From Gemmatimonadota bacterium (GTDB lineage Bacteria > Gemmatimonadota > Gemmatimonadetes > Palauibacterales > KS3-K002): a stretch of 39,168 bases of DNA. Both the position numbers and the translations under genes were made by a program. Location of the stretch: assembly GCA_020344375.1 (NCBI GenBank), contig CP070823.1, forward strand, positions 1,991,572 to 2,030,739, given 5' to 3'. The notes under the pieces were generated by a model. That model ran no database searches. It was not told the origin of the DNA and saw only the letters and a list, made by a program, of their open reading frames with translations. This document shows positions 1-39,168 of this stretch, piece by piece. Every line of letters begins with the position of its first letter. The first letter of the stretch is position 1.

Positions 1-1750
1 AGGCCATCGAGCTGAGCACCGTCGTGTCGGAGATCGGCGAGCAGTGGTCGCCGAATATGGCGCCGGCCAGCACCGAGCTGATCGTACCCAGCAGCACGGT
101 GTAGTTGGCGCCAGCGCCGATGCCCCCGCCCAGTGCCACCGCCAGCGGAATCACCAGCGGGATCAGGATCGCCATCGTCGCCCACGACGTGCCGGTGGCG
201 AAGGCGATGCACGCCGCTGCCGCGAATACGGAAACGGGCAGCAGGCGAAGCGGGAAGCCGGCGGCCTCCAGGATGTGTGTCACGTACTCGGCAGTGCCCA
301 CCGCTACGGTGGCGGCGCCCAGGGACCAGGCGAGGACCAGGATGACGACAGCAAGGAGCATCGAACGCATACCGCCCGCCCATGCCTCGATCGCTTCCTT
401 TATCCTGAGGATCCGCTGCGCCGTCGCCAGCAGGAACGCGGCCAGCACACCCGCCAGCGAGCCCCAGAGTAGCGCGTTGAACGCGTTGGCCGCACCGAGG
501 ATCTCGGTCAACGATCCCGGCGCACCGAGACTCGCGCGTCCGTCGAGATAGAGTCCGAGAAGCACGACCAGGACCACCGTCACCACCGGGATGGCTGCAT
601 TGTACCACCTGCGTGGCGTGCCCTCCTTCGCCTCCAGCATCTCGGCGCTCGTGTCGACCATCAACATCGCGTTTTCCCGGTAGACGCCGTCGCCCTGCGC
701 TGCCCGCCGCTCGGCCGTCAGCATCGGGCCGATGTCACGCTGCGTCCAGGCGACCAGGAACACCATGCACAGGGCCAGGATCGGGTAGAACAGGTAGGGG
801 ATGCTGCTGATGAAGATGGCGAACGGGCTCGCCGCCGCGAGCCGGCCGGCGAGGGCCGGGTCGGTACTCGCCGCCTGGCCGGCCGCTGCCTGCAGGCCGT
901 CGCCGATGAGCCCGATCTCGTAGCCCGCCCAGGTGGACACGAAGATGATCGCCGCCACAGGCGCCGCCGTCGAGTCGACCAGGTAGGACAGCTTCTCTCG
1001 TGAGATGCGCAGCCGGTCGGTGATCGGCCGCAGCGTGTTCCCGACGATCAGTGTGTTGGCGTAGTCATCGAAGAAGATCAACAGGCCGGCAAGGTACGTC
1101 GCCAGCTGGCCGCGCCGCCGCGTGGTTGCCAGTGGTGCCACCGCCTCCACGATGCCGCGTGTGCCACCGCTTCGACTCATGAGCCCGACCATGCCGCCGA
1201 GCATGAGACTGAAGATGATGATCGCCGCGTGATCCGGGTGAGCGAGGGCCGGCGCCACGAACGTGTCGATCGTGCGGAGCGTCGCCGCTATGGGATTGAG
1301 GCTCACGACGAAGAGGGCGCCGAGCCAGATCCCGGCGAACAGGGCGATAACGACCTCGCGGAAGATGAGGGCTAGACCGATCGCGAGCAGTGGCGGCAGA
1401 ATGCTGAACCAGCCCGGCAGAACCAGGGTGCTGAACTCGATGCTCTCTCCGGCCGCGACCACGCGCAGCGGCATATCGCCCCTGCTCTCGACGACCAGGT
1501 CCGCGACCTCGACCTCCATGCCGGGCACCTCTACACCTGTCGCCAGCGTCTGGCCGTCACGCGCGCGAACCACGCGCCACTCGATCGGTGCGGTACCTTC
1601 GGGAAGGACGAGACTCAGGCGGAAGGGGACGTGCGTGAGCACGGTCCTCGGCCCCTGCACTGCGAGAGCATCGCCCGCCTGCAGGCCTGCCTGCGCAGGT
1701 ACGACCTGTGTACAGAGGATGAGCAGCGTGATCGGGACAGTTCGGTGCAT
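1..1750 (-). CDS. Na+/H+ antiporter, NhaC family, with signal peptide and extracytoplasmic N-terminal domain (partial)
   Basis: This minus-strand frame opens at ATG 1750 and is still open at the left edge, giving 583 codons without the C-terminus. The start MHRTVPITLLILCTQ followed by AQA looks like a signal peptide. Residues about 25-110 are polar and beta-rich. Many hydrophobic segments follow from about residue 115, containing FFDDYANTLIVGNTLRPITD, GTSWATMAIL and FGDHCSPISDTTVLSS. These match the NhaC/Na+:H+ antiporter superfamily, which exchanges sodium for protons across the inner membrane. The exact ion and the role of the N-terminal domain are unknown. No clear Shine-Dalgarno precedes the ATG, but a good sigma70-type promoter lies just upstream. 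The family call is firm; substrate specificity is inference. Confidence 0.88.
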   Translation of the reverse strand, partial: MHRTVPITLLILCTQVVPAQAGLQAGDALAVQGPRTVLTHVPFRLSLVLPEGTAPIEWRVVRARDGQTLATGVEVPGMEVEVADLVVESRGDMPLRVVAAGESIEFSTLVLPGWFSILPPLLAIGLALIFREVVIALFAGIWLGALFVVSLNPIAATLRTIDTFVAPALAHPDHAAIIIFSLMLGGMVGLMSRSGGTRGIVEAVAPLATTRRRGQLATYLAGLLIFFDDYANTLIVGNTLRPITDRLRISREKLSYLVDSTAAPVAAIIFVSTWAGYEIGLIGDGLQAAAGQAASTDPALAGRLAAASPFAIFISSIPYLFYPILALCMVFLVAWTQRDIGPMLTAERRAAQGDGVYRENAMLMVDTSAEMLEAKEGTPRRWYNAAIPVVTVVLVVLLGLYLDGRASLGAPGSLTEILGAANAFNALLWGSLAGVLAAFLLATAQRILRIKEAIEAWAGGMRSMLLAVVILVLAWSLGAATVAVGTAEYVTHILEAAGFPLRLLPVSVFAAAACIAFATGTSWATMAILIPLVIPLAVALGGGIGAGANYTVLLGTISSVLAGAIFGDHCSPISDTTVLSSMA

Positions 1751-1782
1751 CGTTGTGTGGGTTGAGGTTCGCGGGACGGGAG

Positions 1783-1811
1783 ATCATAGGGGCCGGTCCT
1801 GGTGTTGTAAA
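1783..1811 (-). promoter_or_regulatory. Sigma70-type promoter for the NhaC-family gene
   Basis: On the minus strand TTTACA (1811-1806) is separated by exactly 17 bases from TATGAT (1788-1783). Transcription would start near 1776, leaving a leader of about 26 nt before the ATG at 1750. Confidence 0.7.
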
Positions 1812-1856
1812 GGGAGCACACCCGCCACCGCCCGGCGGCTCAGGCGGCCTAACACG

Positions 1857-1886
1857 TTGACACTTCGGCAGGTATGCTGCTATACT
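1857..1886 (+). promoter_or_regulatory. Sigma70-type promoter of the pyrimidine operon
   Basis: A perfect TTGACA (1857-1862) is followed after 18 bases by TATACT (1881-1886), preceded by TGC as in an extended -10. The predicted start near 1893 leaves only about 36 nt before the pyrR start codon. It diverges from the NhaC promoter, and the two -35 boxes are 45 bases apart. Confidence 0.8.
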
Positions 1887-1928
1887 GCCGACGGTACTTC
1901 AGGTCGCGAGGGGCGGTAGGGGGCAGAG

Positions 1929-2480
1929 GTGCAGACGGAACCGAGCAAGATCGTCATGGACGAGGCCGCCGTGCGTCGCGCCGTCGCGCGCATGGCCCGC
2001 GAGCTCGTCGAAAGAAACGCTGGGACAGAGGGACTGATACTCGTCGGCATCCACCGACGTGGCGTGGAGCTTGCCGACCTGCTGGCCGAGGAGATCGAGA
2101 GGAGCGAAAGCGAGGACCTGCCGCGCGGGACGCTCGACATCACGCTCTACCGCGACGACCTGAGCGTCATCGGGCCACGCCCCGTCATTGGATCCAGCGA
2201 CATCCCTGCGGACATAGATGGTCGGAACGTCGTCATCGTGGACGACGTGTGCTACACCGGGCGAACGGCGCGCGCGGCGATGGACCACCTGGCCGACTTC
2301 GGGCGACCGGCGCGCATCTATCTGTGTGTGCTGGTGGATCGAGGCGGGCGCGAGCTGCCGATCCAGCCGGACTTCGTGGGTCGGCACTTCGAGGTGACAC
2401 CGGCTGAGGACGTGGCGGTGCTCGTCCCGCAGCTCGACGGCCGGCTCGCCGTGGAGCTGCGCAAGATGGATCAGAGGTGA
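1929..2480 (+). CDS. pyrR: PyrR, bifunctional pyr operon regulator / uracil phosphoribosyltransferase
   Basis: The 183-residue protein has the type I phosphoribosyltransferase fold. The PRPP-binding loop is [19 protein letters not shown], and [18 protein letters not shown] lies near the N-terminus as in the PyrR family. PyrR senses UMP/UTP by binding pyr mRNA and has weak uracil phosphoribosyltransferase activity. The start is GTG 1929 behind a GGGGGCAG-like ribosome site; ATG 1956 ([10 protein letters not shown]) is a possible alternative because many homologues begin there. It is the first gene of the operon and its TGA overlaps the GTG of pyrB. The short leader leaves no room for a classic terminator/antiterminator, so control at the ribosome site is more likely (inference). 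Confidence 0.93.
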
Positions 2481-3445
2481 CTGCGAGAGTAACGTTCGGA
2501 AAGGATCTCACGGGCCTGGAAGGGCTGAGCGCCGAACAGATCAGAACGATCCTCGACGTGGCTGAGCCCTTCAAGGAGATCAGTGAGCGTCCCATCAAGA
2601 AGGTCCCCGCCCTCCGCGGCAAGACGATCGTCAACCTCTTCTACGAGCCTTCCACGCGCACCCGCGTTTCCTTCGAGTTCGCCGAGAAACGCCTGTCGGC
2701 CGACACCGTGAACATCTCGGGTGTCGGCTCGTCGGTGCAGAAGGGTGAGACCCTGGTCGACACGGCCCGCAACCTCGAGGCGATGCGGATCGATATGGTC
2801 GTGGTCCGCCACGGCTCCTCGGGCGCCGCCCAGTTCCTCGCCGACCGCATCCCATCGAACGTGATCAACGGCGGTGACGGTCAACATGAGCATCCCACGC
2901 AGGGGCTGCTCGACATGCTGACGATTCGCGACCATTTGGGCGGAATCAAGGGTCACCGGGTCTGCATCGTCGGCGACATCCTGCACTCGCGAGTGGCGCG
3001 CTCGAATATCTGGGGTCTGCTCAAGCTGGGCGCGGAGGTGGCCGTGTGTGGGCCGCCGACGTTGGTCCCGCCGGGGATCGAGGAGCTCGGTGTGCAGGTC
3101 TTCAAGCGAGTGGAAGAGGCGATCGAGTGGGCCGAGGTTCTGAACGTGCTGCGCCTGCAGCTCGAGCGGATGGAGGCGGGCTACATCCCTTCGCTGCGCG
3201 AGTATAATCGCTTCTTCGGTATCTCGGTGGCGCGACTGGAGCGAGCGCCCCGTGATATCCTCATCCTGCATCCCGGCCCCATGAACCGGGGGGTGGAGAT
3301 CGACTCGCATGTCGCCGACGGGCCGCACTCGGTGATCCTGCAGCAGGTGACCAACGGGGTCGCTGTGCGCATGGCCGTGCTCTACCTGCTCGCCGGCGGC
3401 TCGCCGGAGCGGGCAGAGGCGGCGAAGAGGGAGAGTCGGGAATGA
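2477..3445 (+). CDS. pyrB: Aspartate carbamoyltransferase catalytic subunit
   Basis: PyrB joins carbamoyl phosphate and L-aspartate to N-carbamoyl-aspartate, the committed step of pyrimidine synthesis. The 322-residue length is normal. The carbamoyl-phosphate motif [12 protein letters not shown] spans residues 56-67, HPTQ is at 139-142, [11 protein letters not shown] follows at about 166-176, and [11 protein letters not shown] sits near the C-terminus. The GTG start overlaps the pyrR stop and the gene's own stop overlaps the ATG of pyrC, so the three are translationally coupled. No pyrI-type regulatory chain is seen nearby, consistent with a PyrR-regulated, unregulated-enzyme type. Confidence 0.97.
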
Positions 3446-4737
3446 GCCGGCCGATGGTGCTGCGGGGCGGTCGCGTGATCGATCCCTCTCAGGGGCTCGA
3501 CGAGCGGCTCGACCTGCTCGTCGTCGATGGGCGCGTCGCCCGGTTGGGCCGTGATCTGGACGCTCCGAAGGGGGCGGAGGTGGCGGCGGTCGATGGTCTG
3601 GTTGTCGCGCCCGGGCTGGTCGATCTGCACGTTCACTTCCGGGAGCCCGGCGACGAGCATAAGGAGACGATCCGGTCGGGTGCCCGGGCCGCGGTGGCCG
3701 GCGGCTTCACGTCCGTCTGCGCTATGCCTAACACCGACCCGCCCATTGACGATCCCGCTGCCGTGGGTTTCCTGCGCGCCGAGGGCCAGCGCGCGGGCTT
3801 CGCGCACGTGTACCCCGTGGGCGCCATCTCCGTCGGTCAGAAGGGTGAGGAGATGACGGAGGTCGGCGAGCTGGCGGCTGCCGGTGCCGTGGCGGTCAGC
3901 GATGACGGCCAGCCGGTGTGGAACGCCGGGCTGATGCGCCGCGTGTTGGAGTACACCAAGGCCTTCGACATCCCGGTGTTCTCCCACAGCGAGGAGCTCG
4001 GCCTGAGCCGGCACGGTGTGATGAACGAGGGGCCCGTGTCCACAGCCCTTGGGCTGCGTGGGATACCCAACGCGGCGGAGGACGTGGCCGTGGCGCGCGA
4101 CTGCATCATCGCGGAGCTCACCGGCGGCCAGCTGCACATACAGCACGTCTCCACACGTGGCGCCGTCGAGATCATCCGGGCCGCCAAGGCACGGGGCGTT
4201 GCCGTCACCGCGGAGGTGACCCCGCATCACCTGGCGCTGACGGACGAGGCGGTGCGCGGCTACCGTACCGAGGCGAAGGTCAAACCACCCTTGAGGTCCG
4301 CTGCCTCCGTCGCGGCGGTGCGCGACGCGTTGGTGGAAGGCGTCATCGACTGCATCGCCACGGATCACGCACCCCATCACTACGAGGACAAGGAGCGGGA
4401 GTTCGACGACGCGCCGTTCGGCCTGATCGGCGTCGAGACGGCGCTCGGTGTCTGCATTCGAGAACTCGTCGTGAGCGGTCGCCTGGACTTGCCGGAGTTG
4501 ATCAACCGGCTCTCCTGCCGCCCCGCTCAGATCGCGCGGCTGCCGGCCGGTACGCTGGCCGAGGGATCACCGGCGGACGTTGTGGTGTTTGATCCTGAGG
4601 TGCGCTGGATTTGCCAGCCGGAAGAGTTCTTGAGCCTGAGCCGCAACACTCCATTCGCCGGACAGGAGCTGGTTGGCAGGGTGGTGATGACGATCGTGGA
4701 CGGCCGGTCCGTCTTCGCTCGCGGAGCGGACCGTTAG
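3442..4737 (+). CDS. pyrC: Dihydroorotase, class I
   Basis: PyrC cyclises N-carbamoyl-aspartate to dihydroorotate. The 431-residue length and motifs fit the class I zinc amidohydrolases. [10 protein letters not shown] (61-70) carries the metal ligands H63 and H65, AMPNTDPP follows, SDDG at 153-156 carries the bridging aspartate, histidines occur in SHSEE (H182) and QHVS (H235), and ATDHAPHH contains D308. The ATG overlaps the pyrB stop. The active-site set is complete, so it should be catalytic and not a pseudo-dihydroorotase partner of PyrB. Confidence 0.97.
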
Positions 4738-4767
4738 GCCGGGCCGGCGGATTCGAGGTTAGGCACG

Positions 4768-5622
4768 ATGTCAGATGACGTTTCGCGTGAACTAGATCAG
4801 CTTCTCAGGGACCGCGAGAAGTACGAGAACTGGCTCAGCCGGCTCGAGTCGGAGAGGTCGAAGGCGACGGCAGAGGCCTACAGCCGGGTGCACGGGGACT
4901 ACCAGCAGCGGCTGGACGAAGTCGTCGCCAAGCTGCAAGCGCACAGCGAGGCGGTGCAGGATAGACTCCACGAGCTGGAGCAGAAGGTCGTCGACCTGGA
5001 GGGTGAGCGGGCGCTCCGGGCGGAGAAGCTGGATGAGGCGCGGCTGCGCCGCAGCGTGGGCGAGTTGCGGGACGACAACGAGTGGGCTGATCTGGAGAAG
5101 CGTCTGGCCAGTTCGGTACAGAAGGCGGACCAGGAGCTGACCCGCGCGCGGACGGAGATCGATCGGCTCCGAGATGTCGTCGCACAGGTTCGGCCCGCGC
5201 CGGCCGCGCCGCGTCCGACGCCGCCACGCGAGGCGGCCCCCACGCCGCCGCCACGGCCAGCACCGCCGCCCCAGCCCGAGCCGGAGGCAGAGGGCGGCTT
5301 CCTCTCGCTCGAGGAGCTGGTGCTGGAGGACAAGGATGTCGTGATCGAAGAGCCGGCGCCGCTGGCCGCGGAGCCTGTCGCGCCACCGCCTTCCGAGCCG
5401 GCCTTTCCCGAGCCGTTGGCGGCCGAGCCCGGCGTCGGAGACGAGTTGGCTTTCCTGGAGTCGTTGTCCCTCGGAGGCAGCGAGGAAGGGAACTCGTTCT
5501 CGTTCCTGGAGCAGCACGGCAGCGGCACGCCGCAGACGATCATCTGCCCGCACTGCTCGGCGGCCAACGACCCGGCGGAGTGGTACTGCACCGAGTGTGG
5601 TGAGGAGCTTCCGGCGGAGTGA
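4768..5622 (+). CDS. Coiled-coil protein with C-terminal zinc ribbon, function unknown
   Basis: This 284-residue protein is not a recognised family. Residues 1-130 are charged and heptad-like (coiled coil) and begin MSDDVSRELDQLLRDREKY. Residues about 143-167 are a Pro/Ala-rich linker and about 170-250 are acidic. The last 27 residues form a zinc ribbon with two CxxC pairs (C260/C263 and C274/C277) in ICPHCSAAN and YCTECGEEL. No signal peptide or membrane segment is visible. It starts 30 nt after pyrC behind a GAGG site and probably sits at the end of that operon, then meets a shared terminator. The layout suggests a scaffolding or nucleic-acid/protein-binding role, which is inference only. 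Confidence 0.85.
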   Translation: MSDDVSRELDQLLRDREKYENWLSRLESERSKATAEAYSRVHGDYQQRLDEVVAKLQAHSEAVQDRLHELEQKVVDLEGERALRAEKLDEARLRRSVGELRDDNEWADLEKRLASSVQKADQELTRARTEIDRLRDVVAQVRPAPAAPRPTPPREAAPTPPPRPAPPPQPEPEAEGGFLSLEELVLEDKDVVIEEPAPLAAEPVAPPPSEPAFPEPLAAEPGVGDELAFLESLSLGGSEEGNSFSFLEQHGSGTPQTIICPHCSAANDPAEWYCTECGEELPAE

Positions 5623-5643
5623 CCTGTGCCGGGGCAAAGAGAT

Positions 5644-5686
5644 GGGGCGGAGGGGACGCTACGCCGCGCTCCCTCCGCCCCTTTCC
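5644..5686. terminator. Bidirectional hairpin terminator between converging genes
   Basis: GGGGCGGAGGG (5644-5654) pairs perfectly with CCCTCCGCCCC (5671-5681), an 11-bp GC stem with a 16-nt loop. It is followed by TTTCCT on the plus strand. It lies between the converging zinc-ribbon gene and rpsT. The T tract is short on both strands. Confidence 0.7.
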
Positions 5687-5704
5687 TATGTCTGCGGCCC
5701 GACG

Positions 5705-5968
5705 CTAGAGAGTACCGCCCAGCCGGCGAACGTGCGCCGCGAGTCGGCCCTTGGAGCGGGCCGCTTGGTTCCTGTGGATCAACCCGCGCCTGGCGGCCCG
5801 ATCGAGGAGTCTGGCCGCGGCGCGGTACATCTCGCTGGCCTGCTCGGGATCGGACGCGGCACGCACCCTCTTGAGGGCGGTTCGCAGCCGACTGCGCCCC
5901 GCCTTGTTGCGCAGACGTCGCCGCTCGTTCTGCCGCAGCCGCTTGACCGCTGACTTCGTGTTCGGCAC
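5705..5968 (-). CDS. rpsT: 30S ribosomal protein S20
   Basis: The 87-residue, strongly basic protein begins MPNTKSAVKRLRQNERRR, the S20 signature, and contains the conserved alpha-helical tail with KGRLAAHVRRL. S20 binds 16S rRNA early in 30S assembly. The start is GTG at 5968 with GGAGAG just upstream; non-ATG starts are also known for this gene in E. coli, where they serve autoregulation. The leader from the predicted promoter is about 98 nt, long enough for feedback control by S20 (inference). Confidence 0.96.
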   Translation of the reverse strand: MPNTKSAVKRLRQNERRRLRNKAGRSRLRTALKRVRAASDPEQASEMYRAAARLLDRAARRGLIHRNQAARSKGRLAAHVRRLGGTL

Positions 5969-6072
5969 GTACTCTCCAGGTCGTCCGGTGACTTCGGTCC
6001 CGGGAAGCGAGGTTGGCAGGGCACAGCTCGCCGCCCTCCTGCCGCTGGCTTCTCCGGTGGAAAGGCGGGCTA

Positions 6073-6101
6073 AGGATACTTGGGGTGGGAGAGGGTGTCA
6101 A
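6073..6101 (-). promoter_or_regulatory. Sigma70-type promoter for rpsT
   Basis: On the minus strand TTGACA (6101-6096), a 17-base spacer and TATCCT (6078-6073) form a near-consensus promoter. The predicted start near 6066 gives a 98-nt leader. Confidence 0.75.
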
Positions 6102-6118
6102 GCCGCGAAACCCTAGCT

Positions 6119-6147
6119 TTGACAGGGAATTTGGGCACCTGTAACTT
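6119..6147 (+). promoter_or_regulatory. Sigma70-type promoter for the scpA-scpB-rluB operon
   Basis: TTGACA (6119-6124), a 17-base spacer and TAACTT (6142-6147). The -35 is perfect and the -10 keeps the key first, second and last bases. It is divergent from the rpsT promoter, with the two -35 boxes 17 bases apart. Confidence 0.6.
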
Positions 6148-6231
6148 TCAGGAAATCGTGATCGCGCTGTGTCGCTACAGACCTGCTGGTGAGCGCCCTC
6201 GGGCCGCGGGCATGAATCGTAAAGGGAGGGG

Positions 6232-6996
6232 ATGAGGCTTCCGACGCCGGTGGGCTCTCGTGTTAGCGAGAGCGACGACCCATTCGTGGTCGATATCGAG
6301 CGCTTCCAGGGACCGCTTGACCTGCTGCTCCACCTGATCCGCTCGCAGGACATCGATATCTTCGACATCCCCATAGCGGAGATCACCGCCCAGTTCATCG
6401 CTGCGATCGAGGGGGTCGAGCAGCGCTTGACGCTGGAGCGCGCTGGCGAGTTCCTGGAGATGGCCGCCACGCTGGTGCGCATCAAGGCCCAGATGCTGCT
6501 GCCGCGGCGCGAGGACATGCTCGAGGAAGAGGACCCCCGCTCCGAGCTGGTGCGGCGCCTGCTCGAGTACGAGCTCTTCCGCGAGGTCGCGTACGTGCTG
6601 AGCGACGCGGAGGCGGAACGGGCGCTCCACCGCGGCAAGGGTCACGTTGAGCCCAGACCGCCGCCAGATCGGATGGAGCTGCCGCTGGAGCTGGCGATGG
6701 ACGAGTTGCTCGAGGTTGCCCTCTCGCTGCCGGCACCACCGGCAAAGCGCCCGCATCGGGCGCCGGTGCAACCGATCACGGTGGACGAGAAGATCGAGCT
6801 GTGGTTCAAGGCGCTGAAGCAAAAGGCGCGCGTACCTTTCAAGTCATTCATCCGGCGCTGGAAGACTCGCGTCCACGCCGTGATGTCGTTCCTGGCCTGT
6901 CTCGAGCTCGCCAAGCGCGGCGTGGTGCGACTGCGTCAGCAACGCCCCTTCGGCACTCTCTGGATCTATCGCGGTGAAAGCGACGAGGATCGTTGA
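6232..6996 (+). CDS. scpA: Segregation and condensation protein A
   Basis: ScpA is the kleisin that bridges the SMC heads and binds ScpB, and it is needed for chromosome condensation and segregation. The 254-residue protein has the typical N-terminal block ERFQGPLDLLLHLI followed by IFDIPIAEITAQFI, then the region with LVRIKAQMLLP and a C-terminal winged-helix segment ending in FLACLELAKRGVVRLRQ. The ATG follows AAAGGGAGGGG, a strong ribosome site. It overlaps scpB by 23 nt. No smc gene is present in the window. Confidence 0.95.
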   Translation: MRLPTPVGSRVSESDDPFVVDIERFQGPLDLLLHLIRSQDIDIFDIPIAEITAQFIAAIEGVEQRLTLERAGEFLEMAATLVRIKAQMLLPRREDMLEEEDPRSELVRRLLEYELFREVAYVLSDAEAERALHRGKGHVEPRPPPDRMELPLELAMDELLEVALSLPAPPAKRPHRAPVQPITVDEKIELWFKALKQKARVPFKSFIRRWKTRVHAVMSFLACLELAKRGVVRLRQQRPFGTLWIYRGESDEDR

Positions 6997-7504
6997 GGCG
7001 GTACTGTTCGCCAGCGAGACGCCGCTCGCCCCGGCGGAAATCGCCCGGGCAAGCAGCGACCTCACCCCCGCGCAGGTGGAAGAGGCGATCGGTGAGCTGT
7101 GCCGCGAATACGAGCGGGAAGAGCGCGCATTTCAAATCTATCCGCTCGGAGACGGCTACCAGATCCTGACGAGACCGGAGTGCGCCACCTATCTCGAAAC
7201 GTTTGACTCGATCACGCGCACCCAACGGCTGACCCGCGCCGCCCTGGAGACGCTGGCGATCATCGCTTACCGACAACCGGTCAGCCGGATGGAGATCGAG
7301 GAGCTGCGTGGCGTGAACGTTGCCGGCGTGCTACGCAACCTCCAGGAACGGGGACTGATCGAGGTGGTCGACCGGGCCGAGGGACTGGGCAGGCCGCTGC
7401 TTTACGGGACAACCCGCAGGTTCCTCGATCACTTCGGGCTGCGATCACTGGACGATCTGCCGCGGCCTGAGGACCTGCAGATCACTTTGCGCACCGAGAG
7501 ATGA
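6974..7504 (+). CDS. scpB: Segregation and condensation protein B
   Basis: ScpB dimerises through winged-helix domains and binds the ScpA kleisin of the SMC complex. The 176-residue protein begins MKATRIVEAVLFASETPL and carries the conserved ALETLAIIAYRQPVSRMEIE, RGVNVAGVLRNLQERGLIE and GRPLLYGTT. The start is GTG 6974 inside the scpA end, and its stop overlaps the ATG of the pseudouridine synthase gene, so the three genes are coupled. Confidence 0.96.
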   Translation: MKATRIVEAVLFASETPLAPAEIARASSDLTPAQVEEAIGELCREYEREERAFQIYPLGDGYQILTRPECATYLETFDSITRTQRLTRAALETLAIIAYRQPVSRMEIEELRGVNVAGVLRNLQERGLIEVVDRAEGLGRPLLYGTTRRFLDHFGLRSLDDLPRPEDLQITLRTER

Positions 7505-8289
7505 CGGCAGAGTCGCCTCGCCGTCGTGAGGCGATCCGCCTGCAGAGGTACCTGTCACGTGCTGGAGTTGCCTCCCGCCGCGAGGCGGAGCGGCTGATCA
7601 CAGAGGGCCGGGTCAGCGTGGACGGGACGGTCATCACCGAGCTCGGCACTCGAGTCGTTCCCGGCGGCCAGGTCGTTCGCGTCGATGGCCGGCGCGTCGA
7701 GCCGCGGACACTGCGCTGGATTGCCGTCTACAAGCCGGAAGGTTACCTGACGACGCGGAGAGACGACCGGGGCCGTCCGACGGTCTACTCGTTGTTGCCG
7801 GGTGGTCTCGAGGATCTGTTTCACGTGGGCCGGCTCGATCGCTTGAGCGAGGGCCTGCTGGTCTTCACCAACGATGGAGAGACGGCCCACCGACTGCTGC
7901 ATCCGAGATACCAGACGCCGCGGCGCTACCGCGTGGAGGTCGAAGCGAGTGTGCAACCCGCGGAGTTGCGTCGTCTGCGACGCGGAGTCGAGCTTGAGGA
8001 TGGCGTCGCGCGTGCCGAAGATGTCGAAGTCGCGCCGTCGCGCGGCTTGAGCCAGCGCGCCGCAGGGCCGGCCTCGGTGGTCTACCTCACGCTGCGCGAG
8101 GGACGCAAGCGCGAGGTCCGCCGGATGATGGCGGCCCTGAAGCTCCCGGTGAAGCGGCTCGTGCGCCTTTCGTTCGGGCCGGTCGAGTTGGGCGAGCTCG
8201 AGCCCGGAGGATGGAGAGAACTGACCGCCGAGGAAGTCGGTGCACTTCGCGAAGCGGTTGGATTGGGAGAGACCCATGGAGATACATGA
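7501..8289 (+). CDS. rluB: Pseudouridine synthase, RluB/RsuA family
   Basis: The 262-residue protein has an N-terminal S4 RNA-binding domain (LQRYLSRAGVASRREAERLI) and the RsuA-type catalytic domain with GRLDRLSEGLLVFTNDGE, whose GRLD aspartate is catalytic. EGRKREVRRMM is the conserved C-terminal block. This family isomerises uridine in rRNA. The scpA-scpB-rluB order is the usual context of large-subunit RluB, acting near 23S position 2605, which favours that name over RsuA. The stop overlaps the start of the next gene by 14 nt. Confidence 0.92.
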   Translation: MTAESPRRREAIRLQRYLSRAGVASRREAERLITEGRVSVDGTVITELGTRVVPGGQVVRVDGRRVEPRTLRWIAVYKPEGYLTTRRDDRGRPTVYSLLPGGLEDLFHVGRLDRLSEGLLVFTNDGETAHRLLHPRYQTPRRYRVEVEASVQPAELRRLRRGVELEDGVARAEDVEVAPSRGLSQRAAGPASVVYLTLREGRKREVRRMMAALKLPVKRLVRLSFGPVELGELEPGGWRELTAEEVGALREAVGLGETHGDT

Positions 8290-9928
8290 CACGCGGGTCT
8301 TGATCCTGGGCGGGTCGGGCCTCGTCGGTATGGCGATCGCCCGCGCGATGCTGCGGTGCGAGCCCGCGCGGCTCGCCATCACCGCGCTTACCCAAGGCGA
8401 GACCGTGGCGGGTCTCGCCGAGCTGAAGGCGGCGGCAGCCGGGAAGAAGACCGAGGTCGCCTCGTACTGGGGCGATCTGTTCGTCGCGGATGAGTTGAAG
8501 GACGAGGCGAGGCGCGAGCTGATCGAATCGCGGGAGAAACGACTCCTGCTGCTCGAGGACCTCTACGGTCCGTTCACCCGAGAGCGGCTGGAGCGCTCGG
8601 CCCTCTACCGACTCCTGGTAGCGGAGAAGCCGCATATCGTCGTGGACTGCGTGAACACGGCGACGGCTATCGCGTACCAGGACGTCTTCAGCAGCGTTGA
8701 TGAGGTGCGTGCCGCCTTGCGCGAGGGCGGCGATATCGCCGATGTGGTGGAGCGTCACCTGGCGATCATCTACATGCCCCAGCTGATTCGTCACGTTCAG
8801 ATCCTGCTCGAGGCGCTGAGGGAGGCGAGAACCGATTGCTACCTCAAAGTCGGTACGGCCGGGACGGGCGGCATGGGTTTGAACATCCCGTTCACCCACT
8901 CCGAGCAGCGGCCGTCGAACACGCTGCTCGCCAAGTCGAGCGTCGCGGGCGCTCATTCGCTGCTCCTCTTCCTGATGGCGCGCACGCCCGGGGCCCCGGC
9001 GGTGAAGGAGGTCAAGCCGACCGCTGCCATCGCCTGGAAGCGGATCGGGGTAGGCCCGCTCGGCTGGCGGGGCAAGATGATGGAGCGTTACGACGCCACG
9101 GCGCCCGTTCCCTTCGAGGAAGCCCTCGATGACGGGAAGTCGGCCTGGCGAAGGCTCGGCGGCCAGCTGGAGTCGGTCTATGTCGATATGGGTGAGAACG
9201 GACTGTTCAGCCTCGGCGAGTTCGAGGCGATCTCTGCGCTCGGGATGATGGAGCTCGTGACTCCGGAGGAGATCGCCACGACGGTGCTCCGCGAGATCCT
9301 CGGGCAGCCGACCGGCCTCGACATCGTCTCTGCCCTCGACGGTGCGGCCATGGGCCCGACCTATCGGGGCGGCGTGCTGCGGGAGCTGGCGATCCGGCGC
9401 ATGGAGGAGTTGGAGGAGGAGACGGGCCACCGCAGCATCGCCTTCGAGATGCTCGGGCCACCCCGGCTATCCAAGCTCTTGTTCGAGGCCTACATATTGG
9501 AGCAACTGTACGGGACGATGGCGGCAGCGGCTGAACTCGATCCGCAGAAGACCGCTAAGGAGGCCGAGGCGTGGCTCGCGTCGAACGATGAGTCGCGTAT
9601 CAACATACTGTCGATCGGCCTGCCGATCCTCAGCGCCGACGGCACGCAGGTCTTCCGCGGGCCGGAGCTCAAGGTCAAGCCTGGGCCGGGGAAGAGTGTC
9701 GATGACCGGCTGATCTCGCGGGGCTGGATCGACTTGCGGCCGTCGAATTGGGCGCTCTGGCGTGATCGCTTCCGGCGCATCCGAGAGGAGCTCAACTCGG
9801 CGCCGGGCCCGGACGAGGGATCCTTCGCGGACGCCGACCTGGCCAGCCGCAGCGACAGGATCCGTCCTGGTTCGGCGGTGGCCTGGATCTTCAAGCGGGA
9901 GGACGCCGGCGAGCGAATGAAGCGCTGA
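8276..9928 (+). CDS. Large NAD(P)-binding Rossmann-fold protein of unknown function
   Basis: This is a 550-residue cytosolic protein. Residues 7-20 read RVLILGGSGLVGMA, a dinucleotide-binding glycine motif of the extended short-chain dehydrogenase type. Further on come HIVVDCVNTATAIAY and GTAGTGGMGLNIPFTHSE, which look like the strand and active-site loop of such folds. No usual YxxxK catalytic pair is obvious, and the second half (about 300-550) matches nothing I recognise. ATG 8276 is preferred because GGGAGA precedes it; an in-frame GTG at 8240 would add 12 residues. It follows rluB with overlap and lies 60 nt before the MoxR gene. A link to either neighbour is inference. Confidence 0.85.
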   Translation: MEIHDTRVLILGGSGLVGMAIARAMLRCEPARLAITALTQGETVAGLAELKAAAAGKKTEVASYWGDLFVADELKDEARRELIESREKRLLLLEDLYGPFTRERLERSALYRLLVAEKPHIVVDCVNTATAIAYQDVFSSVDEVRAALREGGDIADVVERHLAIIYMPQLIRHVQILLEALREARTDCYLKVGTAGTGGMGLNIPFTHSEQRPSNTLLAKSSVAGAHSLLLFLMARTPGAPAVKEVKPTAAIAWKRIGVGPLGWRGKMMERYDATAPVPFEEALDDGKSAWRRLGGQLESVYVDMGENGLFSLGEFEAISALGMMELVTPEEIATTVLREILGQPTGLDIVSALDGAAMGPTYRGGVLRELAIRRMEELEEETGHRSIAFEMLGPPRLSKLLFEAYILEQLYGTMAAAAELDPQKTAKEAEAWLASNDESRINILSIGLPILSADGTQVFRGPELKVKPGPGKSVDDRLISRGWIDLRPSNWALWRDRFRRIREELNSAPGPDEGSFADADLASRSDRIRPGSAVAWIFKREDAGERMKR

Positions 9929-9988
9929 GCGCGCGGGCGGCGGTGTTCGCATCATACGGAGCGTGGCAGAACTGGGCAGGATATCGGG

Positions 9989-11017
9989 ATGGCAGACGAA
10001 GCGAAGCTGAAAGAGAAGCCGACGAAGCGGAAGAGCCAAAAGGCAGCCGAGCCCGTCGTCAGCAGCTCGGGCCTCGAGCTCAGTGAGGTGATCGTCGGTC
10101 AGGTCCGCAAGCGGATCGTCGGGCAAGAAGGGATGGTCGAGCGGATACTCATCGGGCTGCTGACCGGCGGCCATGTTCTGCTCGAGGGTGTCCCCGGGCT
10201 CGCCAAGACACTGGCCGTTCGCACGGTTGCCGAGACGATCAACACGCGCTTCCAGCGCATACAGTTCACACCGGACCTGCTGCCCGCCGATCTGATCGGC
10301 ACGATGATCTACAACCAGAAGACGGGCGACTTCGAGCCGAGGCAGGGCCCGATCTTCGCGAACATCATCCTGGCCGACGAGGTCAACCGGGCGCCGGCCA
10401 AGGTGCAGTCGGCCCTGCTGGAAGCGATGCAGGAGAAGCAGGTCACTTTCGGCGGGCAGACATTCGGGCTTGAAGAGCCGTTTCTCGTGCTGGCGACGCA
10501 GAACCCCATCGAACAGGAGGGCACCTACCCGCTGCCGGAGGCACAGGTCGACCGCTTCATGTTGAAGGTGAAGATCGGCTATCCGTCCCGCGACGAAGAG
10601 AAAGAGATCATGCGCAGGATGGCATCGGGCGACCCCATAGCGGTGGAAGTAGTGACGGAGCCAGGCGCGATCATGCAGGCACGCCGTGACATCGCCGAGC
10701 TCTACATCGATGACAAGGTCGCCGACTACATTGTCGACCTCGTGCAGGCGACCCGGCAGCCGGCGGACTACGGCCTTCCCGAGCTCGTGCCGCTCATCGA
10801 GTACGGTGCCTCGCCGCGCGCCTCGATCTACCTGGCCCAGACGGGCCGAGCGCACGCCTACCTGCGCGGGCGCGCCTACGTGATTCCGGACGATGTGAAG
10901 GCGATGGCGCCGGACGTGTTCCGTCACCGAATCATCACGACCTACGAGGCCGAGGCGGAGGAGGTCACTTCTGACGAGATCACTCGCCGCGTGCTCGAGA
11001 CTGTGGAGGTCCCCTAG
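9989..11017 (+). CDS. MoxR-family AAA+ ATPase
   Basis: The 342-residue ATPase has Walker A GVPGLAKT (67-74), Walker B IILADE (D130/E131), the sensor ATQNPIEQEGTYPLPEAQ with an arginine soon after, and the helical lid domain. MoxR proteins act as chaperone-like ATPases that activate partners carrying von Willebrand A domains. The N-terminal 25 residues are Lys/Glu-rich and probably disordered. It heads an operon of DUF58, VWA and TPR proteins, the usual MoxR/Bat arrangement. The ATG follows GGCAGG with 8 nt spacing. Confidence 0.94.
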   Translation: MADEAKLKEKPTKRKSQKAAEPVVSSSGLELSEVIVGQVRKRIVGQEGMVERILIGLLTGGHVLLEGVPGLAKTLAVRTVAETINTRFQRIQFTPDLLPADLIGTMIYNQKTGDFEPRQGPIFANIILADEVNRAPAKVQSALLEAMQEKQVTFGGQTFGLEEPFLVLATQNPIEQEGTYPLPEAQVDRFMLKVKIGYPSRDEEKEIMRRMASGDPIAVEVVTEPGAIMQARRDIAELYIDDKVADYIVDLVQATRQPADYGLPELVPLIEYGASPRASIYLAQTGRAHAYLRGRAYVIPDDVKAMAPDVFRHRIITTYEAEAEEVTSDEITRRVLETVEVP

Positions 11018-11024
11018 GCTGGAC

Positions 11025-11930
11025 ATGGAGCGGTCCCCCAGTGCGCAGGCCGTGCCTCGTGAGGTCTTGCGCCAGGTCAAGCTGATAGAACTGCGCACAC
11101 GCGGCCTGGTCGACACACACTTCAGCGGCGAGTACCAATCCGTATTCAAGGGGCAGGGGATGGAGTTTGCCGAGGTGCGTGAATACGTGCCCGGCGATGA
11201 GTACCGTACCATCGATTGGAACGTGTCGGCCCGAATGGGCCACCCCTACGTGAAGACCTACACCGAGGAGCGGGAGCTCAGCGTTCTGTTCGCGGTCGAT
11301 CTGTCGGGCTCGGCGCAGTTCGGGACGAGGGGCCGATTCAAGGCCGAGGTGGCAGCCGAGATCGCCGCCGTCGTCGCCATGGCAGCGATCAAGAACAACG
11401 ACCGGGTCGGCTTGGTGCTGTTCACCGACCGGATCGAGCAGTTCGTGCCGCCCAAGAAAGGTCGGCGGCACGCGCTGCGCCTCATCCGCGACCTGCTGGC
11501 GTTCGAGCCGAGCGCCCGGGGCACCGACCTGTCGGTCGCCTTGGACTACATCGGCCGCATACTGCGTCATCGGGCTATCGTGTTCCTGATCTCCGACTTC
11601 CAGGACAGCAACTTCGAGAAGTCGCTGAAGGTGGTCAGCCGGCGACACGATCTCGTGGCCGTGACGGTAGGCGACCCACGCGAGCGTGAGCTGCCGGATG
11701 TCGGCTACCTCGAGCTCATAGACGCGGAGACCGATCAGCGTATCGTACTGGACTCGGGAAACCGCTTCGTGCGTGAGCAATTCGAGCATCTGGCAACCGA
11801 AGACGAGGCCCGTCTGCGTCGTCTGTTGCGGCGCCTGTCGGTCGATCAGATCGAGATCCAGACGGATCGCTCCTACGTGCTTCCGCTGATCAATTTCTTC
11901 CGGGCACGGGAACGGAAGCTTGCGCGATGA
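11025..11930 (+). CDS. DUF58 domain protein with VWA-like fold
   Basis: The 301-residue protein carries the DUF58 signature GDEYRTIDWNVSAR (57-70). A VWA-like core begins LFAVDLSGSAQFGT and continues with VFLISDFQD. In the DxSxS position the sequence DLSGS keeps the metal-binding pattern. No signal peptide or membrane segment is visible, so it should be cytosolic. It is 7 nt after moxR and overlaps the next gene by 4 nt. DUF58 proteins accompany MoxR ATPases almost universally, and the MoxR protein is taken to act on it (family knowledge). Confidence 0.92.
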   Translation: MERSPSAQAVPREVLRQVKLIELRTRGLVDTHFSGEYQSVFKGQGMEFAEVREYVPGDEYRTIDWNVSARMGHPYVKTYTEERELSVLFAVDLSGSAQFGTRGRFKAEVAAEIAAVVAMAAIKNNDRVGLVLFTDRIEQFVPPKKGRRHALRLIRDLLAFEPSARGTDLSVALDYIGRILRHRAIVFLISDFQDSNFEKSLKVVSRRHDLVAVTVGDPRERELPDVGYLELIDAETDQRIVLDSGNRFVREQFEHLATEDEARLRRLLRRLSVDQIEIQTDRSYVLPLINFFRARERKLAR

Positions 11931-12967
11931 GCCTGCTCGCGGTTGCCCTGTTGTTGCTGACCGTCCAGGCGCTGCCCGCTGGGCAGGGTGGCGTCGAGCT
12001 GCGAGCGACGGTCGCGCCGGATTCCGTGCGTGTCGGCGACCGCATCACGCTGACCGTGGAGCTGAGCGGCGTGACGCGAGGCGCCGAAGTCGTGTTCCCC
12101 GAGCTTCCCGACAGCGGGGTCGTCGCGGCTCTCGGGCCGCCGCTGCGGCTCGCCGTATCGGCCGACGGGGCTCACTCGGCGCGCTATGAGCTGGTGGTGT
12201 GGGGCCTCGGCGTGGTGCCGCTGCCGGAGGCGGACGTGCGCATCGTGACGGAGTCAGCGGAGCTGCTCATCGCCACCCCGGCGCTGACGGTTCACGTGGC
12301 GTCGGTACTGCCGGCGGGCGCCGACCCGGACAGCTTGGCCTGGATGCCGCCGGCCGATGTGGTCGGCGGCAACTGGAGTACCCAGGAGAAGCTGGTCGCC
12401 GCGGGGCTCGCGCTGGCTCTGTTGTTGACCGCGGCTCTCTACGCCAGGCGGCGTGGGTCGGTTCAGCCGCCGCCGGCGCCGCCGGTGAGGCCTCCCCGGG
12501 AGCGGGCCCTGGCGGCGCTCGACGAGCTGGCGGCGCGAGGGCTCGCCGAGGCCGGCGAGCTGAAGGGCTTCTACTCGGGGCTTTCCCACATCCTGAGGGA
12601 GTTCCTCGCTGACAGCGATCGGCTGTGGGGGCTCGATCTCACCACGCTGGAGCTGGTCCAGGCGGTGGGTAGCGACGGTGTGGGCGAGTGGCGGCAGCGA
12701 GCGCTGGCCGGGCTGCTCGCGGGTGCCGATCTGGTCAAGTTCGCGCGACGGCGTCCGTCACGCGCTCAGGCCGCCCGGGCGCTCGACGCGGCACGCCGCT
12801 GGATCGTCGAGTTCGAGCGCGTCCCGATCGGGCCGCCGTCCGAATCGGAGGCAGCGCCGGAGGTCACGCCGGAGCCTGTGGATGACCTACTCGCTGCGAT
12901 GGACGAGGTTTTTGCGGAAGAGTTGGAGGCCGAAGAGCCCGGAGAAGCGGAGTCACTGGAGCCGTGA
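11927..12967 (+). CDS. BatD-like membrane protein with DUF4381-like cytosolic domain
   Basis: The 346-residue protein begins with a signal peptide (MSLLAVALLLLTVQALPAG). A beta-rich extracytoplasmic domain (about 25-130) with RVGDRITLTVELSG resembles the repeats of BatD. One membrane segment follows (LVAAGLALALLLTAALYARR), then a cytosolic helical domain with LKGFYSGLSHILREFLADSD as in DUF4381-type proteins, and an acidic tail. It overlaps both neighbours by 4 nt. Its order of domains repeats that of the first half of the large BatD-BatE protein downstream, so the operon contains two versions of this module. Function is unknown beyond association with the Bat system. Confidence 0.85.
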   Translation: MSLLAVALLLLTVQALPAGQGGVELRATVAPDSVRVGDRITLTVELSGVTRGAEVVFPELPDSGVVAALGPPLRLAVSADGAHSARYELVVWGLGVVPLPEADVRIVTESAELLIATPALTVHVASVLPAGADPDSLAWMPPADVVGGNWSTQEKLVAAGLALALLLTAALYARRRGSVQPPPAPPVRPPRERALAALDELAARGLAEAGELKGFYSGLSHILREFLADSDRLWGLDLTTLELVQAVGSDGVGEWRQRALAGLLAGADLVKFARRRPSRAQAARALDAARRWIVEFERVPIGPPSESEAAPEVTPEPVDDLLAAMDEVFAEELEAEEPGEAESLEP

Positions 12968-13938
12968 TCTTCGAGACGCCTTGGGCATTCGTTCTGCTCA
13001 TCATCTTCCCGCTCTGGTGGCTGTGGCGGCGGGAGCGAGGTGGCTTCCGCTATTCGCGTGCAGAGGTCGCGGCGCGTTCCGGGCGCCGGATCAGCCGTGT
13101 GCTGGCGGTTCTACCGGGCACGCTGCGCGGCCTGGCGGTGCTCGCGCTGATCGTTGCCTTGGCCCGGCCACAGACCGGCGTGGCGACAGAGGAGATCGAA
13201 GCCGAGGGTATCGCCATCGCCCTGGTCGTCGATATCTCGAGTTCGATGCTGGCGCTCGACATGCAGCCGCTGGACCGCTTGGAGGTAGCGAAGCGGACGG
13301 TCCTCGAGTTCGTCAGGAGCCGCCAGTACGACCGGATTGCGCTCGTCGCGTTCGCTGGCGAAGCGATTACGCAGGTGCCGCTCACGATCGACTACCGGAT
13401 ACTCGAGCGAGCCATCCAGGATCTCAGGACCGAACTGCTCGAGGACGGGACGGCAATCGGCACGGCGCTGGCCACGGCCGCCAACCGGCTGCGCCGCGCG
13501 CCGGGCAGCTCGAAGGTCGTGATCCTGCTGACGGACTGCGAGAACAACCGGGGCGAGGTCGATCCGATTACGGCGGCACGAGCGGCGGCGGCGTACGATA
13601 TCCGTACCTACACGGTCGGCGTCGGCAGTGAAGGGGTCGCGCCGGTACCGATCGGTCCGGGCCCGTTGGGCACCGAGTATGCGAGCATGCGGGTGCGTCT
13701 GGACGAAGATCTCCTGCGCCGGATTGCGGGCATCACCGGCGCTCAATACTTCCGGGCGACCAACGCCCGGGCGCTGGAGGAGATCTACCGTCAGATCGAC
13801 GAGCTGGAGAAGACGCCGGTCAACGTTCGTCGTTATGTCGAGTTCAGTGAGCATTTTCGATTGTTCGTTCTCCTGGCGGTGCTGCTGGTCCTCACGGAAT
13901 GGGTACTGCGCGTGCGCCGCTACCCGCTGTACGTCTGA
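12964..13938 (+). CDS. batA: BatA, membrane-anchored von Willebrand A protein
   Basis: The 324-residue protein has two N-terminal membrane segments (WAFVLLIIFPLWWLW and TLRGLAVLALIVAL), then the BatA-type sequence ARPQTG. A VWA domain follows with an intact metal site D90-I-S92-S-S94 (VVDISSSM) and a conserved DG loop (LLEDGTAIGTALA). A C-terminal membrane segment (LFVLLAVLLVLTEWVLR) closes it. The GTG start at 12964 overlaps the previous stop. Bat proteins are named for Bacteroides aerotolerance, but their molecular role is unresolved. The first of two VWA proteins in this operon matches BatA by order and length. Confidence 0.9.
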   Translation: MIFETPWAFVLLIIFPLWWLWRRERGGFRYSRAEVAARSGRRISRVLAVLPGTLRGLAVLALIVALARPQTGVATEEIEAEGIAIALVVDISSSMLALDMQPLDRLEVAKRTVLEFVRSRQYDRIALVAFAGEAITQVPLTIDYRILERAIQDLRTELLEDGTAIGTALATAANRLRRAPGSSKVVILLTDCENNRGEVDPITAARAAAAYDIRTYTVGVGSEGVAPVPIGPGPLGTEYASMRVRLDEDLLRRIAGITGAQYFRATNARALEEIYRQIDELEKTPVNVRRYVEFSEHFRLFVLLAVLLVLTEWVLRVRRYPLYV

Positions 13939-13969
13939 TGTCGGAAGGGTCACCCTCCGGAGGTAGGCG

Positions 13970-14983
13970 GTGAGGTTCGAGTATTCCGGCTGGATCTGGG
14001 CTGGCCTGGCGGCAGCAGCGCTCGTGGTCGCCCTGGTCTATCTGTGGCACCTGCGTCGCCGCAGTGCCCTGGACGCGCTTGGCAGTTCCGGGATGCTCGA
14101 GCGTCTGACCCGTATCGACCTTAGCGGCTCGCCGTACCGCCGCGGTGCGCTCGTCGCCGCCGCGTTGGCGCTGGCGGGCCTGGCGATGGCTGGCCCGCAG
14201 TGGGGTGCCCAGGAGGTCGAGGAACAGACACGCGCACTCGATGTGGTGGTGGCGCTGGACATCTCCGAGTCGATGTGGGCCGAGGACGTCAGGCCCAACC
14301 GCTTCGAGCGGCAGCGCCTCGCGGGCTGGCGCCTGGTCACCGAGCTGGCGGGCCACCGGATCGGGCTGGTGGCGTTCGCGGGCGCTGGCTACCAGCTGTC
14401 CCCGCTGACCATCGACCACAGTGCCCTGCACCTCTACCTGGACGCCCTCGATCCGACTGCGGCAGGCACGCCCGGCTCGTCGCCGGCCGGGGCGATCCGC
14501 CAGGCCGTATCGCTGTTGCAGGAAGCCCCCACGGAGGCAGGGGATCGCGCCATCGTCATCCTCAGCGACGGCGAGTCCCACGACGAGGAGAGAGAGGTGC
14601 TGGAGGCTGCCCGGGCGGCGGCGGCCGAGCGGATCCGTGTGTACGTGATCGGCATCGGCGGCGACCGCGGTGAGCCGATACCGCGGCATGACCCGATGGG
14701 CGGACGTATAGACGGCTACAAGCGGGATAGCGAAGGCGAGATCGTGCTGAGCCGCATGATGACGGAGCCCCTGTCCAGCGCGGCGCGGCTGACGCGAGGG
14801 CTCTGGGCTCGGGCCGACGAGGGCGGCATGAGCCGTGTGCTCGCGGCCCTGGCTGAGCTGCGGCGCGGCCGCGGGGACGTGACCCGTGGCGTGCGCTGGA
14901 CCCCCAGGTTCCAGTGGTTCGTCGCCGGGGCGTTGCTGTTGCTGGCCCTGGATTGGGTTTGGGCTTGGAGGCGGCAGCGATGA
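13970..14983 (+). CDS. batB: BatB, membrane-anchored von Willebrand A protein
   Basis: The 337-residue protein parallels BatA. It has N-terminal membrane segments (residues about 8-26 and 58-76), GPQWG before the VWA domain, and a metal site D97-I-S99-E-S101 (ALDISESM). ILSDGESHDEE is in the fourth strand region, and a C-terminal membrane segment (FVAGALLLLALDWVW) closes it. The GTG start has a strong GGAGG site (13959-13963) 6 nt upstream. Its stop overlaps the batC start. BatA and BatB are thought to assemble with each other and with the TPR protein at the membrane. Confidence 0.9.
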   Translation: MRFEYSGWIWAGLAAAALVVALVYLWHLRRRSALDALGSSGMLERLTRIDLSGSPYRRGALVAAALALAGLAMAGPQWGAQEVEEQTRALDVVVALDISESMWAEDVRPNRFERQRLAGWRLVTELAGHRIGLVAFAGAGYQLSPLTIDHSALHLYLDALDPTAAGTPGSSPAGAIRQAVSLLQEAPTEAGDRAIVILSDGESHDEEREVLEAARAAAAERIRVYVIGIGGDRGEPIPRHDPMGGRIDGYKRDSEGEIVLSRMMTEPLSSAARLTRGLWARADEGGMSRVLAALAELRRGRGDVTRGVRWTPRFQWFVAGALLLLALDWVWAWRRQR

Positions 14984-15699
14984 GGCGCGTAACGGTCCTG
15001 CTTCTGCTGACCATCGTCCTGCCGGGCTTCCAGCCCTGGGGCCAGGAGGCCGGCGGGAATCGCGCCTACCGCCGCGGTGACTACGTGAAGGCCGTGGAGC
15101 GCTACCGGGGCACGATTCAGCGGCGCGGCTCGACGCCGCGGTTGCAGTACAACCTGGGTACCGCCCTGCTACAGCTCGGCGAGTGGGAAGCGGCTCGCGA
15201 AAGGCTGAGCGAGGCGGTGCAGGCTCAGTCCCCGGAGCTGCAGAGCCGTGCGTTCTACAACCTGGGCAACGCTCTGGCCGGGGATCCGTCGGCGGTCACG
15301 GCGGAGACCCTGCGGGCAGCGATCCGCGCCTACCGCAGGTCACTGCTGCTTGATCCGGAGCGCGCTGACACGCGTTGGAACCTGGAGCTGGCCATGCGCC
15401 GGCTCCAGGAGCTGGAGAGCAGCCGTCAGCCGCTGAGCGGTCCGGAGCAGCGACCGACGCCGCCAGAGGGGGAGGGCGCCGGCGTGGAAGAGGGTCCGGT
15501 GGAGGGAGGCCCACAGTCGGTCCAGCCACGCGCGGGCCCGGCCGAACGCCGCCAGGCCACGGGGCCCGAGGCCGTGGAAACGCCGCTGCCCCGCGGGCTG
15601 GCCGAGCAGGTGCTGCGGGCCGTCGAGGAGCGGGAGCGCGGCCTGCAGCGCGAGAAGCTGAGGCGCCAGAGACGGCGCGTGCGAGGTCCAGATTGGTGA
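14980..15699 (+). CDS. batC: BatC, exported TPR protein
   Basis: The 239-residue protein starts with a signal peptide (MRRVTVLLLLTIVLPGF). TPR helices follow: NRAYRRGDYVKAVERY, LQYNLGTALLQLGEWEAA, FYNLGNALAGD and AAIRAYRRSLLLDPERADT. The second half is Pro/Glu-rich linker ending in a basic helix. ATG 14980 is chosen because GGAGG (14967-14971) precedes it and the sequence after it is a good signal peptide. A GTG farther upstream would put 22 residues before it. Both ends overlap the neighbours. The TPR part probably mediates contacts with BatA/BatB in the periplasm. Confidence 0.87.
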   Translation: MRRVTVLLLLTIVLPGFQPWGQEAGGNRAYRRGDYVKAVERYRGTIQRRGSTPRLQYNLGTALLQLGEWEAARERLSEAVQAQSPELQSRAFYNLGNALAGDPSAVTAETLRAAIRAYRRSLLLDPERADTRWNLELAMRRLQELESSRQPLSGPEQRPTPPEGEGAGVEEGPVEGGPQSVQPRAGPAERRQATGPEAVETPLPRGLAEQVLRAVEERERGLQREKLRRQRRRVRGPDW

Positions 15700-18158
15700 T
15701 GACGCGGCTGCTTCTGTTCCTGTTGTTCCCGCTGCAGGTGGGAGTACAGGCCGAGGTGCGGATGAACGCGGCGCTGAACCGCCGGACGGCGCGGGTCGGA
15801 GAGACGGTGCTGCTGACCGTCACGCTGCACGCACCTGGACTCTACGGCCCCGAGATCGAGGATCCGGCTCTTGACGGATTCGAGGTGCTCTCCAGCTCCG
15901 ACCGTTCCTCGTTCCGTTTCTCGCCTTCGCTGGGCGCGGTTCGCGAGTTCACCCGCGAGTACACCCTCAGGGTTCAGCGGGCGGGTGAGCTGACGATCCC
16001 GCCGATCCGTGCCTCGGTGGACGGCGTCTACTACGAGACCGAGGCGTTGCAGTTCATGGCTGAGCCCGGAGAGACGGCCGCGGATTTCCCGAGCAGTCTG
16101 TTGCCTCGGGCCGAGGAGGAGGTCGCGGTGCGGCTCTGGGTGGAGCCCGAGACGGCCTACGTCGGGCAACAGGTAACGATGACCGTAGGCGCGTTCTTCG
16201 AGCCACTCGTGCGCGGTCGCTTGCAGCGCCAGCCCGAGTACCGGCCGCCCGAGGTCCAGGGGTTCTGGACGGCGGACCTTCCGGGATCGCCGCGACCGGA
16301 ACGCCGAGTCTATGGCCGGCGCGAGTACTTCATTCAGGTGTACAGGCGCGCGCTCTTCCCACTCAGTCCCGGCACCTTCCGCATCCCTCCCGCCGCGGTC
16401 ATCTACGAGGTGCGACGCGGCCTGATCTTCGCACCCGAGACCTTCGAGGTCGAGAGCGCTCCGGCGACCGTGGTGGTCCGACCGCTGCCTCTAGAGAACA
16501 TGCCGGCGGAGTTCGTCGGCGCCGTTGGCCGCTACGAGGCCGAGGTCTGGCTGGATCGTTCCGACTTGCGTGCTGGGGAGGCGGTGAACCTCGTCGTGGA
16601 AGTGCACGGCACCGGGAATCTGAGCTCGATCGCACGCCCCGAGTTCCCGGAGGTCCCCGGCATGCGCGTCTACGAGGGCGGGGAAGACGCCGAGGTGCAG
16701 CTCCGTGGGGTGGAGTTCGCGGGCCACAAGCGTTTCTCCTGGGTCCTCATTCCCGAGCGACCAGGCCAGTACGTGCTGCCTGAGCTACATCTGCCTTACT
16801 TCGATCCGCTGGAAGCGACCTATGTGGTGGCGCGTACAGAGCCGATGTCCCTACTCGTCGCGCCTTCTCCGGCAGCGGCTGTCGCGGCTGGCGTGTCGGG
16901 TGGGACCGCGATTCGCTTCATCAAAGCGCGTCCCGGCCGCCAGGGGTGGGGAATGCCGCGCAGGATGGTCTTCTGGCTGGTGCAGGCGGCCCCGCTCGCG
17001 GTCCTGCTGGCGTTCATCGCTTTCGGCCACTACCGGAGTCGCGTGCCGGTGCTTACGCGCCGACGACCGCGGCGCAGGCAGCGGTTGGTGCGGGACCTGC
17101 ACCCGCTGGCTGAATCCGGCGACGCCGCGTTCTTCGCTCAGCTCCGGGCCAGCCTGCTCGACTGGCTGGGTTGGCGACTCCACCTGCCCGAGCTGTCGGC
17201 TCAAGGGGTCGTGCAGGTGCAGCACGCGCTCGAGGATTTCGGAGTTCCTCCGCCGGTTGCGCTCGAGGTGATCGACCTCCTGGAGGAGTGCGGCCGCTTG
17301 CGATATCAGCCCGACCCGCCGGGTCCGACGGTGGCGCGCGAGTTCCTGGAACGGGCCAATCGGCTGCTGGCTTTGGTGGACAGAGAGGCCGTCTCGGAGA
17401 AGCACCTGCGAGAGACGCCCGGGATGGGGAGCTCGCTCTACCTGCTGGCCTGTGTGCTGCTCGCGCTGTCGGTGCAGCTGGCGACGGCGCAGGAGAGGTT
17501 TGGCATCGAAGGCGCGGCGGCGCGCTGGTTCCAGGACGGCGTAGCGGCCTACGGGCGTGGCGACTACTTACAGGCGCGCGAGTTCTTCGAGCGCGCTCTG
17601 GCGGTGCGGCCCCAGGACCCCAATCTCCTGTACAATCTCGGGAACGCCCACTACGAGCTTGGGGAGCGCGGAAGAGCCGTGGCGTTTTGGGTGAGAGCGC
17701 TTCGCGTCCGGCCCCGGGACGCTGATGCCCGGTTCAACCTGAGGCTGGTCGTTGGCGATGATCCGGTCGTGGGCAGCGCTCTTCCGGCACTGCCGCTCTC
17801 CGGCGACGAGATGGCGCTCCTCTTCACACTGCTCTGGTTCGGCGGGTGCGCTACGCTGATCGCGCGTCGGCGCTGGCGGAAAGGCTATCTAACGTTCGGC
17901 GGCGGGGCCGCGCTGACGCTGGCGGTTCTGTGTGCCGCCTTGATGCTGTACCCGCGTTCTCGCTACGCGATCATCGCGGGATCCGACTCGGTCCTGCGTG
18001 CTGGACCGATGCGGGCTAGCGAGGTCCTGACCTCTCCGCCGCCGGGGACCGGCTATCGGGTGCAGGAGCGGCGCGGCGAGTGGCTCCGGGTGTCGCGTGG
18101 CGGGGAGAGCGAGGGCTGGGTGGAGCGCGGCCACGTCGAGTTGATCGACTCGCGCTGA
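15699..18158 (+). CDS. BatD-BatE fusion: oxygen-tolerance beta domain, membrane segments, TPR and SH3-like domain
   Basis: This 819-residue frame joins two proteins usually encoded separately. It begins with a signal peptide (MTRLLLFLLFPLQVGVQA), then BatD beta domains to about 400, a membrane segment (FWLVQAAPLAVLLAFIAF) and a cytosolic helical domain. A second hydrophobic stretch (LYLLACVLLALSVQLATA, from codon 579) looks like an old BatE signal peptide. After it come TPR helices (GVAAYGRGDYLQAREFFERA), two more membrane segments and an SH3-like end (GEWLRVSRGGESEGWVE). The basic RRRWRKGY loop fits the cytosolic side. ATG 15699 overlaps the batC stop; GTG 15696 is equally in frame. An in-frame ATG at 17424 could still start a separate BatE. 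Confidence 0.88.
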   Translation: MTRLLLFLLFPLQVGVQAEVRMNAALNRRTARVGETVLLTVTLHAPGLYGPEIEDPALDGFEVLSSSDRSSFRFSPSLGAVREFTREYTLRVQRAGELTIPPIRASVDGVYYETEALQFMAEPGETAADFPSSLLPRAEEEVAVRLWVEPETAYVGQQVTMTVGAFFEPLVRGRLQRQPEYRPPEVQGFWTADLPGSPRPERRVYGRREYFIQVYRRALFPLSPGTFRIPPAAVIYEVRRGLIFAPETFEVESAPATVVVRPLPLENMPAEFVGAVGRYEAEVWLDRSDLRAGEAVNLVVEVHGTGNLSSIARPEFPEVPGMRVYEGGEDAEVQLRGVEFAGHKRFSWVLIPERPGQYVLPELHLPYFDPLEATYVVARTEPMSLLVAPSPAAAVAAGVSGGTAIRFIKARPGRQGWGMPRRMVFWLVQAAPLAVLLAFIAFGHYRSRVPVLTRRRPRRRQRLVRDLHPLAESGDAAFFAQLRASLLDWLGWRLHLPELSAQGVVQVQHALEDFGVPPPVALEVIDLLEECGRLRYQPDPPGPTVAREFLERANRLLALVDREAVSEKHLRETPGMGSSLYLLACVLLALSVQLATAQERFGIEGAAARWFQDGVAAYGRGDYLQAREFFERALAVRPQDPNLLYNLGNAHYELGERGRAVAFWVRALRVRPRDADARFNLRLVVGDDPVVGSALPALPLSGDEMALLFTLLWFGGCATLIARRRWRKGYLTFGGGAALTLAVLCAALMLYPRSRYAIIAGSDSVLRAGPMRASEVLTSPPPGTGYRVQERRGEWLRVSRGGESEGWVERGHVELIDSR

Positions 18159-18176
18159 GACGGGCCGCTATCCGGT

Positions 18177-18821
18177 TCAGTGCTCCTTGTCCTGCACGAG
18201 CGGCACGAACCGGCAGCGAGTGATGAAACGCCGCTCGTACGAGTCTCCGCGTAGTCGGATCTGGTAGAGATCCTGGTCCGGTGGGCCTCCGACAGGTATG
18301 ACGAAGCATCCTCCCTCCGCCAGCTGGTCGAGCAACGGCTGTGGGACCTGAGCGGCAGCCGCGGTCACCAGAATGGCATCAAAGGGTGCTACCTCGGGCC
18401 AGCCTTTGGAGCCGTCTCCGATTCTGAACTCGATGTTCTTGTAACCGAGCGACTTGAGCAGAGCCTGCGCCTGGATGGACAGCTCGGGCAGCCGCTCGAT
18501 GGTGTAGACCTGCGAGACCAGCTCCGCCAGCACAGCCGTCTGGTAGCCGCTTCCCGTCCCAACCTCGAGAACTCGGTTCTCGGGCCTCAACTCGAGGGCT
18601 TCCGTCATGGCAGCCACCATGTAGGGCTGAGAGATGGACTGGCCGGAACCGATGGGGAGCGCCGAGTCCTCGTAGGCGAGGTGCCGGTGGTCCGCGGGCA
18701 CGAAAAGGTGCCGCTCCACGCACTCCATGGCCTCGAGCACACGGCTGGCCGTGATTCCCCGGCGCCGGATCTGCCTGTCGACCATTTCGAGCCGCGCTGC
18801 GACCAACGGGTCACTGCCCAC
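18177..18821 (-). CDS. pcm: Protein-L-isoaspartate O-methyltransferase
   Basis: The enzyme methylates L-isoaspartyl residues in aged proteins with S-adenosylmethionine, starting their repair. The 214-residue protein has the family block SGQSISQPYMVAAMTEAL, the SAM-binding motif VLEVGTGSGYQTAVLAEL, TIERLPEL, and the conserved FDAILVTAAA. GTG 18821 is preferred because GGAGG (18833-18829) stands 7 nt upstream. An in-frame GTG at 18842 would add 7 residues and has no such site. It converges with the Bat operon 18 nt away and diverges from selD. Confidence 0.94.
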   Translation of the reverse strand: MGSDPLVAARLEMVDRQIRRRGITASRVLEAMECVERHLFVPADHRHLAYEDSALPIGSGQSISQPYMVAAMTEALELRPENRVLEVGTGSGYQTAVLAELVSQVYTIERLPELSIQAQALLKSLGYKNIEFRIGDGSKGWPEVAPFDAILVTAAAAQVPQPLLDQLAEGGCFVIPVGGPPDQDLYQIRLRGDSYERRFITRCRFVPLVQDKEH

Positions 18822-18891
18822 GGAATTGCCTCCGTGCCGCACAGGACGGGTACGTCATACTGCCTGGCGGCGCCGGGTTTGGCAAGCGTGC

Positions 18892-18921
18892 TTGACCTGG
18901 GATCGCGACGGTCGGTACGTT
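18892..18921 (+). promoter_or_regulatory. Probable promoter of selD
   Basis: TTGACC (18892-18897), 18 bases, then TACGTT (18916-18921). Transcription would start about 18928-18931, at or within 3 nt of the ATG, and no Shine-Dalgarno precedes that ATG. Confidence 0.45.
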
Positions 18922-18930
18922 CGAGCGACG

Positions 18931-19980
18931 ATGAATACGCCCAGCTCGGAGCGGGTGCGCCTTACCCAGTACAGCCACGGCGCCGGTTGAGCCTGCAAGC
19001 TGGGTCCGGAGGACCTGGCCAGCGCGCTAGCTGCATTCGGGGATTCGGTGGCGGCCGATGTACTCGTCGGGCTCGACGCGCCCGATGACGCGGCGGTTTG
19101 TGCCTGGGACGAGGAGCGTGCCCTCGTCTGCACACTGGATTTCTTCACTCCGATCGTGGACGATCCCTACACCTTCGGGGCGATCACCGCCGCCAACGCG
19201 ATGAGCGATATCTACGCCATGGGCGGGAAACCGCTTTTCGCGCTGAACATCGTGGCGTTTCCGGCGGAACTGGACAAATGGATCCTTCTGGAGATCCTGC
19301 GCGGGGGCCGCGAGAAGGTGGAGGAGGCGGGTGCGACGATCGTCGGCGGACACTCCATCGATGACAAGGAGCCGAAATATGGCATGGCCGTGGTCGGCGC
19401 AGTTCACCCGGATCGCGTCTACCGAATGAGCGGCGGCCGGCCGGGCGAGCGCTTGGTGCTGACCAAGGCGATCGGCACCGGGATCATCGCCACGGCCATC
19501 AAGCGGGGCATCGCGCCTGAGGAAGCCGTGAGCGCAGCGGTGGAATCGATGCTACGGCTGAATCGGCGGGCGCTGGAGCTGGCCCAGGGACACGCGGTGG
19601 GTGCGATCACCGACGTCACGGGGTTCGGCCTGCTTGGCCATCTCGCGGAGGTGGCGAAGGCCAGCGGCCTGGCGACCGTCGTCGAGTCGGCGCGCGTCCC
19701 AAGGCTGCCACACGCGCTGGAGCTGGCGCAGCAGGGCTGCGTGCCAGGGGGCACGCAGCGGAACCGCAGGCACATCGAGCCGGTCACTTGTTGGCCGGAG
19801 ACGCTGAGCGAGGCGGAGCGACTCTTGCTGTGCGATGCCCAAACGTCGGGCGGCCTGCTCATCTCGGTGGCCGCCGAGGAGTGCGACGATCTTGTCGCGG
19901 CGCTACGGACCGACGACCACGCGGCGGCGGCGATCGGCGAGCTTCTGCCCGGCGCGGCGGGCGCGATCGAGGTGCGATGA
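18931..19980 (+). CDS. selD: Selenide, water dikinase (selenophosphate synthetase), itself a selenoprotein with Sec20 encoded by TGA
   Basis: SelD makes selenophosphate from selenide and ATP for selenocysteine and 2-selenouridine synthesis. The frame runs from ATG 18931 through an in-frame TGA (18988-18990) to TGA 19980, giving 349 residues. Around the internal TGA it reads RLTQYSHGAG-U20-ACKLGPEDL. Family members have Cys or Sec exactly there, followed three residues later by the catalytic lysine (K23). Downstream are SDIYAMGGKPLFALNIVAFP, VGGHSIDDKEPKYG, TDVTGFGLLGHL and CDAQTSGGLL, all SelD hallmarks. Starting after the TGA would lose the active site, so the longer frame is right. A predicted SECIS hairpin follows the TGA. 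The stop overlaps the ATG of the MerR-type gene. Confidence 0.95.
18988..18990 (+). other. In-frame TGA read as selenocysteine
   Basis: This codon occupies the catalytic Cys/Sec position of SelD (aligned with Cys17 of E. coli SelD). Coding similarity to SelD is continuous on both sides of it in one frame. Confidence 0.93.
18999..19019 (+). promoter_or_regulatory. Predicted bacterial SECIS hairpin
   Basis: GCTGGGTCC (18999-19007) pairs with GGACCTGGC (19011-19019). This forms a 9-bp stem with two G-T wobbles around a GGA loop (19008-19010). The loop starts 18 nt after the TGA and begins with G, as expected of bacterial SECIS elements bound by SelB. Confidence 0.75.
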
Positions 19981-20675
19981 ACGAGGGTGCAGGGCTACTG
20001 AGCGTGCGGGAGATCTCGAGACGGACGGGCGTGCCCGAATCCACGCTCCGCTACTATCGCAAGCTTTTCGCCAACTACATCCCCACCGTGGGCAGCGGGC
20101 GCAGGCGCCGGCACCCGGAGGAAGCGGTCGCGGTGTTCCAGCGGATATCGCGGCTGTTCGCAGCGGGCGAATCGCACGGTGCGATTCTACGCGAGCTGGA
20201 GAGCGGCCGAGGCGTGCTCGACCTGGCGACCGGGTATGTGAGCGAAGGCCCACCTGCGGTCGAAGTCACGCCTGCTCACGAGCTGGCGATCACGGAGCAC
20301 GAGCGCCAGGTGCGATTCCGTGACATGGAGAAGCTGCTCACCGCCATGATGGTGCGGGATCGCGAGCTGGTCAGCATGCACCGGGACCTGCTCGAGCTGT
20401 TGGAGAAGCTGATACACACGCTGGGGTCGCTCGCGGCGGCCTGGGCGAGGGTAGGCGCGAGGGAGACCGGCGAGGCGGAGATGGCCAGCCCGGCTGCGGC
20501 GGCCGAGGCAGAACCCGAGCGACCGGCGCGTGACTCGCTGGAGCTGGAGCGGCTGCGCGAGAGCCTGGCGCGCGAGCGCGAGACAGTCGAGCGGTTGCGT
20601 CGGGCCCGCCTCGAGCTCGAGCAGCGCCTGGCACGCTTGGAGAGGGAGGAGAGTAGTCGGGGACGTCGCCGCTAG
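19977..20675 (+). CDS. MerR-family HTH protein with long C-terminal coiled coil
   Basis: The 232-residue protein begins with a MerR-type winged helix (LSVREISRRTGVPESTLRYYRK, residues about 8-29), followed by the wing region GSGRRRRHPEEAVAVFQRI. A middle helical part (about 100-150) and a charged coiled coil (RLRESLARERETVERLRRAR) end in a basic tail. No cysteine-based metal site is present, so it is not a metal-sensing MerR. The ATG overlaps the selD stop by 3 bases, so the two are co-translated. A role in controlling selenium genes is possible but unproven. It could also be a structural DNA-binding protein of the RacA type. Confidence 0.88.
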   Translation: MNEGAGLLSVREISRRTGVPESTLRYYRKLFANYIPTVGSGRRRRHPEEAVAVFQRISRLFAAGESHGAILRELESGRGVLDLATGYVSEGPPAVEVTPAHELAITEHERQVRFRDMEKLLTAMMVRDRELVSMHRDLLELLEKLIHTLGSLAAAWARVGARETGEAEMASPAAAAEAEPERPARDSLELERLRESLARERETVERLRRARLELEQRLARLEREESSRGRRR

Positions 20676-22138
20676 CCGCGCCGACTGCGCGTTCGCTGCC
20701 AGAACTCGGGGTGGAAGAGCACGAGGACGGTATAGATTTCGAGGCGGCCGAGAAGCATCAGGGCGGTCAGGATCAGCTTGCCTGGCGCCGGCACCCAGGC
20801 GTAGTTCTCCACCGGCCCGACCCGAGCCAATCCCGGCCCGATGTTCCCGATTGCGGCTGCTGACGCTCCAGCGGCTGTCACTAGGTCGACGCCCAGCGAC
20901 GTGAGCAGCACGACCCCGACGATGAAGGAGGCCACGAACAGGAGCATGAAGGCCTGGATGTTCAACATGATCCCCTCGTGGACCACCTTGCCTCCGACAC
21001 GTGTCACTATGACAGCGCGTGGGTGAAGGTGCTTCCGTAGCTCGACAAACCCCTGCTTCAGCGCCGCCCACAGGCGTAGCGTCTTCATGCCGCCGCCGGT
21101 TGACCCGGCCATTCCCCCTATGAACATGAGGATGAGCAGCACGATTTGCGTGACGACCGGCCAGCTCACGTAGTCGGCCGTAGCGAATCCGGTGGTGGTA
21201 CCGATGGACACGACCTGAAAGGCGGAGGCCCTGAACGTAGCCTCGAGGTCCGAATAGGTGCCGGCGACGAGGTTGGCGCCAAAAACGATGGCCAGGCCTA
21301 CGGCCAGCACGGCCGTGTAAAAGCGCCATTCCTCATCTTTCAGGAACAACCCGAGCCTGCCCCTCAGGGCGCGATAGTGGAGCGCGAAGTTCACACCCGC
21401 CAGGTACATGAAGAGGATGGTGACGTACTGGACATAGGGGGACTGGAAGTGGCCGATCGACGCCGTTCGCGGCGAGAAACCGCCCGTCGGCATGCACCCG
21501 AACGCGTGGGTCACAGCATCGAAGAGGCTCAGACCCCCGAGCAGAAACAGCACGGCCTGGGCAGCGGTGAGGCCGACGTAGACGGTCCAGAGGATCTTCG
21601 CCGTCTGGCTGATGCGCGGCTGCAGCCGGTCCGGTGTCGGCCCGGGTACCTCGGCGCGGAAGAGCTGCATGCCACCGACGCCCAGGAAAGGCAGAATGGC
21701 GACCACCAGGACGATGATCCCCAACCCACCGAGCCACTGGCTGAGATCGCGCCAGAAGAGTATCCCGTGAGGCAAGGACTCCGGGTCCTGGAAGATGGAG
21801 GAGCCTGTCGTCGTGAAACCTGAGATCGACTCGAAGAACGCGTCCAGCGGCGACGCGAAGCCGGCCAGCCAGTAGGGGAGCGCTCCAAAGACAGCTGCGC
21901 CCAGCCAGGCCAGCGTGACGATCAGGTAGCTCTCCCGGATGGTGAGATCGCCCGGCCGTGCGGTAAGCCGGTTGGTCACAAGCCCCGAGACGATGGCGAT
22001 CGCTGCCGAAACGAAGAGCGCGGTCGCGTCCGGTCCCCCGTACAGCAGGCCGACCACGCCGGAGAGGCCCATGGCGACGCCGACGGCGGCGACGATCAGG
22101 CCGACGATGTGGGGAGGCGCGTTGCGTGCGATGACCAC
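20672..22138 (-). CDS. trkH: Potassium uptake membrane subunit, TrkH/KtrB family
   Basis: The 488-residue membrane protein has the four pore loops of the TrkH/KtrB superfamily: GFTTTGSSIF, GCMPTGGFSPR, SIGTTTGFATADY and AIGNIGPGLARVG, with a glycine in each filter. It also has GGLGIIVLVVAILP and GGMAGSTGGGMKT. It imports K+ together with the TrkA protein encoded 10 nt upstream in the same operon. The start is GTG 22138 with no strong ribosome site, so coupling to trkA is likely. Its TAG stop overlaps the TAG of the converging MerR-type gene in the 4-base palindrome CTAG (20672-20675). Confidence 0.94.
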   Translation of the reverse strand: MVIARNAPPHIVGLIVAAVGVAMGLSGVVGLLYGGPDATALFVSAAIAIVSGLVTNRLTARPGDLTIRESYLIVTLAWLGAAVFGALPYWLAGFASPLDAFFESISGFTTTGSSIFQDPESLPHGILFWRDLSQWLGGLGIIVLVVAILPFLGVGGMQLFRAEVPGPTPDRLQPRISQTAKILWTVYVGLTAAQAVLFLLGGLSLFDAVTHAFGCMPTGGFSPRTASIGHFQSPYVQYVTILFMYLAGVNFALHYRALRGRLGLFLKDEEWRFYTAVLAVGLAIVFGANLVAGTYSDLEATFRASAFQVVSIGTTTGFATADYVSWPVVTQIVLLILMFIGGMAGSTGGGMKTLRLWAALKQGFVELRKHLHPRAVIVTRVGGKVVHEGIMLNIQAFMLLFVASFIVGVVLLTSLGVDLVTAAGASAAAIGNIGPGLARVGPVENYAWVPAPGKLILTALMLLGRLEIYTVLVLFHPEFWQRTRSRRG

Positions 22139-22148
22139 GGCGGCCGTG

Positions 22149-23492
22149 TCACTGGAACAGTTTCTCGACGTCGCTCACGGCGTCCGGCAGAGCCAGCACG
22201 GCGACCTTGTCGCCATGAGCGAGGGCGAGCTTGCCGGCCGGAACGATCACCTCGCCTCCACGAATCACGGCGCCCACCAGACTGTTCTTGGGGAAGTCGA
22301 TCTCCGCGATAGTGCGGCCCGCGACTCGGCAGCCAGGCTGAACGCTGAACTCGATGACCTCCGCATCGATGCCGCGCAGCGCGGCCACGGCCAGAACGCT
22401 GCCGCGCCGCACGTACCTGAGGATCGTGTTGACCGCGGAGAGCCTGGGCGAGACGGCGGCATCGATGCCGACCCGCGGCACGAGCGGGATGTACTCGATC
22501 TTGTTGATGAGGGCCACCACCTTGCGGACACCCTGGCTCTTGCCCAGCAGGCTGGCCAGCATGTTGGTGTCGTCGCTGCCGGTGAAGACGACGAAGCCGT
22601 CGATCCCCTCCACCCCCTCCATCTCCAGTAACTCCATGTCCGTCGCGTTTCCGTGCAGAATGAGCGTCTTCTTGAGCTGCTCCGCGAGCTGCACGCAGCG
22701 CGCCCGGTCAGCTTCGATGATCGTGCAGTCGATGGCGTGGTCCTCGAGGATCTCAGCGAGATACACCGCGGTGCGGCCGCCTCCCGCGATCATCACACGC
22801 TGCAGCTTGAATTCGGGGTAGCCGGCCAGTTCCAGCACGCTCGGCATCTGCCTGGACTCACCGATGATGTAGACCTGATCGTCAGCCTGGAAGCGGTCGT
22901 CACCTCTGGGGATGATCGTCTCACCGTTCCGCGAGATCGCCGCCGTCAAGAAGCGCCGATCTCTCACCATCGCGGCGACCTCGGCCAGCGAACGTCCCAC
23001 AACGGGCGCGTGGGCCGGCACACGCAGCCCGAGCAGCTGCACGCGGCCGCCGGCGAAGAAGGCGAGCTCCGTCGCGGCCTCGGACTGCAGGAGCTGGAAC
23101 GTTTCGCGAGCACACTCCATCTCGGGGTTGATCATCACGTCCACCCCGCGCTGGGCGTTCCTGAGCCGGAAGGGTTCGGTGAAGTACTCGGGATTCGAGA
23201 TGCGGGCGACCTTCACCTTGATGTCGTGCTGCATCGCCGACATGCAGGCGATGAGGTTGACTTCGTCCACGCTCGTGACGGCGGCCAGGAGGTCCGTCTC
23301 CTCGATGCCGGCCTGTTCCAGAACGACCAGGCTCGCCCCGTTGCCGACGATCGTCATGATGTCCAGCTGGTCCTGGGCGTGGGCCAGTCGCTCGGCGTCC
23401 TTGTCGACCAGGACGATGTCGTGGCCCTCCTCCGACAGGTGCTCAGCCAGCTGGAAGCCGACGGCGCCCGCGCCGACGATGAGTATTCGCAT
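22149..23492 (-). CDS. trkA: Trk potassium uptake regulatory protein TrkA
   Basis: The 447-residue cytosolic protein carries two RCK units. The first begins MRILIVGAGAVGFQLAEHL with an NAD-binding GxGxxG, and the second has VMIAGGGRTAVYLAEILE at about residue 230. Each is followed by a RCK_C domain (for example GCRVAGRTIAEIDFPKNSLV). TrkA gates the TrkH pore in response to nucleotides. ATG 23492 is set by the AGGAAGGGG site just upstream and by the family's usual N-terminus. A longer open frame extends back through the antisense of the tRNA but is not real. Confidence 0.95.
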   Translation of the reverse strand: MRILIVGAGAVGFQLAEHLSEEGHDIVLVDKDAERLAHAQDQLDIMTIVGNGASLVVLEQAGIEETDLLAAVTSVDEVNLIACMSAMQHDIKVKVARISNPEYFTEPFRLRNAQRGVDVMINPEMECARETFQLLQSEAATELAFFAGGRVQLLGLRVPAHAPVVGRSLAEVAAMVRDRRFLTAAISRNGETIIPRGDDRFQADDQVYIIGESRQMPSVLELAGYPEFKLQRVMIAGGGRTAVYLAEILEDHAIDCTIIEADRARCVQLAEQLKKTLILHGNATDMELLEMEGVEGIDGFVVFTGSDDTNMLASLLGKSQGVRKVVALINKIEYIPLVPRVGIDAAVSPRLSAVNTILRYVRRGSVLAVAALRGIDAEVIEFSVQPGCRVAGRTIAEIDFPKNSLVGAVIRGGEVIVPAGKLALAHGDKVAVLALPDAVSDVEKLFQ

Positions 23493-23552
23493 GGGCCCCT
23501 TCCTGCCGTGAACCAGAGCGGTGCCCGACAGCGGCTGCCGGTGCGCCCCCGG

Positions 23553-23581
23553 TAACTTCGCTGCCCGGGTTGGACTGTCAA
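23553..23581 (-). promoter_or_regulatory. Possible promoter for trkA-trkH
   Basis: On the minus strand a perfect TTGACA (23581-23576) is followed after 17 bases by AAGTTA (23558-23553). The -10 is poor, so the call is tentative. Confidence 0.4.
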
Positions 23582-23591
23582 GCCGCAAGGG

Positions 23592-23621
23592 TTGACGCCG
23601 TGTCCGCGCCCCCGGTAAAGT
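23592..23621 (+). promoter_or_regulatory. Promoter of the tRNA gene
   Basis: TTGACG (23592-23597), 18 bases, TAAAGT (23616-23621). The predicted start near 23628 is about 5 nt before the mature tRNA 5' end. Confidence 0.65.
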
Positions 23622-23632
23622 CAAGTGTGCAG

Positions 23633-23705
23633 GGGCCCGTAGCTCAGTTGGCAGAGCAGCCGACTCATAATCGGTAGGTCGCAGGTTCGAGTCCTGCCGG
23701 GCCCA
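23633..23705 (+). tRNA. tRNA with anticodon CAT (elongator Met, or Ile2 with lysidine)
   Basis: The 73-nt cloverleaf is complete. The acceptor GGGCCCG (23633-23639) pairs with CGGGCCC (23698-23704), and the D arm is GCTC/GAGC. The anticodon stem GCCGA/TCGGT holds loop CTCATAA, and the T arm is GCAGG-TTCGAGT-CCTGC with discriminator A. CCA is not encoded. The CAT anticodon is read as Met by default. The C4-G69 and C5-G68 acceptor pairs and the GGTC variable region resemble tRNA-Ile2, whose C34 is turned into lysidine by TilS, so that identity cannot be excluded and is mildly favoured. Confidence 0.95.
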
Positions 23706-23722
23706 CTCGCTCAAACGCTGGG

Positions 23723-24085
23723 ATGCCAACCGTGCCGCTAACCGTTCGTCGCGTCCTCTACAGCCTGCTCGCTGCCCTCGGGTTCATCATGATGGTGCCG
23801 TTCATGGTGAACATGCGCCGCTTGCAGGCTGTACTGGGCACGGATCCCGTGGCCGTCCAGTCGGCGCTGGACGCCGCCGCCGCAGACTGGGCCCTGCGGC
23901 TGACGGGAGCCCTACTGCTCGGCCTCCTGCTCGCTACCGGTTTCCTTTACGCTGCACTCTCCGCCGGCATCCCGAGGGCCTGGCGTCCCCACGAGAACGG
24001 CGTCCCGCGCTGCCGCCGCTGCAACTCCGAGATCAGGTTCGGGATCGGACGCTGCCCGGTCTGCGACCAGCAGTTCTCTTGGTAG
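23723..24085 (+). CDS. Small membrane protein with C-terminal zinc ribbon, function unknown
   Basis: The 120-residue protein has two hydrophobic segments (VLYSLLAALGFIMMVPFMV and ALLLGLLLATGFLYAALSA) separated by a soluble loop. A short zinc ribbon ends it, with CRRC and CPVC pairs inside RCRRCNSEIRFGIGRCPVC. It is not a family I can name. It lies 17 nt after the tRNA and may share its transcript. It is not YajC, which often precedes secD. The ribosome site before ATG 23723 is weak; GTG 23732 is an alternative. Confidence 0.75.
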   Translation: MPTVPLTVRRVLYSLLAALGFIMMVPFMVNMRRLQAVLGTDPVAVQSALDAAAADWALRLTGALLLGLLLATGFLYAALSAGIPRAWRPHENGVPRCRRCNSEIRFGIGRCPVCDQQFSW

Positions 24086-24322
24086 GCCCGAGTCCGGGAG
24101 CGGACGCCTTCGGTCGGTTGGAGAGGATTGACAAGGTCATCGGCCGCCTCCACGTTATCGCTTTTGGATCGTGTTCACTCGACTCTGTCGGCAAGCCGGT
24201 CGGGGCGGAGACCGGATACCGCCCGAGCCCGGTGGGCGCCAGGCTCTGTGCGTGGACAACCGCGCGCCGTGCCACCGGCCGCAGGGGCGCTGTGACCTGC
24301 GAGGGAGGATCGTAAGGACAGA
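24086..24322 (+). promoter_or_regulatory. Leader region upstream of secD
   Basis: A perfect TTGACA lies at 24128-24133, but the -10 region (around 24151-24160) is poor. A transcript starting near 24163 would have a 160-nt leader containing a 6-bp hairpin, CCGGTC (24196-24201) with GACCGG (24210-24215), and other GC-rich inverted stretches. AAGGAC (24314-24319) just before the ATG is the likely ribosome site. I recognise no known riboswitch here. Confidence 0.35.
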
Positions 24323-25939
24323 ATGTTCTCCGGAATGCGTGGACGGCTGATCGTCATCGCGGGCACCTGCCTCGTCTGCCTGTGGGCGCTGGTGGGACCG
24401 CTTCTCAGAGGCGAGGAAGGCGAGGAACGCCGCCCGCTCAAGTTGGGCCTCGATCTCCAGGGCGGGACACACCTGGTTCTGCAGGTCTCAGACCCCGAGG
24501 GGGCAATGACCGCGGACGCGCGCGCCGACGCCGCCAGTCGGGCGCGCGAGATCATCAGCAACCGCATCGACCAGTTCGGGGTACGCGAGCCGACCATCCA
24601 GCGGGTAGGCGTCGACCGCATTATCGTCGAGCTGGCGGGCATCCAGGATGTCGGCCGGGCGAAGTCGATCATCGAGCAGACAGCCTTCCTCGAGTTCAAG
24701 ATCCTCACCGATGGCCAGGATCTCCTGGAACGTTTGCCAGCCCTCGATAGCGTGGTCGTGACGACGGTGGGGCCCGAGGAGCTTCCCGCAGAGGCGCGGG
24801 CGGAAGGCGAGCCGGGCCTGGAGGAACTGTTCCAGCGGCCGGACAGCGTTGAAGCGCAGCCCAGCGTGCCCGCGCAGGCGGAGTTGCGGCCGCTCACCCG
24901 ACTACTCCTCGAGTCAGGCGAGCCAGGGGTGCTCTTGGTCGAGGGACCGCAGGTCGAGACGGTAGAGCGCTACCTTGATCTGCCCGGGGTGAAGGCGCGG
25001 ATACCGGATGAGATCGCGCTCAACTGGGGCACGGAGACGCGTAGCGTGGCGGGGAAGATCTACCACCCGCTCTACGTCGTCGAAGCGCAGCCGCTCATCA
25101 CCGGCGAGTACCTGACCGATGCCCAGGCCACACGTGACCAGCAGTTCGGCACGCCGATCGTCCCGTTCCAGCTCACGCGGCAGGGCGGGCGGATCTTTGA
25201 ACGGGGCACGTCACGCCACGTGGGCGACCGCATGGCCATCATCTTGGATGGACGGGTGCAGGGAAGCCCGCCGGTGATCCGCGATGTGTTAGGTGACCGG
25301 GCGCAGATCGAGCTGGGTACGGGGTCGACGCTGGAGGAAGCGCAGGACATCGCGCTCGTGCTACGCGCCGGTGCCCTGCCGGCCCCGATGGAGATCATCG
25401 AGGAGCGCACGGTGGGGCCCTCGCTCGGCCAGGACTCCATCGATCAGGGCGAAGTCGCGGGCATGATCGGCGTCGCACTGGTCATCTTGATCATGATCGG
25501 CTACTACCGGTTCGCCGGTATCCTGTCGGTTCTGGGCCTCCTGGTCTACGTCCTGATCGTACTCGGCGGCCTGGCTGGCCTGCAGGCAACTCTCACTCTA
25601 CCGGGGATCGCCGGTCTGATTCTGTCAGTCGGCATGGCGGTGGACGCCAACGTTCTGATCTTCGAGCGCATCCGTGAGGAATTGGCGGGCGGAAAGACGC
25701 CGAGGACAGGTGTGGACAGCGGATTCCAGCAGGCGCTTTCGGCGATCATCGACTCGAACCTGACCACCCTGATCACCGCGCTCATCCTTTATCAGTTCGG
25801 CACCGGCCCCGTCAAAGGATTCGCGGTGACGCTGTCTATCGGGATCGTTGCCTCGTTCTTCAGCGCGGTGTTCGTGGTGAGGACGTTCATGCTGATCTGG
25901 TTGGAGACTCGGCCGCCGAGCGCCGAGCTGAGCATATAG
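24323..25939 (+). CDS. secD: Protein translocase subunit SecD
   Basis: SecD works with SecF to pull translocated proteins out of SecYEG using the proton gradient. The 538-residue protein has one N-terminal membrane segment, GLDLQGGTHLVLQV (start of the P1 periplasmic domain), NRIDQFGVREPTIQRVG, IIVELAGIQD and the P1-head. Five C-terminal membrane helices with GMAVDANVLIFERIREE follow. A Pro/Glu-rich stretch at about 148-195 looks like a lineage-specific insertion in P1. secF follows after 19 nt. Confidence 0.96.
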   Translation: MFSGMRGRLIVIAGTCLVCLWALVGPLLRGEEGEERRPLKLGLDLQGGTHLVLQVSDPEGAMTADARADAASRAREIISNRIDQFGVREPTIQRVGVDRIIVELAGIQDVGRAKSIIEQTAFLEFKILTDGQDLLERLPALDSVVVTTVGPEELPAEARAEGEPGLEELFQRPDSVEAQPSVPAQAELRPLTRLLLESGEPGVLLVEGPQVETVERYLDLPGVKARIPDEIALNWGTETRSVAGKIYHPLYVVEAQPLITGEYLTDAQATRDQQFGTPIVPFQLTRQGGRIFERGTSRHVGDRMAIILDGRVQGSPPVIRDVLGDRAQIELGTGSTLEEAQDIALVLRAGALPAPMEIIEERTVGPSLGQDSIDQGEVAGMIGVALVILIMIGYYRFAGILSVLGLLVYVLIVLGGLAGLQATLTLPGIAGLILSVGMAVDANVLIFERIREELAGGKTPRTGVDSGFQQALSAIIDSNLTTLITALILYQFGTGPVKGFAVTLSIGIVASFFSAVFVVRTFMLIWLETRPPSAELSI

Positions 25940-25958
25940 GACGCGGGGGAGGGAAGCG

Positions 25959-26900
25959 ATGCGGCTGTTTGCCAGCGCGAACTACAAGTTCCTGGAGATA
26001 CGCCAGACCGCCTACATCGTCTCGGGTGTGCTGATCGCTATCGGTCTGATCTCCATCGCTCTTCACCGTGGCCTGAATTACGGCGTGGACTTCACCGGCG
26101 GCACGCTGTTCCAGGTGCGCTTCAGCGAGAACGTTGCGGCGGCCGATGTGCGCAGCGCGCTCGGCGGCGCCGGCTTCACGAACCTCCAGGTGCAGGATTT
26201 CGGCCGTGAAGGCGAGTTTCTCATCCGGCTGGCCGAGTTCATCGAGGCGGGCGACAGGGAACTCGCCACGCGCGTCGACGATACGTTGAGCGAGCGGTTC
26301 GGCCAGGACTCGTACGCCGTCGTGCGCACGGAGGCCGTCGGGCCGAAGGTCGGCGGCGAGTTGCGGCAGCGCGCCGTAGGCGCCGTGTTGATCTCCTTCC
26401 TGCTGACCCTCCTCTACTTGGGCTTCCGGTTCGAGTGGAGGTTCGGGCTGGCTGCGATCGTCGCTACAGTGCACGACGTCTTGTTCGCCTTCGGTGTCAT
26501 CTCGGTCTTGAACATCGAGATATCGCTGCCGACGGTCGCTGCCATCCTCACCATCATCGGGTATTCGCTCAACGACACGATCATCATTTTCGATCGGATT
26601 CGCGAGAACCTGAAGAAGCTCCGGCGACTGCCTTACATCGACATCCTGGACCGATCCATCAACGAGACGCTGCCGCGGACGGTGATGACCAGCGGCACGA
26701 CGCTCGCAGTTCTGCTGGCGCTGGCGGTCTTCGGTGGGGCCGTCATCCGCGAGTTCACGATCGTGCTGATCGTCGGGGTCATCATCGGGACGTACTCCTC
26801 GATCTTCGTCGCCTCACCGGCTCTCCTGGAAGTGGAGCGGCGGTCGGGCGGCGTCCGCAGCAAGACGGATCGCAGGAGGGTGGTAACCAGCCCACGCTGA
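25959..26900 (+). CDS. secF: Protein translocase subunit SecF
   Basis: SecF is the partner of SecD. The 313-residue protein has an N-terminal membrane helix, then GLNYGVDFTGGTLFQVRF, a short periplasmic domain and RTEAVGPKVGGELRQRAV. The five-helix RND-type bundle with IGYSLNDTIIIFDRIREN and PRTVMTSGTT follows. The ATG at 25959 follows GGGGGAGGGAAGCG. tatD begins 3 nt after the stop. Confidence 0.96.
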   Translation: MRLFASANYKFLEIRQTAYIVSGVLIAIGLISIALHRGLNYGVDFTGGTLFQVRFSENVAAADVRSALGGAGFTNLQVQDFGREGEFLIRLAEFIEAGDRELATRVDDTLSERFGQDSYAVVRTEAVGPKVGGELRQRAVGAVLISFLLTLLYLGFRFEWRFGLAAIVATVHDVLFAFGVISVLNIEISLPTVAAILTIIGYSLNDTIIIFDRIRENLKKLRRLPYIDILDRSINETLPRTVMTSGTTLAVLLALAVFGGAVIREFTIVLIVGVIIGTYSSIFVASPALLEVERRSGGVRSKTDRRRVVTSPR

Positions 26901-26903
26901 CGC

Positions 26904-27677
26904 GTGAGAACGTTCGATTCGCACGCACATCTGACGGACCCGAGCTTCGCAGCAGAACTGGACGATGTGCTGGCGCGGGCGGCGGATGAGGGCGTCGCCG
27001 CGATCGTGACCATCGCGAGCGATCTGGAGGACGCTGTTGCAGCCTGCGAGCTGGCCCGTCGTAGCTCGCGGCCGCGAGTTTGGTCCACAGCCGGTATCCA
27101 TCCGCACGAGGCCGAGCGCTGCACGCCTGAGGCCCTGGTCGAGCTGGAACGTCTGGCTGGCTCGGATGTCGTGGTCGCGATAGGCGAGACCGGTCTCGAC
27201 TTCCACTACGAGAACGCGCCGCGTGACCAGCAGATCGCGGCCTTCCGGTCGCAGATCGGGCTGGCCGAACGATTGGGTTTGCCGGTCGTCGTGCACTCGC
27301 GCGAGGCAGATGCTGAGTTGGTCCGGGTAGTCAACGACTATTCGGATCGGGTCGTCGGGGTCCTGCACTGCTTCACTGGCGGCGCTCAACTGCTGCAAAC
27401 CGCTCTGGCGACCGGCTGGTATGTATCCTTCTCCGGGATCGTGACTTTTGCCAGGTACTACGGCGCTCACCACGTGCAGGCAGTACCAGGAGATCGCTTG
27501 CTGGTGGAGACGGATAGCCCCTACCTTGCGCCGGTGCCGCTGCGCGGGCGCAGAAACGAGCCGTCTTACCTGCAGCACGTGGTTCGCGGCGTCGCGCAGC
27601 TGCGCGGGGAGGATCCGGCGGCAGTTGCCAGTGTGACCTTCGAGAATGCGTGCCGATTCTATGGCCGAGGGGGCTGA
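26904..27677 (+). CDS. tatD: TatD-family metal-dependent hydrolase (DNase)
   Basis: TatD enzymes are two-metal nucleases that act as 3'-5' exonucleases or quality-control DNases. The 257-residue protein keeps all ligands: DSHAHL with H7 and H9, GETGLDFH with E95, VVHSREAD with H131, HCFTGG with H155, and ETDSPYLAP with D204. The start is GTG 26904, 3 nt after secF. Despite the name there is no link to Tat export, and its placement after secDF is probably operon packing. Confidence 0.94.
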   Translation: MRTFDSHAHLTDPSFAAELDDVLARAADEGVAAIVTIASDLEDAVAACELARRSSRPRVWSTAGIHPHEAERCTPEALVELERLAGSDVVVAIGETGLDFHYENAPRDQQIAAFRSQIGLAERLGLPVVVHSREADAELVRVVNDYSDRVVGVLHCFTGGAQLLQTALATGWYVSFSGIVTFARYYGAHHVQAVPGDRLLVETDSPYLAPVPLRGRRNEPSYLQHVVRGVAQLRGEDPAAVASVTFENACRFYGRGG

Positions 27678-27679
27678 AT

Positions 27680-28360
27680 ATGCCGATGCGCGGAATACTC
27701 GGGCTGTTTGCCAAGTCGCCCTTCGGGTTGATGGTGAAGCACACCGCTTTGGTGCAGGAGACGGTCCAACTCCTGCGTCCTCTCTTCGATGCGCTGCTGG
27801 CCGATGACCGTGAACGGCTAGCGCAGATCTACGAAGAGATCTGCCAGAAGGAGCATGAGGCAGACGAGACGAAGAATCAAGTTCGGGACCACATCCCGAA
27901 GTCGGTGTTCCTGCCGGTCAACCGCAGTGACATTCTCTTGTATGTCAAGGAGCAGGATGGCATCGCGGATGCGGTCGAGGACGTCGCCGTGATCCTCATG
28001 ATGCGTGATCCCAAGAGGATACCTGTGCTCGAGCCGAAGCTGATCGAGCTCGTCGAGCAGGTGAACGGGACGGCTGAGCTCCTCTTTCAAGCGGCGGGCG
28101 AGCTGATGAACCTCGTGGCCGCATCCTTCTCCGGCCCGGAGGTGAACAAGGTTCTCGACTTGGTCGCCGAGGTGCACGGGGAAGAGGCGAAGTCAGATAG
28201 GCTGCAGGCCGAATTCAGCAAGCTGGTCTTCGCGCGCGAAGACGAGATCGATCCGATCAGTATCTTCCAGTGGATGCACATCGTCCAGGTGCTCGGCGAT
28301 GTTGCCGACCACGCTGAAAACACCGGCGACGTGCTTCGGCTGATGGTGGCCAGGGCATGA
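27680..28360 (+). CDS. DUF47 / PhoU-like accessory protein of phosphate transport
   Basis: The 226-residue all-helical cytosolic protein matches the DUF47 (Pit accessory) family: FGLMVKHTALVQETVQLL, the metal-binding-type EICQKEHEADETKNQVRDHI, and YVKEQDGIADAVEDVAVILM. Such proteins sit directly before PiT transporters and are thought to regulate them. ATG 27680 follows GAGGGGG; an alternative start is ATG 27686. The PiT gene begins 70 nt downstream. Confidence 0.9.
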   Translation: MPMRGILGLFAKSPFGLMVKHTALVQETVQLLRPLFDALLADDRERLAQIYEEICQKEHEADETKNQVRDHIPKSVFLPVNRSDILLYVKEQDGIADAVEDVAVILMMRDPKRIPVLEPKLIELVEQVNGTAELLFQAAGELMNLVAASFSGPEVNKVLDLVAEVHGEEAKSDRLQAEFSKLVFAREDEIDPISIFQWMHIVQVLGDVADHAENTGDVLRLMVARA

Positions 28361-28430
28361 GGCGCGTCTCAGAGTTGAGCGCGGGACCCCCGGATTACGC
28401 GTTGGGGCCGACAGCAGGCCGGGGCACAGG

Positions 28431-29690
28431 ATGACGGCGCACTGGCTCATTCTCGGCCTCATTCTGGTTGTCGGCCTCTACATGGCCTGGAACATCGGCG
28501 CCAACGACGTGGCCAACGCCATGGGCACGTCCGTCGGGTCCGGCGCCGTGACCCTCAAGCAGGCTGTCCTCATCGCCGCGATCTTCGAGTTCAGCGGGGC
28601 CGTCTTGGTCGGGTCGCACGTGACCCAGACCATCCGCAGCGGCATCCTTGACACGTCAGTCTACACTCCGACGGGCCAGTTCGGGGCGGATGGGCCGCTG
28701 CTCCTCATGCTGGGGATGGTCGCGGCGCTGATCGCTGCCGGTATCTGGCTCCAGCTCGCTACCACGTTCGGGCTCCCCGTCTCGACCACTCACTCGATCG
28801 TCGGTGCGGTGGTCGGATTCGGGGTCGTAGCTGCCGGGTTCTCCAATGTCAACTGGCTGACGATCTTGCGCATCGCGGGCAGCTGGGTGATCTCCCCGCT
28901 TGCGGGGGCTCTGGTGGCGTTCCTCATGTTTGTGCACTTGCGGCGGACGATACTGCGCCAGCCCGACCCAGCGGAGAGGGTGCGCCGCCAATCGCCCTAC
29001 TTGGTGGGTCTGGTCACGGTCATCCTCGTTCTGAGCTTCGTGTACAAAGGGCTGAAGAATGTGCTTCATGATCCGCCTTGGTGGATGGTGCTGGGCGGCG
29101 CCATAGTGGTGGCGGTCGTAGCGGGGAGCGGTGCGCGCGTTGCGGTGGCGCGGACGGTTCGGGTCGCCGCCAATCCCTACCAGTTCGTGGAGCGGATCTT
29201 CGGGTGGCTGCAGATACTGACGGCTAGCTTTGTGGCGTTTGCCCACGGGGCTAACGACGTGGCCAATGCTGTTGGGCCGGTGGCGGCGGTAGTCCACATC
29301 GCCCAGACGGGCGAAGTGGCCGGCCGGGTAGCGGTCCCGACCTATGTGCTGATGGCAGGCGGACTCGGGATCGTGGTTGGATTGGCCACTTGGGGCTACA
29401 AGGTGATCGAGACCGTGGGTCGGGCGATTACCGAGATGGCGCCGTCACGTGGTTTCAGTGCGGAGTTCGGCGCCGCCAGCACGGTCCTGGTGTTCTCGCT
29501 TCTGGGCCTCCCTGTGTCCACGACCCACACGCTGGTGGGGGCAGTGATCGGCGTCGGCCTCGCCCACGGCCTCGGGGCCCTCAACCTCAGGGTAGTGCGG
29601 AACATCGTCAACTCCTGGATCATCACGGTCCCCATTTCTGCGCTGCTCGCCGCCATCGCCTTCCTGATCTTGCGCCTCATATTCATGTGA
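28431..29690 (+). CDS. Inorganic phosphate transporter, PiT family
   Basis: The 419-residue membrane protein imports phosphate (often as metal phosphate) driven by protons or sodium. The PiT inverted repeat is clear. GANDVANAMGTSVGSGAVT (from about residue 23) and GLPVSTTHSIVGAVVGFG in the first half are mirrored by GANDVANAVGPVAAV and GLPVSTTHTLVGAVIG in the second. About ten hydrophobic segments are present. It pairs with the DUF47 gene before it. Confidence 0.95.
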   Translation: MTAHWLILGLILVVGLYMAWNIGANDVANAMGTSVGSGAVTLKQAVLIAAIFEFSGAVLVGSHVTQTIRSGILDTSVYTPTGQFGADGPLLLMLGMVAALIAAGIWLQLATTFGLPVSTTHSIVGAVVGFGVVAAGFSNVNWLTILRIAGSWVISPLAGALVAFLMFVHLRRTILRQPDPAERVRRQSPYLVGLVTVILVLSFVYKGLKNVLHDPPWWMVLGGAIVVAVVAGSGARVAVARTVRVAANPYQFVERIFGWLQILTASFVAFAHGANDVANAVGPVAAVVHIAQTGEVAGRVAVPTYVLMAGGLGIVVGLATWGYKVIETVGRAITEMAPSRGFSAEFGAASTVLVFSLLGLPVSTTHTLVGAVIGVGLAHGLGALNLRVVRNIVNSWIITVPISALLAAIAFLILRLIFM

Positions 29691-29724
29691 AGCGGCGCAC
29701 CGGGGCGGGCGCTGATGAGCTCGC

Positions 29725-29753
29725 TTGATGGCGGCCGGTGGGCCCGATAGCTT
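29725..29753 (+). promoter_or_regulatory. Possible promoter giving a leaderless mutL transcript
   Basis: TTGATG (29725-29730), 17 bases, TAGCTT (29748-29753). The predicted transcription start coincides with the A of the mutL ATG at 29760, and there is no Shine-Dalgarno there. Confidence 0.45.
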
Positions 29754-29759
29754 CGGTGC

Positions 29760-31523
29760 ATGCAGCGTCGCATTCATATCCTGCCCGACCACGTGGCCAA
29801 CCAGATCGCGGCCGGTGAGGTGGTGGAGCGGCCGGCCTCCGCGATCAAGGAGCTGGTCGAGAACTCGCTCGACGCCCTGGCCAGCCAGATCGAGATCGAG
29901 ATTCGCAACGGCGGCAAGACGGAGTTGCGGGTCGCCGATGATGGCTACGGGATGGGGCGCGACGACGCCCTGCTGGCCATCGACCGGCATGCCACCTCGA
30001 AGATACGCGACGAGAAAGATCTGCGTGCGATCCGCAGCCTCGGATTTCGTGGCGAGGCGCTGCCGTCTATCGCCGCTGTATCGCGCTTCGAGCTGGAGAC
30101 CGCTTCGGTCGAGGACGGTGAGGGAACGCGCATCAAGATCAATGGAGGGCGTGTGGTGGCGGTGGAGGAGATCGCCCGGCGGCCCGGAACCACCGTGACC
30201 GTGCGGTCGCTCTTCTTCAACGTGCCCGCTCGGGCCAAGTTCCTCCGCTCCGCCGCTGCTGAGGCGCGCGCAGTCTCTGAGGCGACCACGGCACTGGCTC
30301 TTGCCAACCTGAGCACCGGCTTCCGCCTGCACTCCAACGGTCGCGAGCTGCTCGACGTGCCGCGCACCGGCGATCTGGCAGCTCGTATCGCGGCGATCTG
30401 GGGCGAAGACCTGGCGTCGCAGCTACTCCCGATCGACTACCTGTCCGATGGCCTGCGCGTCGCCGGCCTGATCCAGCGGCCTGCCGACACCCGGCCCGGG
30501 AGCCGCAGGCTCTATCTGTTCGTGAACGGTCGCCCCTTCAGTGATCGCTTCATCGTTCGCGCCGCCGAGGAGGCTTACCGGACCACGCTGCCCGGTGGGT
30601 ATCGCCCGGTCCTCTTCCTGTATCTCGAGCTGCCCGCGGAGGAGGTGGATGTGAACGTGCACCCGGCAAAAGCCGAGGTGCGCTTCCTTAACAAGATGAA
30701 GGTGGAGGCGACGGTGACGGAGGCGGTGCGCTCCGGGCTCGAAGGGATCGAGAGCACGGCGAGCCTCGGCCAGCAAGCGACCGGTACGGTGCAGCTGACT
30801 TCCAGAGGCCTTCCGCCAGGCCAGGCCCGGCCTCGCCCAACTGCAGCGACGCCCGGCGGCGCCCAGATGGCGTTGTTCGTGCCCGGCGAGGTGGTACCGT
30901 CAAAGCCCAGCGCCGAGACGGGAGAGGAGCCCGGCTGGTGGACGGGACGAGCAGGCGCGATGTGGCAGCTCCACGACTCCTACATCCTCGCCGAGACACG
31001 CAGTGGCCTGATCATCGTAGACCAGCACTCGGCACACGAGCGGGTGCTTTTCGAACAGATGATGAGGGACTTCCGGGGTGGAAAGACATCCTCCCAGCGG
31101 TTGCTGTTCCCGATCACGCTCAGGCTTTCGCCCGGCGAGATGCAGGCCGTCGAGGAGCTCGCCGGAGTTCTGAGGCGGGTAGGCTACGAGCTGGAAACCT
31201 TCGGGAGCAACACTGTGATCATCCACGCCGTCCCCAACCCGCACCCGCACTTCGACGCCGAGCGCTGTTTCCGCGAGATGATCGCCGAGCTCGCACACGG
31301 TTCCCCGCTCGTCGATTCGGCGCGTAACCAGCATGAGCGCGTCGCCAAGTCGTTCGCCTGCAAGGCGGCGGTCAAGGCCGGACAGCCCCTTTCCGAGCGC
31401 GAGATGACGGAGCTGTTCGACCGGCTGTTCGCCTCGGAGCTGCCTGGCCACGACGTGCACGGCCGGCCCACGATCCTCCGGCTCTCCCTTGAGGAGCTCG
31501 CGCGGCGGTTCGGCCGCAGCTGA
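29760..31523 (+). CDS. mutL: DNA mismatch repair protein MutL
   Basis: MutL couples mismatch recognition by MutS to strand incision. The 587-residue protein has the GHKL ATPase motifs ELVENSLDA (31-39), DDGYGM, RHATSKI and RSLGFRGEALPSIAAV, and GTTVTVRSLFFNVPAR. The C-terminal endonuclease motif is DQHSAHERVLFE (from D421; usually DQHA), so nicking activity is likely. The second metal-site motif is DVHGRP (565-570), where most endonuclease MutLs have CPHGRP, so one metal ligand differs. A Cys remains in FACKAAVKAG. The conserved N-terminus fixes the ATG. miaA follows. Confidence 0.96.
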   Translation: MQRRIHILPDHVANQIAAGEVVERPASAIKELVENSLDALASQIEIEIRNGGKTELRVADDGYGMGRDDALLAIDRHATSKIRDEKDLRAIRSLGFRGEALPSIAAVSRFELETASVEDGEGTRIKINGGRVVAVEEIARRPGTTVTVRSLFFNVPARAKFLRSAAAEARAVSEATTALALANLSTGFRLHSNGRELLDVPRTGDLAARIAAIWGEDLASQLLPIDYLSDGLRVAGLIQRPADTRPGSRRLYLFVNGRPFSDRFIVRAAEEAYRTTLPGGYRPVLFLYLELPAEEVDVNVHPAKAEVRFLNKMKVEATVTEAVRSGLEGIESTASLGQQATGTVQLTSRGLPPGQARPRPTAATPGGAQMALFVPGEVVPSKPSAETGEEPGWWTGRAGAMWQLHDSYILAETRSGLIIVDQHSAHERVLFEQMMRDFRGGKTSSQRLLFPITLRLSPGEMQAVEELAGVLRRVGYELETFGSNTVIIHAVPNPHPHFDAERCFREMIAELAHGSPLVDSARNQHERVAKSFACKAAVKAGQPLSEREMTELFDRLFASELPGHDVHGRPTILRLSLEELARRFGRS

Positions 31524-31540
31524 GAACTCCCACGGCGCTG

Positions 31541-32527
31541 ATGACCTCGCGAGCCACACCCGACGCCATCGTCATCACCGGTGCCACCGGCACGGGCAAG
31601 ACGGAACTCGGCGTTGAGGTCGCGGAGTGCACCGGCGGTGAGATCATCTCCGCGGATTCGCGGCAGGTGTTTCGCTACATGGATATCGGCACGGCGAAGC
31701 CGTCGGCCGTGCTGCGTCACCGTGTCCCACATCACGGGCTCGACTGCCTGGAGCCGGATGAGAGCTACAGCGCCGGCCGCTTCGCGCGCGACGCCTGGGA
31801 TTCGATCACACAAGTCAACGAATGTGGCGGCACACCGATCATCGTTGGCGGAACCGGCTTCTTCATCCGCGTGCTGCTCGCGCCCTTGGGCCCCGAGCCC
31901 GCCTTCGAGCCGGAGCAGCGGATGCGAATACGAAGCTACCTATCCGGCCGCGCGCCGGAGGAGTTGAAGAGGTGGCTGCGCCGCCTGGATCCCCGTCGGG
32001 CGGAGGGTTTGGCTGGCGAAAGTGGGCGCCAGCGTCTGGCGCGATCGCTGGAAGTCGTGCTGCTCTCGGGACGGCCGCATTCCTGGTGGCTGGCTCAGCC
32101 GCCGGAGACGTCCGTGCTGCGGGCGATGGTCTTCTGCCTTGACCTGCCGCGCCTCGAGCTCTACGAGCGGATCGACCGCCGCTTCGACCGGATGATGGCC
32201 GAAGGCCTGCTCGACGAGGTGCGCCAGCTGCTGACTCGCTTCCCAGCGACCGCGCCCGGACTGACGTCGGTGGGATACGCGGAGTTGATCTCGCACCTGC
32301 GCGGTGAGCGTACGCTGGAGAAGGCCGTGGAGGACGCAAAGCGCAGTACGCGGCGGTTCGCGCGTCGCCAGCTCACCTGGTTCCGGCACCAGCTCCCCGA
32401 GGATACGATCTGGCTTGCGGCCGACCGCGGGCGCTCAGAGCTGGTCGATGAGATCGTGCGGCGTTGGGAAGAGCGGGTGACGCGGCCTGGCCTAGAGACA
32501 TCCCCACCCGTAGCTTCCGGCGGCTGA
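31541..32527 (+). CDS. miaA: tRNA dimethylallyltransferase
   Basis: MiaA adds a dimethylallyl group to N6 of A37 in tRNAs reading UNN codons. The 328-residue protein has the P-loop GATGTGKT (14-21), SADSRQVFRYMDIGTAKPS, VPHHGLDCLEPDESYSAGRF and IIVGGTGFFIRVLL. Its tail includes SVGYAELISHL and TRRFARRQLTWFR, all typical. It stands 17 nt after mutL, the frequent mutL-miaA order. Confidence 0.96.
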   Translation: MTSRATPDAIVITGATGTGKTELGVEVAECTGGEIISADSRQVFRYMDIGTAKPSAVLRHRVPHHGLDCLEPDESYSAGRFARDAWDSITQVNECGGTPIIVGGTGFFIRVLLAPLGPEPAFEPEQRMRIRSYLSGRAPEELKRWLRRLDPRRAEGLAGESGRQRLARSLEVVLLSGRPHSWWLAQPPETSVLRAMVFCLDLPRLELYERIDRRFDRMMAEGLLDEVRQLLTRFPATAPGLTSVGYAELISHLRGERTLEKAVEDAKRSTRRFARRQLTWFRHQLPEDTIWLAADRGRSELVDEIVRRWEERVTRPGLETSPPVASGG

Positions 32528-32528
32528 C

Positions 32529-33656
32529 ATGAGGATTGGGATCTCCTGTTATCCGACCTACGGCGGCAGTGGTGCCGTTGCCACCGAGTTGGGCATGCGT
32601 CTCGCCCAGCGCGGGCACGAGGTCCATTTCGTGTCGTACGCCCACCCCTTTCGGTTGCCTCGCTTCTTGCGGAACACCTACTTCCACGAGATCGAGGTGT
32701 CGCGCTACCCACTGTTCGAGTATCCGCCCTACTCGCTGGCCGTGACAGTCGCCATGCACGAGATCGCTACCCAGCGTCACCTCGACCTCTTCCACGTCCA
32801 CTACGCTGTGCCGCACGCGACCTCGGCCTGGCTCGCCAAGCAGATGCTCGCCGAGCCTGCCGACCTGAAGATCGTCACCACACTTCACGGCACCGACATT
32901 ACGCTGGTCGGTCAGGATCCTTCCTACCGGTCGATCGTGAGGTTCTCGATCGAGCGTTCCGATGGCCTGACCGCTGTCTCAGAGTACTTGAAGCAGGAGA
33001 CGTTTGCGAAGTTCGGCTGCGTTGGCTGCGAGGTGCGGGTGATCCCGAATTTCGTCGACACCGAGATATTCAGCCGCAAACGCGGGGACAATCTGCGCAA
33101 AGCGCTGGCCAACCCGGAGGAGAAGATCCTCATTCACATCTCCAACTTCCGGCCGGTCAAGCGCGTGGGCGATGTGGTGCGCGTGGCGGCCCGCGTGATG
33201 GAAAACCTGCCCGCGCGTCTGATCTTCGTCGGAGATGGGCCCGACCGGCCGCTCGCGGAGGAGCAGGCCCGCAGCCTGGGCATTGGAGACCGGGTGTTGT
33301 TTCTGGGCAAGCAGGAGTCGGTGGCGGAACTGTTGGCCTGTGCGGACCTTTTCATGCTGCTCAGCGAGTCGGAGTCGTTCGGGCTTGCCGCGCTGGAGGC
33401 AATGGCCAGCGGCTTGCCCGTGCTCGGCACGCGATGCGGTGGCCTGGAGGAGCTAGTGGACGATGGAGTGGCCGGTCGCCTGCTGCCGGTGGGCGCGGTG
33501 GACGCGATGGCGGACGCGGCGGTTGAGATACTGGGGGACGCAGGCCGCTGGCAGGAGATGGGACGTGCGGCGCGGGCGGCGGCGGAGGAACGCTACTCGG
33601 CCGAGCGAGTCGTGCCTCGGTACGAGTCGTTCTACGAGGAGGTGCTGGGCCGATGA
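32529..33656 (+). CDS. bshA: N-acetyl-alpha-D-glucosaminyl L-malate synthase
   Basis: BshA transfers GlcNAc from UDP-GlcNAc to L-malate, the first step of bacillithiol synthesis. The 375-residue GT4 glycosyltransferase begins MRIGISCYPTYGGSGAVATE and has RGHEVHFVSYAHPFRLPRF, HVHYAVPHATSAWLAKQM and TLHGTDITLVGQDPSY. SESESFGLAALEAMA is the GT4 nucleotide-sugar site. These features match BshA more closely than general GT4 enzymes. bshB and bshC are not in this window. It starts 1 nt after the miaA stop. Confidence 0.9.
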   Translation: MRIGISCYPTYGGSGAVATELGMRLAQRGHEVHFVSYAHPFRLPRFLRNTYFHEIEVSRYPLFEYPPYSLAVTVAMHEIATQRHLDLFHVHYAVPHATSAWLAKQMLAEPADLKIVTTLHGTDITLVGQDPSYRSIVRFSIERSDGLTAVSEYLKQETFAKFGCVGCEVRVIPNFVDTEIFSRKRGDNLRKALANPEEKILIHISNFRPVKRVGDVVRVAARVMENLPARLIFVGDGPDRPLAEEQARSLGIGDRVLFLGKQESVAELLACADLFMLLSESESFGLAALEAMASGLPVLGTRCGGLEELVDDGVAGRLLPVGAVDAMADAAVEILGDAGRWQEMGRAARAAAEERYSAERVVPRYESFYEEVLGR

Positions 33657-33698
33657 TCATCGGGTTCGCACGCGTCCACACCAGACGCCATTGAAGCA

Positions 33699-34493
33699 AT
33701 GACGCTGTTGGAGGCGGTCGCTCTGGGCCTCGTACAAGGGCTCACCGAGTTCTTCCCGGTCTCCAGCTCCGGTCATCTCGTCCTTGCAGAAGCGCTGCTC
33801 GGTGTGAACCCGCCGGGCGTGGCCTTCGAGGTCCTGGTTCACCTGGCGACGGCTCTGTCGGTGCTCGTGCTGTATCGACGGCGGCTGGCAGCGCTGGTGG
33901 CGGGCGCGGTGCGAAAACAGAGGGACGACCTACGCTACCTGGGACTGCTAGGGCTGGCGTCGGTGCCTGCGGCTCTGGTGGGCATCACCTTGACCGGCGC
34001 GATCGCGCGCTTGTTCGATCTGCCGGTGTTGACGGCTCTGAGCCTCATGCTGACCGGTGCTGTCGTCTACGCTACCCGCCGTCTCATCGCTCGTGGGGAA
34101 CGTCAGGACCCGGGGTGGGCGGGCTCTCTCGTGGTGGGGATGGTCCAGGCAGCGGCGCTGCTCCCGGGCATCTCGAGATCGGGCGTGACGGTGGCCACGG
34201 CGCTCTGGGCCAGGACAGGCCGTGATGTCGCGGCGGAGTTCAGCTTCCTGTTGTCGGTGCCCGCCATCGTGGGGGCGTCCCTCCTGGAGCTCCCGGAGCT
34301 GGCGGGCGCCGAGTTTCGTGCGTGCGCGATCGAGCTCGCGGCCGCGTCGTTGAGCGCTTTCGCGGCGGGCATGGTGGCGATAGCCCTGTTCGTGCGCTGG
34401 CTGCGGGTGGGTCGGTTCCATCGCTTCGCCTACTACTGTTGGGCGGTGGGGGGAGGCTATATCGTCTACGCGCTGGTCGCAGGATGGAGTTGA
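33699..34493 (+). CDS. uppP: Undecaprenyl-diphosphatase
   Basis: UppP (BacA) dephosphorylates undecaprenyl diphosphate at the membrane, recycling the lipid carrier of peptidoglycan and O-antigen. The 264-residue protein has about eight hydrophobic segments and both catalytic regions: GLVQGLTEFFPVSSSGHLVL (11-30) and LLPGISRSGVTVATAL. It lies 42 nt after bshA in the same direction. Confidence 0.96.
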   Translation: MTLLEAVALGLVQGLTEFFPVSSSGHLVLAEALLGVNPPGVAFEVLVHLATALSVLVLYRRRLAALVAGAVRKQRDDLRYLGLLGLASVPAALVGITLTGAIARLFDLPVLTALSLMLTGAVVYATRRLIARGERQDPGWAGSLVVGMVQAAALLPGISRSGVTVATALWARTGRDVAAEFSFLLSVPAIVGASLLELPELAGAEFRACAIELAAASLSAFAAGMVAIALFVRWLRVGRFHRFAYYCWAVGGGYIVYALVAGWS

Positions 34494-34501
34494 GGCCGCG
34501 T

Positions 34502-35356
34502 ATGAAAGTCTTGTCGGAGGAGATACGGCGGCGAATCGCTGAGGCGCTGGCGGAGGACGTGGGCGACGGCGACTGGACCAGCGAGTGGAGTGTGCCTGCG
34601 GGTACCGGTGCCGAGGCCGAGATCATCGCCAAGGCGGATGGGGTGATCGCCGGACTGGCCGCCGCGGCCGAGGTCTTTCGGCAGCTGGGAGTTGTCGAGT
34701 TCCGACCTGTCGTCGGAGACGGAGACGAGGTGGCGCGGGGCGCGACGGTCGCCCGGGTCTCCGGCTCAGGGCGCGCGATCCTGACCGCTGAGCGCACGGC
34801 CCTGAATTTCCTCGGGCAGCTGTCGGGCGTGGCGACTCTCACGCGCCGCTTTGTGGCGGCGGTCGAGGGAACGGGCACGCGGATTACGGATACCCGGAAG
34901 ACGACCCCGCTCTGGCGCGAGCTCGAACGGGCGGCGACGCGCGCCGGTGGCGCGGTGAACCACCGGCGCGGCCTCGACGACATGGTCCTGATCAAGGAGA
35001 ACCACATCGCCTGCGCGGGCGGGATCGCGCGGGCCGTGCAGCGGGTGCGGGAGTCGAACGACCGCGATCTGGCCGTAGAGGTCGAGACGACCAGCCTGGA
35101 GGAGGTGAAGGCCGCGCTGGAGGCTGGAGTCGACCGCGTCATGCTTGATAACATGGCGCCGGAGATGGTGAGGCAGGCGGTGCGCATCATCTCAGAGTCG
35201 ACTCCCAGGCCGGAGATCGAGGCGTCCGGCAGTGTCACGCTGAGCAGCGCCCGTGAGTTCGCGGATGCGGGGGTCGACTATATCTCAGTGGGCGCCCTCA
35301 CGCACTCGGCACCGGCCCTGGATCTATCGCTCCGCATCCGCAAGGTGGAACCGTGA
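34502..35356 (+). CDS. nadC: Nicotinate-nucleotide diphosphorylase (carboxylating)
   Basis: NadC converts quinolinate and PRPP to nicotinate mononucleotide in NAD synthesis. The 284-residue protein has ALAEDVGDGDWTSE, AERTALNFLGQLSGVAT, ITDTRKTTPLWRELER, GGAVNHRRGLDDMVLIKENH and VEVETTSLEE. Its end, YISVGALTHSAPALDLSL, is typical. ATG 34502 is chosen over ATG 34484 because GAGG precedes it and the family starts near there. It is 8 nt after uppP and overlaps birA by 4 nt. nadA and nadB are not in the window. Confidence 0.95.
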   Translation: MKVLSEEIRRRIAEALAEDVGDGDWTSEWSVPAGTGAEAEIIAKADGVIAGLAAAAEVFRQLGVVEFRPVVGDGDEVARGATVARVSGSGRAILTAERTALNFLGQLSGVATLTRRFVAAVEGTGTRITDTRKTTPLWRELERAATRAGGAVNHRRGLDDMVLIKENHIACAGGIARAVQRVRESNDRDLAVEVETTSLEEVKAALEAGVDRVMLDNMAPEMVRQAVRIISESTPRPEIEASGSVTLSSAREFADAGVDYISVGALTHSAPALDLSLRIRKVEP

Positions 35357-36174
35357 CCCGCAGAGCATCGAGCTGGGAGGGTGAGACGCTTCGCGCCCTG
35401 CAGGAGCGCTGGGATCGAGCGCACGTCCACGTCTACTCCCGGATCGACAGCACGAATACGCGGGCACTCAAGCTGGCCGAGGATGGCGCGCCAGCCGGAA
35501 CGATCGTCTTGGCCGACGAGCAGACGGCTGGCCGCGGTGTTGCTGCGCGGCTCTGGCACTCCCCCAAGGGCGTTGGCCTCTACCTCTCGCTCGTCCTCAG
35601 GCCGAAGCGGCTGGCGAATCCGTTGCTTCTTCCGATCCTCGCAGGCTTGGGCGCGGCCCGAGCGATCGAGAGGCTGCTGGCCAGCGTGCCGGTGGGTGTC
35701 AAGTGGCCCAACGATCTCATCGTCAGCGACCGCAAGGCCGGTGGTGTGTTGAGCGAGGCCGCGTGGTCGGGGAGCGTGCCCAGGTACGTCGTCCTGGGCG
35801 TTGGGATCAACGTGCATCAGAAGCGCGTCGATTTTCCGCCGGCGCTGCGGGACGTGGCGGTCTCCCTGGACATGGCGGCGGGACGGAGCGTATCGCGACT
35901 CGCTCTGGCGGATCTCATCGTCACGGAGGTCGAGGAGCGCTGCGTCAACCCGCCGCAGAGCCTCGATCGCGAGTTCCTGCGGCTCTTCGATGAGTACGAT
36001 TGGTTGCGTGATCGCCGCTGCGCTGTCATGCAGGCGGGCGCCGCGACCATACAGGGAACGGCCGTCGGTGTGGCGCCGGACGGAGCCCTGCTGTTTCGGC
36101 CCGATGGCGGTGCGCTGGAGCGGGTGACATCCGGGCGTATCGTCGTAGAACAGCTGGCGTTGCCGGACTACTGA
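35353..36174 (+). CDS. birA: Biotin--[acetyl-CoA-carboxylase] ligase without DNA-binding domain
   Basis: The 273-residue protein activates biotin to biotinyl-AMP and attaches it to biotin carboxyl carrier protein. It has SRIDSTNTRALKLAEDGAP, the nucleotide loop, GVKWPNDLIVSDRKAGGVLSE (catalytic-type K117) and VLGVGINVHQ. There is no N-terminal helix-turn-helix, so it is a class I ligase and not a repressor. The biotinyl-AMP loop reads GRGVAAR (60-66), where most family members have GRGRxGR. Val63 thus replaces the arginine equivalent to R118 of E. coli BirA. The GTG start overlaps nadC, and coaX follows 1 nt after its stop, the usual birA-coaX pair. Confidence 0.93.
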   Translation: MTRRASSWEGETLRALQERWDRAHVHVYSRIDSTNTRALKLAEDGAPAGTIVLADEQTAGRGVAARLWHSPKGVGLYLSLVLRPKRLANPLLLPILAGLGAARAIERLLASVPVGVKWPNDLIVSDRKAGGVLSEAAWSGSVPRYVVLGVGINVHQKRVDFPPALRDVAVSLDMAAGRSVSRLALADLIVTEVEERCVNPPQSLDREFLRLFDEYDWLRDRRCAVMQAGAATIQGTAVGVAPDGALLFRPDGGALERVTSGRIVVEQLALPDY

Positions 36175-36175
36175 G

Positions 36176-36982
36176 ATGAGCGAACTGCTGCTGGCGATCG
36201 ATATCGGCAACACGGAAAGCGTGCTCGGACTGTTCCGGGGGCGCGAGCTGCTCCGGCACTGGCGCATCTCGACGGATGTGCGGCGAACTCCCGACGAGCT
36301 GGCGCACCTGCTCAGCCATCTGGTGACCCGGGAGGCGGTGGACACGCCCATCAGAGGTGTGATCGGATCCGTGGTACCGGCGGTGGAGCCGATCGTGACG
36401 CGCGGCTTCCGACGCGCTTTCGGCCGCGAGCCGCGCCTGATCAACGACCCGGCCCGGCTGGTGGAAGACGGCGGGCCGTTGCCGATTCGCCTCGATGTGG
36501 AGGAACCCGCCAGCGTCGGGGCGGACCGCATGCTGAACACGCTGGCCGCCGCCCAGATGTACGGCGTGGACACCATCGCCGTCGATCTCGGGACGGCAAC
36601 GACTTTCGACTGCATCACCGGCGGCGGCGCGTTCGTCGGCGGCGTGATCTCCCCCGGGCCACGCGCCGGGATCGAGGGGCTGGCGCAACGTGCCACCCGG
36701 CTGCCCTACATCGACCTCGTCCCCCCCGACGTGGTCGTCGGACGGCGGACCGACAGCTGCCTGAGATCAGGCTGCTTCTACGCTATCGTGGACGCGATCG
36801 ATGGGATGGTGAGGAGGATCAAGGGGGAATGGGGTCGTCCGCAAGCGCTGGTGGTGACGACGGGAGGTCTGGCAGCCCTGATCGCGCCGCACTGCCAGAC
36901 CGTTGATCTCGTCGAGCCTTACCTCACCCTCTACGGCCTCGAGATCGCCGATCGGCTGCTCGGCGATCCAGAGGCAGGGTAG
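36176..36982 (+). CDS. coaX: Type III pantothenate kinase
   Basis: CoaX phosphorylates pantothenate, the first step of coenzyme A synthesis. The 268-residue protein belongs to the ASKHA fold: [16 protein letters not shown] (phosphate 1), [28 protein letters not shown] (phosphate 2), [16 protein letters not shown] and [10 protein letters not shown]. Type III kinases need a monovalent cation and are not feedback inhibited by CoA (family knowledge). Thr13-Glu14-Ser15 stands where TNT or TNI is more common. Confidence 0.94.
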
Positions 36983-37000
36983 GCGCGCCGCCGCGCGCCT
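36981..37000. terminator. Perfect 8-bp hairpin between converging stop codons
   Basis: AGGCGCGC (36981-36988) pairs with GCGCGCCT (36993-37000) around loop CGCC. It overlaps the coaX TAG and the stop of the minus-strand gene beyond it. There is no T tract, so intrinsic termination is uncertain. Confidence 0.45.
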
Positions 37001-37233
37001 CAGGCCGCTCGCCGGATCTTCGAGCGAATCTTGTCCAGCGCCCGGTCGGCGGTGCCCGGGCTGATCAACTTCACGATGAAATAGATGACAGCCAGGAAGA
37101 ACGCGAGCTTGATGGCTGCCACCAAGAGCCCTGTCAGCAGCGTCAGAACCGGCAGCAGCAGCGCCGAAGCCACCGCCAGCGCCACCAGAGCCCCCACCAG
37201 CAGCACACCCAGCGTGAGCAGTCCTCTCAGCAT
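37000..37233 (-). CDS. Small hydrophobic membrane protein, function unknown
   Basis: The 77-residue protein has two long hydrophobic segments (about 4-31 and 33-60) and a basic tail ([14 protein letters not shown]) that should lie in the cytosol. The ribosome site is excellent: AGGAGGAGGGAGAG directly before ATG 37233, which supports it being a real gene. I do not recognise a family. It converges with coaX and diverges from groES, whose promoter region begins just upstream. Confidence 0.8.
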
Positions 37234-37388
37234 TCTCTCCCTCCTCCTGGCGTAATGCTAAGCCCCTCGAGCAGTCCTGGCAAGCGGCCGGACGACTCGC
37301 GGCTTCTCACCCTACCCTACGGCGGACCGCAGGCCGGAGTTTCACGGCCGGCCAGGCCAGCGTCGGCGGTTCGAGTTCGGCCACAACT

Positions 37389-37412
37389 GCAGGGCTGCTG
37401 CGGCAGCCCTGC
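37389..37412. repeat. 10-bp perfect inverted repeat upstream of groES
   Basis: GCAGGGCTGC (37389-37398), spacer TGCG, GCAGCCCTGC (37403-37412). It ends 4 nt before TTGACA (37417). It could be an operator or an RNA hairpin. It does not match CIRCE. Confidence 0.6.
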
Positions 37413-37416
37413 CAGC

Positions 37417-37463
37417 TTGACAGGCGGGGGGCTCTTTACGGCTGGCACACTTTCTGCCATTTT
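37417..37463 (+). promoter_or_regulatory. Putative promoter region of groESL
   Basis: TTGACA (37417-37422) has no good -10 at standard distance. Overlapping candidates are TTTACG (37435-37440) with CATTTT 17 bases later, and a sigma54-like element TGGCAC (37443-37448) with TGC at 37455-37457, where the GG and GC pairs have the correct 12-base register. The choice cannot be made from sequence. Confidence 0.35.
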
Positions 37464-37596
37464 CCCGGCGGCAAGCGGAGCAACCCAACACAGCTGTGGG
37501 CGGCGGCCGGCCCCGCCGGGCGGGGACCGAGAGCCTCCGCGCAGTGGACGATCAACGAGTCACGCTACTGGATTGAGAGAGAGGAGGAAAGCGGCG

Positions 37597-37896
37597 ATGC
37601 AGATCAAACCCCTGGCCGATCGCGTCGTGGTGAAGCCGCTCGAGGAGACCGAGCAGATGAAGGGCGGCCTGTACATCCCGGATACGGCTAAGGAGAAGCC
37701 GCAGCAGGGTGAGGTAGTGGCGGTCGGGCCTGGTCGCGTGAGCGACGAGGGCAAGCGGATCGAGATCGAGTTGAAGGTCGGTGACCGGGTGATCTACGGC
37801 AAGTACAGTGGCACCGAGGTCACGATCGGCGACGCGGAATACCTGATCCTTCGGGAATCGGATGTCCTGGCGGTTGTGGCGAACGCCAAGAAGTGA
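37597..37896 (+). CDS. groES: Co-chaperonin GroES
   Basis: The 99-residue GroES forms the heptameric lid of the GroEL folding chamber. It reads [20 protein letters not shown], then the mobile loop [20 protein letters not shown] and the base [19 protein letters not shown], ending [11 protein letters not shown] 37597 is set by GAGGAGGAAAG just upstream and the conserved N-terminus. The untranslated leader is long (about 130 nt) and includes a 6-bp GC hairpin (37511-37525). groEL follows after an unusually wide 152-nt gap. Confidence 0.97.

Positions 37897-39168
<1,272 letters not shown>

Follow-up and report, generated by a model that had tools for sequence, protein, structure and literature searches.

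A conserved in-frame fusion of batD and batE in Gemmatimonadota-type bacteria and the possible cleavage of its seam by signal peptidase I

In other species, the Bat complex has been linked to envelope or oxidative stress. Fusions of bat genes have been described before: the available excerpt of one account reports a BatB–BatC fusion in Leptospira biflexa and bat fusions in other species too (PMC3557215), and that of a second describes Borrelia BB0170/BH0170 as apparently a fusion of homologs of Bacteroides BF2416 and BF2415, such that BatD, TPR and SH3 regions reside in one protein, BB0170, in a MoxR–Bat gene region (PMC5700661). Since the BB0170 fusion is thus already in print, the BatD+TPR+SH3 architecture is not in itself new. 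The case described here is a batDE fusion in a branch of Gemmatimonadota-type bacteria, a second phylum after that of Borrelia; among the matches listed in the literature searched, none concerned a Bat fusion in Gemmatimonadota.

The fusion in question lies in a stretch of 39,168 nucleotides (GenBank assembly GCA_020344375.1, contig CP070823.1, positions 1,991,572 to 2,030,739), which in its entirety is hereinafter the window. The operon runs in the order moxR, DUF58, small BatD-like protein, batA, batB, batC and batDE (Table 1), and the Bat sequence of MoxR, DUF58, VWA pair, TPR, BatD and BatE is found at this locus. The ATG of batDE overlaps the batC stop, the batC frame ending at the very same nucleotide; the batC start given is our choice within a listed frame that opens at 14914. 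An AAA ATPase gene occupies the place of moxR in the Parabacteroides operon, and the small BatD-like protein recovers a hypothetical protein from its own corresponding place there (BLASTP E 6e-14), along with a weak match to Pfam DUF4381 (E 0.1). Among NCBIfam models BatA is best matched by that of Leptospira BatA (E 6.9e-51, short of the cut-off), and the Pfam BatA N-terminal domain scores 24.0 bits in it, below the cut-off of 25.9; likewise, BatB and BatC match the Leptospira BatB (E 1.4e-25) and BatC (E 3.8e-14) models, each below the respective cut-off.

Table 1. Bat operon genes and segments of the fused protein (positions in the window; aa, residues of the 819-residue protein).
Feature	Positions	Strand	Size or basis
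moxR (AAA_3 ATPase), first Bat operon gene	9989..11017	+	Pfam AAA_3 E 9.7e-66
DUF58 protein	11025..11930	+	Pfam DUF58 E 6.1e-80
Small BatD-like membrane protein, between DUF58 gene and batA	11927..12967	+	BLASTP
batA (VWA)	12964..13938	+	Pfam VWA E 4.6e-19
batB (VWA)	13970..14983	+	Pfam VWA_2 E 8.4e-14
batC (TPR)	14980..15699	+	Pfam TPR_16 E 8.7e-11
batD-batE fused gene	15699..18158	+	819 aa
N-terminal signal peptide, aa 1-18, end approximate	15699..15752	+	Hydrophobic start
BatD periplasmic beta domains, aa 20-390	15756..16868	+	Pfam BatD; model beta strands
Membrane helix 1, aa 423-445	16965..17033	+	Hydrophobicity scan; model helix 423-448
BatD cytoplasmic helical domain and tail, aa 452-571	17052..17411	+	Model, alignment
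Internal signal-peptide-like segment (seam), aa 576-597, ending ATA/Q	17424..17489	+	Sequence, drift, model
BatE TPR domain, aa 607-693	17517..17777	+	Pfam TPR; model helices
BatE membrane pair, helices 3 and 4, aa 704-722 and 731-753	17808..17957	+	Scan, model
BatE SH3 domain, aa 756-816	17964..18146	+	Pfam SH3_3 E 3.6e-7; model strands

A preliminary description of this DNA had recognized a BatD half and a BatE half in one uninterrupted frame, and this is borne out by translation, Pfam searches and alignments with Parabacteroides distasonis proteins. The frame reads as 819 residues with the terminal stop as its sole stop, and domain searches and alignments place both a complete BatD and a complete BatE in this single open frame. 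The Pfam BatD profile PF13584 (best stretch aa 25-119, whole-protein E 6.5e-24), which exceeds its cut-off at two places in the genome and matches 42 of the 44 members of our alignment A1, window included, is followed in the same frame by TPR families with their best stretches within aa 614-677 and by SH3_3 at aa 766-813. Residues 1-538 align with the named P. distasonis BatD (E 2e-28; profile comparison probability 99.9%), the alignment reaching into the BatD tail, and residues 611-816 align with the product of the next gene there, a separate TPR gene (E 2e-16; profile probability 99.1%). The signal peptide, periplasmic beta part, single helix and cytoplasmic helical tail of BatD are all predicted in the fused protein, and the BatE order of TPR, membrane pair and SH3 emerges from Pfam, the structural model and the alignments. 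The BatD part finishes close to where split BatD proteins terminate; conversely, among the matches listed, 17 unfused BatD tails stop near the point where the fused ones continue. The topology suggested earlier, in which the Ig-like, TPR and SH3 parts are predicted to lie in the periplasm and the BatD tail in the cytoplasm, is in keeping with the hydrophobic segments and with RRRWRKG, a positively charged loop that separates the last two helices. The model has high pLDDT over most of the BatD beta domains; a fold search with it against the PDB returned no chain named as a Bat protein among the 50 matches listed, which were mostly Ig-like or other beta-domain and TPR chains with TM-scores to the model of at most 0.12, and a sequence search of the PDB gave matches to the TPR stretch among the 60 listed.

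The junction is shared by relatives. A search of the family matched 8/8 genomes, own genome included, and when reading frames were delimited by stop codons, seven of these eight, again counting our own, had one that spans the junction; in the eighth (G003) the locus runs off the contig edge. Another of the eight (G004) has a single TGA in the family search, away from the junction, and an 865-aa open frame covering query residues 13-817. Comparison of homologous operons, as envisaged at the outset, revealed both forms: among the matches listed, which represent a part of the 197 matching genomes, plus the BatD rows of family f2, we counted 165 BatD loci, with 97 fused, 53 split, 4 with BatD alone and 11 at a contig end, ambiguous codons being read as X here and in the motif tables with no change of class. 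The 53 split loci include one in which an in-frame TGA breaks BatD (L091) and perhaps another broken gene (L072), and the 97 fused include a divergent locus (L115) that has no hydrophobic core and hence falls outside the 96 scored for motifs. The fused single frame is kept over five families. The tree was rooted with the sister class, all six of whose loci are split, and requires one main fusion, one independent fusion (L103) and two apparent splits. Two quick trees disagree on the placement of f4 and on the side on which f1 and f3 fall: the first (150 rows, 6 changes of state) has f4 (support 95) and f1+f3 (83) nearer the split clade, and the second needs 4 changes on 107 rows, with f6 and f7 thinned and L115, L120, L098, L068, L091 and L072 left out. 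In both, a branch with support 100 sets the main split clade apart from the rest. In evolutionary terms, the sequences indicate that batD and batE are joined in frame in an old and conserved arrangement, in which neither has visibly lost a domain and which appears to trace to one main old event plus that of L103.

The seam still resembles a cleavable export signal, and the joined protein may therefore be cut into two familiar parts. We propose that batDE encodes one precursor, most likely cut by signal peptidase I after A597 (probability roughly 0.55); the balance tips slightly towards seam cleavage, which would mean equimolar synthesis with separate products. Briefly, we envisage the following mechanism, of which we infer both the topology and the cleavage. 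As no internal start is conserved, batDE is probably translated as a single chain, whose N-terminal signal would export the BatD Ig-like domains; helix 1 would anchor these, with the BatD tail staying cytoplasmic. The former BatE signal peptide would then re-enter the translocon and export the TPR part, and the last two helices would put the SH3 domain in the periplasm. Signal peptidase I would finally cleave the A597-Q598 bond (the Gln codon being 17490-17492) and so release, in equimolar quantity, BatD and a mature BatE of 222 aa from a single precursor. That the internal hydrophobic segment descends from the signal peptide of BatE, as already suspected earlier, is supported by its lying at the same place as the signal peptide of free BatE, and Parabacteroides BatE has SAYA/Q at the equivalent of the seam, the cut site being our reading. 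The genome has three S26-family matches over cut-off.

The principal evidence for cleavage is the dipeptide Ala-Gln, found at the seam in 48/96 fused loci (25 expected after shuffling) and at the free BatE signal in 31/53 (12 expected). At other helices of the fused proteins it is seen in 5/97 (helix 4, oriented in the membrane like the seam), 3/94 (helix 3) and 4/93 (helix 1). By genus, at least half of the members have it at the seam in 32/58 genera as against 3/59 for helix 4 (Fisher p 1e-9, the related sequences not being independent). The distance from the Gln to the TPR anchor in Ala-Gln loci has a median of 11 residues in both the fused (48) and the free (30) forms. The BatD N-terminal signals show the dipeptide in 30/52 scorable split loci (of 53; 16.3 expected) and, weakly, in 18/53 scorable fused ones (of 97; 12.3 expected). 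However, it is no sure mark of a signal: it occurs in 0/7 BatD N-terminal signals of f1 and 4/24 of f5, and in 3/14 free BatE signals of f2.

The principal alternative, to which we accord a considerable probability though well below even odds, is that no cut takes place, the former signal peptide now serving permanently as a membrane helix or else as a linker helix that is tolerated. It accords with the retention of one frame over five families and with the seams that have no Ala-Gln (3/7 in f1, 38/53 in f7 and some in f3), which count against cleavage. In the divergent L115, the region between the Ig and TPR parts is seemingly lost, yet these remain joined. Further, the hydrophobic run of the seam equals helix 4 in length (median 18 in each; free signals 19), and run length was rejected as a discriminator as it fails to separate the classes. 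Against an uncut chain stand the retention of Ala-Gln in over half of the genera and the drift of the seam, whose conservation falls below that of helices 1 and 3 in 5/5 genera and below that of helix 4 in 4/5, in a test of five genera (at least 3 fused members each) and four families. In one member (G006, L013) the hydrophobic part has shrunk to about AIALLLLPA, short for a membrane helix. Within f1, identity is 0.24 at the seam and 0.24 at the N-terminal signal versus 0.40, 0.55 and 0.51 at the helices; indels are 0.19 versus 0.00 between seam and N-terminal signal, and the linker after the seam (aa 598-610; identity 0.20, indels 0.29) is as variable as the seam. Helix 4 is as variable as the seam in g42, the gap between them is small in f3, f5 and f7, and in f3 the seam (0.19) is close to helix 4, BatD tail and cytoplasmic domain (0.21-0.23). 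The model gives pLDDT 47-62 for aa 571-600 and 53-57 for the N-terminal signal, with blocks within helices 1, 3 and 4 at 86-95, except the last one of helix 1, which has 57. An unconstrained linker helix would likewise account for rapid drift and low pLDDT. Cleavage at the seam remains our preferred reading, and the fixed 1:1 unit previously read into the fusion, if taken as a covalent one, is not supported by a seam that keeps Ala-Gln in half of the fused loci, drifts and is modelled with low confidence: the fusion sets the proportion in which the two parts are synthesized, but not the form in which they end up.

Other marks were scored as well. A-x-A was dropped because shuffling yields it as often in these Ala-rich proteins (seam 69/96 versus 68.8). 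A looser site pattern is raised at the seam (55/96 versus 33.5) and also in helix 4 of split BatE (12/53 versus 6.9). The lipobox pattern is weak overall (seam 5/96 versus 1.9) and was set aside as a general mark, helix 3, which is no signal, also scoring above chance (8/94 versus 1.3). It provides a lead for genus g19 only, whose fetched members have Ala-Gln in 4/7 and lipobox-like FAGC, LGAC and a weak TMGC in 3/7. If the site does alternate between these, BatE would in some species be freed from mid-chain as a lipoprotein; that a Bat precursor undergoes an internal signal peptidase cut whose g19 site swings between a signal peptidase I site and a lipobox is a tentative suggestion, and we consider it rather unlikely.

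A further alternative, that BatE is also made alone from an internal start such as ATG 17424, is quite improbable. This codon (aa 576), raised as a candidate in the preliminary description, lies just ahead of the hydrophobic core, and some relatives have other start codons within 30 codons before the core. However, the Met is not conserved in f1, two loci (L011 and L013) have no ATG, GTG or TTG in those 30 codons, and an ATG occurs in this stretch in 20/96 fused versus 35/53 split loci with a core; a simple pattern found no Shine-Dalgarno-like match ahead of ATG 17424. The internal start was hence rejected for want of conservation. Lastly, an assembly or sequencing error masking a stop or frameshift near 17400, a concern raised earlier, was rejected and has next to no probability despite breaks such as that of L091 and perhaps that of L072, because relatives share the open junction, in the family and in the 97 fused loci of the census; those of the 43 A1 relatives that lie outside the family are 23-36% identical to the window.

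A BatD–BatE fusion in a second phylum provides independent evidence for the two proteins working side by side. Were it cleaved, the seam would offer a natural means of keeping subunits equimolar, with an internal site that varies between genera, and would imply that gene fusion need not equal protein fusion, contrary to a common assumption in inferring complexes. By its description, Borrelia BB0170 presents the same BatD+TPR+SH3 joining as the window, albeit in another phylum (excerpt of PMC5700661), whereas L. biflexa has joined neighboring bat genes with different partners (excerpt of PMC3557215). Bacteroidota such as P. distasonis and Bacteroides finegoldii have the same domains in two genes, BatE having its own start; P. 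distasonis shares the gene order of the window from the AAA ATPase on, and the separate BatE of such species starts with a signal-like stretch that precedes a Gln, as at the seam. The cytochrome b/c1 precursor encoded by Bradyrhizobium fbcH is likewise a fused membrane protein, in which cutting at an internal signal peptide was shown by experiment; it is unrelated to BatDE, for which a comparable cut is what we infer.

The batDE product is encoded without an internal stop, and Pfam profile searches recover BatD domains, TPR and SH3_3 within it. Its first part, cytoplasmic tail included, aligns with Parabacteroides distasonis BatD (BLASTP E 2e-28; 99.9% by profile comparison) and its last part with the separate TPR gene downstream of batD in that bacterium (E 2e-16; 99.1%). 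Thus, the BatD and BatE halves in one uninterrupted frame, as the preliminary description had it, are borne out. In the window's own family, f1, a family search matches batDE in 8/8 genomes, its own included, and the closest named record is 73% identical (Gemmatimonadota MAG CP070815.1). The junction is open in seven of these genomes and the eighth stops at a contig edge, which rules out an assembly or sequencing artefact; the frameshift or stop near 17400 considered earlier does not appear in these relatives. Further, the conservation of the BatD tail ahead of the junction fits translation in frame. A separate start at the internal ATG, also raised earlier, finds no footing: it is unconserved in f1, a simple pattern gives no Shine-Dalgarno-like match upstream of it, and in two f1 members the 30 codons ahead of the core contain no start codon. 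We conclude that the fusion is genuine and old, and probably translated as one chain.

Features of batDE and its surroundings. Identity and indels are within f1; pLDDT is for blocks of the AlphaFold model; Ala-Gln is scored after the hydrophobic core in fused proteins, with expectation from shuffled sequences in brackets
Feature	Position	Identity	Indels	pLDDT	Ala-Gln
bat operon	window 9989-18158				
Small protein	window 11927-12967				
batDE (819 residues)	window 15699-18158 (+)				
Internal ATG	window 17424 (aa 576)				
BatD alignment	aa 1-538				
N-terminal signal		0.24	0	53-57	18/53 (12.3)
Helix 1	aa 423-445	0.40	0	86-95, except 57 at aa 441-450	4/93 (3.9)
BatD tail ahead of junction	aa 546-570	0.60	0		
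Seam	aa 576-597	0.24	0.19	47-62 (aa 571-600)	48/96 (25.3)
Linker following seam		0.20	0.29		
BatE alignment	aa 611-816				
Helix 3	aa 704-722	0.55	0	86-95	3/94 (4.1)
Helix 4	aa 731-753	0.51	0	86-95	5/97 (10.1)
Two adjoining S26 matches	G000:C1:1738740-1740154 (window's genome)				

A search of the class matched 197/295 genomes. From the class matches listed and the sister family f2, 165 BatD loci were classified from DNA: 97 fused, 53 split, four BatD alone and 11 at a contig end; the sister class f11 is split in 6/6 loci. A recount altered none of these figures. Locus L091 has an in-frame TGA within BatD and L072 perhaps a frame break, and for these reasons both look more like fused genes that were damaged than like genuine splits. 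Two f5 genomes, G272 (L065/L066) and G169 (L067/L068), have one fused and one split copy each, and the split copies cluster with the f2/f6 clade, a placement that transfer or an old duplication would lead one to expect.

BatD loci by family, and Ala-Gln at the seam of fused proteins
Family	Fused	Split	Ala-Gln
f1	7/8		4/7
f2	0/15	14	
f3	7/8		4/7
f4	3/4	1	2/3
f5	25/30	4	22/25
f6	2/37	33	1/1
f7	53/62	1	15/53
f9	0/1		

In a quick-search tree of 107 rows rooted on f11, a single clade (SH-aLRT 99) unites the fused loci of f1, f3, f4, f5 and f7; beside it stands a split clade (SH-aLRT 100) made up of f2, f6 and the second copies in f5. Four state changes suffice, namely the main fusion, a further one in L103 and an apparent split in each of L095 and L181. 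An earlier quick search without outgroup (150 rows) needs six and places f4 (support 95) and f1+f3 (83) closer to the split clade; the depth of the fusion event therefore rests on the rooted tree. The unfused BatD tails compared stop near the point where fused ones continue, and the seam shows no visible loss. How small the step can be is shown by f11 genome G297 (L214), where batD and batE share one frame with a single TGA between them. L115 (G160), a divergent fused protein, apparently passes from its Ig-like part to its BatE part with no helix, no cytoplasmic domain and no internal signal in between. Short BatD-like genes of genus g37 (L074, L117, L118) have no BatE match within the fetched flank. 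Three genomes of g17 (f6) carry rows of large BatD-like genes beside batE, five in L218 (G039), three in L219 (G013) and five in L220 (G124); all but one per row stop near profile position 376, and hence are without helix and cytoplasmic tail.

The seam reads MGSSLYLLACVLLALSVQLATA, then Q598, and free BatE of the split clade has a signal-like segment at this position. According to passages of PMC5837995, signal peptidase I substrates of Bacteroidetes are known to be marked by Gln directly after the cleavage site, a rule that does not extend to the FCB group as a whole or to related phyla; hence, we tested it on these loci. Ala-Gln exceeds expectation at fused seams and at free BatE signals (31/53 against 11.9), as opposed to helix 4, which has the same orientation as the seam; genera with Ala-Gln in at least half of members number 32/58 for the seam and 3/59 for helix 4 (Fisher p about 1e-9). 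BatD N-terminal signals have it in 30/52 split loci (16.3 expected) and 18/53 fused ones (12.3), but, taken by family, in 0/7 of f1 and 4/24 of f5, and it is thus a frequent, not a necessary, mark; free f2 BatE signals show it in just 3/14. When the pattern is relaxed to a small or aliphatic residue, any residue, Ala and finally Gln/Asp/Glu, it occurs in 55/96 seams (33.5 expected) and 18/97 fused helices 4 (24.6), and exceeds expectation in helix 4 of split BatE too (12/53 versus 6.9). Plain A-x-A was discarded as cleavage evidence (69/96 seams, 68.8 shuffled). Three of seven fetched g19 members, L127 (G202), L135 (G137) and L159 (G015), show a possible lipobox at the end of the internal segment (FAGC, LGAC and a weak TMGC), the remaining four Ala-Gln.

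Compared over stretches of 20 residues each, the seam is less conserved than the other three hydrophobic segments in four of five genera (g35, g44, g49, g19), helix 4 being level with it in g42 (0.29 versus 0.30). At whole-family scale, seam and helix 4 differ little in f3, f5 and f7; f3 identities lie so close together (seam 0.19, BatD tail 0.21, helix 4 0.22, cytoplasmic domain 0.23) that the seam contrast there is weak. The model of the whole product has mean pLDDT 88 and pTM 0.47, and this low pTM fits two halves without fixed mutual placement. The window's genome has three S26-family signal peptidase matches; the third, weaker one lies apart from the adjoining pair. Given the strong likeness of the seam to a signal peptide, its fast drift and these matches, we consider predicted cleavage between A597 and Q598 somewhat likelier to occur than not (probability roughly 0.55); in f7 it may have been partially lost. 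If it occurs, the proposed fixed 1:1 unit of BatD and BatE holds for synthesis alone.

Our literature search, covering few subscription journals, found no account of a Gemmatimonadota batD-batE fusion or of seam processing among the papers listed. Gene order in the window's bat operon agrees with that of Parabacteroides (AAA ATPase, DUF58, hypothetical, VWA, VWA, TPR, BatD, TPR), which also has a counterpart of the small protein (E 6e-14). At the seam position, BatE of P. distasonis and of B. finegoldii likewise has a signal-like segment, which we interpret as ending before Q, after SAYA in the former and, with Gly-Gln, after CFG in the latter. The best NCBIfam matches of the window's batA, batB and batC are Leptospira Bat models, below their cut-offs. 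Passages of PMC3557215 report a batB-batC fusion in Leptospira biflexa and more bat fusions in Borrelia burgdorferi, Spirochaeta thermophila and Francisella tularensis, and a BatD-TPR-SH3 fusion, Borrelia BB0170, is described in part of PMC5700661.
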